Assembly (NCBI GenBank): GCA_019113645.1
Contig: DXGZ01000143.1
Coordinates: 1 to 57,454 of the forward strand
Source: Candidatus Mediterraneibacter vanvlietii
Lineage (GTDB): Bacteria > Bacillota > Clostridia > Lachnospirales > Lachnospiraceae
Length of the DNA: 57,454 nt
Direction: 5' to 3'
The translations under genes and the position numbers were made by a program. Shown here in pieces: positions 1 to 57,454 of this stretch (positions are counted from its first letter, which is position 1; each line of letters begins with the position of its first letter). The notes beneath the pieces are model-generated. The model saw nothing but the letters and a program-made list of their open reading frames with translations, made no database searches and had not been told where the DNA came from.

Positions 1-127
1 TCATTTAGTTTTTCTTAGATCCTGGAGCGGAGCCGAATCCGGTATCCCCTTCCCGCAGAATACGTTTTCAAAAATTATCTCCTGCGGATTTCGGACTTGT
101 GCTGCCTGAGTTTTCTGCTTGACAAAC

Positions 128-514
128 TCAGCTTTCACCATCCATCCCCAATACCTTCCGCGTAAGTCTCCGGTCATCCTCCGACGCATTTCTGAATTTT
201 GTCAGCAGGTTGATTTCCTCGGCGGTCAGATAGATGATGTCTTCTGTCTTGGATCGGGCTCCTATAAAATAAGGACCGGAGTTCTCATTGATTACTCCGG
301 ATTTTGTGCACGTCTGTGTGATCAGCTGTTCAAGGGAAACGTGATAAATATCGGCGATTCGGATCAGCATGTCTACATCCGGAATCCGCTTGCCGGTTTC
401 ATAGTTGGAGTATGCCTGCCGTGAAATATTCAGTTTTTTGCCGAGCTGTGTCTGCGTATAATTGTGGTCATTTCTCAGCCGCCGCAGATTCGCCGCAAGT
501 TGAATATTGGACAC
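128..514 (-). CDS. XRE-family helix-turn-helix transcriptional regulator
   Basis: A 128-residue protein with an N-terminal Cro/C1-type helix-turn-helix (about residues 5-60; motif TQTQLGKKLNISRQAYSNYE) and a short C-terminal tail, AEEINLLTKFRNASEDDRR, of the kind common in small Firmicutes XRE repressors. I chose the GTG at 514 because GGAGGT lies 6 bases upstream; an in-frame ATG at 544 lacks such a site. It is a single-gene unit at the left edge. An extended -10 promoter and a 17-bp palindrome sit upstream, so autoregulation is plausible. The targets cannot be read from sequence. The DNA-binding role is sure; the biological role is unknown. Confidence 0.85.
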   Translation of the reverse strand: MSNIQLAANLRRLRNDHNYTQTQLGKKLNISRQAYSNYETGKRIPDVDMLIRIADIYHVSLEQLITQTCTKSGVINENSGPYFIGARSKTEDIIYLTAEEINLLTKFRNASEDDRRLTRKVLGMDGES

Positions 515-555
515 GGAAACACCTCCAATCGCAAAAATTGTCAAATTACTTCATC

Positions 556-634
556 ATTATATCAATTTTTCCTATTATCAAGAGGTTATGCAACGAATTG
601 GGTAATATAAGTGATATAGCAACAAAATGTTGCT
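556..634 (-). promoter_or_regulatory. Promoter and candidate operator of the XRE regulator
   Basis: Read on the minus strand, 556-561 is a perfect TATAAT preceded by TGA, giving an extended -10. Upstream, 618-634 is a 7-3-7 palindrome, AGCAACA-AAA-TGTTGCT, about 60 bp before the -10. Small XRE repressors often bind such sites near their own promoters; binding here is inferred. The rest of 515-762 holds no convincing gene. Confidence 0.45.
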
Positions 635-723
635 AAAAGATGGGGAGAGTGGATATAGGGGATGGGAAAGGAGCCGGAAGAGGCAGGGGATGGAAAGCAG
701 AGACGTTACCATGGTATATGAAA

Positions 724-758
724 CAGGCGGAACACCTGATGGTCAGGGATTCCGCCTG
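724..758 (-). terminator. Probable terminator of the CYTH gene
   Basis: A 9-bp perfect inverted repeat (CAGGCGGAA and TTCCGCCTG) with a 17-nt loop begins 5 bp past the CYTH stop codon on the minus strand. The following T tract (GTTTC) is weak, so termination efficiency is uncertain. Confidence 0.5.
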
Positions 759-762
759 CGGA

Positions 763-1212
763 TTATATCTGGCTTAATGTGCTGTTGTGATATTTTGAGG
801 AATGAGTGACATCTTCTCCCAGCCATTGGGGCGCTTTGTAATTGACAGCAGTTTGTTCATCCGGAAATTCAATCTCAGCGAGTACCAGAGGCGCCAGATC
901 TCCTTCGAAGATGTCGAGTTCGATATTGAGATTATCTTCAATTGGGATGACGTATCGCTTTTTGGTGATAATGCGTCCGTCTGCTTTTAATTTCAGATGG
1001 TCATATGCTTCCCTGGTAAGGGGGAGGTTATACTCTTCCCGTATCATAAGTCCTTTTGATTTATAAGTGAGAAAATAACTGTCATTATCCCTGCGGATGC
1101 GAACGACAGGAGCTGTGCAGAGATACCCCTGTTCGATCTGCCGGCATGGATAGTCTTGTGGGCTGAAGGGGAGTTGTTCGGGATTGGTAAGGAATTTTCT
1201 CTCTATTTCCAT
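763..1212 (-). CDS. CYTH domain-containing protein
   Basis: A 149-residue protein of the CYTH (CyaB/thiamine triphosphatase) superfamily. The diagnostic N-terminal ExExK signature is present as MEIERKF (residues 1-7), followed by alternating basic and acidic strands (VRIRR, ELDIFEG, LAEIEF) that line the triphosphate tunnel in known members. CYTH enzymes act on triphosphorylated substrates with metal ions. Bacterial short forms are often inorganic triphosphatases, but the substrate here is not determinable. The start at 1212 is preceded by AAGGAGG; an upstream in-frame ATG at 1254 is not. It is monocistronic, with a -10-like TATAAT at 1320-1325 and a hairpin after the stop. Confidence 0.85.
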   Translation of the reverse strand: MEIERKFLTNPEQLPFSPQDYPCRQIEQGYLCTAPVVRIRRDNDSYFLTYKSKGLMIREEYNLPLTREAYDHLKLKADGRIITKKRYVIPIEDNLNIELDIFEGDLAPLVLAEIEFPDEQTAVNYKAPQWLGEDVTHSSKYHNSTLSQI

Positions 1213-1495
1213 ATGGTTGTGCCTCCTTTTTGTGATGCTTTTGCTGTAAAACATTGCAACAGTTCGGCCGGCGGTATCTCCAGGTCTGAACTGCTGATTT
1301 ATATTTGATTTGCATTTACATTATAAAAGATTTCGTAAATATGTTCCAGTGAAAAAGCAGACCATTGCATTTGTCTCCGGGGTTTGATAAACTGAACACG
1401 GAATAACAGAAAAAGGCGCGATTACACTGTGCGCCGCATAAATCAAAAGCTGCGGAAGCAGTTTTCAGGTTTCAAAACAGAAGGGAATGACAATC

Positions 1496-2047
1496 ATGAA
1501 AAAAGCATATGTTTTTCTTGCGGACGGATTTGAAGAGATTGAAGGGCTGACGGTTGTGGATGTTCTGCGGAGGGCGGGAGTCCGGACGGAGACAGTATCG
1601 GTTATGGAGACAAAGAAGATTGACGGCGCTCATGGGATTAAAGTGGAGGCGGACCTGCTTTTCGAAGAAGCAGAAGCTGAGAGCGCGGATATGATCGTGC
1701 TGCCCGGAGGTATGCCGGGAACGCTGAATCTGAAAGCGCACGAAGGGTTAAAAGAGGTGATTCTTTCCTATGATAAAAAGAAAAAATATATAGGGGCGAT
1801 CTGTGCGGCGCCGAGTATCCTGGGAGATCTTGGCCTTTTAAAAAGAAGAAAGGCGTGTGCGTATCCATCCTTTGAGGAACAGCTTGACGGTGCAGAGGTG
1901 CTGCAGCTCCCATCCGTTGTGGATGGCCATATTATTACGGGACGCGGCATGGGAGCTGCGATTCCGTTTGCACTGAATCTGACGGCGCAGCTTCTCGGAG
2001 AGGAGAAGGCTCAGGAGATAGCGGAGTCTATTGTGTTTGAAAAGTAA
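1496..2047 (+). CDS. DJ-1/PfpI family protein
   Basis: A 183-residue single-domain protein of the DJ-1 family (YajL/ThiJ type). Visible signatures are the DGFEEIE loop (residues 10-16, whose last Glu matches the conserved DJ-1 Glu18) and the nucleophile elbow GAICAAPSILG with Cys103. Relatives are reported as chaperones, glyoxalase III-like or deglycase proteins, and the activity is disputed in the literature, so I leave it at family level. I preferred the ATG at 1496 because GGGA sits 10 bases upstream; an ATG at 1487 is too close to it. Single gene, followed by a short palindromic repeat that may terminate it. Confidence 0.85.
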   Translation: MKKAYVFLADGFEEIEGLTVVDVLRRAGVRTETVSVMETKKIDGAHGIKVEADLLFEEAEAESADMIVLPGGMPGTLNLKAHEGLKEVILSYDKKKKYIGAICAAPSILGDLGLLKRRKACAYPSFEEQLDGAEVLQLPSVVDGHIITGRGMGAAIPFALNLTAQLLGEEKAQEIAESIVFEK

Positions 2048-2057
2048 TGGCGGCTTC

Positions 2058-2114
2058 ATGGCTGAACTGTTGTGGTAACAGTCCGGCCTGCGCCATTTGG
2101 AAAACCGCTGTTAC
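2058..2114 (+). repeat. Short palindromic repeat (copy A of a dispersed family)
   Basis: It starts 10 bp after the DJ-1 stop. The arm ATGGCTGAACTGTT (2058-2071) pairs imperfectly with 2077-2096. GTAACAG at 2075-2081 and CTGTTAC at 2108-2114 form the outer ends of a 40-bp unit containing CGCCATTTGGAAAACCG. The unit matches the right end of the 163-bp element at 32017-32179 read in reverse, so it looks like an internally deleted copy. It can fold into a hairpin and may end the DJ-1 transcript. Confidence 0.65.
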
Positions 2115-2149
2115 GTAAAAAATGCAGAAAAACACTGGAAATATGGACA

Positions 2150-2164
2150 TTCCTGTGCTATACT
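2150..2164 (+). promoter_or_regulatory. Extended -10 promoter of tig
   Basis: TGC-TATACT (TATACT at 2159-2164) is a good extended -10 about 52 bp before the tig start. No strong -35 is visible. No CIRCE or obvious CtsR repeat is seen. Confidence 0.45.
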
Positions 2165-2215
2165 GTTCTAATGACTGCAAATGTTTAGAACTTTGCGCAT
2201 TCAAGGAGGAAGAAA

Positions 2216-3505
2216 ATGAGTTTACAGGTAGAAAAATTAGAGCATAATATGGCGAAGCTGACGATTGAAGTTTCAGCAGAAGATGTGGAGAAGGCGCTTC
2301 AGGCAGCATACTTAAAAGAGCGCAGCAAAATCAGCCTTCCGGGATTCCGTAAAGGCAAAGTTCCGCGTCAGATGATTGAGAAGATGTACGGACCGGAAGT
2401 GTTCTATGATGAAGCTGCAAATCATATGATATCAGAGGCATATGGAAAAGCTTACGATGAGTGCGAACTCGAGATTGTTTCCCAGCCGAAGGTCGAGATT
2501 ACACAGCTTGAGAAGGGAAAACCGTTTATCTTCACAGCGGAAGTTGCAGTGAAACCGGAAGTTAAGCTCGGTGAGTATAAAGGACTGAAAGTTGACAAGT
2601 ATTCTACAAGAGTAACCCAGAAAGAGGTTGACGAAGAGATTGATAAAGAGCGCGAACGCAACGCGAGAACAGTTGAGGTGACAGACCGTGCGGTTCAGGA
2701 CAAGGATCAGGTTATTCTTGACTTCGAGGGGTTTGTTGACGGCGAGGCGTTTGAGGGCGGAAAAGGAGAGAAATATCCGCTGACAATCGGTTCCGGATCT
2801 TTCATCCCGGGATTTGAGGATCAGCTGATCGGCGCTGAGATCGGAAAAGAGCTGGAAGTAAAGGTAACTTTCCCGGAGGACTATCAGGCGGCAGAACTTG
2901 CGGGAAAAGAAGCTGTGTTCAAATGCACAGTACATGAGATCAAGGCAAGAGAGCTTCCGGAGCTTGACGATGAGTTCGTATCAGATGTTTCTGATAAGAG
3001 CGAGACTGTAGATGATTATAAAGCGGAAGTGAAAGCAAAGATCAAAGAGCGCAAAGAGCGCGATGGAAAACAGAAGAGAGAGGATCAGGCGGTTGAGCAG
3101 GCAGTTGCCAATGCAGAGATTGATATTCCGGAGCCGATGATCGATCTTCAGACAAGACAGATGGCAGATGATTTCGCACGCCGCATTATGCAGCAGGGAC
3201 TGACACTGGAGCAGTACTTCCAGTTTACAGGTCTTTCAGAGGAAAAGATGATGGAAGAGTTCAAGCCGCAGGCTGAGAAACGTATCCGCACAAGACTTGT
3301 GCTTGAGGCGGTTGTTGCTGCGGAGAATATTGAAGTATCCGATGAGCGTCTGGACGAAGAACTGCAGAAGATGGCAGATTCCTATCAGATGGAAGTTGAC
3401 AAGCTGAAAGAGTTCATGGGTGAGAACGAGAAGAAACAGATGAAAGAAGACATTGCGGTTCAGGAAGCAGTGACTCTGATATCGGATGCGGCAGTTGAAG
3501 ATTAA
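2216..3505 (+). CDS. tig: Trigger factor, ribosome-associated chaperone and peptidyl-prolyl isomerase
   Basis: A full-length 429-residue trigger factor. The N-terminal ribosome-binding domain (about 1-145) carries the signature GFRKGKVPRQMIEKMYG, which docks on ribosomal protein L23 in known members. A central FKBP-type isomerase domain (about 150-245) starts near KDQVILDFEGFVDGEAFEGG, and an alpha-helical, charge-rich C-terminal domain follows. It binds nascent chains at the ribosome exit in the cytoplasm. The start is backed by AAGGAGGAAGAAA. It heads the conserved tig-clpP-clpX-lon order; a strong terminator separates it from clpP. Confidence 0.97.
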   Translation: MSLQVEKLEHNMAKLTIEVSAEDVEKALQAAYLKERSKISLPGFRKGKVPRQMIEKMYGPEVFYDEAANHMISEAYGKAYDECELEIVSQPKVEITQLEKGKPFIFTAEVAVKPEVKLGEYKGLKVDKYSTRVTQKEVDEEIDKERERNARTVEVTDRAVQDKDQVILDFEGFVDGEAFEGGKGEKYPLTIGSGSFIPGFEDQLIGAEIGKELEVKVTFPEDYQAAELAGKEAVFKCTVHEIKARELPELDDEFVSDVSDKSETVDDYKAEVKAKIKERKERDGKQKREDQAVEQAVANAEIDIPEPMIDLQTRQMADDFARRIMQQGLTLEQYFQFTGLSEEKMMEEFKPQAEKRIRTRLVLEAVVAAENIEVSDERLDEELQKMADSYQMEVDKLKEFMGENEKKQMKEDIAVQEAVTLISDAAVED

Positions 3506-3517
3506 TTTTAATTCTTG

Positions 3518-3548
3518 AAAAGGTGTGCCGTATGGCGCACCTTTTATC
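3518..3548 (+). terminator. Rho-independent terminator after tig
   Basis: AAAAGGTGTGCC at 3518-3529 pairs with GGCGCACCTTTT at 3534-3545 (one G-U pair, 4-nt loop), 12 bp past the tig stop and with a run of T in the right arm. Confidence 0.85.
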
Positions 3549-3596
3549 AGACAACCAGATATTATTTACAGATCATTAAGAAAGAGGGCATAAATT

Positions 3597-4178
3597 ATGA
3601 GTTTGGTACCTTATGTCATTGAACAGACAAGCCGTGGAGAACGTTCGTACGATATTTATTCAAGACTTCTGAAGGAAAGAATTATTTTCCTCGGTGAGGA
3701 AGTGAACGATGTATCCGCAAGTGTTGTCGTTGCACAGCTTTTATTCCTTGAGGCAGACGATCCGGATAAAGATATCCAGCTTTATATTAACAGCCCGGGC
3801 GGTTCGGTTACTGCAGGGCTTGCGATCTACGATACGATGCAGTATATCAAGTGTGACGTATCTACAGTGTGTATCGGAATGGCGGCCAGCATGGGCGCGT
3901 TTCTTCTTGCAGGCGGCGCAAAGGGAAAACGTTTCGCACTTCCGAACGCTGAGATTATGATCCATCAGCCGTCTGGCGGCGCTCAGGGACAGGCGACGGA
4001 GATTCAGATTGCCGCAGAACACATTCTCCGTACAAAACAGAAATTAAATGAGATTCTTGCTGCGAATACGGGCAAGCCTCTCGAGACGATCAAGGCTGAC
4101 ACAGAAAGAGATAATTTCATGTCTGCTGATGAAGCGAAAGCTTACGGCCTGATCGATGAAGTGATCACGAATCACTAA
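3597..4178 (+). CDS. clpP: ATP-dependent Clp protease proteolytic subunit ClpP
   Basis: A 193-residue ClpP serine peptidase. The catalytic triad is visible as Ser98 in GMAASMGAF, His123 in MIHQPSGG and Asp172 in TERDNFMS; the oxyanion-loop region [11 protein letters not shown] is also present. The length is typical. It forms a tetradecameric barrel that degrades proteins handed over by ClpX or other Clp ATPases. clpX begins 23 bp downstream, so the pair is surely co-transcribed. No CtsR box was recognised upstream. The start is preceded by AAGAGGG. Confidence 0.97.
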
Positions 4179-4201
4179 TATCAGTATGAGGTGAATATAA
4201 T

Positions 4202-5473
4202 ATGGCAGGGAGATCAATGGACGATATCGTGAGATGTTCGTTCTGCAACAAGACACAGGCTCAGGTCAGAAAACTGATCGCAGGGCCGAACGGCACATAT
4301 ATCTGTGACGAATGCATCGGAATCTGTTCGGAGATTATTGAGGAAGAACTCGATTATGATGACAGAGAGGCCATCGATGATATTAATCTGCTGACACCGG
4401 AAGAGATGAAAGCATTTCTGGACGATTACGTAATCGGACAGGATGAGGCGAAGAAAGTCCTCTCGGTTGCGGTTTACAATCATTATAAGAGGATTCTTGC
4501 AGGGCAGGATCTGGGTGTGGAGCTTCAGAAGAGCAATATCCTGATGCTCGGACCTACCGGATGCGGCAAAACGCTTCTGGCGCAGACCCTGGCGAAGATC
4601 CTGAATGTTCCGTTTGCAATCGCTGATGCGACAGCGCTGACAGAAGCGGGTTATGTAGGCGAAGATGTTGAGAACATTCTGCTGAAGGTGATCCAGGCTG
4701 CGGACGGCGATATCGAGCGCGCGGAGCACGGGATCATCTATATCGATGAGATTGATAAAATTACGAGAAAATCGGAGAATCCGTCCATTACGCGTGATGT
4801 ATCCGGTGAAGGAGTACAGCAGGCGCTGCTCAAGATTATTGAGGGGACGGTGGCTTCCGTTCCGCCTCAGGGAGGACGTAAACATCCGCATCAGGAGCTG
4901 ATACAGATCGATACAACCAATATTCTGTTTATCTGCGGAGGCGCGTTTGAGGGAATCGACAAGATTATAGAGACAAGACTGGACAGAAAGTCGATCGGAT
5001 TTAACGCGGAGATCGCTGCAAAACATGAGTACGATATGGATGTTCTGCTCCATGAAGTGCTGCCCCAGGATCTTGTGAAATACGGATTGATTCCGGAACT
5101 GGTAGGACGTCTGCCGGTTACGGTTTCACTTGACCTGCTTGATCAGGAGGCGTTGATCCGTATTCTGACAGAGCCTAAGAGCGCGATTGTAAAACAGTAT
5201 CAGAAACTTCTGGAGCTTGACGGTGTAAAACTGGAGTTTGACCGCGATGCTCTTGTCGCTATTGCGGAGACGACCCTTGCAAGAAAGACGGGAGCAAGGG
5301 GACTTCGTGCCATCATGGAAAAAATCATGATGGATACGATGTATACAGTCCCGTCAGATGAAACGATCAAAGAGTGCAGGATCACAAGAGACGTGGTCAA
5401 TGGAAAGGGAAGTCCGCTGTATCTGCGCGACGGAGAGGAGCGGCGGTCGTTTCTGACATCAGAGAGTGCATAA
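4202..5473 (+). CDS. clpX: ATP-dependent Clp protease ATP-binding subunit ClpX
   Basis: A 423-residue AAA+ unfoldase. The N-terminal zinc-binding domain has Cys12, Cys15, Cys35 and Cys38. Walker A is GPTGCGKT (117-124), Walker B is IIYIDEIDK, and the RKH pore loop (GGRKHPHQ) and the IGF ClpP-docking loop (RKSIGFN) are both present, so it should pair with ClpP. It recognises tagged or misfolded substrates and threads them into ClpP. GAGGTG precedes the start. It follows clpP in one operon and ends before a hairpin terminator. Confidence 0.97.
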
Positions 5474-5495
5474 AGACGGCGCAGAAACGCCGTGG

Positions 5496-5537
5496 GCGGG
5501 TGCAATGGAGTTATTATGCCATGTGTACCCGCTTTTT
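5496..5537 (+). terminator. Terminator between clpX and lon
   Basis: GCGGGTGCAATGG near 5496-5508 pairs with CCATGTGTACCCGC near 5519-5532, followed directly by TTTTT. A smaller hairpin (ACGGCG/CGCCGT, 5476-5493) precedes it. lon may therefore have its own promoter or be expressed by read-through. Confidence 0.75.
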
Positions 5538-5569
5538 GTCTTTGTGCGGTTGACATAGGAGGAAAATGA

Positions 5570-7894
5570 ATGGACAATGAGATAAAGAGCTTGCCGATGG
5601 TCGCTCTCAGAGGAATGGTTATCATGCCTGAGATGGTTGTGCATTTTGACGTGAGCAGAGAGCGTTCTATCGCGGCGATTCAGGAGGCGATGGCGGAAGA
5701 CCAGAAGATCTTTCTGTCCGCTCAGAAATCGATTGATACCGAGAATCCGGGAATTAAGGATGTGTATGAAATCGGCACGATCGGTACGATCAAGCAGATC
5801 ATCAAACTGCCGAAGCATATTGTAAGAGTGCTTGTAGCCGGGGAGACGCGGGGGCGTCTTCACGCGATTGAATTTGATGACCCGTATCTGCGTGCTGAGG
5901 TCGAGGTGATTGACGATTCGGATGTGACGATACCGGAAGACCTGAATGGCGAGGCGATGGAGCGCGGTCTGAAGGACATGCTCGTGGATTATGCTGCGAA
6001 AAACGGTAAGATGTCGAAAGAGGCGGTTGCGCAGCTCCTGGAAGTGAAAGGACTGAAGAAACTGGTCGACGAGATTGCGGCCAATATTCCGTTCTATTAT
6101 ACGGACCAGCAGGAGATCCTGAGTGAGACGGATTTCTGGAAACGGTACGAGAAGCTGGCATTCAAACTTGTCAATGAAGTGCAGATCATCAATATCAAGG
6201 AGGAAATCCAGCGGAAAGTAAAGGAGAGGGTAGACAAACACCAGAGAGAGTATATTCTTCGGGAACAGCTTAAGCTGATTCGGGAAGAGCTGGGTGAGGA
6301 GTCTACTATTTCGGATGCAGAGGAGTTTGAAAACGCTCTGAAGAAACTTAAGGCTCCAAAAGAGGTAAAAGACAAACTGCAGAAGGAAATCAACCGGTTT
6401 AAGAGTTCTCTGAATTCACCGGCGGAAAACGGTGTGATCCGTACCTATATCGAGACGCTGCTGGAGATGCCGTGGGACAAAGCGGCAAAGGACAATCATG
6501 ATATCGAATACGCGAAGCAGGTGCTTGACGAGGACCATTACGGTCTGGAACAGGTGAAAGAGCGCATACTGGAATTTCTGGCAGTGCGCATCCTTACGAA
6601 GAAAGGAGACAGTCCGATACTCTGTCTTGCGGGACCGCCGGGAACCGGTAAGACATCGATCGCAAAGTCCCTTGCAAGAGCGCTGAAGAAACCGTATGTG
6701 CGGATTTCTCTCGGCGGCGTGCGCGATGAGGCGGAGATCAGGGGCCACAGGAAAACTTACGTGGGATCCATGCCGGGAAGGATTGCGAACGGTATCCGCA
6801 CAGCGGGCGTGAAAAATCCGGTTATGCTGCTGGATGAGATTGACAAAGTCAGTACAGACTATAAGGGGGATACATTTTCTGCGCTGCTGGAAGTGCTGGA
6901 CAGTGAGCAGAACAGCAAGTTCAGGGACCACTACCTGGAAGTGCCGCTGGACCTCTCCGAGGTTATGTTCATCACTACAGCGAACACGCTGCAGACGATT
7001 CCGCGGCCGCTTCTGGACCGTATGGAAGTGATTGAGATCAGCAGCTATACAGAGAACGAGAAGCTGCATATTGCAATGGAACATCTGATTCCGAAACAGC
7101 TTGAAAAACACGGACTTTCCGCTGAACAGCTTACCTTCAGCCGCCACGCGATCTGGAAGATGGCGCGCAATTATACGAAAGAAGCCGGGGTAAGGCAGCT
7201 GGAGCGTGAGATCGGAAATGTGTGCAGGAAAGCTGCAAAAGAGCTTCTTACGACAAACCGCAGCAAGATCAGTGTCACGGACCGGAATCTCCACAAATAC
7301 CTTGGAAAAGAGAAGTACAGCTACCAGATGGCAAATCCGGCGCCTGAAGTAGGAATCGTCAGAGGACTTGCCTGGACAAGTGTGGGCGGTGATACGCTGC
7401 AGATTGAGGTTAATGTTATGCCGGGAAGCGGAGAGCTTATGCTGACAGGACAGCTTGGGGATGTGATGAAAGAGTCCGCCCAGGCGGGAATCAGCTATAT
7501 CCGGTCGATCAGTTCGCGGTATGAGATTGCAGATGACTTTTTTGAAAAGCATGATCTCCATGTTCATATTCCGGAGGGGGCGGTGCCCAAGGATGGACCT
7601 TCTGCGGGAATAACCATGGCGACGGCGATTATCTCCGCTGTTACAGGAAGAAAGGTACGCGCGGATCTGGCCATGACAGGTGAGATTACACTCCGGGGAC
7701 GTGTCCTTCCGATCGGCGGGCTCAAAGAGAAGCTGCTCGCTGCCAAGAGCGTGGGGATTAAAACCGTGCTTGTGCCGAAAGAAAATGTGGTTGATGTGGA
7801 AGAACTTTCATCAGAGATCACAAAAGGGCTGGAGATTCTGCCGGTAGAGACTATGGATGAGGTGCTCAGAGAGGCTTTGGTGCCGGAAGAGTGA
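5570..7894 (+). CDS. lon: Endopeptidase La, ATP-dependent Lon protease
   Basis: A 774-residue LonA protease: N-terminal substrate-recognition domain (about 1-205), coiled-coil region, AAA+ module with Walker A GPPGTGKTS near residue 360 and Walker B VMLLDEIDK, and a C-terminal peptidase. The Ser-Lys dyad is Ser678 in PKDGPSAG and Lys721 in GGLKEK. It degrades damaged and regulatory proteins in the cytoplasm. AGGAGG is placed well before the ATG. The stop is 16 bp before engB, an arrangement widely conserved in Firmicutes. Confidence 0.97.
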   Translation: MDNEIKSLPMVALRGMVIMPEMVVHFDVSRERSIAAIQEAMAEDQKIFLSAQKSIDTENPGIKDVYEIGTIGTIKQIIKLPKHIVRVLVAGETRGRLHAIEFDDPYLRAEVEVIDDSDVTIPEDLNGEAMERGLKDMLVDYAAKNGKMSKEAVAQLLEVKGLKKLVDEIAANIPFYYTDQQEILSETDFWKRYEKLAFKLVNEVQIINIKEEIQRKVKERVDKHQREYILREQLKLIREELGEESTISDAEEFENALKKLKAPKEVKDKLQKEINRFKSSLNSPAENGVIRTYIETLLEMPWDKAAKDNHDIEYAKQVLDEDHYGLEQVKERILEFLAVRILTKKGDSPILCLAGPPGTGKTSIAKSLARALKKPYVRISLGGVRDEAEIRGHRKTYVGSMPGRIANGIRTAGVKNPVMLLDEIDKVSTDYKGDTFSALLEVLDSEQNSKFRDHYLEVPLDLSEVMFITTANTLQTIPRPLLDRMEVIEISSYTENEKLHIAMEHLIPKQLEKHGLSAEQLTFSRHAIWKMARNYTKEAGVRQLEREIGNVCRKAAKELLTTNRSKISVTDRNLHKYLGKEKYSYQMANPAPEVGIVRGLAWTSVGGDTLQIEVNVMPGSGELMLTGQLGDVMKESAQAGISYIRSISSRYEIADDFFEKHDLHVHIPEGAVPKDGPSAGITMATAIISAVTGRKVRADLAMTGEITLRGRVLPIGGLKEKLLAAKSVGIKTVLVPKENVVDVEELSSEITKGLEILPVETMDEVLREALVPEE

Positions 7895-7910
7895 GAAACA
7901 GGAGGAAAAT

Positions 7911-8591
7911 ATGGTAATCAGAAGTATCAATCTTGAGACAGTGTGCGGGATTACGAGCCCGCTGCCTGTCAATGACAGACCGGAAGTGGCTTTTGCAGGG
8001 AAGTCAAATGTGGGAAAATCCTCGCTGATTAATGCGCTGATGAACCGGAAGTCTTATGCGAGGATTTCCGCGACTCCGGGTAAGACGCAGACGATTAATT
8101 TCTACAATATCAATGATGAAATGTATCTGGTTGATCTTCCGGGTTACGGGTACGCGAAAGTATCTGAACAGGAGAAGGCGCGATGGGGAAAAATGATTGA
8201 GAAATATCTGCACAGCTCCGCTCAGCTGCGGGCAGTATTCCTTCTGATCGATATCCGGCATGATCCTTCGGCAAATGATAAGATGATGTATCGGTGGATT
8301 GTAGATCAGGGATATCAGCCGGTAATTATAGCGACAAAACTTGACAAGATAAAGAGAAGCCAGGTGCAGAAACATGTGAAAATGTTGAGAACAGGTCTTT
8401 CGCTTGTTCCCGGTACGAAAGTGATCCCATTCTCATCTGTGACAAAGCAGGGGAGAGATGAAATTTGGGAACTGATTGAGCATGAGTGTTTTGAAGGTGA
8501 CGGGACGGATTCCGGGAGGCTGGATGAATCCGCGGCAGCGGCATCCGGCCAGGAGACTCCTGTGACCGGGGAGGAGAAGGATGGAGACTAA
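7911..8591 (+). CDS. engB: Ribosome biogenesis GTP-binding protein EngB (YihA/YsxC)
   Basis: A 226-residue TRAFAC GTPase. G1 is FAGKSNVGKSS, G2 lies in TPGKTQTINFY, G3 is VDLPGYGYAKV and G4 is ATKLDK. Family members assist large ribosomal subunit assembly. The catalytic part ends near residue 195; the remaining tail is rich in Asp, Glu, Gly and Ser and looks disordered, an extension not usual in the family. The start at 7911 has AGGAGG upstream. It overlaps the next gene by 11 bp. Confidence 0.95.
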   Translation: MVIRSINLETVCGITSPLPVNDRPEVAFAGKSNVGKSSLINALMNRKSYARISATPGKTQTINFYNINDEMYLVDLPGYGYAKVSEQEKARWGKMIEKYLHSSAQLRAVFLLIDIRHDPSANDKMMYRWIVDQGYQPVIIATKLDKIKRSQVQKHVKMLRTGLSLVPGTKVIPFSSVTKQGRDEIWELIEHECFEGDGTDSGRLDESAAAASGQETPVTGEEKDGD

Positions 8592-9765
8592 ACGTCCATA
8601 CTGGCAGGTCGGCTTACGGCTTCTGTTCAGTCTGATTGCAACAGCTGCGTTTATTGTAATTGGTCTTATGCTGCTGCGGTTTCTGGCGCCGTTCGTGATT
8701 GGCTGGATTATTGCGGCCATTGCGACTCCGCTGGTAAACTGGCTGGAGAAACGTCTTCGGATTGTAAAGAAACTGGGATCGGCGCTGATCGTTATCATTG
8801 TTCTTGCGGCAATTATACTGGCATGTTACTTTGGGATCAGCAGGCTTGTCGCCGAGGTCAGTGATCTGATTCAAAATTTTCCGGAAATTTACGCACAGCT
8901 TGAGACAGGACTGCGCCAGATCGGGGATGCTCTTTCGGGGATATTCGAACGGCTTCCGGCAGGTGTCCAGAACGGCTGGAATACAGTGGTGGAGAATCTG
9001 GATCAGTATATGGGAGATCTGGTTTCCGGTATCAGCGAACCTACGGTTACGGCGGCCGGAAATATCGCGCGTCGTGTTCCCTACTATCTGATTTCATTCA
9101 TTGTCGCCGTGATGTCAGCATATTTCTTTATCGTTCAGCGGGAAGAAGTGCTTGGCTGGATGAAAAAGGTAGCTCCAGAATCCGTTCAGAAGAGAATGGG
9201 ATTTGTGATGGATAACCTGCGTTATGCTGTGGGCGGCTATTTCAAGGCACAGTTTAAAATCATGGTGGTCGTATTCCTGATCCTGCTGGTGGGACTGGGG
9301 TTCCTTGGAACCGGATATTTCGTGCTGGTGGCACTCCTGATCGCGTTCCTTGATTTCCTTCCGTTTTTTGGAACCGGTACGGCGATGATCCCATGGGCGG
9401 TATATGAGTTTTTTATGGGGGATTACAAACTGACCGCAGCGCTGATCGTAATCTATGTGACCACTCAGGTGGTAAGGCAGCTCCTTCAGCCGAAGATGGT
9501 CGGCGACAGTGTGGGACTGAATCCGCTTGTGACACTTCTGCTTCTCTATATCGGATACCGTATGGGAGGAATCCTCTGGATGATCCTTGCGGTTCCTATC
9601 GGAATGGTGCTCATCAATATGTGCCAGGCAGGAGCTTTTGACTATATTTTTGACGATGTGAGAATCCTGGTTGACGGAATCCTGGGGCTCAGGAGAGACG
9701 AGCGTGAAGGGGGAAAATCCTCGGACTCCGGCAGAGGGGAAGATAGAAAAGGCGTTGAAAAATAG
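8581..9765 (+). CDS. AI-2E family transporter (TqsA/YdiK-like permease)
   Basis: A 394-residue integral membrane protein with about seven to eight hydrophobic segments: two at the N terminus (LLFSLIATAAFIVIGLMLL and the following helix), one near residue 65, and a C-terminal group from about residue 165 including the family hallmark DFLPFFGTGTAMIPWAVYEF. A long soluble stretch with an amphipathic helix lies between. The family includes proposed autoinducer-2 exporters and Na+/H+ or K+ transporters, so the substrate is unknown. The start overlaps the end of engB, implying translational coupling. The last 30 residues are charged and cytoplasmic. Confidence 0.85.
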   Translation: METKRPYWQVGLRLLFSLIATAAFIVIGLMLLRFLAPFVIGWIIAAIATPLVNWLEKRLRIVKKLGSALIVIIVLAAIILACYFGISRLVAEVSDLIQNFPEIYAQLETGLRQIGDALSGIFERLPAGVQNGWNTVVENLDQYMGDLVSGISEPTVTAAGNIARRVPYYLISFIVAVMSAYFFIVQREEVLGWMKKVAPESVQKRMGFVMDNLRYAVGGYFKAQFKIMVVVFLILLVGLGFLGTGYFVLVALLIAFLDFLPFFGTGTAMIPWAVYEFFMGDYKLTAALIVIYVTTQVVRQLLQPKMVGDSVGLNPLVTLLLLYIGYRMGGILWMILAVPIGMVLINMCQAGAFDYIFDDVRILVDGILGLRRDEREGGKSSDSGRGEDRKGVEK

Positions 9766-9857
9766 AAAGGTGTATGATATTATGATTGAGGGAGAAAACC
9801 ATTTTCCCTATCAGTTGAAAACACTGTGTTTATAACAGTAACAGGAGGTAATGTACA

Positions 9858-10019
9858 ATGAAGAAATATGTATGTGACGTATGCGGATACATTTATGATG
9901 AAGCAGCCGGAGATCCGGATAACGGAATCGACGCTGGCACAAAATGGGAAGATGTACCGGAGGATTTCCTCTGTCCGCTGTGCGGAGTGGGAAAAGATCA
10001 GTTTTCAGAAGTTGAATAA
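9858..10019 (+). CDS. Rubredoxin
   Basis: A 53-residue rubredoxin. Iron is bound by Cys6 and Cys9 (CDVCGY) and Cys39 and Cys42 (CPLCGV). The central family features [20 protein letters not shown] and the [10 protein letters not shown] end are intact. It is a one-electron carrier, in anaerobes usually feeding peroxide or oxygen reductases. ACAGGAGGTAATGTACA supplies the ribosome-binding site. It stands alone, with about 90 bp to the permease gene and a strong terminator after it, so it is probably an independent small transcript. Confidence 0.97.
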
Positions 10020-10042
10020 TCCCGCTTGATTGAGAAAATGAT

Positions 10043-10083
10043 GCCGTCCCGCGACCTGTTGAGGAAACCGGGGCGGCGTTTTA
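10043..10083 (+). terminator. Terminator after the rubredoxin gene
   Basis: GCCGTCCCG (10043-10051) pairs with CGGGGCGGC (10069-10077, one G-U pair), followed by GTTTT. Confidence 0.75.
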
Positions 10084-10116
10084 GTGTGAAATGTTATTGT
10101 TAAAGGAATTCATAAT

Positions 10117-10821
10117 ATGAGTGAAAAAAAGGAAAAGTTTGCGTCAGACACATCAGGGCGAAGCGTAGCCGACTGGGCGAAAGCACTGGTTATACTGCTG
10201 ATCGGCCTCACAGTGGCGCATTTGGGTGTTACACTTTTTCTGTTGTCTGAGCTGGGGACGGATACCTTTACAGTGTTTATTCAGGGGCTGTCAAGGGTGT
10301 TCGGACTTACCGTGGGAACCGTGCATGTGATTGTGCTCTGTATTCTTATGGTTGTCATGCTGGTCACAACAAAAGGATATGTGAAACCGGGAACCGTGGT
10401 GTGCGCATTTTGCGGCGGACCGATCATTGATCTGTTTACCTGGATGCTTGGCGGATGGATTAACGGAGGTTCCCCGATGCCCATCCGGGCGGCAAGTATG
10501 CTGATTGGATGCGTGATTCTCTCGGCTGGAATGTCCATTGTGATCAACAGCAATGCGGGAACAGGACCGAACGACCTTGTGGCAGTGATTCTTTCTGACA
10601 AAATGGAATCCGTTGAATTCCGCTGGGTGAGAGTGGGATGTGATCTGTTTTTCGTTGTGCTCGGTTTCCTTCTCGGCGGAACAGTAGGAGCAGGGACAGT
10701 TGTGGCTGTGTTCCTGACCGGACCTCTGGTACAGTTCTGGCTGCCGAAGACAAAGAAGGCGGTGCAGAAGGTTCTGAAGGAGCAGGTGAAAACAAAAAGA
10801 AAGGGAGAGGACTATGAGTAA
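10117..10821 (+). CDS. YczE/YyaS/YitT-like integral membrane protein
   Basis: A 234-residue protein with five or six hydrophobic helices. It resembles the YczE family: an early helix followed by ELGTDTFTVFIQGLSRVFGLTVG, then GGPIIDLF, then NAGTGPNDLVAVILSDK, repeating the GTGP/GTDT motif in two halves. Function in the family is unknown, although B. subtilis YczE is linked to surfactin production. The C-terminal tail is strongly basic. It overlaps the following FAD dehydrogenase by 8 bp, so the two are co-translated. Confidence 0.7.
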   Translation: MSEKKEKFASDTSGRSVADWAKALVILLIGLTVAHLGVTLFLLSELGTDTFTVFIQGLSRVFGLTVGTVHVIVLCILMVVMLVTTKGYVKPGTVVCAFCGGPIIDLFTWMLGGWINGGSPMPIRAASMLIGCVILSAGMSIVINSNAGTGPNDLVAVILSDKMESVEFRWVRVGCDLFFVVLGFLLGGTVGAGTVVAVFLTGPLVQFWLPKTKKAVQKVLKEQVKTKRKGEDYE

Positions 10822-12190
10822 GTATGATGTCATTATTATCGGAGCGGGGCCGGGAGGGATTTTCGCCGCATATGAGCTGATGCAGAAAGCACCGCAGCTC
10901 AAAGTGGCAGTGTTCGAGTCCGGCAATCCTCTTGAGAAGAGAAAATGCCCGATTGACGGGAAAAAGGTAAAGAGCTGTATTAACTGCAGGACCTGCGCCA
11001 TTATGAGCGGGTTTGGAGGAGCCGGGGCGTTCTCTGATGGAAAATATAACATTACAAATGATTTCGGAGGAACGCTTTACGAGTATATCGGAAAAGACAC
11101 GGCGATCGAGCTGATGCATTATGTGGACGAGATCAATGTGCGCTACGGCGGAGAAGGCACGAAGATGTATTCTACGGCGGGCACAAAGTTCAAGAAGCTC
11201 TGCATGCAGAATAAACTGAAACTGCTGGACGCATCTGTGCGCCATCTCGGCACGGACATCAACTATGTAGTGCTGGAGAACATGTTTGAGGCACTGAAGG
11301 AGAAAGTGGAATTCCGCTTCAACTGTCATGTGGATAATCTCGAGATTTCGGACAACGGCTACCGGGTGATCTGCAAAGACAGTGTTGACGAGTGCGGGCG
11401 CTGTATCGTGTCTGTAGGACGAAGCGGAAGCAAATGGATGGAAAAGATCTGCGAAGGACTCGATATCCCGACGAAGTCAAACCGCGTGGATATCGGCGTG
11501 AGAGTAGAGCTTCCGGCAGTGATTTTCTCTCATCTTACAGATGAACTCTATGAGAGCAAAATCGTATACCGGACAGAGAAGTTTGAGGATAAGGTGCGCA
11601 CCTTCTGTATGAATCCGTACGGCATCGTGGTAAATGAGAACACGAACGGAATCGTTACAGTAAACGGACACAGCTATGAAGATCCGGAAAAGCAGACGGA
11701 GAATACAAACTTTGCACTGCTTGTTGAAAAACATTTTTCAGAGCCGTTTAAGGACAGCAACGGATATGGCGAAAGTATTGCGCGTCTTTCCAATATGCTG
11801 GGCGGAGGAGTGCTTGTACAGCGGTTCGGAGATCTGATCCGTGGAAGAAGAAGTACGGCGGAGAGAATTGAAGAAGGGTTCGTTCGCCCGACTCTGTCGG
11901 CGTCTCCGGGAGACCTGAGCCTTGTGCTTCCGAAACGTATTCTGGACGGTATTATTGAGATGGTTTACGCGCTTGACAAGATTGCTCCGGGAACGGCGAA
12001 TGACGATACGCTTCTCTACGGTGTGGAAGTTAAATTCTACAACATGGAAGTGAAGCTGGATGAGCATCTGGAGACAAGACACAAGGGTCTCTATGTGATC
12101 GGAGATGGAAGCGGTGTGACACATTCTCTCTCTCATGCGTCTGCAAGCGGAGTGTATGTGGCAAGAGAGATTGCAGGGGACCAGAACTGA
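10814..12190 (+). CDS. FAD-dependent dehydrogenase (COG2509-like)
   Basis: A 458-residue flavoprotein. The N-terminal Rossmann motif is VIIIGAGPGGIFAAYE (residues 5-20). A cysteine-rich segment CINCRTCAIMSGFGGAGAFSDGK near residues 56-78 is characteristic of the uncharacterised FAD-dependent dehydrogenases. A second dinucleotide-type region ends with LYVIGDGSGVTHSLSHASASG near the C terminus, where the family closes the FAD site. The reaction is unknown; the fold suggests oxidoreduction of an organic substrate or disulfide. The start lies inside the end of the membrane protein gene, with GGGAGAGG upstream. Confidence 0.85.
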   Translation: MSKYDVIIIGAGPGGIFAAYELMQKAPQLKVAVFESGNPLEKRKCPIDGKKVKSCINCRTCAIMSGFGGAGAFSDGKYNITNDFGGTLYEYIGKDTAIELMHYVDEINVRYGGEGTKMYSTAGTKFKKLCMQNKLKLLDASVRHLGTDINYVVLENMFEALKEKVEFRFNCHVDNLEISDNGYRVICKDSVDECGRCIVSVGRSGSKWMEKICEGLDIPTKSNRVDIGVRVELPAVIFSHLTDELYESKIVYRTEKFEDKVRTFCMNPYGIVVNENTNGIVTVNGHSYEDPEKQTENTNFALLVEKHFSEPFKDSNGYGESIARLSNMLGGGVLVQRFGDLIRGRRSTAERIEEGFVRPTLSASPGDLSLVLPKRILDGIIEMVYALDKIAPGTANDDTLLYGVEVKFYNMEVKLDEHLETRHKGLYVIGDGSGVTHSLSHASASGVYVAREIAGDQN

Positions 12191-12232
12191 GAAGAAAAAT
12201 GTAACGCGGATATAAAGGAGGGCGAGCGGACT

Positions 12233-13033
12233 GTGAGACTGACAATGTTGGGAACAGGGCGGGCGGTTGTGACAGACTGTTACAATACCTGTTTTGTCTT
12301 AAGCGAGGAAGAAAAGCATTTCCTCGTAGACGGCGGAGGGGGAATCGGTCTGCTTCGGCAGATGCAGGATGCCGGTATTGACTGGAAGAAGATCAGGGAT
12401 ATCTTTGTGACCCATAAACACATGGATCACATCCTGGGCGTCATGTGGATGATAAGGATGATCGCTCAGGCGATGAAGCGGGACGGCTATGAGGGCGATG
12501 TGCGGATCTACGGGCACAAGAAAGTGCTCCGCATCCTGGACGATATGGCGAATATGCTGCTGTCAAAACAGGAGGCAGAGTATGTCGGCGGCCGGATCCG
12601 CCTGATCCCGGTTTCGGATGGAGAGGTAAAAGAGATTATCGGGCACAAGGTTACCTTCTTCAATATTCACTCTACAAAAGCGAAACAGTACGGCTTTACG
12701 ATGTATCTGAATAAAAAGGATAAACTCACATGCTGCGGGGATGAGCCTTATAATGATTCGGAGAGGATGTATGCCCAGAAGAGCAGATGGCTTCTTCATG
12801 AAGCCTTCTGCCTGTATGAGGATGCGGACAGGTTCAAACCTTATGAGAAGCACCACTCCACTGTGAAAGACGCCTGTGAGGCGGCACAGAAGCTGCATGT
12901 GGAGAACCTTGTCCTGTACCACACGGAAGATACGGATATCCGGAACAGGAAGGAGAGATACACGGCGGAAGGAAAACAGTACTTTGACGGGAATCTCTAT
13001 GTGCCTGATGATCTGGAGGCGATTGAACTTTGA
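12233..13033 (+). CDS. MBL-fold metallo-hydrolase, RNase Z-like
   Basis: A 266-residue metallo-beta-lactamase-fold protein with GTG start and AAAGGAGGG upstream. The metal-binding motif is THKHMDHILG (HxHxDH), preceded by FLVDGGGGIGLLR; later His residues (HEAFCLYED, HHSTVKDA, LYHTED) complete a two-metal site in the RNase Z-like subgroup. At 266 residues it lacks the long arm of true tRNase Z, so a role on small phosphodiesters or RNA is possible but unproven. It sits between the FAD dehydrogenase and a HAD phosphatase on the same strand. Confidence 0.85.
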   Translation: MRLTMLGTGRAVVTDCYNTCFVLSEEEKHFLVDGGGGIGLLRQMQDAGIDWKKIRDIFVTHKHMDHILGVMWMIRMIAQAMKRDGYEGDVRIYGHKKVLRILDDMANMLLSKQEAEYVGGRIRLIPVSDGEVKEIIGHKVTFFNIHSTKAKQYGFTMYLNKKDKLTCCGDEPYNDSERMYAQKSRWLLHEAFCLYEDADRFKPYEKHHSTVKDACEAAQKLHVENLVLYHTEDTDIRNRKERYTAEGKQYFDGNLYVPDDLEAIEL

Positions 13034-13101
13034 TGAGCTGTATGACCTGATTGGCGGGGACGGGGAAGATGCTTAGGGGTAACCGCATAAGAGGAGGACA
13101 T

Positions 13102-13947
13102 ATGATAAAATTACTTGCAGTGGATATGGACGGAACATGTCTGACCAGCCGGAGCACTCTGACAGACCGGACGCTCCGGGCGCTCAGAGATGCGGCAGGG
13201 AAGGGAATTATCATTGTTCCCACAACAGGAAGAAACATGCTCTGTCTCCCGCACCGGCTTGCGGCGGGTACGCTGAATAAAGATAAGGGAAGAGACGCGG
13301 AAGGAAACCGGGATCTCTTCCGGTATGTGATCTCATCCAACGGCGGACGGGTGACGGATATCGCTGATAAAAAGGATCTGTTCCAGGCGATGCTTCCGAA
13401 GGAAACCGCGCTTTCCATACTTGAGAAGTGCAGAGGAAAGAGACTGGGTATTGCGTCTCATATGAAATACAGGTACCTGATTCAGGGAAAACCCCTTGCA
13501 TTCATGGGAAGAGTGGTATACGGACGTGATGCCGGAGGAGTATGCTGTGTCAGAGATATGTATGATATCGTATGTAAGAGCCGGTATGAGGTGGAAGAAC
13601 TGCAGATCTATTTTCTTTCATCCGCCGCGAGAAAGCAGGTGGATGAGATCATGTCGGAGCCAGAGGACGCATGTGCCGCCTACACGGGAATTTATGCGGA
13701 AATCTTTTCGAAAGAGGCGTCCAAAGGCAGGGCTCTGGCGGCTCTCGCGGAGAAGCTGGGGATCGAAAAGCAGGAAATCGCCTGTATCGGCGATGGTGAG
13801 AATGATCTGTCTATGTTTGAAGCGTCAGGTTTGAAGATTGCCATGGGGAATGCTGTATCTGGTCTGAAGGAACAGGCGGATTATATAACAGCGACAAACA
13901 ACCGGGACGGCGTGGCTGAGGCTGTTTATAAAAAGATTCTGAGATAA
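13102..13947 (+). CDS. Cof-type HAD-superfamily hydrolase
   Basis: A 281-residue HAD phosphatase of the Cof/YidA subfamily. Motif I is AVDMDGTCLTS (nucleophile Asp and acid/base Asp), motif II is PTTGRN, and motif IV is IGDGENDLSMFEASG, with the C2 cap in between. These enzymes dephosphorylate sugar phosphates or cofactors such as FMN and PLP; the substrate is unspecified. The start at 13102 has GAGGAGG 7 bases before; an in-frame ATG at 13051 would overlap no such site. A bidirectional terminator follows. Confidence 0.9.
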   Translation: MIKLLAVDMDGTCLTSRSTLTDRTLRALRDAAGKGIIIVPTTGRNMLCLPHRLAAGTLNKDKGRDAEGNRDLFRYVISSNGGRVTDIADKKDLFQAMLPKETALSILEKCRGKRLGIASHMKYRYLIQGKPLAFMGRVVYGRDAGGVCCVRDMYDIVCKSRYEVEELQIYFLSSAARKQVDEIMSEPEDACAAYTGIYAEIFSKEASKGRALAALAEKLGIEKQEIACIGDGENDLSMFEASGLKIAMGNAVSGLKEQADYITATNNRDGVAEAVYKKILR

Positions 13948-13986
13948 GGTGCTGCTCCGGAAGGGCCGGGACAAAGATGTGATAAA

Positions 13987-14034
13987 ACAGAGGACGGTAA
14001 AGTCGGGAAATGATTTTGCCGTCCTCTGTTTTTC
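13987..14034. terminator. Bidirectional terminator
   Basis: ACAGAGGACGG (13987-13997) pairs with CCGTCCTCTGT (14019-14029) and is followed by TTTT; A-rich sequence precedes it. It separates the HAD gene from the convergent CotF-like genes. Confidence 0.85.
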
Positions 14035-14067
14035 TGCAGTCAAGAGATACTGCTTATCTGATACCTG

Positions 14068-14316
14068 TTACTTGTAGTTCAGAATTGATTTCACGTGATC
14101 GATTTCTTCCTGCGATGCCTTCTCGGCGGGCACGTAGTAGCTCCGCTCTCTGGCGGCTTCATACATCTTTTCCTGCGACATTTCACACTGATTGCGCATC
14201 TGCTTTAAGCACTGTTTCAGTTCTTTGTTTTCTGTCTGGGCGATCATATCCCCGAACATTTTAAGCTCTCCGTTTATGCCGACAAGAGCGTCGGCTACCA
14301 TTGTTTTTTCATCCAT
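14068..14316 (-). CDS. CotF-like spore coat protein
   Basis: An 82-residue, mostly helical protein, DEKTMVADALVGINGELK to the end, fitting the Coat F domain (four-helix, ferritin-like short proteins with the AxxALxxxK pattern and a terminal YYVPAEKAS segment). I took the ATG at 14316, preceded by GGGAGAAG, over one at 14379. Coat F proteins sit in the endospore coat of Firmicutes, but many paralogues have no proven role. It follows another helical CotF-like gene by about 70 bp on the same strand. Confidence 0.65.
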   Translation of the reverse strand: MDEKTMVADALVGINGELKMFGDMIAQTENKELKQCLKQMRNQCEMSQEKMYEAARERSYYVPAEKASQEEIDHVKSILNYK

Positions 14317-14384
14317 TCTTTTGCTTCTCCCTTCTGAAATGTGTCTGTGTTTCTGTTTCAGCCGTTCTACCGATATCATAATAC

Positions 14385-14567
14385 TTACAGGAACTTCATG
14401 AGCTCCTGTTTGTTTTTCATCGCGGAATCAGCAGCGTCCTGAAAGAGTTTCTTGATTTCCGGGTCCTCTGTCTTTGAAGCATAATCTGTCATCTTGCAGT
14501 GTGTGGTGGAGTATCCGCCGATGAGATGACGCAGATTCTGAAGATCAAGTACTGATAATTCTGTCAT
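14385..14567 (-). CDS. Small CotF-like helical protein
   Basis: A 60-residue protein that looks like two amphipathic helices (LDLQNLRHLIGGYSTTHCKM and EIKKLFQDAADSAMKNKQEL). The pattern resembles the N-terminal half of Coat F proteins. AGGAGG lies 7 bases before the ATG. It is upstream of the longer CotF-like gene, probably in one transcript whose -10 (TATACT, 14603-14608 on the minus strand) could be sporulation-type, which I cannot settle. Function is inferred only from similarity and neighbourhood. Confidence 0.6.
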   Translation of the reverse strand: MTELSVLDLQNLRHLIGGYSTTHCKMTDYASKTEDPEIKKLFQDAADSAMKNKQELMKFL

Positions 14568-14613
14568 AGTGATACCTCCTTAAAGAAATAAGTTCAGAGG
14601 ATAGTATATCCTG

Positions 14614-15324
14614 TTATCCGGTATTTATAAGCGAATGCGCGATAAATTCGTGAAACAGTTCACGCATTTCAGATGAAGTGCGGTACATGCACTCAGGATG
14701 CCACTGGACGCCAACCGCAAAAGGATGAGACCTCAGCTCAATGGCTTCGATGGTTCCGTCGGAAGCTTTTGCACTGACACGGACATCTTTTCCGGGACTG
14801 TTGACGGCCTGGTGATGATAGCTGTTTACGAAAATCCGGGAACCGATGTATCTTCGGAGCAGACTTCCCGGTTCGGTGCGGATCAGATGGCTGACCTCTC
14901 CTCTGGAGGCGGACTGCTGCATGTGGTCCAGCGTGCTGCCGGGAATCAGGGAAAGATCCTGCCATATGGTTCCCCCACAGGCAACGCTTAAGATCTGGAT
15001 TCCCCGGCAGATGGCGAGAACCGGTTTCCTGGATCTGAGAATCTGCTTCATGAGCCGGATCTGAAAGAGATCTACAGTGATATCAGTGCTCCCGTTTCCT
15101 TTCCGGGGCTCTTCGCCAAAGAGAAGCGGGGTGATATCTCCGCCGCCGCAGAAGAGAAAACCATCGCACAGTTTTACATATTCGCTGATCAGCCGGTCGC
15201 TCCTTACCAGAGGCAGAATAATCGGGAGACCTTTGGAATATCGTATGGACTGAATGTAGGGATTGGTGACAAACTGCCTGTTTTCCGTAAAGCCGCAGAT
15301 TACGATTCCGATTTTGGGTTCCAT
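14614..15324 (-). CDS. Gamma-glutamyl-gamma-aminobutyrate hydrolase-like peptidase (C26)
   Basis: A 236-residue class I glutamine amidotransferase-like hydrolase of the PuuD/peptidase C26 family. The nucleophile Cys lies in LAICRGIQILSVACGG, and the catalytic His-x-Glu in GVQWHPECMY; DGFLFCGGGDITP is another family block. Known members cleave gamma-glutamyl bonds in putrescine breakdown or folate polyglutamates. No puu genes are nearby, so the substrate is open. The start at 15324 has AAGGAGAAAATAT upstream. Confidence 0.85.
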   Translation of the reverse strand: MEPKIGIVICGFTENRQFVTNPYIQSIRYSKGLPIILPLVRSDRLISEYVKLCDGFLFCGGGDITPLLFGEEPRKGNGSTDITVDLFQIRLMKQILRSRKPVLAICRGIQILSVACGGTIWQDLSLIPGSTLDHMQQSASRGEVSHLIRTEPGSLLRRYIGSRIFVNSYHHQAVNSPGKDVRVSAKASDGTIEAIELRSHPFAVGVQWHPECMYRTSSEMRELFHEFIAHSLINTG

Positions 15325-15527
15325 ATATTTTCTCCTTATCAATAAAAGTGTATGAAATGTTGTAATGTATGATAGACTATGTGAAAATGGGTCAAATTAT
15401 ACATGCTGTGAGACAGAATATGAATCGGATAGACATGCACTGCTGGAGAATTCCTTTGGGTTGGCGGAAACGGCCGGGCAACCGCCGCGGGAAGCGTCTC
15501 CCTGTTCCTTTTCTTGACTCTGTATGG

Positions 15528-15533
15528 TAGAAT
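15528..15533 (+). promoter_or_regulatory. Extended -10 of the uracil permease gene
   Basis: TGG-TAGAAT is an extended -10, 43 bp before the start. No good -35 lies at 17 bp. No PyrR-type attenuator was recognised in the short leader. Confidence 0.35.
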
Positions 15534-15576
15534 AGTAAACGGTACGTAAAAAGTGAATGAGATGAGGAGGTTTTTG

Positions 15577-16839
15577 ATGGAAAACAAAAGAATTATTCAG
15601 GTAGAAGAAAAGGTACCTTTTAAGCTGCTTGTACCGCTGAGTATTCAGCACATGTTCGCCATGTTCGGGGCATCCGTGCTTGTGCCTTTTGTATTTGGCA
15701 TCAATCCGGCGGTAGTACTGTTTATGAATGGGGTGGGCACGCTTTTATTCATCCTGATTACAAAAGGCAGGGCGCCGGCTTACCTGGGGTCCAGTTTCGC
15801 CTTTCTCGCACCGGCAGGGGTTGTAATTTCAAAATGGGGGTATGAATATGCTCTTGGCGGTTTTGTAATTGTGGGATTCCTTGGATGTATTCTGGCTCTG
15901 ATTATTTATAAATTCGGTTCAGACTGGATTAATGTGGTGCTTCCGCCGGCGGCTATGGGGCCTGTAGTTGCTCTGATCGGTCTTGAACTTGCCGGAACAG
16001 CGGCATCGAACGCAGGACTTACAGATGAAGTGATTGATGAAAGAAATGTAATTGTCTTTCTTGTGACGCTTCTGACAGCAGTGATCGGTTCGGTTGTTTT
16101 CAGAGGATTTTTATCCGTTATTCCGATTCTGATTGCGATAATCGCGGGATATGCTGCCGCGCTGGCGTGTGGGATTGTGGATTTTGGAGAAGTTGCTGCG
16201 GCATCTCTGTTCTCGATTCCGAATTTCTCAACGCCGAAGTTTAAGTGGGAGGCCATTGTGATCATCATTCCCGTGCTTCTGGTCATTACATCTGAGCATA
16301 TCGGCCACCAGATTGTTACGAGCAAGATTGTGGGAAGGGATCTTCTGAAAGATCCGGGTCTCCACCGGTCTCTGTTCGCGGATAACTTTTCGAGTATGCT
16401 TTCGGGGCTGATCGGGTCTGTGCCGACAACGACATACGGGGAGAATATCGGAGTTATGGCAATGACAAAAGTGTACAGTGTCTATGTCATCGGAGGCGCG
16501 GCGGTTCTGTCCATTATCTGTTCGTTTATCGGCAAGATGACAACGCTGATCAACACGATTCCGGGACCGGTAATCGGCGGTATCTCCTTCCTGCTGTACG
16601 GTATGATCGGAACATCAGGTATCCGCATTCTTGTGGAGTCACAGGTGGACTATAATAAATCAAGGAACATGGCAATGACTTCCGTGATCTTTGTAGTCGG
16701 ACTGTCCGGAATCAATGTTCAGTTCGGAAGTATTCAGCTCTCTGGAATGGTCCTGGCATGCGTGGTGGGAATGCTGATGGGACTTATGTTCTATGTATTT
16801 GACAAATTGAAACTGACCAATGACCGGGATGAAGCGTAA
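15577..16839 (+). CDS. uraA: Uracil permease (NCS2 family)
   Basis: A 420-residue transporter of the nucleobase-ascorbate (NCS2) family with about 12-14 membrane spans. Family blocks include SIQHMFAMFGASVLVPF near residue 22, PAYLGSSFAFLAP, TSEHIGHQ (His/Glu of TM8) and VPTTTYGENIGVMAMTKV (TM10, with the substrate-binding Glu). The UraA-like composition favours uracil over xanthine as substrate. The start at 15577 follows GAGGAGG. It is a single gene with its own terminator, probably for pyrimidine salvage. Confidence 0.88.
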   Translation: MENKRIIQVEEKVPFKLLVPLSIQHMFAMFGASVLVPFVFGINPAVVLFMNGVGTLLFILITKGRAPAYLGSSFAFLAPAGVVISKWGYEYALGGFVIVGFLGCILALIIYKFGSDWINVVLPPAAMGPVVALIGLELAGTAASNAGLTDEVIDERNVIVFLVTLLTAVIGSVVFRGFLSVIPILIAIIAGYAAALACGIVDFGEVAAASLFSIPNFSTPKFKWEAIVIIIPVLLVITSEHIGHQIVTSKIVGRDLLKDPGLHRSLFADNFSSMLSGLIGSVPTTTYGENIGVMAMTKVYSVYVIGGAAVLSIICSFIGKMTTLINTIPGPVIGGISFLLYGMIGTSGIRILVESQVDYNKSRNMAMTSVIFVVGLSGINVQFGSIQLSGMVLACVVGMLMGLMFYVFDKLKLTNDRDEA

Positions 16840-16861
16840 TCTGCTGATCCGGTAATGAAAG

Positions 16862-16891
16862 GGGCTGCCGCATATGCGGCAGTTCTTTTTA
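16862..16891 (+). terminator. Terminator after the uracil permease gene
   Basis: CTGCCGCAT/ATGCGGCAG (16865-16882) is a 9-bp perfect palindrome followed by TTCTTTTT. Confidence 0.8.
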
Positions 16892-16940
16892 AAATTAACG
16901 TCCGGTTAAATTTTCTTCCTGTATCTTAATAACAGCTCAA

Positions 16941-16970
16941 TTGTGCCCTGGCTATTTTTACTGCTATAAT
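16941..16970 (+). promoter_or_regulatory. Promoter of the XRE-TPR regulator gene
   Basis: TTGTGC (16941-16946), an 18-bp spacer and a perfect TATAAT (16965-16970), 45 bp before the start codon. Confidence 0.6.
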
Positions 16971-17014
16971 TGAATTACGGATCCGGAGATATGTAAAGAA
17001 GAGGAGGTACAATC

Positions 17015-18130
17015 ATGCCGATCAGTGAAGTGATACGCAGAAAGAGAAAAGAACTGGAAATGACCCAGGAGCAGGTGGCACAGCGTCTCGGTGTTTCGGC
17101 ACCGGCGGTAAATAAGTGGGAGAAGGGCAGCAGCTATCCGGATATTACACTCCTACCGCCTCTGGCGCGGCTGCTGGAGACGGACGTCAATACGCTGCTC
17201 TGTTTCCGGGAGGAGCTCTCAGAGGAGGAGATCGGTCAGATCTGTAATGAAATGACGAAACTGATCTGCGAAGAAGGGCTCAAAGCGGGTTTTGAGATGG
17301 CGGAGAAGAAGATCAGGGAGTATCCCAACTGTATGGTGCTTATCTATTCGCTGAATACGTGCCTGGACGGATCAGTGATTCTGTACTCAGCCAATGAAAC
17401 AGAAGAAGAGCTGAAAATTTATCAGAATAAAATTATTGCATACTATGAATTTATCGTCTCTCGTGCCGAGGAGGGGAGAACGCGAGAGGGAGCGGTCTTC
17501 ATGCTGGCGGGAAAATATATGAACATGGAACGATATGATGAGGCAGAGGAGATTCTCAAGACTCTGCCTGAGCGGCCGGCGGACCGCAGAGTGCTTCAGG
17601 CAAAACTGCTGGCAAATCGGGGCAGGGTATCTGAGGCGGCAGAACTGCTGGAAAAGAAGGTGCTCGGAGACAGTTCAGAGCTTCATCTGACGCTTCTGAA
17701 ACTTCTGGAACTGGCAATGGACGAGGGAAGAGAGGAGGACGCCCGGGTGATCGCTCAGATCGGGAAACAGACAGCAGAGTTGTACAGTCTCTGGGGCTAC
17801 AATTCCACCCTGCTTCCCATGGAACTTTCTGTCAGGAAGAAAGACGTCCGCGCGTCTGTGGGATATATCCGGAAAATGCTGCAGGCATGCCGGGATGCAG
17901 AGGGGCAGGACGCGGTGGATGCGGAATCCCCTCTTTATCGGAAACTGCATCAGAGCCTGCAGAAGAGAGCGCAGGAAAATGCGGATTCGGAAACAGAGCA
18001 GAGAGGAAAAGCATATGGAGAGAACATGATCCCAATACTCCTGCGGGAACTCAGGACCAGCCCTGCCTATGCTTTCCTTCAGGAGGATGAAGAATTCCAA
18101 AACCTGCTGCAGGAATACACGTCCCTGTGA
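17015..18130 (+). CDS. XRE-family regulator with C-terminal TPR-like helices
   Basis: A 371-residue two-part protein. Residues 1-65 are a Cro/C1 helix-turn-helix (EVIRRKRKELEMTQEQVAQR, then VSAPAVNKWEKGSSYPDI). The remaining 300 residues are helix-rich with tetratricopeptide-like repetition (for example MNMERYDEAEEILKTL and VLQAKLLANRGRVSEAAELL). The layout recalls peptide-sensing RRNPP regulators, but many such Clostridia proteins have no known ligand and no candidate peptide gene is adjacent. It is monocistronic, with its own promoter and a strong terminator shared with argG. Confidence 0.8.
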   Translation: MPISEVIRRKRKELEMTQEQVAQRLGVSAPAVNKWEKGSSYPDITLLPPLARLLETDVNTLLCFREELSEEEIGQICNEMTKLICEEGLKAGFEMAEKKIREYPNCMVLIYSLNTCLDGSVILYSANETEEELKIYQNKIIAYYEFIVSRAEEGRTREGAVFMLAGKYMNMERYDEAEEILKTLPERPADRRVLQAKLLANRGRVSEAAELLEKKVLGDSSELHLTLLKLLELAMDEGREEDARVIAQIGKQTAELYSLWGYNSTLLPMELSVRKKDVRASVGYIRKMLQACRDAEGQDAVDAESPLYRKLHQSLQKRAQENADSETEQRGKAYGENMIPILLRELRTSPAYAFLQEDEEFQNLLQEYTSL

Positions 18131-18143
18131 TGGAATAAAAACG

Positions 18144-18187
18144 AAAGGAGCGCTGACAAATCATGAAGATTTGTCGGCGCTCCTTTC
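18144..18187. terminator. Strong bidirectional terminator
   Basis: A 19-bp stem (18144-18162 with 18168-18186, one G-U pair, 5-nt loop) with A and T runs on the two sides. It lies between the convergent XRE-TPR and argG genes. Confidence 0.9.
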
Positions 18188-18201
18188 TGACTGCGTTACG
18201 A

Positions 18202-19440
18202 TTATAAGGTATTTTCTTTTTTATTTTCAAGTTCCAGCATCTTCATTGCGCGCACCTTCAGCGGCAGGCCGAAGAGGGTAATGAATCCGTCTGCATCGTG
18301 GTGGTCGTAGAGGTCGCCTGTTGTAAAGCTTGCCAGTGATTCACTGTACAGAGAATATGGAGAGGTTTCTCCTGCTTTGATGATATTGCCTTTGTAAAGT
18401 TTGAATTTCACTTCTCCTGTCACATACTGCTGAGTTACATCTACGAATGCGCGGATGGCGTCGCACAGCGGTGTAAACCATTTTCCTTCATATACAACCT
18501 GTGCCAGCTTGTTGCCCATTTCTTTTTTCACTTCATATGTAGCGCGGTCGAGAACCAGTTCTTCCAGCTGCTGATGTGCTTCCATGAGGATTGTTCCTCC
18601 CGGAGTCTCATATACGCCGCGGGATTTCATGCCAACGACGCGGTTTTCTACGATGTCAACGATTCCGATGCCGTGTTTTCCGCCGAGTTTGTTGAGCTCA
18701 GTAATGATCTCGGAGACTTTCATCTCTTTTCCGTTCAGCGTCTTCGGGATACCTGCCTCGAATGTCATGGTCACATATTCCGGTTCGTCCGGAGCTTTCT
18801 CCGGCGGCACGGTGAGCATGAGAAGGTCGTCGTAGTTCGGCTCTACGGACGGATCTTCCAGCTCGAGTCCCTCATGGCTGATATGCCACAGGTTGCGGTC
18901 ACGGCTGTAGCTGTGTTTTGTGTCAAAGGGGAGATTGATTCCGTGCTGTTTGCAGTATTCGATCTCGTCTTCACGGGACTGCATGGTCCACAGATCTGTC
19001 ATACGCCACGGAGCGATGACTTTGATGTCCGGAGCCAGCGCCTTGATTCCAAGTTCGAAACGGATCTGGTCGTTTCCTTTTCCGGTTGCTCCGTGGCAGA
19101 TGGCAACAGCGCCTTCCTTACGCGCGATCTCAACCAGTTTCTTTACGATTGCCGGACGCGCCATGGAAGTTCCGAGCAGGTATTTGTTTTCATAGACAGC
19201 GCCTGCCTTTACGCACGGCATAATGAAATTGTCACAGAAGTCGTCAATAATATTTTCAATATATAATTTGGACGCTCCGGAGAGTTTGGCTCTCTCGTCC
19301 AGTCCATCCAGTTCTTCTCCCTGTCCGCAGTCTACACAGCAGCAGATAACATCATATCCGAATGTTTCCTTCAGCCACGGGATTACAGCGGTTGTATCAA
19401 GTCCGCCGGAATATGCCAGTACAACTTTTTCTTTGCTCAT
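18202..19440 (-). CDS. argG: Argininosuccinate synthase
   Basis: A 412-residue type I argininosuccinate synthase joining citrulline and aspartate with ATP, the penultimate step of arginine synthesis. The ATP loop is VVLAYSGGLDTT near the N terminus, and the conserved blocks CHGATGKGNDQIRFE, APWR and SPYSLYSESLASFTTGD are intact. I start at the ATG at 19440, with AGGAGG 8 bases upstream; the ATG at 19446 is too close to it. argH is not next to it, and the other arg genes lie 20 kb away. The promoter carries ArgR boxes. Confidence 0.95.
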   Translation of the reverse strand: MSKEKVVLAYSGGLDTTAVIPWLKETFGYDVICCCVDCGQGEELDGLDERAKLSGASKLYIENIIDDFCDNFIMPCVKAGAVYENKYLLGTSMARPAIVKKLVEIARKEGAVAICHGATGKGNDQIRFELGIKALAPDIKVIAPWRMTDLWTMQSREDEIEYCKQHGINLPFDTKHSYSRDRNLWHISHEGLELEDPSVEPNYDDLLMLTVPPEKAPDEPEYVTMTFEAGIPKTLNGKEMKVSEIITELNKLGGKHGIGIVDIVENRVVGMKSRGVYETPGGTILMEAHQQLEELVLDRATYEVKKEMGNKLAQVVYEGKWFTPLCDAIRAFVDVTQQYVTGEVKFKLYKGNIIKAGETSPYSLYSESLASFTTGDLYDHHDADGFITLFGLPLKVRAMKMLELENKKENTL

Positions 19441-19827
19441 TTTCATTGCCTCCTGAATATATTTTTATGAATTTCTGCCGGGCGGGATCCGCGGGGCAGG
19501 TTCTGTTTTGCATAGCGCTTTCATAAGCTACAACATACTATACACTAAAATTTATATTTATGCAAGAGAAAATTGAATAAAATTATAAATATGCATATAA
19601 TGCGGATATAATGTATAAAAATGCATTTTGGAGAGCGCATAGTATTGGGGGAAGATGTGTGGCAGCCGGATGAAGTTTAAATTGTGAAAAAACGGGAAAT
19701 TAAGAAATATTTCGGAAAGTGAAATATTGCCTTTTTGATGAGGAAAAATAGGAGTTGAAACGAAGAAGGAGAGAAGATTACTATCAAACCAAAGAAAAAA
19801 ATCTGTTCATAAAGGAGAAAAGAAATC
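19441..19827. other. Intergenic region argG-ThuA (387 bp)
   Basis: It holds the divergent argG promoter and, nearer the ThuA gene, a perfect 8-bp inverted repeat AATATTTC (19706-19713) and GAAATATT (19721-19728) with 7-bp spacing, followed by TTTTT. It could be an operator or a weak hairpin. I see no gene, and no clear promoter for the ThuA gene. Confidence 0.4.
19537..19625 (-). promoter_or_regulatory. argG promoter with two candidate ARG boxes
   Basis: On the minus strand TTGCAT (19560-19565), 17 bp and TATAGT (19537-19542) form a promoter. One 14-bp site, 19612-19625, reads TGTATAAAAATGCA and fits the ArgR/AhrC half-site pattern TGnATwwwwATnCA; a weaker one, 19551-19564 (TTTATATTTATGCA), overlaps the -35 and spacer. 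Two boxes about 60 bp apart suit hexameric ArgR repression. Confidence 0.65.
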
Positions 19828-20661
19828 ATGGAAAAGGTTAAAGTGATGCTTATATCTGGAAAAATGACATCCGAGCATTATTATCCGAAGGCGAACGAGG
19901 CGATCCGCACAATGCTGGAATCCACCGGACGTTTTGAGGTGAAAGTAGTGGAAGAATTTAATGGCGCGACACAGAGAACACTGGAGGGGTATGACCTGAT
20001 CTTTCTGAATTATGATGGGAAAACAGTTCCTACAGCATCCTATGAACGCTGGGAGCCCGGTGCGGAGAAAGTATTTTTTGACTTTGTGAAAAACGGGGGA
20101 GGACTTTACATTCACCATTCCAGTGTCTGGCTGGAGGAGAACCTGCCGGATGAGTATAAGGAAACATGGGGATATTATTTGACAATGCCGGAAGGAAGAA
20201 AGGCGCCGGAAGATGACCTGATCGTGAAAAATATGGCGCCGGAAGATCCGATTATGAAGGATATTGAAGATTTTATGATAATTGGGGATGACCTGTTCAG
20301 CGGTGTACAGGAAGCGCCGGGGAAAAAGGAAGTTCTGGGAGGTATATACGATGATATCAGTCTGTATCAGAAAGACTGGTGGCCGCCTAAGCATCATCCG
20401 GTTTATATTCCGGATGGAAAGCTGGAGAATATGCGGGGAGTGAATACAATGCAGCCTGTAATCTGGAAGAACTATTATGGAAAAGGAAGAGTGTTCGGAT
20501 GCAGTATCGGACATGGCATTGATACGTATCGCCGTCTGAATTACGTTACGATTCTTGTACGCGGAGCGGAATGGGCGGCAACCGGGGAAGTTACGCTGGA
20601 GAAACCGAAACGGACAGGAGCGGATCGGTTTAATGAATGGCCGTATTACCATAACAACTGA
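19828..20661 (+). CDS. ThuA domain-containing protein
   Basis: A 277-residue protein of the ThuA (trehalose utilisation) family, a class I glutamine amidotransferase-like fold without a nucleophile Cys elbow. Visible blocks are VMLISGKMTSEHYYP at the start, GYDLIFLNYDG, FVKNGGGLYIHHSSV (the GGGxxxxH signature), PVIWKNYYGKGRVFGCSIGHG and the C-terminal RGAEWAATGEV. ThuA proteins occur in sugar catabolic loci, and the reaction is poorly defined. AAAGGAGAAAAGAAATC precedes the start. It lies directly upstream of the amino-sugar PTS operon but is separated from it by a 335-bp gap and a promoter, so membership of that pathway is only inferred. Confidence 0.85.
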   Translation: MEKVKVMLISGKMTSEHYYPKANEAIRTMLESTGRFEVKVVEEFNGATQRTLEGYDLIFLNYDGKTVPTASYERWEPGAEKVFFDFVKNGGGLYIHHSSVWLEENLPDEYKETWGYYLTMPEGRKAPEDDLIVKNMAPEDPIMKDIEDFMIIGDDLFSGVQEAPGKKEVLGGIYDDISLYQKDWWPPKHHPVYIPDGKLENMRGVNTMQPVIWKNYYGKGRVFGCSIGHGIDTYRRLNYVTILVRGAEWAATGEVTLEKPKRTGADRFNEWPYYHNN

Positions 20662-20996
20662 TATCCCGGCGGCATTTCCGGTTTTAGGAAATCTCATGGT
20701 TTTGCGGTTTGATAATAAAGCAGCTTGCAGTTATTAACGATTTATATGGTAAAATTGTAACTTTTGTGGGAAAGAAATAAAAAAATAGTAACTTTTTTAT
20801 TAAATTTATATAATCAAAAATGCAAAAGGGATAATAAAAAGTGCAAACTTATCGCTTTAAAGTTTGTTATAATATTCTTTGTAAGCAGATTTTGCTTCCC
20901 GGGGCTTATGGGAAGGATTTGTTGAACAGCATGCGGAAGGAGGTATCATCCTGCCCTACGAGTGCTGGAAAATCTATAAGGAAAGGGGGATTATAC
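20662..20996. other. Intergenic region upstream of the PTS operon (335 bp)
   Basis: AT-rich leader and control region of the PTS operon. It contains the promoter and candidate AraC sites listed separately, and about 120 nt of untranslated leader from 20880. Also visible is CAAACTT (20844-20850) inverted at 20859-20865 around the -35. I see no gene here. Confidence 0.5.
20821..20873 (+). promoter_or_regulatory. PTS operon promoter with candidate AraC-type activator sites
   Basis: TATAAT at 20868-20873 has no consensus -35. Direct repeats TGCAAA at 20821-20826 and 20842-20847 are exactly 21 bp apart, the second abutting the -35 position, as expected for an AraC-family activator. A similar TGCAAA/TCCAAA pair with the same spacing lies before kbaZ. 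The AraC gene at 26168-27349 is the obvious candidate protein; binding is inferred. Confidence 0.5.
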
Positions 20997-21473
20997 ATGC
21001 CGGATATTAGATTGACCAGAATTGACAATCGACTGATTCACGGTCAGGTGGCGACGCAGTGGTGCGGCGTTGTAGGCGCGAACCTTCTGCTTGTTGCCAA
21101 TGACAAAGTCGCAGGGGATGAATTCCGTCAGAGCCTGATGAATATGGCTGCGCCGGCTTATGCGCAGACAAGATTCTTCACTCTGGAGAAAACAATCAAT
21201 ATCATCCACAAAGCTTCCGCGAACCAGCATATTGCAATTATCTGCGAGTCACCGCAGGATGTGCTGAAACTGGTTGAGGGCGGGGTGCCGATTAAAAAAG
21301 TAAATATCGGTAATATGCACATGTCTGAAGGCAAACGTCAGGTGGCAACTTCTGTTGCTGTCGATGATGACGATGTTGCAACATTCAGAAAGCTGCAGGA
21401 GCTTGGTGTGGAACTCGAGATCAAACGTGTTCCGGATACACCGGCTGAAAGCATTGACAAGTTATTCAAATAA
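20997..21473 (+). CDS. PTS mannose/fructose/sorbose-family EIIB (AgaV-like)
   Basis: A 158-residue cytoplasmic EIIB of the mannose-class phosphotransferase system. The phosphorylation site is His15 in RIDNRLIHGQVATQW, which takes phosphate from EIIA and passes it to the sugar entering through IIC/IID. The rest (VIKKVNIGNMHMSEGKRQ, FRKLQELGVELEIKRVP) follows the family. The start at 20997 has AAGGGGG upstream; longer in-frame starts reach back into the leader. It is the first gene of the IIB-IIC-IID-unknown-IIA-agaS operon. Confidence 0.93.
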   Translation: MPDIRLTRIDNRLIHGQVATQWCGVVGANLLLVANDKVAGDEFRQSLMNMAAPAYAQTRFFTLEKTINIIHKASANQHIAIICESPQDVLKLVEGGVPIKKVNIGNMHMSEGKRQVATSVAVDDDDVATFRKLQELGVELEIKRVPDTPAESIDKLFK

Positions 21474-21527
21474 TCACAAATGATTAACTAGAGAGGGTTT
21501 TATTAGTTAAACAGGAAAGGAGTAGAC

Positions 21528-22358
21528 ATGGAGATTTCAATTATTCAGGCAATTCTGGTCTTCGTGGTTGCTTTTATCATGGGCATTGACCAGTTCAGCT
21601 TTTTAGAGTCTCTGTACCAGCCGATCGTTACATGCCCGATCATCGGAGCTATTCTTGGTAACTTCGAGCTCGGTGTTGTAGTCGGAGGAGCTTATCAGCT
21701 TATCCAGATCGGAAGTATGCCAATCGGTGGAGCACAGCCGCCAAACGCTATCCTTGGAGGTATCATGGCGACAATCTTCGCGGTTTCACTTAATATGGAG
21801 GCAACAGCAGACGGAGTAGGAGCTGCACTTGGTCTTGCGATTCCGTTCGCGGTATTCGGTCAGTACGCAGTTACCCTGACATTTACATTTATGTCAGGTA
21901 TGATGGCAAAAGCTGACAAATACGCAGAAGAGGCTAACGTAAAAGGTATCCGTAACCTGAACTTCCTCGAGATGGGAGTTCTCGGATGTCTGTTCGGTAT
22001 CCTTGCAGTTGCAGGTCTGTATGGTGGTTCTGCACTTGGTGAGACACTTCAGCAGTTCTCCTATGACTTCTCATGGGTAATGGCTGGACTGGACGCAGCA
22101 GGCGGAGCAATGAAGTTCGTCGGATTTGCAATCCTTATGAAAGTTATGATGTCCAACGAGATGTGGGGATTCCTCCTGGCAGGTTTCGTTATGGCACTGC
22201 TCTGCAGCGCAAATTCAACGACTTCAGGGGCAACTCTGATTCTCTGTGCATTCGTAGGTGTTGCGATTGCTATTTATGATTTCTCAACACAGACAAAGAT
22301 CAAACAGAACGCAGGCGCAGGCGCTGGCTTTGTAGGAGGTGACGAGGATGGCATATAA
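21528..22358 (+). CDS. PTS mannose-family EIIC (AgaW-like)
   Basis: A 276-residue membrane subunit with about seven to eight helices. Family blocks are QAILVFVVAFIMGIDQFSF and the conserved GGAYQLIQIGSMPIGGAQPPN segment that lines the sugar site. With IID it forms the translocation channel. GAAAGGAG lies before the ATG. It ends 11 bp inside the IID gene. The GalNAc-type assignment rests on the neighbouring agaS, deacetylase and kba genes rather than on this sequence. Confidence 0.93.
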   Translation: MEISIIQAILVFVVAFIMGIDQFSFLESLYQPIVTCPIIGAILGNFELGVVVGGAYQLIQIGSMPIGGAQPPNAILGGIMATIFAVSLNMEATADGVGAALGLAIPFAVFGQYAVTLTFTFMSGMMAKADKYAEEANVKGIRNLNFLEMGVLGCLFGILAVAGLYGGSALGETLQQFSYDFSWVMAGLDAAGGAMKFVGFAILMKVMMSNEMWGFLLAGFVMALLCSANSTTSGATLILCAFVGVAIAIYDFSTQTKIKQNAGAGAGFVGGDEDGI

Positions 22359-23268
22359 TATTCCGGATAGATATCAGGATCTGACTCCGGCACCGCAGCT
22401 GGATAAGAAAACGTTAAATAAGATGGTTTGGCTGTCCTGTTTCTTACAGGCATCCTTCAACTATGAAAGAATGCAGGCCTGTGGATGGCTCTGGTCAATG
22501 CTTCCGGGTCTTCAGAAGATACATACAAATAAGGAAGACCTGAAAGCTTCCATGGCACACAACCTGGACTTCCTGAACACACACCCGTTCCTCGTAACAT
22601 TTGTAATGGGTATTGTTCTTTCTCTGGAGCAGAATAAAGCGGATACACAGACGATTCGTTCCGTACGTATTTCCGCAGCCGGACCGCTCGGCGGTATCGG
22701 TGATGCTCTGTTCTGGCTGACACTTGTTCCGATCACAGCGGGACTTACCGCGAATATGGCTATGGAAGGCCAGATCGCCGGCGCGATCCTCTTCCTGATC
22801 ATCTTCAACGTAGTTCAGTTTGTTGTTCGTTTCGGACTGATGTACTGGTCTTACGGACTGGGAACAAAAGCAGTTACGCTGCTTACATCAAACGCAAAAG
22901 AATTTACACGTGCAGCCAGTATCCTTGGTATCTTCGTAGTAGGCGGTCTGATCGCTAACTATGGTTCTACAACAGTACGTATGATCGTAGGCGAGACTCA
23001 GATCAATATCCAGGGCCTGCTGGACGGCGTGCTGCCGAAACTGATTCCGCTTCTGATCACACTTGGTATCTATGTGCTGATCAAGAAGGGATGGACACCG
23101 GTAAGATGTATCATCCTGATCCTTGTAGTAGGTATCGTAGGATGTGCGTTCGGTATCTGGAGCGGTAACTCACAGGCAATGGATGCTGACGGAAATACAC
23201 TTCCGGGCGGATACACACCGCTTGTTGAGTGGTATGAGTACCCGGTACCGGAGGAAGCGGCCGAATAG
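22348..23268 (+). CDS. PTS mannose-family EIID
   Basis: A 306-residue EIID subunit. The N-terminal soluble part has the family block MVWLSCFLQASFNYERMQACGW, followed by LDFLNTHPFLVTFVMG and SAAGPLGGIGDALFW, then several hydrophobic helices at the C terminus. It joins IIC in the permease. I start at 22348 because AGGAGGTGA lies 6 bases before; an ATG at 22339 sits within that site. A bulged terminator-like hairpin follows, so downstream genes may be expressed at a lower level. Confidence 0.93.
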   Translation: MAYNIPDRYQDLTPAPQLDKKTLNKMVWLSCFLQASFNYERMQACGWLWSMLPGLQKIHTNKEDLKASMAHNLDFLNTHPFLVTFVMGIVLSLEQNKADTQTIRSVRISAAGPLGGIGDALFWLTLVPITAGLTANMAMEGQIAGAILFLIIFNVVQFVVRFGLMYWSYGLGTKAVTLLTSNAKEFTRAASILGIFVVGGLIANYGSTTVRMIVGETQINIQGLLDGVLPKLIPLLITLGIYVLIKKGWTPVRCIILILVVGIVGCAFGIWSGNSQAMDADGNTLPGGYTPLVEWYEYPVPEEAAE

Positions 23269-23316
23269 CCGTGGATTAAAGAATAAGATGCGGTGCGGTA
23301 TGCATCGGTTCATCAA

Positions 23317-23351
23317 GAGGGGAGGGATTTTAATCCCCCCCTCAAGTTTTT
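23317..23351 (+). terminator. Terminator or attenuator inside the PTS operon
   Basis: GAGGGGAGGGAT (23317-23328) pairs with ATCCCCCCCTC (23333-23343, one bulge), then AAGTTTTT. It lies 48 bp after the IID stop and before the remaining operon genes, so partial read-through would set a lower dose of IIA and AgaS. Confidence 0.7.
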
Positions 23352-23391
23352 ACAGAACAAAATCAAAGAAAAAGGAATCAGGTGGCGGTTT

Positions 23392-24048
23392 TTGAGTACA
23401 ATAACAATATTTATAGCAGTGATTGCCGTTGTGGGATATCTGGGATTCCAGGGGGTAAAAAGTTTTCAGCTTCGAAGTCTGAATACAGGGCTTCAGAACA
23501 AAGACAGTGATATGGTGGACAGAGTGGCGAAGATGGGAGTTTCCCAGAAGCTTCTGGGCAGGTATGTCTGCGATCTGTACAGACTCAGGGCATATTATAT
23601 CACCGGGGAAACAGATGAATTTGAGCAGATGCTCAGGCATATGATCGAGTCGGAGTATCCGGATCCTGCGGATAAAAAAAGCTTCCTTGAAACATATTTT
23701 CATACATTTCTGATTAAGCAGAACAGAAAATATGCGGACTGGCTGCTGGACGCAATCAGAAAGACCGGAGATGAAAAGTTTATCCGATATAATGAACAGT
23801 CATATGCAGTAATGCTCGACGGGAAGAGCGACCTGATTGAAAGTATGGTGGAGGATATTAACTCCAAAAAGTATTATGGATTTGCCCTGGGCGTAATTCT
23901 GTTTATGGTTGCAAAACAGTATTCTTATCTTGGAGACAGCGAGAATGAGCTGATTTATTTGCAGACTGCCAAATCCTGTTTTCATCCAAAAGCGGTTTAT
24001 ATGCCTGTAGTTGACAAATGGCTGAAAGATGCGGAAGCAGGGGCATAA
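23392..24048 (+). CDS. Unknown membrane-anchored helical protein in the PTS operon
   Basis: About 218 residues from a TTG at 23392 (AGGTGG upstream): one N-terminal transmembrane helix (TIFIAVIAVVGYLGFQGV) followed by a soluble, helix-rich domain with TPR-like pairing (YRLRAYYITGETDEFEQML, AKQYSYLGDSENELIYLQTA). A longer in-frame start at 23293 would overlap the terminator hairpin, which argues for the TTG. Charge pattern suggests N-in, domain outside, although this is not certain. I recognise no named family. Its place between EIID and EIIA in every reading of this operon suggests an accessory role in the PTS complex. Confidence 0.65.
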   Translation: MSTITIFIAVIAVVGYLGFQGVKSFQLRSLNTGLQNKDSDMVDRVAKMGVSQKLLGRYVCDLYRLRAYYITGETDEFEQMLRHMIESEYPDPADKKSFLETYFHTFLIKQNRKYADWLLDAIRKTGDEKFIRYNEQSYAVMLDGKSDLIESMVEDINSKKYYGFALGVILFMVAKQYSYLGDSENELIYLQTAKSCFHPKAVYMPVVDKWLKDAEAGA

Positions 24049-24065
24049 AGGACAGGAGAAAGATT

Positions 24066-24494
24066 ATGATTGGATTATTAGTTACAGGACATGCGAATTT
24101 TGGGTCTGGTATCACAAGCTCCGTAAATCTTATTGCAGGGGAGCAGGAAGATTACCAGTATGTGGATTTTCTGCCGACGTACAGCACGGAAGATCTGACG
24201 GCTGAGATGACGAAGGCGCTTGAAAAACTGAATAATTGTGAAGGAATAATTATTTTTACGGATCTGATGGGCGGGACGCCGTTTAACGTGGCGGCTCAGC
24301 TTGGACGCGGCAATGACAGAATCAGAGTTCTGGGCGGAACAAATCTGCCGATGCTGGTAGAGATCGTAATGTCGCGGAAATTTATGGATGACCTGGACGG
24401 TCTTGCGGACTCCGTTGTGGAAACCGGAAAGGAGCAGGTAATAAAATACGAATTCAAACAGGTTGTACAGGAAGACAGTGAGGATGGAATTTAA
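24066..24494 (+). CDS. PTS mannose-family EIIA (AgaF-like)
   Basis: A 142-residue EIIA. His9 in GLLVTGHANFGSGI is the phosphate acceptor from HPr; FTDLMGGTPFNVAAQL is the second conserved block. It is a separate protein rather than an IIAB fusion, so it must hand phosphate to the IIB at 20997. The ATG at 24066 has AGGAGA upstream. It follows the unknown membrane protein by 17 bp and precedes the AgaS gene by 66 bp. Confidence 0.93.
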   Translation: MIGLLVTGHANFGSGITSSVNLIAGEQEDYQYVDFLPTYSTEDLTAEMTKALEKLNNCEGIIIFTDLMGGTPFNVAAQLGRGNDRIRVLGGTNLPMLVEIVMSRKFMDDLDGLADSVVETGKEQVIKYEFKQVVQEDSEDGI

Positions 24495-24560
24495 GTACAT
24501 CTGTATAGAATAAAAAAGTTTGACAGCCTTGGAAAGAGGCTTAGCAGAAAGGAGAAAATG

Positions 24561-25742
24561 ATGAGTACTGTTTTTGGTATTACAGACGACAAAATGAAGG
24601 AGACTTCTTCTACATTTACACTGACAGAGATCTATCAGCAGCCAGCTACCTGGGAGAAAACCTGCAGACAGATCGAGGAACACAAAGAGGAGATACAGAA
24701 ATTTATCGATCAGGTGATCAAGTGTGAGGATTATGATGTGATCCTGACAGGAGCCGGCACAAGCGAGTTTGTCGGAAACGCGCTTTTTCCTCATCTGGCA
24801 GGCCTTCTGAACCATAAGGCAAAATCATACGGAACAACGGACATTGTCGCGACTCCGGAGGCATATCTGTCACGGACAAAACCAACGCTTCTGATCAGCT
24901 TCGGACGTTCCGGAAATTCCCCGGAATCCGTGGGAGCAATCGATGCGGCAGAGGCGGTATGTGACAATGTGTACCACCTCTTTGTAACATGCAATAAGAA
25001 CGGAGCGCTTTCAAAACGTGCGGATACTACAGATAACTGTTATGCGATCAACCTGACGGACGAGACTCATGATCAGAGCTTCGCCATGACATCCAGTTTT
25101 TCAAATATGTATCTTGCAACTTATCTGTGCTTCCACTTAAACGAGCTGGACGAAGTGCTTGACAAGGTGAGAAAAATCGCAGCAGCGGGCCAGAACTTCC
25201 TGGATAACAAATACAGCATAGCGAAGAATATTGTAGATGAATATAATTTCGGGCGTATTGTATATCTTGGAAGCAACACCCTGAAAGGAACCTCCCAGGA
25301 ATCAGCGCTTAAGATGCTCGAGCTGACAGCTGGCCGGGTAGTTACCATGTATGACACGCCGATGGGATTCCGTCATGGCCCGAAATCGATTGTTGACGAT
25401 ACAACACTTACCGTTGTATATTTAAGCGATGACCCGTATACGAGACAGTATGAGCTGGATCTTGTGAAAGAAATGAGCGGTCAGCGAAAAGCAAACAAGA
25501 TCGTGGCTGTGATGAACCGGATGGATGAAGAAGCAGCGGCTCTCGTGGACTACACTGTGAGCTTCGATCTGGACGGCGCGTACGAGAACGTGCTGCTCGG
25601 ACTGGACTACATCCTGTTTGCCCAGACGCTGGCAGTTCTGAAATCTCTGTCATTGTCCATAACGCCGGATAATCCGTGCCCGACAGGTGAAGTAAACCGT
25701 GTTGTACAGGGAGTTACACTGTATCCGTATACGAGAAAATAA
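24561..25742 (+). CDS. agaS: SIS-domain sugar-phosphate deaminase/isomerase (AgaS family)
   Basis: A 393-residue protein with two SIS domains: VILTGAGTSEFVGNALFPHL with ISFGRSGNSPESVGAIDAA in the first, and YLGSNTLKGTSQESALKMLEL with FRHGPKSIVDD in the second. AgaS-type proteins convert galactosamine 6-phosphate to tagatose 6-phosphate and ammonia; glucosamine-6-phosphate-like activity is the alternative. ATG at 24558 or 24561 are both possible, and spacing to AGGAGA favours 24561. The kba genes nearby support the galactosamine reading. Confidence 0.88.
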   Translation: MSTVFGITDDKMKETSSTFTLTEIYQQPATWEKTCRQIEEHKEEIQKFIDQVIKCEDYDVILTGAGTSEFVGNALFPHLAGLLNHKAKSYGTTDIVATPEAYLSRTKPTLLISFGRSGNSPESVGAIDAAEAVCDNVYHLFVTCNKNGALSKRADTTDNCYAINLTDETHDQSFAMTSSFSNMYLATYLCFHLNELDEVLDKVRKIAAAGQNFLDNKYSIAKNIVDEYNFGRIVYLGSNTLKGTSQESALKMLELTAGRVVTMYDTPMGFRHGPKSIVDDTTLTVVYLSDDPYTRQYELDLVKEMSGQRKANKIVAVMNRMDEEAAALVDYTVSFDLDGAYENVLLGLDYILFAQTLAVLKSLSLSITPDNPCPTGEVNRVVQGVTLYPYTRK

Positions 25743-25816
25743 AAAGCTGCAAGAGAGAAAGGGCATGGTTTGCGTGAGAGCAGACCATGCTCTGACAAGG
25801 AGGAAAGTCAGAAGTT

Positions 25817-26098
25817 ATGAATTTAGAGGTTATTATTTGGAGCTGTGTTACAGTTGGAGTACTGATCGGTATCTGCGCGATTGTACTTGGAATCATTTCT
25901 GCGCGCAACATGAAGAAAAACCGGGAAGCTATGCGGGAACTTCAGGCAGGGATCAAAGTCGGCGCCCGGATTTTATTTGCCGGCGGAATCTACGGCAAAA
26001 TCGTGAAAGTGAGAAATGACATTATTGATGTTGAGGTTAACAAAAGCACAGTGATACAGATATCACGATACAGTATCCAGAATGTAATATCCGAATAA
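25817..26098 (+). CDS. yajC: YajC-like preprotein translocase accessory protein
   Basis: A 93-residue protein with one N-terminal helix (WSCVTVGVLIGICAIVLGII) and the YajC soluble part, marked by LQAGIKVGARILFAGGIYGKIVKVRND and ISRYSIQNVI. Housekeeping YajC joins SecDF, yet this copy stands 74 bp behind agaS with no sec genes near. YajC genes are known companions of aga-type PTS operons in streptococci (hyaluronan disaccharide locus), so this is probably that paralogue. AAGGAGGAAAG precedes it. Its task in sugar loci is unknown. Confidence 0.8.
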   Translation: MNLEVIIWSCVTVGVLIGICAIVLGIISARNMKKNREAMRELQAGIKVGARILFAGGIYGKIVKVRNDIIDVEVNKSTVIQISRYSIQNVISE

Positions 26099-26167
26099 CA
26101 ATCGAATGCTTTCCCTGCGGAGCGTATCAAAACACGGTCTGTGCGGGAAGCGTTTTCTATAAGAGGG

Positions 26168-27349
26168 TCATTCATCAACGGACTGCTGAGAGCTCTGGTT
26201 CTCTGATATTTTTCGAAGATAAGCGCTGGGAGTTGTATTAAAATATTTCTTGAACAGCCTTGAAAAATAGTGGATGGAACTGAATCCCAGCTTATAGGCG
26301 ATCTCGCTGATGGTATACTGGTTTTCGCGGATCAGCTCCTTGCTTTTCTGCAGTTTGATGTTAATCAGATAATTCTTCGGCGAGGTGTTCAGGTGGGTTT
26401 TGAACAGCGCCTGCAGTGAAGAACGGGAGATATAAAACTCATGACAGATCTCCTCGATGGTGATTGGCTCTGTAATGCGCTTATTCATATAGGTGAGAAT
26501 TTCGGACAGCAGATCATTGCGTGATGCCTGATTGTCTGTGATCAGCGTTTTATGGTTTACAGTGTCGTAAAACTGCATAAGAAGAAGCAGCGCTTCCTGA
26601 AGGTAGCACATCATAAGGGTGCGGGTATAGTAGGTGCTCTCAAAACTCTCTATAAGCAGTTTCCAGAGAATCTGCTGCAGTTCGCTGGTGCAGTGGAAAG
26701 TATGGTTCAGTATGTGAAGCGTTTTCCGCTGATTGACATCGAACACAGCAGTCAGGTAGGAGCAGGAACTTTCAATGTCCAATACAGCCTTGTCCGAACT
26801 GTAGATAATCAGATCGTGCGCCTGCAGTGTCTGGCTTCCGGATGAAAGCGTTATATTCATAGTTCCTTCATATACATAGATAAGTTCGTAGGAACGGTTG
26901 ATCTGGCGTGTAAACGAGCAGCGTTCCTGTTTGTCTGTAAACCAGCAGTCCAGGATTCTGCGGACATGGAAAGGAACAGATACAGGCTGATAGGTGTAGG
27001 GAGCGGAAAGCTGTACCATCTGCGGCTGTATCTGCGGTGTAATCAACTGCCATGACAGCGGCGTTGACAGCGGAATAAGGTTAAAATAGATTCCGGGAGA
27101 GAGTCTGATGTGATCCCGGACTGGAAATGTCCGGAGGTTATTCTGCTCTGGCGAATCCGAGACAAGGATTCTGGCAAGCCCCTGGGGACACTCGATATAT
27201 ACTTCACATGGAAAGACATATAACTGAGTGATTCTCTTGGTGTTTACGCTGATTTCCTGCCGGATCAGATCTTTTTTTGCAGGATCAACCGGTTCACTGT
27301 AAAATGTTCCGTACGGTTCAAAACTGTGATTGGCGAGTCTGCTGAGCAT
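26168..27349 (-). CDS. AraC-family transcriptional regulator of the amino-sugar island
   Basis: A 393-residue regulator. The C-terminal AraC DNA-binding domain (about residues 290-385) shows both helix-turn-helices: ITIEEICHEFYISRSSLQAL and the signature YTISEIAYKLGFSSIHYFSRL. The N-terminal half (about 1-250) contains a cupin-like sensory region (YELIYVYEGTMNITLSSG) that likely binds a sugar or sugar phosphate. I start at ATG 27349, with GAGGGGG upstream; the open frame continues much further but that part is antisense to nagA. It is transcribed away from nagA across 96 bp. Confidence 0.88.
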   Translation of the reverse strand: MLSRLANHSFEPYGTFYSEPVDPAKKDLIRQEISVNTKRITQLYVFPCEVYIECPQGLARILVSDSPEQNNLRTFPVRDHIRLSPGIYFNLIPLSTPLSWQLITPQIQPQMVQLSAPYTYQPVSVPFHVRRILDCWFTDKQERCSFTRQINRSYELIYVYEGTMNITLSSGSQTLQAHDLIIYSSDKAVLDIESSCSYLTAVFDVNQRKTLHILNHTFHCTSELQQILWKLLIESFESTYYTRTLMMCYLQEALLLLMQFYDTVNHKTLITDNQASRNDLLSEILTYMNKRITEPITIEEICHEFYISRSSLQALFKTHLNTSPKNYLINIKLQKSKELIRENQYTISEIAYKLGFSSIHYFSRLFKKYFNTTPSAYLRKISENQSSQQSVDE

Positions 27350-27384
27350 GTTGATTCCCCCTCGTGAATTGCAGTGTTTAATAG

Positions 27385-27413
27385 TTTGTTTTATACTTTT
27401 TAAATTATATAAT
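27385..27413 (+). promoter_or_regulatory. nagA promoter in the araC-nagA divergent region
   Basis: TATAAT at 27408-27413 with TTTGTT at 27385-27390 (17-bp spacing), 33 bp before the nagA start. It shares 96 bp with the AraC gene. No TGCAAA pair like that of the PTS promoter was found here. Confidence 0.5.
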
Positions 27414-27445
27414 ATCTTTTTGTGAAAATCAAGGAGGAGCCTGTT

Positions 27446-28597
27446 ATGATTATTCAGAGTACAAAAGTATGGGTGGCAGATCAGTTTATCAAAGCTCAGA
27501 TTGAAGTGGAAAACGGAAAAATCACGAATCTGTACGAATATGGAACCAAAACAGCGGATGTGGATTATGGTGACAACCGGATCCTTCCGGGATTCATTGA
27601 TCTGCACTGCCACGGAGCCTATGGGTTTGATACAAATGATGCCAATGAAGAAGGACTGCGCAACTGGGTAAAGAATATTGTGAGCGAAGGTGTGACAGCC
27701 CTCCTGCCGACAACGATTACGCAGAGCGAGGAAGTATTGACAAACGCGCTGAAGAACGTTGCAAAAGTAGTTCGGGAAGGGTATACTGGAGCTGAGATTC
27801 TCGGAATCCATTTCGAGGGACCTTATCTGGATATGAAGTATAAAGGCGCTCAGCCGGAGCAGTATATTGTGAAGCCGACAGTGGAACAGTTTGAGAAATA
27901 CCAGGAAGCTGCTGATGGTCTGATCCGTTATATTACGATGGCAACAGAGACGGATGAAGACTTCGAACTTACAAAATACTGCGCTGAGCATGGCGTAGTT
28001 GTGAGCATCGGACACTCTGCCGCAACGAGCGAGCAGGCTGTGCAGGCGTTTGCACACGGCGCGAGATCCATGACTCATGTATATAATGGCATGACGCCGT
28101 TCAATCACAGGGCAAACGGTCTGGTAGGGGCGGCTTATCGGATGAAGAGCATGTATGGGGAGATTATCTGCGATGGCAACCATTCTACGCCGGCAGCTCT
28201 CCATCAGTTCTTTGAGGCAAAAGGACCGCATTACGGCATGATGGTAAGCGATGCGCTCATGGCAAAGGGATCTCCCGCAGGATCGAAGTTTATCTTCGGA
28301 GGAAATGAGATTGTTATCTATCCGGACGGCAGCGCGCATCTGACTTCGACAGGCGGACTTGCGGGCTCCACGCTGCACATCAACGAGGGACTGCGGATTC
28401 TGATTGAGGAGGCTCTTGTTCCGGTTGACACGGCAATCAACGCATGCACGAAAAATCCTGCGGCATGCCTGCGTGTGGATGACAGAAAAGGTTCTCTCAA
28501 AGTCGGAATGGATGCGGATATCGTTGTGATCGACCGGGATTACAAAGTGCTGCAGACATACTGCATGGGAGAGAAAATGCTGGATGCAGAAGCGTAG
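27446..28597 (+). CDS. nagA: N-acetylglucosamine/N-acetylgalactosamine 6-phosphate deacetylase
   Basis: A 383-residue amidohydrolase removing acetate from the phosphorylated amino sugar. Visible metal and active-site blocks: GFIDLHCHGAYGFDTN, GIHFEGPYLD (metal Glu), VSIGHSAATSE and SMTHVYNGM (metal His), DGNHSTP, and VSDALMAKGSPAG (catalytic Asp). NagA and AgaA cannot be separated by eye; context with agaS and kba favours GalNAc 6-phosphate. AAGGAGGAGCCTGTT precedes the ATG at 27446. A palindromic repeat follows the stop. Confidence 0.92.
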   Translation: MIIQSTKVWVADQFIKAQIEVENGKITNLYEYGTKTADVDYGDNRILPGFIDLHCHGAYGFDTNDANEEGLRNWVKNIVSEGVTALLPTTITQSEEVLTNALKNVAKVVREGYTGAEILGIHFEGPYLDMKYKGAQPEQYIVKPTVEQFEKYQEAADGLIRYITMATETDEDFELTKYCAEHGVVVSIGHSAATSEQAVQAFAHGARSMTHVYNGMTPFNHRANGLVGAAYRMKSMYGEIICDGNHSTPAALHQFFEAKGPHYGMMVSDALMAKGSPAGSKFIFGGNEIVIYPDGSAHLTSTGGLAGSTLHINEGLRILIEEALVPVDTAINACTKNPAACLRVDDRKGSLKVGMDADIVVIDRDYKVLQTYCMGEKMLDAEA

Positions 28598-28623
28598 CCG
28601 GCAGCAGGGATATTATAAACAAA

Positions 28624-28671
28624 TAATAATTCAGCACGCGCCGCTCGGAAAACCGCATTGCTGAATTATTA
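28624..28671 (+). repeat. Short palindromic repeat (copy B of the dispersed family)
   Basis: TAATAATTCAGC (28624-28635) is inverted perfectly as GCTGAATTATTA (28660-28671). The 24-bp core, CGCGCCGCTCGGAAAACCGC with short flanks, matches the right end of the 163-bp element at 32017-32179 and the core of copy A. It lies 26 bp past the nagA stop and can act as its terminator. Confidence 0.65.
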
Positions 28672-28704
28672 CGATAAAAAAGGAAAGATGTGGTTAGGGA
28701 AGAT

Positions 28705-29244
28705 ATGAGCAAGAAGAAAAAGTCAGCACCGGTGGAGAAAATCCGCCTTTCGGGAAGAAACATATACACAGACAAAAAAGGACGTACAATTTATTATGAT
28801 TTCGTGACGAAAAAAGGGTATCTGGTAGATAAGAAGAATGAAAACTCAGCGGTATTCTACAAGAACAGAATCGTAGTGATCCTGTTTGCGGCGATTCTAT
28901 GCTGGGCGACATTTCTCTCACCGATACAGGCAGTGATTGCCTGGGCGGTCATGATGGTTCTGGCAGAAGTTACATTCCGCAAGTCATTTTTAAAGAGAAT
29001 GGAGCCGGTTACGGATGTGGACTTTGAACGCAGAGTTTCTGCTCTGCAGTACATAGTGGAGAACAAAGAGAAGGGCAGAGTGATCATGCTGGCAGTTCTC
29101 TATCTGCTGTTTGCGGTTCTGATTGTTCTGAACGCATATGTGGAAAAATATTCGATCGGCCTGTGCATCTTCAGCGGATGTCTGGCGCTTGTGGGAATCT
29201 ATTTCGGAGTGCTTCATATCATAGCGCTGACCAAAATGAAATAA
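28705..29244 (+). CDS. Unknown four-helix membrane protein
   Basis: A 179-residue protein. A basic N terminus (MSKKKKSAPVEK) and a hydrophilic segment containing GRTIYYDFVTKKGYLVDKKN precede four hydrophobic helices (residues about 55-75, 78-95, 118-136 and 143-170). I recognise no named family. The ATG at 28705 has GGGAAG upstream; a GTG at 28690 is possible. It lies between nagA and kbaY and ends at a strong terminator, so it may belong to the amino-sugar island, but a palindromic repeat separates it from nagA. Confidence 0.65.
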   Translation: MSKKKKSAPVEKIRLSGRNIYTDKKGRTIYYDFVTKKGYLVDKKNENSAVFYKNRIVVILFAAILCWATFLSPIQAVIAWAVMMVLAEVTFRKSFLKRMEPVTDVDFERRVSALQYIVENKEKGRVIMLAVLYLLFAVLIVLNAYVEKYSIGLCIFSGCLALVGIYFGVLHIIALTKMK

Positions 29245-29270
29245 ACAGAAGAAGCAGAGAAAGGAATACG

Positions 29271-29313
29271 AAAAAGGACGGGAAAGAAATGATGTGGCTT
29301 TCCCGTCCTTTTT
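29271..29313. terminator. Bidirectional terminator
   Basis: A perfect 16-bp stem (29271-29286 with 29298-29313) with A5 and T5 ends, between the convergent membrane-protein gene and kbaY. Confidence 0.9.
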
Positions 29314-29364
29314 GAATGCATATACATTTTTGTCTCAGCGCAGGCTGAAGCGAGATGTCTCTCC

Positions 29365-30216
29365 TTATGCCTGTCCTTCAGAACCGCATACGCTGATCTT
29401 CTCTTTGACAAGCTCGGTTACGTATTCCATTCCGACAGCGCTGTATTTCTTCGGATCAAATGCGTCCGGATTCTCGGCAAGATATTTCTTCACTCCGTTG
29501 CTGAATGCCACGCGCAGCTCTGTTGCGAAATTCACTTTGCAGATACCGCGTTTGATGGATTCGCGAACCGCGTCGTCCGGAACTCCGGAAGCACCGTGAA
29601 GTACCAGCGGGATCGATACGACTTCGCGGATTGCGCTCAGACGCTCGAAGTCAAGTTTCGGAGTACCTTTATAGAATCCGTGAGCAGTACCGATTGCAAC
29701 TGCAAGAGAAGTTACGTTTGTGCGCTCAGCGAATTCTTTGGCCTGCTGCGGATCTGTGTACGGAGAATCGTGATCAGCTACGAGATCATCCTCTTTTCCG
29801 CCTACTTTTCCAAGCTCTGCTTCCACGCTGATTCCTGACGGAGCGCAGGCGTCTGTCACCCTGCGTGTCAGTGCGATATTGTCTTCGAATGATTCGTGGG
29901 AACCATCGATCATGATTGATGTGTAGCCTGTGCGCAGTGCCTGCATCGCGAGATCAAAGCTGTTTCCGTGATCAAGGTGCATGGCAACCGGAACTGTTGT
30001 ACGCTCGGCTGCTGCTCTTACCATGGCGAGATAATAGTCAAGTCCGGCATATTTTACAGTAGAAGGCGTAGTCTGCATGATGACAGGTGAGTTCATCTCC
30101 TCAGCTGCTTTTAAGACAGCCATAACCATCTCCATGTTTTCCACGTTGAATGCGCCTACTGCGTAGTGTCCTTCCTGCGCTTTTTTTAACATTTCATTCG
30201 TTGTTACTAATGGCAT
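29365..30216 (-). CDS. kbaY: Class II tagatose/fructose-bisphosphate aldolase, catalytic subunit (KbaY/GatY-like)
   Basis: A 283-residue class II aldolase. Zinc and active-site blocks are VAMHLDHGNSFD (zinc His and catalytic Asp), SIMIDGSHESFEDN, SVEAELGKVGGKEDD, AVAIGTAHGFYKG and LVLHGASGVPDD. The HLDHG spacing and GTxHG block fit the GatY/KbaY group, and a KbaZ partner gene lies divergently 278 bp away. It splits tagatose 1,6-bisphosphate into DHAP and glyceraldehyde 3-phosphate. A generic fructose-bisphosphate role is the alternative. A minus-strand -10, TATACT, is at 30263-30268. Confidence 0.88.
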   Translation of the reverse strand: MPLVTTNEMLKKAQEGHYAVGAFNVENMEMVMAVLKAAEEMNSPVIMQTTPSTVKYAGLDYYLAMVRAAAERTTVPVAMHLDHGNSFDLAMQALRTGYTSIMIDGSHESFEDNIALTRRVTDACAPSGISVEAELGKVGGKEDDLVADHDSPYTDPQQAKEFAERTNVTSLAVAIGTAHGFYKGTPKLDFERLSAIREVVSIPLVLHGASGVPDDAVRESIKRGICKVNFATELRVAFSNGVKKYLAENPDAFDPKKYSAVGMEYVTELVKEKISVCGSEGQA

Positions 30217-30316
30217 AGAAATAACCTCATTTCTTTAAATTTTTCCTACTGATTACGATACCAGTATAGCACAGAAAACCGGGTTCTGTATCTGCAATTT
30301 TCACTTTCCTAAAAAA

Positions 30317-30370
30317 TGCAAATGTTTATTTAATTAATCCAAAGTAGGGCGTGTTTTAAAGTGATACGAT
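30317..30370 (+). promoter_or_regulatory. kbaZ promoter with candidate AraC-type sites
   Basis: TGCAAA at 30317-30322 and TCCAAA at 30338-30343 lie exactly 21 bp apart, and an extended -10 (TGA-TACGAT, 30365-30370) follows 27 bp after the second site, against 26 bp in the PTS promoter. The shared spacing suggests co-control by the AraC protein. Confidence 0.45.
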
Positions 30371-30494
30371 GGATATAGAAACGGGCGGATCTCCCACTGA
30401 AAAACCGCGGAACATCCAGAGCTTACAAGAAGAGAACGGAGTGGATTCCAACAGGTCCTGTCTGCGAAAAAATGTAGGAAAAAGGAGATAAATT

Positions 30495-31820
30495 ATGCGC
30501 GAGAATCCATTGAAAAAAATTGTGGAACTTCAGAAAAAAGGGGAAAATGTCGGCATTTATTCTGTGTGCAGCGCCAACGGGTACGTGATCGAGGCGGCGC
30601 TGAAAAGAGGGCTGTCAGACGGTTCCTGCGTACTGATTGAAAGCACGGCGAACCAGTGCGACCAGAACGGCGGTTACACCGGGATGACGCCTGCGGATTT
30701 CCGTCAGTTTGTGCTGGAGACTGCTGAAAGAAACGGGTTTGACAAAGAGCGGATTTTCCTCGGCGGAGATCATCTGGGACCGCTAACATTTGCACATAAA
30801 GACGAGGCGGAAGCAATGGCAGATGCAGAGGAGCTGATCCGCTGCTACGTGGGCGCGGGATTTACGAAGATCCATATTGATACGAGCATGAAAGTGAACA
30901 GCGATGATCCGGATACACGGCTGTCGGATGAAGTGATTGCAGGGAGAGGCGCCCGTCTTGCACGTGTTGCCGAGGAGACGTATCAGCAGCTGCTTGAGAG
31001 AGAGCCCGATGCGGTTCCTCCGGTCTATATTATCGGAAGTGAAGTGCCGATTCCGGGAGGCGCGGTCGGAAGCGAAGATAATGGCGTCCAGGTTACGAAA
31101 GTGGAAGACTTCCGCAATACGGTGGAGGCATTCAAAGAGGCTTTCCGGGAAGCAGGACTTGAAAATGATGTCTGGGAGCGTGTCATCGGCGTGGTGGTAC
31201 AGCCCGGCGTGGAAGAAAAAGACAGTGGCTGCACGGAGTATGACAGAGAAAAAGCAAAAGAGCTTATGGCATCGATCGACGAATACCCGGGACTTGTTTT
31301 CGAAGGACATTCCACGGATTATCAGACAAAGATCAAGCTGCGCGAACTGATTGAAGACGGTGTGGGCATCCTGAAAGTAGGTCCGGGGCTTACATTTGCC
31401 ATGAGAGAAGGGCTTTTCGCACTTGAAAATATTGAAAGAGAACTGCTGAACGGCACGGATGCCGAACTGAGCAGGTTCTCGGAAGTCCTTGACGAGGAAA
31501 TGTGCAGAGATGACTGTTACTGGAGAAAACATTATCAGGGAACAGAGGCAGAACTTCGTTTTAAAAGAAAATATTCCTTCTCTGACCGCTGCAGATACTA
31601 TATGCCGGTGCCGGAGGTAGAGAAAGCTATTGGACGTCTGATTGACAACCTGCGCACGCACGGGATTCCGCTGAACCTTCTGAGCCAGTTCATGCCGATT
31701 CAGTACACAAAAGTGCGGGAAGGCGAACTGGAGAATGATCCGGTTGAGCTGATTGAGGACCGGATTATTAACACGATTGACGAGTATCTCTATGCGACGC
31801 ATCAGAAGGAGCTGATGTAA
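30495..31820 (+). CDS. kbaZ: Tagatose-bisphosphate aldolase non-catalytic subunit (KbaZ/GatZ-like)
   Basis: A 441-residue protein of the KbaZ/GatZ family, which stabilises and activates the KbaY/GatY catalytic subunit. Family blocks are VGIYSVCSANGYVIEAAL near the start, LIESTANQCDQNGGYTGMTP, FLGGDHLGPLTFAHKD, FTKIHIDTSMK, YIIGSEVPIPGGA, FEGHSTDYQT and LKVGPGLTFAMREGLF. The length suits the family. AAAGGAGATAAATT precedes the ATG. Its divergent partner kbaY completes the pathway, although kbaY and kbaZ are co-directional in E. coli. Confidence 0.9.
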   Translation: MRENPLKKIVELQKKGENVGIYSVCSANGYVIEAALKRGLSDGSCVLIESTANQCDQNGGYTGMTPADFRQFVLETAERNGFDKERIFLGGDHLGPLTFAHKDEAEAMADAEELIRCYVGAGFTKIHIDTSMKVNSDDPDTRLSDEVIAGRGARLARVAEETYQQLLEREPDAVPPVYIIGSEVPIPGGAVGSEDNGVQVTKVEDFRNTVEAFKEAFREAGLENDVWERVIGVVVQPGVEEKDSGCTEYDREKAKELMASIDEYPGLVFEGHSTDYQTKIKLRELIEDGVGILKVGPGLTFAMREGLFALENIERELLNGTDAELSRFSEVLDEEMCRDDCYWRKHYQGTEAELRFKRKYSFSDRCRYYMPVPEVEKAIGRLIDNLRTHGIPLNLLSQFMPIQYTKVREGELENDPVELIEDRIINTIDEYLYATHQKELM

Positions 31821-31897
31821 CATGCAGAGTGGGCTGATATAACAGAAAGAGTTGTCTGACATAACAGGCGGATCAGGCTGAAGAGTTACAGTGCATG

Positions 31898-31968
31898 AGG
31901 ATTGTGAGTATATCACAGACAGGACACATGATGTGTGGTAACCTGGGATATACTCATAATCCTTTTTT
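31898..31968 (+). terminator. Long-stem terminator after kbaZ
   Basis: A 17-bp stem (31898-31914 with 31947-31963, one G-U pair) encloses a 32-nt loop that itself contains ACACAT-G-ATGTGT. It is followed by TTTTT, 77 bp past the kbaZ stop. Confidence 0.8.
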
Positions 31969-32016
31969 GGTGGCAGTTCCTGATCCGCAGGAAACTGTGA
32001 TCCCGTATGTGTTTTG

Positions 32017-32179
32017 GTAACAGTTCAGCCATGGGACTGTTCGTGAGAGAAAATCATGCTCGCATGATTTTTCGATCGAGCGGTTCCATGGACTGAGCGC
32101 CTGTATATGAGGGAAACAGCGGCGCAGCCGCAGTAAGCACGCCAGTGCGGTTTTCCGAATGGCGCGGCTGAACTGTTAC
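32017..32179. mobile_element. 163-bp MITE-like element with 8-bp target duplication
   Basis: The ends are perfect 14-bp inverted repeats, GTAACAGTTCAGCC (32017-32030) and GGCTGAACTGTTAC (32166-32179). They are flanked by the exact direct repeat GTGTTTTG at 32009-32016 and 32180-32187, the hallmark of transposition. No protein is encoded. Inside are several hairpins: AAATCATGC/GCATGATTT (32051-32070), nested in an imperfect CCATGG-ended stem, then GCGGC/GCCGC. Copies A, B and C elsewhere in the window share its ends and the GGAAAACCG core. An 8-bp duplication fits several insertion-sequence families, so the mobilising transposase is unknown. Confidence 0.75.
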
Positions 32180-32385
32180 GTGTTTTGGAATCTTGCACAC
32201 ATTTCAGGTGGCGGTTCCGGCGGGGGATATGCTATACTAAGCCGGAATACAGGATATGCCGGCTGCATAAGACAAAAAGGACAGAAAAAGGAAAACGAAA
32301 AGTCCGGGAACGGAGAATAAAAAGGAAATCCAAAAAGGACAGAAAACAGGCAGCAGAGGGTGCTGCCGGATAAAAGAAGGAGAAC

Positions 32386-33816
32386 ATGGTTATGGGATTC
32401 ACGATTGAGACGGGAATATCAGCGTTGACAGTGTTTGTACAGGGGCTCCTCAGCTTCTTCTCACCCTGTGTACTGCCGCTTGTACCGCTGTATCTGGGGT
32501 ATCTGGCGGGAGGACTGAATATACAGCCGGGGCAAGGTACTGCCGGGGGCGCAGGGGCTGCCGGGAGTGCGGAGAATGATGGCGGAGAAGGAGAAAAAGA
32601 GTGCGGCTTGGCCGGGAAAAAGAGATGGAGCCGGGACAGTGTGCGGCTGTTCATCCGGGTGCTGTGCTTTACGGCAGGGATCGGAGGCGCGTTCTTTGTG
32701 CTGGGACTTGGCGCATCAGCCCTGGGAACTTTCTTCCAGGAGCAGAGAAGACTGTTTGCTGGAATCGGTGGTATCCTTGTGATGCTGTTTGGTCTGTATC
32801 AGCTGGGTGTGTTCGGCAGTTCCAGAATACTGGGCGAGGAGCATCGCATCCCTCTGCATCTGGATAAACTGACCATGTCCCCGGTGACTGCATTTGTCAT
32901 GGGATTTGCGTTCAGCTTTGCGTGGACGCCCTGTGTGGGACCGGCGCTGACCAGTGTGCTGCTCATGGCGGGAAGCGCGGATTCCAGCGTAAAGGGCTTC
33001 TTCCTGATCGGAGTCTATACGCTTGGATTCATCCTGCCGTTTCTGGCAGCAGGGATCTTTACCGCGAAATTATTGGGTCTGTTCAAGAAGCATATGAAAG
33101 TGGTAAAATACACGGTGAAGGCGGGCGGCGTCCTTATGATCCTGATGGGCCTTCTCATGTATACGGGAAAGATGAACGATATCACAGGATATCTGTCCAC
33201 AAATATGCAGGCGTATGTAGATGACAGCGCAGAGGGGACGGATACTGCAGGAGATTCGGATGTGTCAGAGGGTTCGGATGTATCAGAGGATGCGGGAACA
33301 TCGGCGGCTTCCGGAGCATCGGATGACAGTGCGTCGGAAGATGGCGCATCGGAAGACGAGTCTGTCCGGGCTTATGAGTTTGAGCTGACAGACCAGTACG
33401 GCAATGTCCATACGCTGGATCAGTATAAGGGGAAAGTGATATTCCTGAATTTCTGGGCTACATGGTGCGGACCATGCAGGAACGAGATGCCGGAGATCCA
33501 GAAGCTGTATGAAGAATACGCGGCTCAGGGGGATGACGCAGATGTTGTGATACTCGGCGCGGCGGCTCCGGATCTGGGGAATGAAGGCTCGAAAGAGAGC
33601 ATAATCTCGTTTATGGAAGAAAACGGTTATACGTATCCTGTGCTTCTGGATGAGAATGTGGAGATGTTCAGCTGGTATCAGATATCCGCTTTTCCGACCA
33701 CATTTATGATTGACAGGGACGGAAATGTCTACGGGTATGTTACAGGACAGCTGACAGAGGATATTATGCGAAGTATCATAGATCAGACGCTCAGCGGGGA
33801 GAGTACAGGAGAGTAA
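32386..33816 (+). CDS. CcdA-TlpA fusion: DsbD-like reductant transporter with thioredoxin domain
   Basis: A 476-residue fusion. Residues about 10-270 are a CcdA/DsbD transmembrane domain with about six helices and two redox-Cys sites, SFFSPCVLPLVPLYLGYLAG and FAWTPCVGPALTSVL; a Gly/Ala/Glu-rich insert of about 40 residues sits after the first helix. A low-complexity Asp/Ser/Glu linker (about 280-325) leads to a TlpA-type thioredoxin domain with WCGPC (residues about 360-364). It would carry electrons from cytoplasmic thioredoxin to extracellular thiols, for example in cytochrome or protein-disulfide maturation. ATG at 32386 or 32392 (better spacing from AAGGAG). Confidence 0.88.
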   Translation: MVMGFTIETGISALTVFVQGLLSFFSPCVLPLVPLYLGYLAGGLNIQPGQGTAGGAGAAGSAENDGGEGEKECGLAGKKRWSRDSVRLFIRVLCFTAGIGGAFFVLGLGASALGTFFQEQRRLFAGIGGILVMLFGLYQLGVFGSSRILGEEHRIPLHLDKLTMSPVTAFVMGFAFSFAWTPCVGPALTSVLLMAGSADSSVKGFFLIGVYTLGFILPFLAAGIFTAKLLGLFKKHMKVVKYTVKAGGVLMILMGLLMYTGKMNDITGYLSTNMQAYVDDSAEGTDTAGDSDVSEGSDVSEDAGTSAASGASDDSASEDGASEDESVRAYEFELTDQYGNVHTLDQYKGKVIFLNFWATWCGPCRNEMPEIQKLYEEYAAQGDDADVVILGAAAPDLGNEGSKESIISFMEENGYTYPVLLDENVEMFSWYQISAFPTTFMIDRDGNVYGYVTGQLTEDIMRSIIDQTLSGESTGE

Positions 33817-33859
33817 GGAAAATATGGCGCAGGAGCATATTTTCAGGAAGGAGCTTGTT

Positions 33860-34164
33860 ATGAATTCATCTTTTTTGTATCTGGACGGCGGATGCGTGAG
33901 ACGTTACCTGACTCCGGGAATAGTAATAAGAACAGTAAAAGATTTGTGGAAAAGGGGACCACAGTGATTGCCCTCGACGGATTTATTGACGTTGATCCGG
34001 CTTTTGCCGAAAAGGCGGATAAATGGTATGTGGGCAATGAAAAGACGGACCGCGCGGAGATCATTGACAGCAAAGCCATGTCGCACGGTATACCGCTTTC
34101 GTATGATAATGTGTTTGGAGAAATGGTGTGGAACTGCATCTGTAAGGAGGCGCTATGGTTGTAA
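33860..34164 (+). pseudogene. Doubtful small coding region, possibly frameshifted
   Basis: From ATG 33860, with AAGGAG upstream, 35 codons (MNSSFLYLDGGC onward) run to a TGA at 33967. A second frame, open from before 33892 to 34164, encodes a soluble-looking segment VIALDGFIDVDPAFAEKADKWYVGNEKTD followed by a stop overlapping the next start by 10 bp. The first has the ribosome site, the second has the protein-like composition; a -1-type frameshift would join them. I recognise no family. It could also be two unrelated short frames, so this is a weak call. Confidence 0.3.
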
Positions 34165-35030
34165 TTAACGATCCGAATTTTTCGATCCCTCAGATCTGTG
34201 ACTCGGGACAGTGCTTCCGGCTGGAGCCGGTTGGGAACGGGGAGTATGTCCTTCAGGCGGCGGACCGGTATCTTAAGATCCGGACGGGAAGGCGTGAGCA
34301 GACGGAAGAGCGGGGACTTGGGAAGTGGGAAGATGCAGCGGAGAACGAAAGTGAATCACAGACGATTCTCTATTGCACTGAGGAGGAATATCACTCATTC
34401 TGGGAGACATATTTCGACCTGAATGTGTCTTACAGAGATTATCTGGACAGGATCGATCCGGAAGATGCATACCTGATCCGGGCCGCTGCGTTTGGGAGCG
34501 GAATCCGAATCCTGCGTCAGGATGTGTGGGAGATGATTATAACCTTTATCCTGTCCCAGCAGAATAATATCCCGCGGATCAGGAAAATGATTCGGGAGCT
34601 GAGCCATAGCTTCGGAGAGAAAAAAGAGGCGGAAGACGGCACTTTCTACTATGGATTTCCGACTCCTGAGAGGCTGGCAGGAGTTTCAGAAGATGAACTG
34701 CGGGAGATGAAGTTCGGATACCGGAGCCGGTATATCTGCGGGTCGGCTGCGAGCGTTGCGGACGGACGTTTTGATCTCGCTTCGCTGACGGGAATGGAAT
34801 ACGGCCGTGCAAAGGAGGAACTCATAAAACTGCCGGGGATCGGCGGGAAGGTGGCGGACTGTATCTGTCTGTTCGCCCTTCACCATATGGATGCGTTTCC
34901 GGTGGATACGCATATCAAAAGCGTGTTGGATACCTGTTATTCAGCTGGATTTCCGTTTGAGAGATATCGGGGCTGCGCAGGGGTGATGCAGCAATACATA
35001 TTTTATTATGATTTGAAAGGAAATAACTGA
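34155..35030 (+). CDS. 8-oxoguanine DNA glycosylase/AP lyase (OGG1-like)
   Basis: A 291-residue base-excision repair enzyme. The N-terminal OGG_N-type domain begins with PNFSIPQICDSGQCFRLEPV, and the HhH-GPD motif is IKLPGIGGKVADCICLFALH with the catalytic Lys, followed by AFPVDTHIKSVL with the catalytic Asp. The block ETYFDLNVSYRDYLDRI matches the OGG1/AlkA class. It removes oxidised guanine from DNA. AAGGAGG lies before the ATG. Stop and start codons are adjacent to the alcohol dehydrogenase gene. Confidence 0.9.
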   Translation: MVVINDPNFSIPQICDSGQCFRLEPVGNGEYVLQAADRYLKIRTGRREQTEERGLGKWEDAAENESESQTILYCTEEEYHSFWETYFDLNVSYRDYLDRIDPEDAYLIRAAAFGSGIRILRQDVWEMIITFILSQQNNIPRIRKMIRELSHSFGEKKEAEDGTFYYGFPTPERLAGVSEDELREMKFGYRSRYICGSAASVADGRFDLASLTGMEYGRAKEELIKLPGIGGKVADCICLFALHHMDAFPVDTHIKSVLDTCYSAGFPFERYRGCAGVMQQYIFYYDLKGNN

Positions 35031-36209
35031 ATGGAAAATTTTCAATATTATACACCGACAAAAGTGGTTTTTGGAAAAGGAGCGGAGGAGCAGGCAGGAG
35101 AACTGATCAGGCAGCAGGGCTGCGGCAGGGTTCTTGTGCATTACGGAAGCGGAAGCGTAGTCAGAAGCGGACTTCTCGACCGGATCTGTGCCTCGCTTGA
35201 CAGGGAGAAGATCCCTTATATCACACTCGGCGGAGTTGTGCCGAACCCGAGACTTTCCCTTGTTTATGAAGGAATCGACCTGTGCAGAAGAGAAAATGTG
35301 GACTTCATACTTGCCGTAGGCGGCGGGAGTGTGATTGATTCCGCGAAGGCGATCGGATATGGCGTGAAATACGATGGGGACGTCTGGGATTTTTATTCCG
35401 GTAAACAGAAAGCAAAAGAGAGCGTTCCGATAGGTGTGGTGCTGACAATCTCCGCTGCGGGATCTGAGATGAGCGATTCCTCTGTGATCACAAATGAAGA
35501 CGGATGGCTGAAGCGTGGGTACAGCAGCGACTGTGGCAGAGCGAGATTTGCTGTTATGAATCCGGAACTTACCATGACGCTTCCGAAATATCAGACAGCC
35601 AGCGGATGTGTGGACATTATGATGCATACAATGGAGCGTTATTTTAATCTGAGTGAGAACATGGAACTGACCGATGGAATCAGTGAACATCTGATCCGCA
35701 CGGTTATGAAAAACGCGAAGATTCTTATGACAGAGCCGGACAACTATGATGCCAGGGCAGAGGTGATGTGGGCTGGAAGCCTTTCACACAACGGACTGAC
35801 AGGATGCGGAACCGGAGGAGGAGACTGGGCATGCCATCAGCTGGAACATGAGCTGGGGGGAATGTTTGATGTGGCTCATGGAGCGGGCCTCGCTGCTGTG
35901 TGGGGAAGCTGGGCAAGATACGTGATCGACGCGGACCCGGAGAGGTTTGCAAAATTCGCGGTAAATGTCATGGGCGTTGAACCGGCGGAAAGCGATGAGG
36001 CGACAGGGTTAAAAGGAATCGAGGCAATGGAAGAATTTTACAGAGCCCTTGAAATGCCGGTGAAGATCAGTGATATGGGCATCCAGCTTACAGAGGAACA
36101 GATGGAAGAACTGGCGGAGAAATGCAGTCATTTCGGAAAACGCACGGTCGGATGCATGAAGAAACTGACAAAAGATGATGTATATCTGATTTATAAGGAG
36201 GCAAGGTGA
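35031..36209 (+). CDS. Iron-containing alcohol dehydrogenase (YqhD/BdhA-like)
   Basis: A 392-residue group III alcohol dehydrogenase. The N terminus YYTPTKVVFGKGAEEQAGEL is typical of the YqhD/butanol dehydrogenase subgroup; NAD(P)-binding GGG lies in FILAVGGGSVIDSAKAIGYG; the iron site spans GGGDWACHQLEHELGGMFDVAHGAG, with metal His residues and a preceding Asp. It should interconvert aldehydes and alcohols with NAD(P)H, possibly in fermentation. The ATG follows the glycosylase stop directly, with AAAGGAAATAACTGA upstream. Confidence 0.9.
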   Translation: MENFQYYTPTKVVFGKGAEEQAGELIRQQGCGRVLVHYGSGSVVRSGLLDRICASLDREKIPYITLGGVVPNPRLSLVYEGIDLCRRENVDFILAVGGGSVIDSAKAIGYGVKYDGDVWDFYSGKQKAKESVPIGVVLTISAAGSEMSDSSVITNEDGWLKRGYSSDCGRARFAVMNPELTMTLPKYQTASGCVDIMMHTMERYFNLSENMELTDGISEHLIRTVMKNAKILMTEPDNYDARAEVMWAGSLSHNGLTGCGTGGGDWACHQLEHELGGMFDVAHGAGLAAVWGSWARYVIDADPERFAKFAVNVMGVEPAESDEATGLKGIEAMEEFYRALEMPVKISDMGIQLTEEQMEELAEKCSHFGKRTVGCMKKLTKDDVYLIYKEAR

Positions 36210-36216
36210 CGGGCGG

Positions 36217-36510
36217 ATGAATACAGTGGAAATGATAGATGAGATACAGAATCGGACTCTTCAAGATGAAGAATTAAGAAGGCGTTTTCTGCTCACCAGA
36301 GATGCGGATGACAAGTTGGAAGCATTTTGCAGGCTGTGCCGTGAACTTGGATATGAGATCTATCCGATGGATGTGATTCAGGCGGGAGATGAGTTCTATG
36401 CCGCCATGAAAAGAAGCACCAATGGCGGAGGGGAGAATTCCCCGAAGCTGGAGGGGGAGGATGACCTGTACGAGATGTTTTTTGCAAGCATTGTGAAGGC
36501 GGAGATTTAG
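36217..36510 (+). CDS. Small protein, possibly Nif11-like leader peptide
   Basis: A 97-residue acidic protein starting NTVEMIDEIQNRTLQDEELRRRF, continuing through FCRLCRELGYEIYPMDVI and ending STNGGGENSPKLEGEDDLYEMFF. The helical N-terminal half, the LGYE hinge and the GGG tail recall Nif11-type leader peptides, but no modifying enzyme is nearby. AAGGAGG is about 15 bases upstream, rather far. It trails the alcohol dehydrogenase by 7 bp. The family assignment is tentative; the reading as a small expressed protein is more solid. Confidence 0.45.
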   Translation: MNTVEMIDEIQNRTLQDEELRRRFLLTRDADDKLEAFCRLCRELGYEIYPMDVIQAGDEFYAAMKRSTNGGGENSPKLEGEDDLYEMFFASIVKAEI

Positions 36511-36591
36511 ATAGAATCTACGATGAAAGATTTGAAGGAAAAAGGATTATGGGGTTTATTTGAGATGAGTTTTCTGCAACAAAGATTGTGA

Positions 36592-36621
36592 TTGACTAAC
36601 CTGGCATCTGTTCTCTAAAAT
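36592..36621 (+). promoter_or_regulatory. Promoter of the FeoA-like gene
   Basis: TTGACT (36592-36597), 18 bp and TAAAAT (36616-36621), 20 bp upstream of the start codon. Confidence 0.6.
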
Positions 36622-36640
36622 AAAATAAAGGAGGGATATG

Positions 36641-36853
36641 ATGCAGGCTTTATCGAATGCAAAACCCGGAGAAAACTATACGATTAAGTGGATGTTCGGA
36701 GTGCCGGCCGTCCTGGAATTTCTGCACAGTCACAATGTCGAGGAAGGAAGTACCATCCGGCTGGTTCAGCGATGCCGCAACAGCGTGATCATCGGCGTTC
36801 AGGATGCCAGATTTGTACTGGAAAATGAAGTGGCGGACCGAATCAAGGTCTGA
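36641..36853 (+). CDS. FeoA-domain protein, orphan
   Basis: A 70-residue protein resembling FeoA/SH3-like domains: AKPGENYTIKWMFGVPAVLEF, then EEGSTIRLVQRC and the ending VQDARFVLENEVADRIKV, following the turn-strand pattern of FeoA. No feoB lies near, so a role in iron transport is not shown; solitary FeoA proteins can instead be regulators or assembly factors. I chose the ATG at 36641 (6 bases after GGAGG) over 36638. It has its own promoter and terminator. Confidence 0.7.
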   Translation: MQALSNAKPGENYTIKWMFGVPAVLEFLHSHNVEEGSTIRLVQRCRNSVIIGVQDARFVLENEVADRIKV

Positions 36854-36920
36854 GTTTTCCGGATAGAAATGGGGAAAGAAAACGCGGAAATCAGTTTATG
36901 GATATCTGTTTTGAGAGAAG

Positions 36921-36952
36921 AAAGCGCCGTATCGCCAGGTATGGTGCTTTTT
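36921..36952 (+). terminator. Terminator after the FeoA-like gene
   Basis: AAAGCGCC (36921-36928) pairs with GGTGCTTT (36943-36950) with a G-U pair and T-run, 67 bp past the stop. Confidence 0.65.
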
Positions 36953-36984
36953 CCCGTGCAGGAGGTTAAGAAGTTCTTAAGAAA

Positions 36985-37031
36985 TCCGCATTGCGGAAAA
37001 TGTGGCAGAAATAGAGTTTTAATGGTAAAAT
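36985..37031 (+). promoter_or_regulatory. proA promoter and nearby palindrome
   Basis: Extended -10 TGG-TAAAAT (37026-37031), 42 bp before proA. Upstream, TCCGCA-T-TGCGGA (36985-36997) is a 6-1-6 palindrome that could be an operator. Confidence 0.4.
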
Positions 37032-37073
37032 AGAAAACAGCAGATGCAGGACATGTGCAGAAAGGAGACCATA

Positions 37074-38324
37074 ATGGGAACATACATGGAAATGCTCGCA
37101 GGTCATGCGAAGAGCGCAGCCTCAGAGGCGGCAAAACTTGGTACAGCAGATAAAAACAGGGGGCTGCTTGCGGTGGCAGATGAACTGATCGCCCAGCAGG
37201 AAATGATTCTTGAAGAAAATACAAAAGATCTGGAAGCTGCAAGAAACAAAGGAATTAAGCAGTCGCTGATAGACCGGCTGGCTCTCTCTGAAAAGCGGAT
37301 TGCAGATATGGCGGAAGGACTTCGGCAGATCGTATCACTGGAAGATCCGGTAGGAGAAGTGCTCTATATGAAGACAAGACCGAATGGTCTTCGGATCGGA
37401 AAGAAAAGGGTGCCCCTTGGTGTTGTGGGGATTATCTATGAATCTCGGCCGAATGTGACAGCAGATGCCTTTGGACTATGTTTTAAAACCGGCAATGCAG
37501 TGATTCTTCGCGGCGGAAGCGATGCGATCCATTCGAATCAGGCAATTGTACACGCTATAAAATCAGGTCTTCGCAAGGCTAAACTGTGTCAGGACCTTGT
37601 TGTTCTTGTGGAGGACACGAGCCGTGAAGTGGTAAACGAGATGATGAAGATGCACGGCTGGATTGACGTTCTGATACCGCGCGGCGGAGCAGGGCTTATC
37701 GCGAATGTGGTGCAGAACAGTACGGTTCCGGTGATTGAGACAGGAACCGGAAATTGTCATATTTATGTGGATGACAGCGCGGATGTGCATATGGCTGCGG
37801 ATATTATAGAAAACGCGAAAACCCAGAGAATGGGTGTGTGCAATGCATGTGAGTCGCTTGTCATCCATGGGGACATCGCATCGGAGGCTCTGCCTCAGAT
37901 TGTAAAAAAACTGAAGGATCATGATGTGGAGATCCGCGGCGATGAGAGAGCAATGGCGATCAGCGATGAGATCATTCCCGCGACGGAAGAAGACTGGGGG
38001 ACTGAGTATCTGGACGCTGTTATTTCTGTGAAGATCGTTGATTCCATCGATGAGGCGATTGCTCATATCAATAAATATAATACAGGGCATTCCGAATCAA
38101 TTATTACGGAAAATTACAGCAATGCCCTCAAATTTCAGGATGAAATCGATGCGGCGGCGGTGTATGTAAATGCATCGACCAGATTTACAGACGGCTTTGA
38201 ATTCGGGTTTGGGGCGGAAATCGGAATCAGTACACAGAAGCTTCATGCAAGAGGACCCATGGGGCTGGAGGCACTGACCACTACAAAGTACATCATATTC
38301 GGCGATGGTCAGATAAGAAAGTAG
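37074..38324 (+). CDS. proA: Gamma-glutamyl phosphate reductase (glutamate-5-semialdehyde dehydrogenase)
   Basis: A 416-residue ProA, second step of proline synthesis, reducing gamma-glutamyl phosphate with NADPH. Conserved blocks are [41 protein letters not shown], the active-site Cys region [12 protein letters not shown], and [39 protein letters not shown] precedes the ATG at 37074. No proB is adjacent, so proA stands alone here with its own extended -10 and a terminator. Confidence 0.95.
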
Positions 38325-38410
38325 ATGAAGCTCCGCAGGACACGGCAGTGAAGGAAAGCAGGTACGCCTGTGCGGACAGAAGGCCGAAGCGTATGGTCGC
38401 AGTATACAGG

Positions 38411-38455
38411 GGCATCCCGGGCAGAATAATTTTTGCGCCGGGGTGCTCTGTTTTT
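38411..38455 (+). terminator. Terminator after proA
   Basis: GGCATCCCGG (38411-38420) pairs imperfectly with CCGGGGTGCT (38438-38447), followed by CTGTTTTT. Confidence 0.6.
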
Positions 38456-38531
38456 GATGGGAATTATGAAGGTTGTCAACGTTTCTGCTGGGGTGAAGAG
38501 TTGTTTCCTGTCGAAAATGAAAGAATAGCAC

Positions 38532-38566
38532 TTGCATAATATGCAATAAAGATGTATAATTATGCA
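38532..38566 (+). promoter_or_regulatory. argC promoter with ARG box over the -10
   Basis: TTGCAT (38532-38537), 17 bp and TATAAT (38555-38560). The site 38553-38566 reads TGTATAATTATGCA, fitting TGnATwwwwATnCA at every fixed base, and covers the -10. ArgR binding with arginine would block RNA polymerase. argG carries the same TTGCAT-17 promoter type. Confidence 0.7.
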
Positions 38567-38720
38567 AGCGCACAAGAGGTGTACCCAGTCAGGTTATTGA
38601 AAATAAAATATCAGCCGTAATATTTTATCTATTATTGATATGTGCTATATTATTGGAAATATGATATAAAATGTGCTGAAGAAATCTGAAGTTATAAAAA
38701 TACAGGGAAGGCGGGAGAAT

Positions 38721-39761
38721 ATGGTAAAAGCAGGAATTATCGGAGCGACCGGTTATGCGGGCGGAGAGCTTGTAAGGATATTATCAAAGCATAAAGATGC
38801 AGAAATTAAATGGTATGGTTCGAGGAGCTATATCGGTCAGAAATACGCCGATGTATATAAAAATATGTTCCAGATCGTGGATGGAGAGTGCATGGACGAC
38901 AATATGGAAGAACTTGCTTCCCAGGTGGATGTCATATTTACAGCTACACCGCAGGGGCTGTGCGCTTCTCTTGTCAGCGAGGAGATATTGTCGAAAACAA
39001 AGATTATAGATCTCAGCGCTGATTTTCGACTGAAAGATGTAAATGTCTATGAAGAGTGGTACAAAATCGAACACAAAGCTCCGCAGTTTATCGAAGAGGC
39101 TGTCTACGGACTGTGTGAGATCAACAGGGAAGAGGTAAAAAAGGCACGGCTGGTTGCCAATCCAGGATGTTATACGACGTGTTCGATCCTGACCGCTTAT
39201 CCTCTTGCAAAAGAAGGTCTGATTGATATGAGCACACTGATCATCGATGCGAAATCAGGGACATCAGGAGCAGGAAGAGGCGCGAAACTTCCGAACCTTT
39301 TCTGCGAGGTGAATGAGAATATAAAAGCCTACGGCGTTGCCAGCCACAGGCATACGCCCGAGATCGAAGAACAGCTGGGATATGCTGCCGGCGAAAAGGT
39401 GCTGCTTAGCTTCACACCCCATCTCGTTCCCATGAACAGAGGAATTCTGGCTACAGAATACGCATCTTTGAAAAAGAACGTGAGCTGGGATGAGGTAAAA
39501 GCAGTTTACGATAAATATTATGCAGACGAAAAATTCATCCGTGTGCTCGGAAAAGATGAGTGTCCGGAAACCAAGTGGGTGGAAGGAAGCAATTATGTGG
39601 ATATCGGATTCAAAATTGATCCGCGCACAAACCGTATTATCATGATGGGCGCGATCGATAATCTGGTTAAAGGCGCCGCGGGGCAGGCGGTACAGAATAT
39701 GAACCTGATGTTTGGACTGGATGAGTGCGAGGGGCTGGATCTGGTCCCGATGTTTCCATGA
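38721..39761 (+). CDS. argC: N-acetyl-gamma-glutamyl-phosphate reductase
   Basis: A 346-residue type 1 ArgC. NADPH-binding GIIGATGYAGGELVRIL opens the protein; the catalytic Cys150 is in VANPGCYTTCS; the active-site His lies in GVASHRHTPEIEEQL, and FTPHLVPMNRGILATEY is conserved. It makes N-acetylglutamate semialdehyde. GGCGGGAGAAT precedes the ATG at 38721. It is the first gene of the arginine operon; a repeat element begins 2 bp after its stop. Confidence 0.95.
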   Translation: MVKAGIIGATGYAGGELVRILSKHKDAEIKWYGSRSYIGQKYADVYKNMFQIVDGECMDDNMEELASQVDVIFTATPQGLCASLVSEEILSKTKIIDLSADFRLKDVNVYEEWYKIEHKAPQFIEEAVYGLCEINREEVKKARLVANPGCYTTCSILTAYPLAKEGLIDMSTLIIDAKSGTSGAGRGAKLPNLFCEVNENIKAYGVASHRHTPEIEEQLGYAAGEKVLLSFTPHLVPMNRGILATEYASLKKNVSWDEVKAVYDKYYADEKFIRVLGKDECPETKWVEGSNYVDIGFKIDPRTNRIIMMGAIDNLVKGAAGQAVQNMNLMFGLDECEGLDLVPMFP

Positions 39762-39763
39762 TC

Positions 39764-39880
39764 GGGGACGTAGTCAAATTCACTTTTGCTACGTCCCAAA
39801 CTGAAATTCAGTGTGTCCCAAAATGCAGATCAGGGTGTCCCAAACTGATGATTGATGTGTCCCAGATTGATGAAATAAAG
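39764..39880 (+). repeat. Repeat copy 1: hairpin head with four 22-bp GTCCC iterons
   Basis: The head, GGGACGTAG...CTACGTCCC (39765-39797), is a 9-bp stem with 15-nt loop. GTCCC then recurs at 39793, 39815, 39837 and 39859, exactly 22 bp apart, with AAACTGA-like continuations. The first 64 bp (39764-39827) recur with about three differences, inverted, at 41655-41718. It starts 2 bp after the argC stop. The pattern suggests a REP/RAYT-type or other small mobile repeat. Confidence 0.8.
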
Positions 39881-39900
39881 GATAGAGAGTGTGATTTTTT

Positions 39901-40347
39901 ATGATACGTGTTATGACAATAGATGACTATGATGGCGTTTATGCGCTCTGGAAAAAGATTAAAGGATTTGGAATTCGCAGCATTGATGATTCCAGAGAAG
40001 GCGTGGAGCGTTTTCTGAAGAGAAACCCATCGACAAGTGTAGTTGCAGTCGAAGATGGTAAGATTGTAGGAAGTATTCTATGCGGGCATGATGGAAGAAG
40101 AGGCTGCCTGTATCATGTATGTGTTGATGAGGCATACCGGCGTCATGGAATAGGCAGGGAAATGGTTGTTTTTGCCATGAAGGCGCTTCGGGCAGAGCAG
40201 ATTAATAAGGTATCATTGATTGCGTTTACAAAAAATGATATCGGAAATGCGTTTTGGAACACGATAGGATGGACGGAGCGGCTGGACCTGAATTACTATG
40301 ATTTTACATTAAATGAGGCAAATATTACAGCGTTTAATGAACAATAA
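39901..40347 (+). CDS. GNAT-family N-acetyltransferase
   Basis: A 148-residue acetyltransferase. The acetyl-CoA-binding motif A is VCVDEAYRRHGIGREMV (R/Q-x-x-G-x-G/A type), with the preceding strand GRRGCLYHV and C-terminal NAFWNTIGWTERLD. Placed before argJ it could be an ArgA-like N-acetylglutamate synthase, but the size and motifs fit many substrates, and argJ itself can supply acetylglutamate. The ATG at 39901 is preceded by a weak AGAGAG site. It lies inside the inverted-repeat-bounded segment. Confidence 0.8.
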   Translation: MIRVMTIDDYDGVYALWKKIKGFGIRSIDDSREGVERFLKRNPSTSVVAVEDGKIVGSILCGHDGRRGCLYHVCVDEAYRRHGIGREMVVFAMKALRAEQINKVSLIAFTKNDIGNAFWNTIGWTERLDLNYYDFTLNEANITAFNEQ

Positions 40348-40393
40348 ATAATAAAGCTGAGAAAGAATGAACAGAGAGAAAGAGGTGTATGGC

Positions 40394-41617
40394 ATGGAAA
40401 TAATCGAGGGCGGCGTGACTGCAGCAAAAGGATTCGAGGCAGCGGCAGCGGAGGCACAGATAAAATACAAAAACCGTACGGATATGGCTTTGATTTACAG
40501 TGAAAAACCGTGTAAAACAGCGGGGACATTTACAAGAAATGTTGTAAAGGCTGCGCCGGTAAAATGGGATCGGGCAGTTGTGGAAAGCAAAGTGAAGTCG
40601 CAGGCAGTGATTGTAAATTCGGGAATTGCGAATGCGTGCACCGGCGAAGAGGGAATGAATTACTGTGAGGAGACGGCGAAGACGGCAGCGAGGATACTGA
40701 ATATTGACAGCAAAGGCGTTCTCGTAGGTTCCACCGGAGTTATCGGGATGCAGCTTCCGATTGACAGAATCAAGGCGGGGATAGGGAAACTGGCTGAAGC
40801 AAAGAAGGCTGATCTTGCCAGCGGAACAGCGGCCGCGCAGGCGATTATGACTACGGATACGAAGAAGAAGGAAGCGGCAGTTACAGTTGAAATCGGCGGG
40901 AAAACTGTTACCATTGGCGGAATGTCCAAAGGATCCGGGATGATTCATCCGAATATGTGTACAATGCTTGCATTTATCACAACCGATGCGAAAATTACAA
41001 AAAAAGCGCTTCAGATCGCGCTCAGTGAGGACGTTGAGGATACTTACAACATGATTTCCGTTGACGGAGACACATCCACAAATGATACTGTTCTTCTTCT
41101 GGCAAACGGCATGGCGGGAAATGCGAAGATCCGTTATGGAACACCGGAATTTGAAATATTTAAAAAAGCACTCCATTATGTAAATGAGACTCTTGCAAAA
41201 TCAATGGCAGCTGATGGAGAAGGCGCAACAGCGTTATTTGAAGCAAAAATTGTAGGAGCTGATACAAAAGAACAGGCAAAAATGCTGGCAAAATCGATTG
41301 TATGCTCAAATCTGACGAAAACAGCGCTTGCCGGTCATGATGCAAACTGGGGACGTATTCTCTGCGCAATGGGATATTCAGGCGCGCAGTTTGATCCGGA
41401 AAAAGTCGACCTTTATTTTGAAAGCGAAGCCGGAAAAATTCAGATTATCGAAAATGGAACCGCAGCAGACTACAGTGAAGAAAAAGCGACAGAGATATTG
41501 TCACAATCAAAAGTAACTGTAACGGCAGATATAAAAGCCGGTGAAGCGCAGGCAACAGCCTGGGGATGCGATCTGACCCATGAATATATCAGTATTAACG
41601 CGGATTACCGGAGCTGA
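40394..41617 (+). CDS. argJ: Bifunctional ornithine acetyltransferase / N-acetylglutamate synthase
   Basis: A 407-residue ArgJ which moves acetyl from acetylornithine to glutamate, closing the acetyl cycle. The self-cleavage region is [19 protein letters not shown]; Thr190 is the new N-terminal nucleophile, and the residue before it is Cys189 where most ArgJ proteins have Ala. [10 protein letters not shown] and the C-terminal [14 protein letters not shown] block ([19 protein letters not shown]) are conserved. The ATG at 40394 has GAGGTG upstream. The gene is followed by the second GTCCC repeat. Confidence 0.93.
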
Positions 41618-41640
41618 TGAGGAAGAATACTGTTCAAAAA

Positions 41641-41718
41641 GGGACAGGGGTAAGTGCAGTTTGGGACACACTGAATTTCAATTCGGGACGTAGCAAAAGT
41701 GAATTTGACTACGTCCCC
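41641..41718 (-). repeat. Repeat copy 2: inverted partner of the argC-end repeat
   Basis: Read on the minus strand, 41655-41718 matches 39764-39827 with about three differences. GGGAC occurs at 41641, 41663 and 41685, again exactly 22 bp apart (three iterons). The hairpin head (9-bp stem) ends 2 bp before the AAGGAGG of argB, so it could influence argB translation. Confidence 0.8.
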
Positions 41719-41730
41719 AAGGAGGTAGTT

Positions 41731-42633
41731 ATGAACGATAACATGCAGCAATATCTTGACAAAGCGCAGGTTTTAATTGAAGCGCTGCCATACATCCAGC
41801 GATTTAACCGCAAAATCATCGTTGTGAAATATGGCGGCAGTGCCATGATTGACGAGGAACTGAAAAAGCGGGTGATCGAGGATGTTACGCTTCTGAAGCT
41901 GGTTGGATTCAAACCGATCATTGTACACGGCGGCGGAAAGGAAATCAGCAAATGGGTCGGAAAAGTAGGGATGGAGCCGAAGTTTATCAATGGTCTGCGC
42001 GTGACGGACGCTGAGACCATGGAAGTGGCTGAGATGGTTCTCGGCAGGGTGAACAAGAGTCTGGTTCAGATGGTGGAGAGCCTGGGAGTGCGCGCGATCG
42101 GCATCAGTGGCAAGGACGGCGCTCTGATGAAGGTCGAGAAAAAGTATTCGGAAGGACAGGATATCGGATTTGTAGGCGAGGTCAGGGATGTGAATGCGCA
42201 GATTCTGTATGATCTGCTTGAAAAGGATTTCCTTCCGATTGTCTGTCCGGTAGGCCTTGACGATGATTTTAATACATATAACATTAATGCGGATGATGCT
42301 GCGTGCGCCATTGCCAAAGCAGTGAAAGCCGAGAAGCTGGCGTTTCTGACAGATATCGAGGGCGTGTATAAGGATCCGGATGATCCGAAGACTCTGATTT
42401 CCGAGCTGCGCGTGCATGAGGCACAGAAGCTGATGGAGGACGGATATATCGGAGGCGGAATGCTTCCGAAACTTCAGAACTGCATTGACGCCATTGAAGC
42501 AGGCGTTTCACGGGTGCATATCCTGGACGGCAGGATTCCGCACTGTCTCCTTCTTGAGATATTTACGAACAAAGGAATCGGAACAGCGATATTAAATGAT
42601 GAAGAAAGCAGGTATTATAATGGTGAACAGTAA
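41731..42633 (+). CDS. argB: Acetylglutamate kinase
   Basis: A 300-residue amino-acid kinase phosphorylating N-acetylglutamate. The phosphate-binding blocks are [19 protein letters not shown] and [25 protein letters not shown] and [10 protein letters not shown] close the active site. Its length, with an N-terminal helix ([22 protein letters not shown]), is that of the arginine-feedback-sensitive type. AAGGAGG is 5 bases before the ATG at 41731; the open frame extends upstream only through the repeat element. It overlaps argD by 14 bp. Confidence 0.95.
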
Positions 42634-43804
42634 GATACAGGCAGCAGAAGAAAATCTGATCCACGTGTACAATCGTTTCCCGATCGCGCTTGATCACGGT
42701 GAGGGAATGTATATTTACGATACGGAAGGGAAAGAATATCTGGATTTTGCAGCGGGATTTGCTGTGACAGGGCTGGGATATAACAACAGGGAATTAAACG
42801 AGGCGCTGAAAGCTCAGATTGACAAGTTATACCACATATCCAATTTGTATTATCATGAGAGTTGCGGGGAAGCGGCCAAAGAGCTGAATCGTGTCTCCGG
42901 TATGGACAGAGTGTTTTTCACAAACAGCGGGGGCGAAGCGATTGAAGGCGCGCTGAAATCAGCGCGCAGGTATGCTTACACGAAACAATCCGGACGCTAC
43001 GAGTTCATTGCCATGGAGAATTCTTTCCACGGCCGTACGTTCGGAGCTGTGTCAGTGACAGGGCATGAGGCTTACAGGGAGCCTTTCGAACCACTGGTAC
43101 CTGGAGTGAAGTTCGCGAAATTCAATGATCTTGACAGTGTGAAAGCCCTGGTAAACGACAAGACCTGCGCCATTATTCTGGAGCCTCTGCAGGGCGAGGG
43201 CGGAATCAATCTCGCGACTCAGGAGTTTATGGAAGGCATCCGCGCGATCTGCGATGAAAATGATATCCTTATGATCTGCGATGAAGTCCAGTGCGGGATG
43301 GGCAGAACTGGAAGCATGTTTGCATGGCAGGGATTCGGCGTGAAGCCGGATATTATGACCATGGCAAAGGCGATTGGAAACGGCATTCCTGTCGGAGCTT
43401 TCGCCATGACGGAAAAAGTAGCGGAATATTCGTTGAAGCCGGGCGACCATGGAGCCACATACGGCGGGAATCCCCTTGCCTGCACGGCAGTGAAAAAAGT
43501 GCTTGAGATATTCGAGCGCGATGACATTGTGGGACATGTCAATAAAGTGGCGCCCTATCTGACTGCAAAACTGGATGAACTTGTGGAAGAGTTCGACTGC
43601 GTGGTGCAGCGGAAAGGAAAAGGGCTGATGCAGGGACTTGAGATCTCAAGACCTCTGGCAGAGGTGAATAACCGCGCCATTGAAGAGGGGCTCCTTGTGA
43701 TCCAGGCGCACGGAAATGTGATCCGTTTTGTGCCGCCGCTGATCGTTGAGGAGAAGCATATCGATGAGATGGCGGAGAAAATGCGCCGGATTCTCAGGCA
43801 GTAA
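42620..43804 (+). CDS. argD: Acetylornithine aminotransferase
   Basis: A 394-residue class III PLP aminotransferase making N-acetylornithine. Visible blocks: [21 protein letters not shown] start of the large domain, [47 protein letters not shown] (PLP-ring Asp) and [17 protein letters not shown] with the Schiff-base Lys. GAGCAGGT-like site is weak; coupling with argB by a 14-bp overlap should drive translation. argF, argH and argG are not adjacent. Confidence 0.94.
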
Positions 43805-43893
43805 ACATTCGAAGGAAAGCATTGAGGCATAAGAAACCAGTCATGGGACATACTATGGAGAAAGCAGGCATAAACTGTCAGGAGGTATGGAAA

Positions 43894-44325
43894 ATGATTG
43901 GTTTTTTTATTGCTCTTTTATCGGGAGCGCTTATGAGCATACAGGGTGTCTTCAATACGCAGGTGACGAAGACAACCGGAGTGTGGGTCAGCAACGGATG
44001 GGTGCAGATCTCTGCGTTTGCGGTCTGCCTTGCGGCCTGGTTTTTTACCGGGCGGGACTCTGTGGCAGCTATCGCGAAAGTGGAGCCGAAATACCTGCTC
44101 CTGGGCGGCGCAATCGGCGCGGCAATTACATGGACGGTTATTAAAAGTGTAGAAGCGCTGGGACCTGCCAGGTCAGCTCTCCTGATTGTGGTAGCTCAGC
44201 TGGCAGTCTCCTACCTGATTCAGCTGTTCGGTTTGTTCGGGATAGAGCGGGAACCTTTTGCGTGGAGAAAACTGGGAGGCCTGCTGCTCGCCGTGATCGG
44301 GATTGCTGTTTTTCAGTGGGAGTAA
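43894..44325 (+). CDS. Small DMT-family permease (DUF606/YdcZ-like)
   Basis: A 143-residue protein with five hydrophobic helices: FIALLSGALMSIQGVFNTQV, WVQISAFAVCLAAWFF, LLGGAIGAAITWTVIKSV, ARSALLIVVAQLAVSYLIQLF and LGGLLLAVIGIAVF. This is a half-size DMT-type transporter, probably a homodimer. The substrate is unknown. CAGGAGG precedes the ATG at 43894. It is the last of the arginine-side genes, 90 bp after argD. Confidence 0.75.
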   Translation: MIGFFIALLSGALMSIQGVFNTQVTKTTGVWVSNGWVQISAFAVCLAAWFFTGRDSVAAIAKVEPKYLLLGGAIGAAITWTVIKSVEALGPARSALLIVVAQLAVSYLIQLFGLFGIEREPFAWRKLGGLLLAVIGIAVFQWE

Positions 44326-44417
44326 AAGACCGTGTGGGTGAAAAATAAAAGACTGTAATAGAAATAAAACAAAATTGTAATAAAAAATTAATATTGTAAC
44401 AAAGACTTAATTGTCTA

Positions 44418-44446
44418 TTGTATTTTTGGTAAAAATTCGCTACAAT
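44418..44446 (+). promoter_or_regulatory. Promoter of comEA operon
   Basis: TTGTAT (44418-44423), 17 bp and TACAAT (44441-44446), 61 bp before the comEA-like start, in an AT-rich region. Confidence 0.6.
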
Positions 44447-44506
44447 GTTACTGTCCGGCATAAAAAAGGGGTATTTCTCCCGGATCAGGTATTTGGGAGA
44501 AGAAAT

Positions 44507-45202
44507 ATGCAAGACAGAGGAAAGACAGGAAATAGAATTTATTTTTTTATAATTATGTTTTTTCTGGCAGTTCTGGTATCATTGCTGTCTCTTTCGGGCT
44601 GCGGTTCGCGGGATGACCGAAACGAAGAGGGGCTGGAGGAGATTGCTCTTGACGAAAAAGAGACCGCCCACGGCGAGCAAGGAGGAGCGGAGGCGGATCC
44701 GGATGGTGAGACAGGCAACGGTTCGGACAGGGATTCGGCTGGTTACGGGACAGAGCCGGAAAAGGAAGAGACAGTCTTTGTGTATATATGCGGGGCGGTG
44801 AACACTCCGGGAGTATACGAATTAGATAAAGATGCCCGCGTGTTTGAGGCCATCCGGTCTGCAGGCGGTATGACGGATGAGGCGGCCCCGGATGCGATTA
44901 ATCAGGCGAGGGTCGTTTCTGACGGTGAACAGATCTATGTGCCGACGGCAGAGGAAGCCGAATCACAGGGCACAGGGGTTGAAGGGACAGTAACCGAAAG
45001 TGCGGTTGACGATAAAGTGAATATAAATACGGCGGGGAAAGACGAACTTATGACGCTGACCGGAATCGGGGAGGCAAAAGCCGGGAGTATCCTGAGATAC
45101 CGGGAGGAGAACGGCAGGTTCGAAAGTATTGAAGAACTCATGGAAATTGAGGGAATCAAGGAAGGCGTATTTAATAAAATCAAAGATGATATAACAATTT
45201 GA
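44507..45202 (+). CDS. comEA: ComEA-like lipoprotein with SLBB and helix-hairpin-helix domains
   Basis: A 231-residue exported lipoprotein. The signal helix ends with LSLSGC, a lipobox. An acidic linker leads to an SLBB domain (VYICGAVNTPGVYELDKDARVFEAI) and a C-terminal helix-hairpin-helix pair (VNINTAGKDELMTLTGIGEA). ComEA binds incoming DNA at the cell surface in transformation. Here it heads a block that includes ComEC. GGGAGAAGAAAT precedes the ATG at 44507. Whether this bacterium is naturally competent is not shown. Confidence 0.85.
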   Translation: MQDRGKTGNRIYFFIIMFFLAVLVSLLSLSGCGSRDDRNEEGLEEIALDEKETAHGEQGGAEADPDGETGNGSDRDSAGYGTEPEKEETVFVYICGAVNTPGVYELDKDARVFEAIRSAGGMTDEAAPDAINQARVVSDGEQIYVPTAEEAESQGTGVEGTVTESAVDDKVNINTAGKDELMTLTGIGEAKAGSILRYREENGRFESIEELMEIEGIKEGVFNKIKDDITI

Positions 45203-45226
45203 CACAGGGAGTCGTGAAGCAGGAGT

Positions 45227-45913
45227 ATGAGTAAAAAAATTTTGGTTGTAGATGATGAAAAGCTGATCGTGAAAGGAATCCGGTTCAGTCTGGAGCAGGA
45301 GGGCATGGAAGTGGACTGTGCCTACGACGGAGAGGAAGCGCTTGAGTATGCGAGAAAATGTGAGTACGATCTTGTGCTTCTTGACGTTATGCTGCCAAAA
45401 CTTGACGGGTTCCAGGTGTGCCAGCAGATCAGGGAGTTCTCTGACATGCCGATTGTGATGCTGACTGCCAAGAGCGAGGATATGGACAAGATTCTCGGAC
45501 TGGAGTACGGGGCGGATGATTATATTACGAAGCCTTTTAATATCCTTGAGGTAAAAGCAAGAATCAAAGCGATCATGCGGCGTACATCCAAGAGAAAAGA
45601 GCCGGCAGGAAGCCCGGTTCTGATCAAGGGAAATATGAAGATCGATTGCGAGAGCAGAAGAGTGTTCATCGGGGAGAGGGAGATTAATCTTACAGCGAAG
45701 GAGTTCGATGTCCTCGAGCTCCTTGCCATGAATCCGAACAAGGTGTACAGCAGGGAGAACCTTCTGAATCTTGTGTGGGGATATGACTATCCGGGAGATG
45801 CAAGAACAGTTGATGTACATATCAGACGTCTCAGAGAAAAGATTGAGATCAATCCGAGCGAACCGAAATATGTACATACAAAGTGGGGAGTGGGTTATTA
45901 TTTCCAGGGTTAG
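45227..45913 (+). CDS. OmpR/PhoB-family response regulator
   Basis: A 228-residue two-component regulator. The receiver domain has ILVVDDEKLIVKG, the phospho-Asp in LVLLDVMLPKLDGF, MLTAKSE and DDYITKPF; the winged-helix C-terminal domain ends VWGYDYPGDARTVDVHIRRLR and YVHTKWGVGYYFQG. It resembles WalR/PhoB types. It starts after AGGAGT, 24 bp behind comEA, and its stop runs directly into the histidine kinase. The shared cluster is conserved in Lachnospiraceae. Confidence 0.92.
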   Translation: MSKKILVVDDEKLIVKGIRFSLEQEGMEVDCAYDGEEALEYARKCEYDLVLLDVMLPKLDGFQVCQQIREFSDMPIVMLTAKSEDMDKILGLEYGADDYITKPFNILEVKARIKAIMRRTSKRKEPAGSPVLIKGNMKIDCESRRVFIGEREINLTAKEFDVLELLAMNPNKVYSRENLLNLVWGYDYPGDARTVDVHIRRLREKIEINPSEPKYVHTKWGVGYYFQG

Positions 45914-45950
45914 ACGTCCGTTTAAATTTCGGGATAATATCTTTAAAAAC

Positions 45951-47345
45951 ATGCGGTTCCGGCTTATTTTATGCATCATGCTGGCAGGGCTTGCGCCCTG
46001 TCTGGCAACGCTGTTCGGAGTCGCTAATTTCTATGAGTCGCACGCGGTGGAACTTCGGACCGCGGAAATCCAGAATCAGTGTACCATACTGAGCAATCAG
46101 CTCAATAATTACAGTTATCTTACGGATACTTCATCAGAAGTGATCAACGCCAGCCTGACGCAGCTGACGAATATATACAATGGCCGAGTGATGATTATTG
46201 ACAGGGAATTGTCCGTGGTAAAAGACACATACAGTCTGGATGAGGGAAAGACCAATGTGTCCGAAAATGTAGTCCGCTGTATGCGGGGAGAGACGACCAA
46301 TTATTACGATCGGGAGAATCATTATATTGAAGTGACGTCCCCTATTACGGAAGCTGGTGGAGAAGGTGTGATGGGTGTTCTGCTGGCCAGCGTTTCAACG
46401 GATAACATCGAAGCGACAAAACAGGTGATCTATACGCATGGCGGCGTGATTGTCGGAATTGCGCTGATCCTGCTGGCTGCGGTGAGTGTGTTTTTCGCAG
46501 ACCGCATAGTGCGTCCTATTCATAAGATTACCGGGGCGATTGAGAATGTGACGGAAGGATACAGCGATGATGTGCTCCATGTGGAAACGTATACGGAGAC
46601 AAAACAGCTCAGCGATGCGTTCAACAAGATGCTCGGAAGGCTGAAGCTGCTGGATGAATCCAGGGAAGAGTTCGTCTCCAATGTCTCACATGAGCTGAAA
46701 ACACCTATGACATCCATGAAAGTACTGGCGGATTCTCTGCTTGAGCAGGAAAATGTTCCGGTTGAAATGTATCAGGAATTTATGGGAGATATTGCGAAAG
46801 AGATTGACAGGGAGAATCAGATCATTACGGATCTTTTATCTCTTGTCAAGATGGACAAGACCGGTCAGACGATCAATATTCAGTCTGCCAACATCAATGA
46901 ACTCCTGGAACAGATTTTAAAGAGGCTGAAACCAATTGCCGAGAAGAAGAATGTGGAGATGGTGATGGAGAGTTTCCGCCCTGTGACAGCGGAAATCGAT
47001 GAGATGAAATTCACACTTGCTATCTCTAATCTGGTCGAGAATGCGATCAAGTACAATCGTGATAATGGCTGGGTGCATGTGTCGCTGAATGCGGATCACA
47101 AGTATTTCTTTATCAAAGTGGAAGACTCCGGGATCGGTATTCCGGAGGAGGATCAGGTGCATATATTTGAGCGTTTCTACAGGGTGGACAAGTCCCACTC
47201 GAGAGAGATCGGAGGAACCGGACTCGGCCTTGCCATTGCCAGGAGCGCGGTAATCATGCATCGTGGTTCTATCAAAGTTCACAGCATAGAAGGGGAGGGA
47301 ACTACATTTACTGTGAGGATTCCTCTGATCTATGTGGCTGCGTGA
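45951..47345 (+). CDS. Sensor histidine kinase (WalK/PhoR-like)
   Basis: Two transmembrane helices (LILCIMLAGLAPCLATLFG and VGIALILLAAVSVFF) enclose an extracellular sensor of about 145 residues; then HAMP, the HisKA H-box VSNVSHELKTPMTSMKVLAD, and the ATPase N, G1 and G2 boxes (NLVENAIKYNRD, DSGIGIPEEDQVHIFERFYR, GGTGLGLAIA). Length is about 464 residues from the ATG at 45951. That ATG has no good ribosome site; the basic segment before the first helix is open upstream, so translation may begin earlier, near 45897, on a rare codon coupled to the regulator gene. The signal is unknown. Confidence 0.9.
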   Translation: MRFRLILCIMLAGLAPCLATLFGVANFYESHAVELRTAEIQNQCTILSNQLNNYSYLTDTSSEVINASLTQLTNIYNGRVMIIDRELSVVKDTYSLDEGKTNVSENVVRCMRGETTNYYDRENHYIEVTSPITEAGGEGVMGVLLASVSTDNIEATKQVIYTHGGVIVGIALILLAAVSVFFADRIVRPIHKITGAIENVTEGYSDDVLHVETYTETKQLSDAFNKMLGRLKLLDESREEFVSNVSHELKTPMTSMKVLADSLLEQENVPVEMYQEFMGDIAKEIDRENQIITDLLSLVKMDKTGQTINIQSANINELLEQILKRLKPIAEKKNVEMVMESFRPVTAEIDEMKFTLAISNLVENAIKYNRDNGWVHVSLNADHKYFFIKVEDSGIGIPEEDQVHIFERFYRVDKSHSREIGGTGLGLAIARSAVIMHRGSIKVHSIEGEGTTFTVRIPLIYVAA

Positions 47346-47406
47346 CAGCAGGAAATACAGGATGATCGGAAGTGAAGAGCAACAGGAGGAGGCTGGTGAT
47401 AATACT

Positions 47407-48336
47407 ATGAAGCGTGGGATAAGATTTCTTGCCGCTTTTCTCTGCTCGGCTGTTCTGCTTGCCGCATGTGGGGAAAGCAGGAGAGTAGGAGAGGGAGATC
47501 CCTATATCTACTGTCTGAATGAGGAAAGGACAGGGCTTCTGAAGGTGGCGTATGAGATGCCGGAAGGAGATGCTCTGGAAACAGCGGAAGCGGTTCTTGA
47601 GGAACTGAGGACTCCTTCTGAAGATATTGAATATACAGCTCCGATTCCTGAATCCGTGGAAATCCAGAGCTGTGAGCTGAGAGGGAGCATACTGGATGTG
47701 GATTTCAGCGCAGCCTATCTTGAGGTGGGGCGGCTGGAGGAAAAACTGATGCGTGCGGCAGTTGTTCAGTCGCTGATGCTCATAGACGGCATCAATGCGG
47801 TCTCCTTTACCGTGGACGGTCAGCCGCTGGCGGACAGTGAGGGGATTCCGGTGGGGCTGATGAACTCGGATGATTTCGTGGAAAACACAGGATCATCCCC
47901 GAGTTCTTATCAGACAGATACGCTGACCCTGTATTTTGCGGATGAGAGCGGAAACTACCTTGTGCCATCGCAGGTAGATGTACGGTACAGCAGCAATATT
48001 TCCAAGGATAAACTTATTGTGGAAAAACTGATGCAGGGCCCGAAGGACGGCAGCGGGTATCCGACCATTAATCCGGATGCAAATCTGCTGAGCGTGACGA
48101 CAAAGGACGGCATCTGTTATGTGAATTTTGACAGTACGTTTCTTACAGGAGCTTACGATATCCTGCCGGAGCTGACTGTCTATTCGATCGTAAATTCTCT
48201 GGTTGAGGGAACAGAGGCAAAGCAGGTGCAGATTACGATCAACGGGGAATCAAATGCAAGCTATATGGAGACTGTGGATCTCTCCCAGCCTCTTGCGGCG
48301 AATATGGATCTGGTCGCAGCCGAAGAGAATGAATGA
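47407..48336 (+). CDS. GerMN-domain lipoprotein
   Basis: A 309-residue exported lipoprotein: signal helix ending FLCSAVLLAACGES (lipobox Cys), then two GerMN (sporulation germination/SpoIIIA-side) repeats, for example LMRAAVVQSLMLIDGINAVSFTVDG and VNFDSTFLTGAYDILPELTVYSIVNSL. GerM proteins act at the forespore-mother-cell interface, but similar lipoproteins occur beside two-component systems with no proven sporulation part. A loose GGAGGAGG lies about 20 bases before the ATG at 47407. It overlaps comEC by 4 bp. Confidence 0.85.
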   Translation: MKRGIRFLAAFLCSAVLLAACGESRRVGEGDPYIYCLNEERTGLLKVAYEMPEGDALETAEAVLEELRTPSEDIEYTAPIPESVEIQSCELRGSILDVDFSAAYLEVGRLEEKLMRAAVVQSLMLIDGINAVSFTVDGQPLADSEGIPVGLMNSDDFVENTGSSPSSYQTDTLTLYFADESGNYLVPSQVDVRYSSNISKDKLIVEKLMQGPKDGSGYPTINPDANLLSVTTKDGICYVNFDSTFLTGAYDILPELTVYSIVNSLVEGTEAKQVQITINGESNASYMETVDLSQPLAANMDLVAAEENE

Positions 48337-50816
48337 GGAAACGGCCGCTTTGCGCAATATGTGTTTTATTTATTGCCGTGCAGGCAATCCGGGTGTGTTT
48401 TTTCAGCGTGGAGGGGATGAAACCCTCTGCGCTGGAAATGCAGATCAAAAACGGATCAGCAATTTCAGGCACAGGCATTGTGTACAGAATCGAAGAAAAA
48501 GAGAAAGTAACGGCGGTTTTTCTGAAAGACAATGCCGTATTTTTGTCAGGTCTTACAGTTGAAGAGTCAAGACTTCTTGTTTATGTCAAACAAAATCAGT
48601 GGAAAGAAAACTTAAAAATCGGAAACAGGATTGCGCTTGCCGGGGAGGCGCAGATATTTGACACTGCGCGCAATCCGGGGAATTTTGATCAGAAAATGTA
48701 TTATCAGAGGCAGGGAATCCATGTCCTTGTCTGGGCGGACAAGACGGAGGTGGTGTCAGCGGATTATGACCCGGTCCGGCAGTTTATGCATGAACTGCGC
48801 GGCAGGTGGGAGAGTATGCTTGTCAGGCATCTGGGAGATTATTATGGAGGCACGATGAGCGCGGTGCTTCTGGGAGAGAAAGCCGGCCTGGATCCGGAGA
48901 TGAAAAAGATGTATCAGAAAAACGGGATCAGCCATCTGCTTGCCATTTCCGGGCTTCACATGTCCTTTATCGGAATGGGTGTCTATGATCTGCTGCGGAA
49001 AACAGGAGCCGGATTCGGTGCTGCGGGCACTGCAGGAGGGGTCACGCTGATTCTCTACAGCCTGATGATCGGCGCAGGGGCATCCAGCCAGCGGGCGCTG
49101 ATTATGTTTCTGGTGAGGATGGGAGCGGAGATCACAGGGAGAGACTACGATCTGCCGACCAGTCTGGCGCTGTCGGCGGCTCTTCTCTGCGCCGGGGAGC
49201 CTCTGTATCTTACGGATGCGGGATTTCAGCTTTCCTACGGGGCGATTCTGGGCATCGCAGCGGCGGGACCTGTGTTTTACAAGGCGTTTGGCTGCGGAAA
49301 ACTGCGGACAGCTCTGGCAAAGGAAAAACAGAAGATGGAGGCTGTCGGAGTGAGACGGGGACAGAGAGCGGGGATGATTATGAGATCCGGCGCTCTGGGT
49401 GCGCTCCACTGGATGATGGCAGGTCTTTCCACAAGCCTGGCTGTCACTTTGGTTTTGCTGGGACCTCTTCTGTATTTTTATTTTGAAGTGCCGCCCTATT
49501 CTGTGATCCTGAATCTGCTGGTGATTCCTGTCATGCCGGCGGCGATGGGAGCGGGGCTGATCGGTTCGGCTGTCTGCCTGGCCTGCGAACCGGCGGGAGG
49601 CATGATCCTGAACGTGTGCAGGCCGGTGCTTTTTCTCTATGACTGTGTGTGCGCTGCTGCGGGGAAGCTTCCAGGCAGCAGGTTTGTGACAGGACGGCCG
49701 GGGACGGGCTGGCTGATTGTCTATTATGCTGTACTGCTGGCTGGCATTATCCTGTTCTATTATCTGAGGGAGTGCCAGGAGAAGGAAGAAGAAAAATGGT
49801 GTGCCGGGGAAAGAATCGGCGGCGGGGGAGAAGAGAGAGTTCGCCGTAAGATGGCTGCATATTCGGCTGGGAGATGCGCTGCGGGCTGGTTTCTGCTCGG
49901 GTTCGCAGTATGCATGGCAGTGATCTGCAGAAGCGCCTGCCGGGGGCGGGATGTGTCGGTTACGGTTCTTGACGTGGGACAGGGCGATGGGATTCATATT
50001 CATGGAGAAGAAGGCGAGTATCTCATAGATGGAGGAAGTTCTGATGTCACTATGGCGGGGACTTACAGGATCGAGCCGTATCTTCTGGCAAATGCGGCAG
50101 ATGCGCTTGACTATGTGTTTGTGACACATGGAGATGAAGATCATATCAGCGGGATCCGGGAATTGCTGGAAGGGCAGGAGCTTGGGATCCGAATCCGGAA
50201 TCTGGTACTGCCTCCTGAGGAGTATCATGATGAGAGTATAAGAGCGCTTGCCCGCACGGCAGAAGAAAACAATACCCGGATTCTGGAAATGGAACCGGGA
50301 GATTCGATTCGAGACCGTAAGACCGGGGAAGGAATGATGCTGCGCTGCCTTGCCCCGAATGTGGAAACTCAAGGAGAAGAAAACGGACGAGAAGAAACCG
50401 AACGAGATGACACGAAGGTGGGAACAGGAGCCGAACCGGAGGCGGGGAACAGCGCTTCTCTTGTGCTGGAGATGGAATACGGTGCTTTTGACATGCTGTT
50501 TACCGGCGATCTGGAAGGGGAGGGCGAGGCAAGCCTGATCGATAGCGGGCGGCTGAAGCAGTATGATGTGCTGAAGGCTGCGCATCACGGATCGCGGGAG
50601 GCAAATTCAGAAGAGCTTCTCGATATTGTCCGGCCAAAGGCTGCCGTGATTTCTGCAGGGGTGGACAACCGGTACGGACATCCCCATCAGGAGACGCTGG
50701 AGAGGATCGCGCAGGCAGACAGCAGGATTTACTCGACCCGGGAGAGCGGAGCGGTCCGGATGGAGACGGACGGAGAAAAGATGAAGATACGCGGCTGGCT
50801 GGACGGAGCAGGCTGA
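48333..50816 (+). CDS. comEC: ComEC/Rec2-family DNA internalisation protein
   Basis: An 827-residue membrane channel protein. Residues about 1-180 carry an N-terminal soluble DUF4131-like domain, then the competence transmembrane domain with LLAISGLHMSFIGMG, and a C-terminal metallo-beta-lactamase domain with TVLDVGQGDGIHIHGEEGEYL and YVFVTHGDEDHISGI. ComEC takes single-stranded DNA through the membrane. The ATGA overlap with the lipoprotein gene gives coupling. It is full-length, with no frameshift seen. Confidence 0.9.
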   Translation: MRKRPLCAICVLFIAVQAIRVCFFSVEGMKPSALEMQIKNGSAISGTGIVYRIEEKEKVTAVFLKDNAVFLSGLTVEESRLLVYVKQNQWKENLKIGNRIALAGEAQIFDTARNPGNFDQKMYYQRQGIHVLVWADKTEVVSADYDPVRQFMHELRGRWESMLVRHLGDYYGGTMSAVLLGEKAGLDPEMKKMYQKNGISHLLAISGLHMSFIGMGVYDLLRKTGAGFGAAGTAGGVTLILYSLMIGAGASSQRALIMFLVRMGAEITGRDYDLPTSLALSAALLCAGEPLYLTDAGFQLSYGAILGIAAAGPVFYKAFGCGKLRTALAKEKQKMEAVGVRRGQRAGMIMRSGALGALHWMMAGLSTSLAVTLVLLGPLLYFYFEVPPYSVILNLLVIPVMPAAMGAGLIGSAVCLACEPAGGMILNVCRPVLFLYDCVCAAAGKLPGSRFVTGRPGTGWLIVYYAVLLAGIILFYYLRECQEKEEEKWCAGERIGGGGEERVRRKMAAYSAGRCAAGWFLLGFAVCMAVICRSACRGRDVSVTVLDVGQGDGIHIHGEEGEYLIDGGSSDVTMAGTYRIEPYLLANAADALDYVFVTHGDEDHISGIRELLEGQELGIRIRNLVLPPEEYHDESIRALARTAEENNTRILEMEPGDSIRDRKTGEGMMLRCLAPNVETQGEENGREETERDDTKVGTGAEPEAGNSASLVLEMEYGAFDMLFTGDLEGEGEASLIDSGRLKQYDVLKAAHHGSREANSEELLDIVRPKAAVISAGVDNRYGHPHQETLERIAQADSRIYSTRESGAVRMETDGEKMKIRGWLDGAG

Positions 50817-50901
50817 ACTGCTGCTATGGGCGAAATCACCGGAGAATTTTGCGGGCAGGGCTGCGGGAACATTATGGACGGGATCACACGAGGATTTCCT
50901 C

Positions 50902-50931
50902 TTGTCAAAAAGGGGCGGACTCCCTTATAAT
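50902..50931 (+). promoter_or_regulatory. Promoter-like sequence abutting holA
   Basis: TTGTCA (50902-50907), 18 bp and a perfect TATAAT (50926-50931). The -10 ends one base before GAGGAG and 9 bp before the ATG at 50941, so a transcript from it would start within about 3 nt of the start codon. Either it drives a leaderless message or it is not the true promoter. Confidence 0.45.
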
Positions 50932-50940
50932 AGAGGAGTT

Positions 50941-51921
50941 ATGAAAAGTTTGAATGAAGATTTGAAAACCGGACAATTTAAACAGATTTATCTTCTGTAC
51001 GGGCAGGAGGCTTATCTGAAGAAACAGTACAAAGAACGTTTCATCAAGGCCATGATTCCCGAGGGGGATACCATGAATTTTGCCAGTTATGAGGGAAAGA
51101 ACACGGATGTCAAAGAAGTCATCGATCTTGCGGAGACGCTGCCTTTTTTCGCGGAGCGCCGTCTGATCGTATTTGAGGACACCGGTTTTTTCAAGAACGC
51201 CGGAGCAGAGCTTGCAGAGTATATACCGGATATGCCGGAGACCACATATTTTATTTTTATTGAAAATGAGGTGGATAAGCGGAGCAGGCTGTATAAGGCG
51301 GTGAAGGCAAAAGGGCATATTGTCGAGCTGACTGTACAGGATGAAAATACGCTCAGAAAATGGGTCGCAGGTCTGGTCAAAAAAGAAAAGAAACAGATGT
51401 CCCAGCAGGATATCGCTTATTTTCTCAATAAAGTCGGGACAGATATGGAGAATATCACAAAAGAGCTGGAAAAGCTGTTCTGCTATGCCCTTGACCGGGA
51501 GATGCTGACCAGAGAGGATGTGGATGCGGTCTGCGTCACTCAGATCACAAGCCATATCTTTGAGATGGTAAATGCAGTGGCCCGGAAAGATCAGCGGCGG
51601 GCGCTTGATCTCTACTACGAACTTCTCGCCCTGAAAGAACCGCCCATGCGGATTCTGTTTCTTATGATCCGGGAGTACCGTATCCTGTTCCATGTAAAGG
51701 CCCTTGTACAGCAGGGCTATGCGCGGAAGGAGATCGCATCGAAGGCAGGGCTTCACCCGTATGCTGCCGGACGGTACATGGATGAGGCGAAACGGTTTGG
51801 AATGAAGGAGTTAAGAACGGTTATGGAGGAAGGCGCAGACATTGAGCAGCGCGTGAAAACAGGACTTCTGACCGACAATCTTGCAGTTGAGCTTTTTATT
51901 GTAAAACAATCAGGCAAATAA
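50941..51921 (+). CDS. holA: DNA polymerase III subunit delta
   Basis: A 326-residue clamp-loader delta subunit. Blocks: FKQIYLLYGQEAYLKKQYKE (loader fold start), NFASYEGKNTDVKEVI, LPFFAERRLIVFED and the C-terminal collar region, ALDLYYELLALKEPPMRILF and HPYAAGRYMDEA. It opens the sliding beta clamp for DNA replication. GAGGAG lies 4 bases before the ATG. The gene order comEC-holA-lepA is conserved in Firmicutes. Confidence 0.92.
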   Translation: MKSLNEDLKTGQFKQIYLLYGQEAYLKKQYKERFIKAMIPEGDTMNFASYEGKNTDVKEVIDLAETLPFFAERRLIVFEDTGFFKNAGAELAEYIPDMPETTYFIFIENEVDKRSRLYKAVKAKGHIVELTVQDENTLRKWVAGLVKKEKKQMSQQDIAYFLNKVGTDMENITKELEKLFCYALDREMLTREDVDAVCVTQITSHIFEMVNAVARKDQRRALDLYYELLALKEPPMRILFLMIREYRILFHVKALVQQGYARKEIASKAGLHPYAAGRYMDEAKRFGMKELRTVMEEGADIEQRVKTGLLTDNLAVELFIVKQSGK

Positions 51922-51951
51922 ATCCGGATACCGGATACTGGAGGAATAGAA

Positions 51952-53766
51952 GTGTCAGTTATAGATCAGAGTAAAATCAGAAATTTTTGTATTATCGCAC
52001 ATATTGATCACGGAAAGTCCACGCTGGCGGACCGGATCATCGAGATGACGGGGCTTTTGACCAGCCGTGAGATGCAGGCTCAGGTGCTGGACAATATGGA
52101 CCTGGAGCGGGAGAGAGGAATCACGATCAAGGCACAGGCAGTGCGTACGATTTACAAGGCGGACGACGGGGAGGAGTATATGTTCAACCTGATCGATACG
52201 CCGGGACACGTGGATTTTAACTATGAAGTGTCCAGAAGCCTTGCCGCATGCGACGGGGCGATTCTTGTGGTTGACGCTGCGCAGGGGGTGGAAGCGCAGA
52301 CCCTGGCAAATGTATATCTTGCCCTGGATCATGATCTGGATGTGATGCCGGTAATCAATAAGATCGATCTGCCAAGCGCGGATCCGGACCGGGTAAAAGA
52401 GGAGATCGAGGATGTGATCGGACTTGACGCGGAGGACGCGCCGCTGATTTCCGCCAAGACAGGCCAGAACGTGCATGATGTGCTGGAGCAGATTGTAAAG
52501 AAAATTCCGGCTCCGACAGGAGATCCGAAGGCGCCGTTGCAGGCCCTGATTTTCGATTCGGTTTACGATTCCTACAAAGGAGTCATCGTGTTCTGCCGGA
52601 TCAAGGAAGGAACCGTGAAAAAAGGCACGCCCATGCTGATGATGGCGACCGGCGCGCGGGCGGATGTCGTGGAAGTGGGAACGTTCGGTGCCGGACAGTT
52701 TATCCCGTGCGACGAGCTGAGCGCGGGAATGGTAGGCTACATCACGGCCAGCCTGAAAAATGTAAAAGACACCCAGGTGGGTGATACGATTACAAATGCG
52801 GATGATCCCTGCGATGAACCGCTTCCGGGATATAAGAAGGTAAACCCAATGGTATACTGCGGGCTGTATCCATCGGATGGGGCCAAATATCCGGATCTCC
52901 GGGACGCGCTGGAAAAGCTTCAGTTAAATGACGCTGCGCTCCAGTTTGAGCCGGAGACATCTGTGGCGCTCGGTTTCGGATTCCGCTGCGGATTCCTGGG
53001 ACTTCTTCATCTTGAGATTATCCAGGAACGTCTGGAGAGGGAGTATAACCTGGATCTGGTAACTACAGCGCCCAGCGTTATCTACAAGATTCACAAGACC
53101 AACGGTGAAGTGATCGACCTGACGAATCCGACGAATATGCCGGATCCATCGGAGATCGACTACATGGAAGAGCCCATGGTAAAGGCGGAGATCATGGTGA
53201 CTTCAGAGTATATCGGCGCGATCATGGATCTGTGCCAGGAGCGCCGGGGAATCTATCAGAGCATGGAATATATTGAAGAGAAACGCGCGGTTCTTCACTA
53301 TCATCTGCCGTTGAATGAGATCATCTATGATTTCTTTGACGCTTTGAAATCAAGATCAAGAGGCTATGCGTCCTTTGATTATGAGATGCTGGGATACCAG
53401 AGGTCAGAGCTTGTGAAACTGGATATCCTTATTAATAAAGAAGAGGTGGATGCCCTGTCCTTCATCGTATTTGCGGGAAGCGCTTATGACCGCGGAAGAA
53501 GAATGTGCGAGAAGCTGAAACAGGAGATTCCGCGGCAGCTTTTTGAGATCCCGATTCAGGCAGCCATCGGAAGCAAGATCATTGCCCGTGAGACCGTAAA
53601 GGCAATGAGAAAAGACGTGCTTGCAAAATGTTACGGCGGTGATATCTCACGTAAGAAGAAACTGCTGGAAAAACAGAAAGAAGGAAAGAAACGCATGCGC
53701 CAGGTCGGAAACGTAGAGATTCCGCAGAAAGCGTTCATGAGCGTTCTGAAGCTGGACGATGATTAA
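51952..53766 (+). CDS. lepA: Elongation factor 4 (LepA), ribosome back-translocase
   Basis: A 604-residue translational GTPase. G1 is [10 protein letters not shown]2 RGITIKAQ, G3 DTPGHVDF, G4 NKIDLP. The LepA C-terminal domain ends KLDDD. Start GTG at 51952 with GGAGGAA upstream. The stop overlaps hemW by 8 bp. EF4 remobilises stalled ribosomes in cytosol. Confidence 0.95.
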
Positions 53767-54973
53767 AAAAGAGCTGGAACTGTATATCCATATTCCCTTC
53801 TGTGTGAAAAAATGCGCTTACTGCGATTTCCTGTCAGGTCCCGCGGACGCGGGAGAGCGGGCGGCATATGTGGATGCCCTGATCCGGGAGATCGCACTGC
53901 GCGGGGAATACTATAAAGAATATTGTGTAAAAACCATATTTCTGGGCGGTGGGACCCCTTCTGTGCTGGAAGGGGCTGACACCGCCCGGATTTTTCGTGC
54001 GCTGAGAGAACATTTTCAGATCGATGGCGGCTGCGAGATTACGATGGAAGTCAATCCCGGGACGGTTACTGAGGAAAAAGCAGAGATATGGAAAGCGGGC
54101 GGCATCAACCGGATCAGCATCGGACTTCAGTCCGTGAATGACGATGAGCTGAAGATGCTCGGGAGAATTCATACTTTCCGGGAGTTCCTCCATACATGGG
54201 AAATTCTGCGCAAAGCAGGATTCGAGAACATGAATATTGACCTGATCTCGGCGATTCCGGGTCAGACAAAAGAGAGCTGGGAGCGAACGCTTCGCACTGT
54301 GGCCGGGCTGGAGCCTGAGCACATATCAGCCTACAGCCTGATCGTGGAGGAGGGAACACCGTTTTATGACCGTTACGGCGCAGAGGCTGTGGAGGAGGAC
54401 ACGCAGGTGGTCCCTCTGCCGGATGAAGATACGGAGCGGGCAATCTATCAGGCAACGGAGCGGATTCTTGAGGAATACGGATATCACAGATATGAGATAT
54501 CCAATTACGCCAGGGACGGATATGAATGCCGCCATAACCTGGGGTACTGGGAGAGAAAGGAATACCTCGGACTGGGACTTGGAGCTGCGTCGCTGATCGG
54601 AGAGAGACGGTTTCATAACACAGATGATGCGGTGAAATATAAAGCGCTGTTCATGAGAAGTGTCGGGGCATCAGAGGAACGGAGCGCAGACAGCCGGCCG
54701 GAGGAAGAAGAGCTGCGGGAAGAGACGGAAATTCTCTCCGTGCAGGATCAGATGGAAGAGTTTATGTTCCTCGGTCTCAGGAAGGCGGACGGGATCTCGG
54801 AACAGGAGTTCAGGGCGAACTTTGGGAAAGAGATTGGAGAAGTATACGGGGAACAGATCCGGAGACTGACCGGTCTGGGGCTTCTTGAACGCTGCGAATC
54901 CCGGGGCAGACTCCGGCTGACTCAGAGAGGCGTTGATGTGAGCAATTATGTCTTTGCAGAGTTCCTTTTCTGA
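53759..54973 (+). CDS. hemW: Radical SAM heme chaperone HemW
   Basis: A 404-residue radical SAM protein of the HemW/HemN-like family. The 4Fe-4S motif CxxxCxxC is [15 protein letters not shown] at the N terminus; GGGTPSVL and [11 protein letters not shown] are SAM-binding blocks, and the HemN_C-like C-terminal domain is helical. HemW inserts heme into proteins and lacks the coproporphyrinogen oxidase extra Cys (the residue after CDF is not Cys). An acidic insert of about 35 residues precedes [14 protein letters not shown]. It overlaps lepA by 8 bp and is followed by a palindromic repeat. Confidence 0.93.
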
Positions 54974-54990
54974 GCGGAGCGGCATTTCGC

Positions 54991-55024
54991 AACAGTTCAG
55001 CTGCGCCATGGCTGAACTGTTATT
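54991..55024 (+). repeat. Short palindromic repeat (copy C), probable hemW terminator
   Basis: AACAGTTCAGC (54991-55001) is inverted perfectly as GCTGAACTGTT (55011-55021) around TGCGCCATG and followed by ATTTTATTT. It is the shortest relative of the 163-bp element, consisting of little more than its two ends, and sits 17 bp past hemW. Confidence 0.7.
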
Positions 55025-55053
55025 TTATTTCAATAAAAAATGTATAAACACTG

Positions 55054-55124
55054 TTGACAAACGGAAAAGGCAGTGCTATCTTAATATACGGAAGGTGTTA
55101 GCACTCAAAACAAAGGAGTGCTAA
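55054..55124 (+). promoter_or_regulatory. hrcA promoter with CIRCE operator
   Basis: TTGACA (55054-55059), 17 bp and TATCTT (55077-55082), then the canonical CIRCE TTAGCACTC-N9-GAGTGCTAA at 55098-55124. HrcA binds CIRCE to repress the heat-shock operon, and GroE helps HrcA fold, which sets the feedback. The start of hrcA follows after 22 bp. Confidence 0.93.
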
Positions 55125-55146
55125 TAGCGGGAAAGGAGGATGAAAA

Positions 55147-56196
55147 GTGGCGGTCGATGCTGGATTAAGTGAAAGAAAGTTAATCATATTAAAAGCGATC
55201 ATCCAGAATTACCTCGAGACCGGCGAACCGGTTGGCTCGCGAACCCTTTCAAAATACACGGAGCTGAACTTAAGTTCCGCGACGATCCGCAATGAGATGG
55301 CGGATCTGGAAGATTTAGGTTATATCTTCCAGCCCCATACTTCAGCGGGACGGATTCCATCTGACAAAGGCTATCGTCTGTATGTGGATATGCTGATGGA
55401 AGAGAAGGAAGAAGAGATCACCAAGCGGGAAGACGCGATGCTGGAAAAGGCGGATAAAGTAGAGAAGGTTCTGCAGCAGGCGGCGAAAGTGCTTGCGGCA
55501 AACACGAATTACGCTACGATGGTTTCGGCACCGGTCAACAGCCGCAACACCCTGAAGTTCATTCAGCTCTCACAGGTGGATGAAGAGCAGATCGTAGCTG
55601 TGATCGTACTCGGCGGAAATGTGATCAAGAATAAAATCATCGAAGTCGGTGAAACACTAAGTAATGAAACTTTACTTAAGCTGAACATGCTGCTTAACAC
55701 AACGCTTAACGGCATGTCAATCGACCAGATCACGCTGGGGCTGATCGCCAGACTGAAGGAACAGGCAGGCATACACAGTGCGGTGGTCGCACATGTGCTC
55801 GACGCAGTCGCAGAGATCATACATGTGGATGATGACATGAAGATCTACACAAGCGGTGCCACGAACATATTCAAGTATCCGGAGCTGAGCGACAAGCAGA
55901 GCGCGCAGGAGATCATCAGTGCTTTTGAGGAAAAGCAGCAGCTTGAGGATCTTGTTACGGAGACTCTTGCCAGTGAAAATAATCACGGCATACAGGTCTA
56001 TATCGGAGATGAGACACCGGTAAAAACCATGAAGGACTGCAGTGTGGTGACAGCCACATATGAGCTGGGCGAAGGAATGAAAGGAACCATCGGTATCATC
56101 GGTCCGAAGCGGATGGATTATGAACATGTCCTGAACACGCTGAAAACTCTCCAGGGAGAGCTGGATGCGATATACAATAAAGAACCGAAAGAATAG
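55147..56196 (+). CDS. hrcA: Heat-inducible transcription repressor HrcA
   Basis: A 349-residue repressor. The N-terminal winged helix (SERKLIILKAIIQNYLETGE, then TIRNEMADLEDLGYIFQPHTSAGRIPS) is followed by GAF-like dimerisation domain and the conserved C-terminal block PKRMDYEHVLNTLKTLQGEL. GTG start at 55147, preceded by AAAGGAGG. It controls its own operon via the CIRCE element. hrcA-grpE-dnaK order is the classic one. Confidence 0.95.
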   Translation: MAVDAGLSERKLIILKAIIQNYLETGEPVGSRTLSKYTELNLSSATIRNEMADLEDLGYIFQPHTSAGRIPSDKGYRLYVDMLMEEKEEEITKREDAMLEKADKVEKVLQQAAKVLAANTNYATMVSAPVNSRNTLKFIQLSQVDEEQIVAVIVLGGNVIKNKIIEVGETLSNETLLKLNMLLNTTLNGMSIDQITLGLIARLKEQAGIHSAVVAHVLDAVAEIIHVDDDMKIYTSGATNIFKYPELSDKQSAQEIISAFEEKQQLEDLVTETLASENNHGIQVYIGDETPVKTMKDCSVVTATYELGEGMKGTIGIIGPKRMDYEHVLNTLKTLQGELDAIYNKEPKE

Positions 56197-56211
56197 AAAG
56201 GTGGAAAGCTG

Positions 56212-56940
56212 GTGAGTGACAGGATGAGCAATGAAGATATGGTAAAGGAAGCTGTTGAAGAGGCGAAAGCCAAAGCAGCGAAGGAAACTCAGGAAAACGG
56301 AGCATCCGGAGAAAACGCAGAATCCGGAGATGCGAAGGAGCCTGAGATGAACACAGCGGACGCGCAGGATACAGAGAGCGCAGAGGCTGAAGACGCACAG
56401 TCAGAGGCAGAAAAGGAAACCGAGGCTGGTGAAGAAGAAAAGGAGGACGGCGCAGAGCCGAAATCAGAGAAGAAGAAATTCTTCGGAAAGAAGAACAAGA
56501 AGGACAAAAAAGACGAGAAGATCGAAGAGCTTACAGATCGTCTTACACGCCAGATGGCGGAATTCGATAACTTCCGCAAACGTACGGAAAAGGAAAAATC
56601 TCAGATGTACGAGATCGGCGCGAAGGATATCATAGAGAAGATTCTTCCGGTTGTAGATAATTTCGAACGTGGGCTTTCATCCATGGGAGAAGAAGAAAAG
56701 GCAACTCCGTTCGCAGAAGGAATGGAGAAGATCTATAAACAGCTGATGACCACGCTGGACGGCATCGGGGTAAAACCCATCGAGGCGGTGGGGAAGGAGT
56801 TCAATCCGGATTTTCATAATGCAGTGATGCATGTGGAAGATGAGGAGCTGGGCGAGAACATCGTTGCAGAAGAGTTCCAGAAAGGCTATATGTACCGTGA
56901 CAGTGTCGTGCGGCACAGTATGGTAAAAGTGGCAAACTAG
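56212..56940 (+). CDS. grpE: Nucleotide exchange factor GrpE
   Basis: A 242-residue GrpE that frees ADP from DnaK. The first 95 residues are a Glu/Ala-rich, disordered extension ending in a Lys-rich patch (KKKFFGKKNKKDKKDEK), longer than usual; then the coiled coil (EELTDRLTRQMAEFDNFRKR) and the beta-domain ending PDFHNAVMHVEDEELGEN and YRDSVVRHSMVKVAN. GTG at 56212 with GGTGG; an ATG at 56224 is possible. It precedes dnaK by 85 bp. Confidence 0.93.
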   Translation: MSDRMSNEDMVKEAVEEAKAKAAKETQENGASGENAESGDAKEPEMNTADAQDTESAEAEDAQSEAEKETEAGEEEKEDGAEPKSEKKKFFGKKNKKDKKDEKIEELTDRLTRQMAEFDNFRKRTEKEKSQMYEIGAKDIIEKILPVVDNFERGLSSMGEEEKATPFAEGMEKIYKQLMTTLDGIGVKPIEAVGKEFNPDFHNAVMHVEDEELGENIVAEEFQKGYMYRDSVVRHSMVKVAN

Positions 56941-57010
56941 CAGGGGGAATACATCTGATATAACTGTTAGGACATTTATCATTATTCAGTATAAAAAACA
57001 ATCTTATTAA

Positions 57011-57454
<444 letters not shown>

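Follow-up and report, generated by a model that had tools for sequence, protein, structure and literature searches.

Several families of small mobile repeats have been described in Bacteria that resemble the element reported here. QMITE2 of Coxiella burnetii is described as a repeat of 150-190 bp, present in about 50 copies, with target duplications of 7-11 bp and a stable predicted RNA fold (PMC5896051). The same account gives a full and a small form, a location in intergenic DNA or at 3' ends, and a role as target of the insertion sequence IS1111 (PMC5896051), while the terminal inverted repeats (TIRs) measure 23-29 bp according to a figure legend (PMC10969869). The pneumococcal BOX, RUP and SPRITE sequences are likewise small interspersed repeats. 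The TIRs of BOX and RUP are described as pairing together in the predicted RNA fold and as making target duplications, and expression of BOX has been shown in multiple cases (PMC3049150). A further group comprises the ERIC, Correia/NEMIS, CIR and YPAL repeats, which are small, non-coding and have folded transcripts. ERIC and Correia are reported to be able to change mRNA stability, and CIR RNAs to adopt a two-armed fold that is phylogenetically conserved (PMC2229807, PMC10969869). In these descriptions of small mobile repeats, selection on the fold has so far been argued mainly from predicted structures.

The locus described here lies in a 57,454-nucleotide stretch of Candidatus Mediterraneibacter vanvlietii DNA (the window). 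The element has a length of 163 bp (32017-32179) between two copies of GTGTTTTG, and spans 32009-32187 when the duplication is included. Its TIRs are perfect over 14 bp (32017-32030 versus 32166-32179), which agrees with what a sequence-only reading of this DNA had noticed about the end repeats and the duplicated flanks. The copy in the window has 54% G+C, and its parts, together with a short derivative elsewhere in the window, are the following.

32009..32016, no strand: target site duplication, left copy, GTGTTTTG (sequence read)
32017..32030, + strand: left TIR GTAACAGTTCAGCC, with bases 1-12 as the 5' side of the closing stem (sequence, fold, alignment)
32030..32090, + strand: left arm, a long hairpin with a stem that is variable in sequence and has many compensatory changes, and with a well-conserved tip, CATGCTYGCATG (fold, alignment)
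32051..32070, + strand: tip of the left arm, the hairpin AAATCATGC/GCATGATTT that the sequence-only reading had named and that is present at this position (sequence)
32097..32165, + strand: right arm, in which a stem GCGCC/GGCGC is followed by an internal loop, a stem and two hairpins (fold, alignment)
32166..32179, - strand: right TIR, the exact reverse complement of GTAACAGTTCAGCC, with 32168-32179 as the 3' side of the closing stem (sequence, fold, alignment)
32180..32187, no strand: target site duplication, right copy, GTGTTTTG (sequence read)
54989..55023, no strand: short derivative of the element family, a 35-bp hairpin consisting of the two ends with almost nothing between them (14-mer search; flanks agree at 5/8 bases)

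Mean departures from the consensus amount to 6-10% in the right arm versus 10-14% in the left arm, and the 35-bp derivative is below the detection level of the covariance model for the family. The interior had been described as encoding no protein, and in the window's list of open reading frames (ORFs) none of 80 aa or more overlaps the element, 163 bp being too short to contain one; seven ORFs of 29-57 aa do overlap it. The element is situated between a GatZ/KbaZ-like gene (30495-31820, + strand) and a DsbD/redoxin-type gene (32386-33816, + strand). At 31895-31968, 3' of the GatZ/KbaZ-like gene, an inverted repeat followed by CCTTTTTTGG appears terminator-like by eye, and is absent from the consensus-scan list.

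Dispersal, target duplication and empty sites

With a probability of about 0.9, the element is a MITE copy, MITEs being short transposons that lack a transposase of their own. It displays the features of bacterial MITEs, namely inverted ends, a duplication of fixed length, a short, non-coding and dispersed form, and empty sites that contain a single target. The 14-bp end recurs in many dispersed copies, both in the same genome and in other Lachnospiraceae, where the sequence-only reading had suggested looking for it. With at most one mismatch, the 14-mer GTAACAGTTCAGCC occurs 70 times in its own genome versus once for a reversed control. BLAST matches to the element in this genome number 46, with 40 of the 98 first-look candidates scored; 21 of the copies were aligned as full-length, and most of these are 86-95% identical. 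The element was matched in 47 of 58 Mediterraneibacter-like genomes, its own included. At the level of the family, a covariance model derived from 66 genus copies detects the repeat (E <= 0.001) in at least 48 of 299 genomes (one per genus, own included), a count that is a lower bound, as no more than nine candidates were scored per genome and the filters were strict. The core pattern is found in 13 named stretches, nine of which are labelled Mediterraneibacter and one Merdiplasma, with three named as Lachnospiraceae only. Regarding placement, 31 of the 32 copies with enough flank share at most 60 bp with any ORF longer than 330 nt.

Two unusual arrangements were observed among the copies. A diverged copy (L054:1496-1656, on G000:C111) immediately precedes an ORF with, by eye, a likeness to ribosomal protein L17, and may be inside a transcribed operon. 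Furthermore, head-to-tail tandem arrays occur in two genomes, with four copies in L239 (G069:C3:77376-78020) and three in L240 (G265:C56:8991-9473); the period is about 160 bp, and neighbouring units abut or have a few bases in common, no 8-bp duplication being present at their junctions.

Target duplication was assessed in 87 full-length copies with flanks, obtained from 99 loci through a BLAST step in which the match had to come within 12 bases of the end, a selection that favours intact inner stems. An exact 8-bp duplication is present in 10 of these 87 copies versus 0.06 expected from pairing left flanks with the right flanks of other copies. Perfect repeats of 5, 6, 7, 9 and 10 bp were counted 2, 1, 1, 0 and 0 times in the same copies (expected: 0.47, 0.26, 0.08, 0.02 and 0). 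Removal of shared flanks leaves 66 independent copies, eight of which have an exact 8-bp duplication and 18 of which agree at six or more of the eight bases. Other copies with 8-bp duplications of their own, which had been set beforehand as a test of mobility, have thus been found. In 48 of the 66 independent copies, fewer than six of the eight flank bases agree and no clear duplication is now present; we read this as decay, yet it concerns most of the set. The nine copies in G288, a genome of another genus, include seven that are identical and six with exact 8-bp duplications, a 9-bp repeat being seen by eye in one copy, while in G341 the duplication is exact in four of seven copies and agrees at 7/8 in the other three.

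Shortened forms of the element are also flanked by duplications. Internally deleted forms (36 and 87 bp) with exact duplications account for 4 of the 16 pairs listed, and among the short forms of G288 and G341 the duplication is exact in three of four. Such forms may have moved as such or may have lost their interior after insertion; a route of post-insertion deletion does exist, since two G002 insertions, which occupy orthologous sites, have lost internal sequence. In the orientation of the element, the 66 independent genus copies are rich in T over the 8 bases on the left (51 to 11), and a T-rich left flank is also seen in genus copies whose right flank no longer agrees. No T bias of the left flank is present in the 16 copies of G288 and G341 (9 to 6).

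The hairpin form and the intergenic placement would also suit an element of the REP/RAYT or IS200/IS605 type, moved by a Y1 transposase. However, to our knowledge such elements leave no target duplication, and the exact 8-bp duplications in many copies contradict this assignment, which is therefore extremely improbable.

In a search for empty sites, the joined flanks of 12 copies were compared with 58 genomes; four insertions were aligned, of which two could be read. An insertion on G000:C79 is absent from G033, which has a single ATTTTTTTA, while the T-run target is present twice at the filled site. The G055/G036 insertion is absent from G037, where a single GATGTGAG is found, although the bases that follow it on the right are diverged. 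One of the two readable targets is therefore a T-run. Six further genomes are without the G055/G036 insertion and have no recognisable target, and the remaining two aligned insertions are too diverged to read. The single target copy that had been anticipated at empty loci is thereby seen at two other insertions; for the insertion in the window itself, the element is absent at all 29 of the relatives' loci around the downstream gene, and no base-exact empty site was obtained there, as the intergenic DNA fails to align.

Ends shared with a putative longer element

In the mechanism that we propose, the MITE ends would be recognised in trans by a transposase, encoded by a longer element that has these 14-bp ends as well. 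This transposase, which may be of the DDE type, would cut the target with an 8-bp stagger and insert the MITE, and the target would thereby be duplicated. In G288, GTAACAGTTCAGCCTTTT is located at 13 contig ends, 48-55 bases from the break, and these ends fall into two types of seven and six. In the type with six ends, five have an 8-bp flank that is exactly complementary to the flank at one end of the other type, while other pairings reach at most 5/8 and the sixth end, a T-run, agrees at 7/8 with two candidates. A longer multi-copy element that shares these ends and duplicates 8 bp of its target would produce such a pattern in a short-read assembly, and we take the repeat that breaks the G288 contigs to be the putative autonomous element. 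No contig with the body of this longer repeat was found, and no transposase flanked by the 14-bp ends was recovered in any search made, IS66 being the transposase family searched. The earlier proposal of a MITE moved by a transposase elsewhere in the genome stands as far as the MITE is concerned, on the evidence of its copies, duplications and empty sites. As to its other half, the searches made in the own genome yielded neither a transposase nor an insertion sequence with these ends, and the nearest evidence comes from another genus, where a putative longer repeat with the same ends breaks the contigs of G288.

IS66-type insertion sequences have ends that start with GTAA and an 8-bp duplication, and thereby share the first four end bases and the duplication length with the element. 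One IS66 copy, on G000:C70, differs from the element in its ends, which read GTAAGCGCTTAA by eye. In addition, none of the IS66 loci examined (three in the own genome, 19 across 26 other genomes, and several of them cut by contig ends) has an inward GTAACAGTTCAGCC pair with up to three mismatches per end. IS66 was the obvious candidate, and is a possible mover of the element that these loci leave unsupported.

A number of other candidates for the longer element were considered and rejected. Two inward end pairs in the own genome, 2.15 kb and 8.2 kb apart, enclose a P-type ATPase-like ORF (by eye) and a run of other genes, respectively. An end pair of 1.86 kb in G341 contains a 613-aa ORF that is RqcH-like by eye, and a pair of 1.2 kb in G086 contains regulator-like and SEC-C-like ORFs, again by eye. 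On a G131 contig with a similar end, no transposase was recognised by eye among the ORFs of at least 100 aa.

Neither the element, nor one G288 end, nor one G333 end has a match in plasmids. The two G288 ends joined have no match in phages, and in 295 relatives of G288 they match only G288 itself, together with short partial matches in six genomes. In phages, this G333 end has weak partial matches in five unannotated faecal 'bacteriophage' records, three of which were read and judged to be another repeat. The right half of the element is present in two faecal 'bacteriophage' records, one of which has it as a head-to-tail tandem. In viral contigs, the 48-base core pattern is absent, and the 18-base end pattern occurs in two stretches, one of which falls within a long ORF and was considered a chance match. 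For the bare 14-mer, matches were listed in at least 120 viral stretches, most of them probably due to chance. Among the matches listed, five viral stretches have an end pair with flank agreement at 7 or 8 of 8 bases (L369:2671-2808, L431:662-741, L370:4302-4406, L378:1621-1725 and L291:7607-7810). They have the same 14-bp ends (at most five mismatches in all) and, where read among the stretches other than L431, interiors that differ from that of the element, and none of the four that were run against the covariance model matches it. By eye, L369 lies between phage terminase-like and portal-like ORFs. Because L369 and L431 have exact 8-bp duplications, the 14-bp ends may be shared by two or more MITE families. 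Two faecal 'bacteriophage' records, L437 and L439 (MT839789 and MT836459), have a different sequence in common, which starts near GTAACTGTTC and CCCTCACAGTTACGCGCAAAAATCC and seems to represent a separate repeat family of gut bacteria.

Covariation of the fold and the level at which it may act

When folded as RNA, the + strand of the element forms a closed three-way junction of -81.3 kcal/mol (z = -8.2), and none of 200 shuffles is as stable. The - strand reaches -66.0 kcal/mol (z = -5.7), and the element folded as single-stranded DNA has z = -6.35. In the genus alignment of 66 copies, 95.0% of the cells are paired and double changes are present in 28 of the 60 pairs, values that none of 500 shuffles reaches, and slid controls are lower on every measure. 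A wider alignment was made from 32 model matches including two antisense rows, and 25 of its 30 true rows are from outside the genus set or are diverged copies. Without the antisense rows, its 29 distinct rows are paired in 94.4% of the cells and have double changes in 45 of the 60 pairs (best of 300 shuffles: 32), although this alignment was fitted to the covariance model and leans towards it. The version of 32 rows, with the two antisense rows, is paired in 94.2% of the cells, with double changes in 48 of 60 pairs and in all eight helices, and is also above its shuffles. The other genera alone (21 distinct rows) have 95.1% of the cells paired and double changes in 42 of 60 pairs. Many columns of the loop strands TATGAG and CGAAT are invariant or nearly so, and by eye A-U, U-A, two G-A and one G-C pair could form between these strands. 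The suggestion in the sequence-only reading that the multi-hairpin body is a structured RNA is borne out as regards a conserved structure. We conclude that the fold is under selection.

Complementarity may also be maintained by mutation. Quasi-palindrome correction is a known mutational process, and template switching in a recent palindromic ancestor could restore pairing without selection, with the fold as a by-product; the similarity of most full-length copies in the own genome would agree with such a history. However, covariation extends to other genera, and the fold is branched with invariant loop columns. Moreover, in 11 orthologous loci pooled, the element changes less than its flanks, with 41 differences in 1800 sites versus 77 in 1317 for the 60-base flanks, which may include coding DNA, and with the element more conserved than the flanks in only 7 of the 11 loci. 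A by-product of this kind is considered very unlikely.

If the fold is selected, it may act in RNA or in DNA. In the mechanism proposed here, the transcript of a neighbouring gene would run through the element, and the RNA of the + strand would fold into one closed domain that is kept by selection. Cells with G-U exceed those with A-C, which favours the + strand: the counts in the genus set are 168 to 33 at inner pairs and 185 to 72 overall, and those at inner pairs of the wider set, antisense rows included, are 51 to 23. This comparison used a structure drawn from the + strand, and a sign test by pair gives 22 to 13 for the inner pairs (p = 0.09) and 22 to 19 overall (p = 0.38). The orientation relative to neighbouring genes, which could be determined for 32 of the 66 copies, is mixed (opposite in 14, the same in 7, divergent in 7 and convergent in 4), and a fixed cis-acting RNA is therefore not favoured. 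That the fold acts in RNA read from the + strand is put forward tentatively, at somewhat less than an even chance.

The same mixed orientation would be accommodated if the fold were kept at the DNA level, as a hairpin or cruciform for the transposase or for replication, and not in RNA. The element folds well as single-stranded DNA, and in some copies the end pairs change together. On the other hand, G-U cells exceed A-C cells, though not significantly by pair, and as RNA the + strand folds better than the - strand. Forms without arms have apparently been inserted too, although these could be post-insertion deletions, as for the two G002 copies. We regard action in DNA as rather unlikely, and between the two levels RNA as somewhat more likely.

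A different relation between RNA and mobility would exist if a functional structured RNA, either a gene of its own or a regulator, had become mobile, its fold serving the host or the element in trans. The inverted ends would then primarily be the closing stem. Double changes that reach every one of the eight helices in the alignment with antisense rows (and 45 of 60 pairs once those rows are removed), the invariant unpaired columns and the tandem arrays of G069 and G265 are consistent with such an origin. So is the pattern in 19 copies with flank agreement of 0-2/8, in which the departure from the consensus is 37% at the outer five bases and 1.3% at positions 7-12, although this contrast is weak because the copy selection favoured intact inner stems. 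In Rfam 15, however, no model matches the window at gathering, and at E <= 10 only four microRNA models do, far below their gathering scores. A consensus scan of 31780-32400 found no promoter-like site, and the short forms without arms have exact duplications as well. An RNA gene or regulator that became mobile is thus a possible but not a likely source of the repeat. A more specific version, in which a structured RNA turned into a transposable unit, would have the fold needed for an RNA function (protection, processing or activity in trans) while the closing stem doubles as the transposase-binding ends. We consider this version doubtful; if true, one sequence would be selected both as a DNA end and as an RNA stem.

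Comparison with described repeat families

As judged from the available descriptions of known families, the repeat is a new family of MITE with an unusually conserved RNA-like body, and its outstanding features are the depth of the covariation and the spread across a bacterial family. Among open-access papers, no description of the repeat was noticed, and none was found for its end sequence. A survey of human microbiomes reports 3161 candidate structured RNAs, of which 250 are palindromic (PMC8040213), and the repeat may be among these palindromic candidates. For annotators, the covariance model covers a repeat that is absent from Rfam. As the family combines a recent burst with decayed copies, empty sites and divergence, its fold can be tested by covariation, and the question why small mobile repeats keep an RNA-like fold becomes directly testable.

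Compared by description, QMITE2 and the element are alike in size, duplication, predicted fold, full and small forms, copy number and placement. They occur in unrelated bacteria, and QMITE2 has TIRs of 23-29 bp instead of 14 bp and is a target of IS1111 (PMC5896051, PMC10969869). BOX and RUP share with the element the form of a small interspersed repeat, paired TIRs and target duplications, but reside in Streptococcus; BOX is modular, and its expression is reported in multiple cases (PMC3049150). Most of the repeats grouped with ERIC, Correia, CIR and YPAL are described as A+T-rich and as having TA at the ends (PMC2229807, PMC10969869), whereas the element has ends that start with GTAAC, an 8-bp duplication and a G+C content slightly above one half. 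Taken together, and with none of them claimed as a homologue, QMITE2, BOX/RUP and ERIC/CIR/Correia are, as described, the nearest relatives of the repeat in form.
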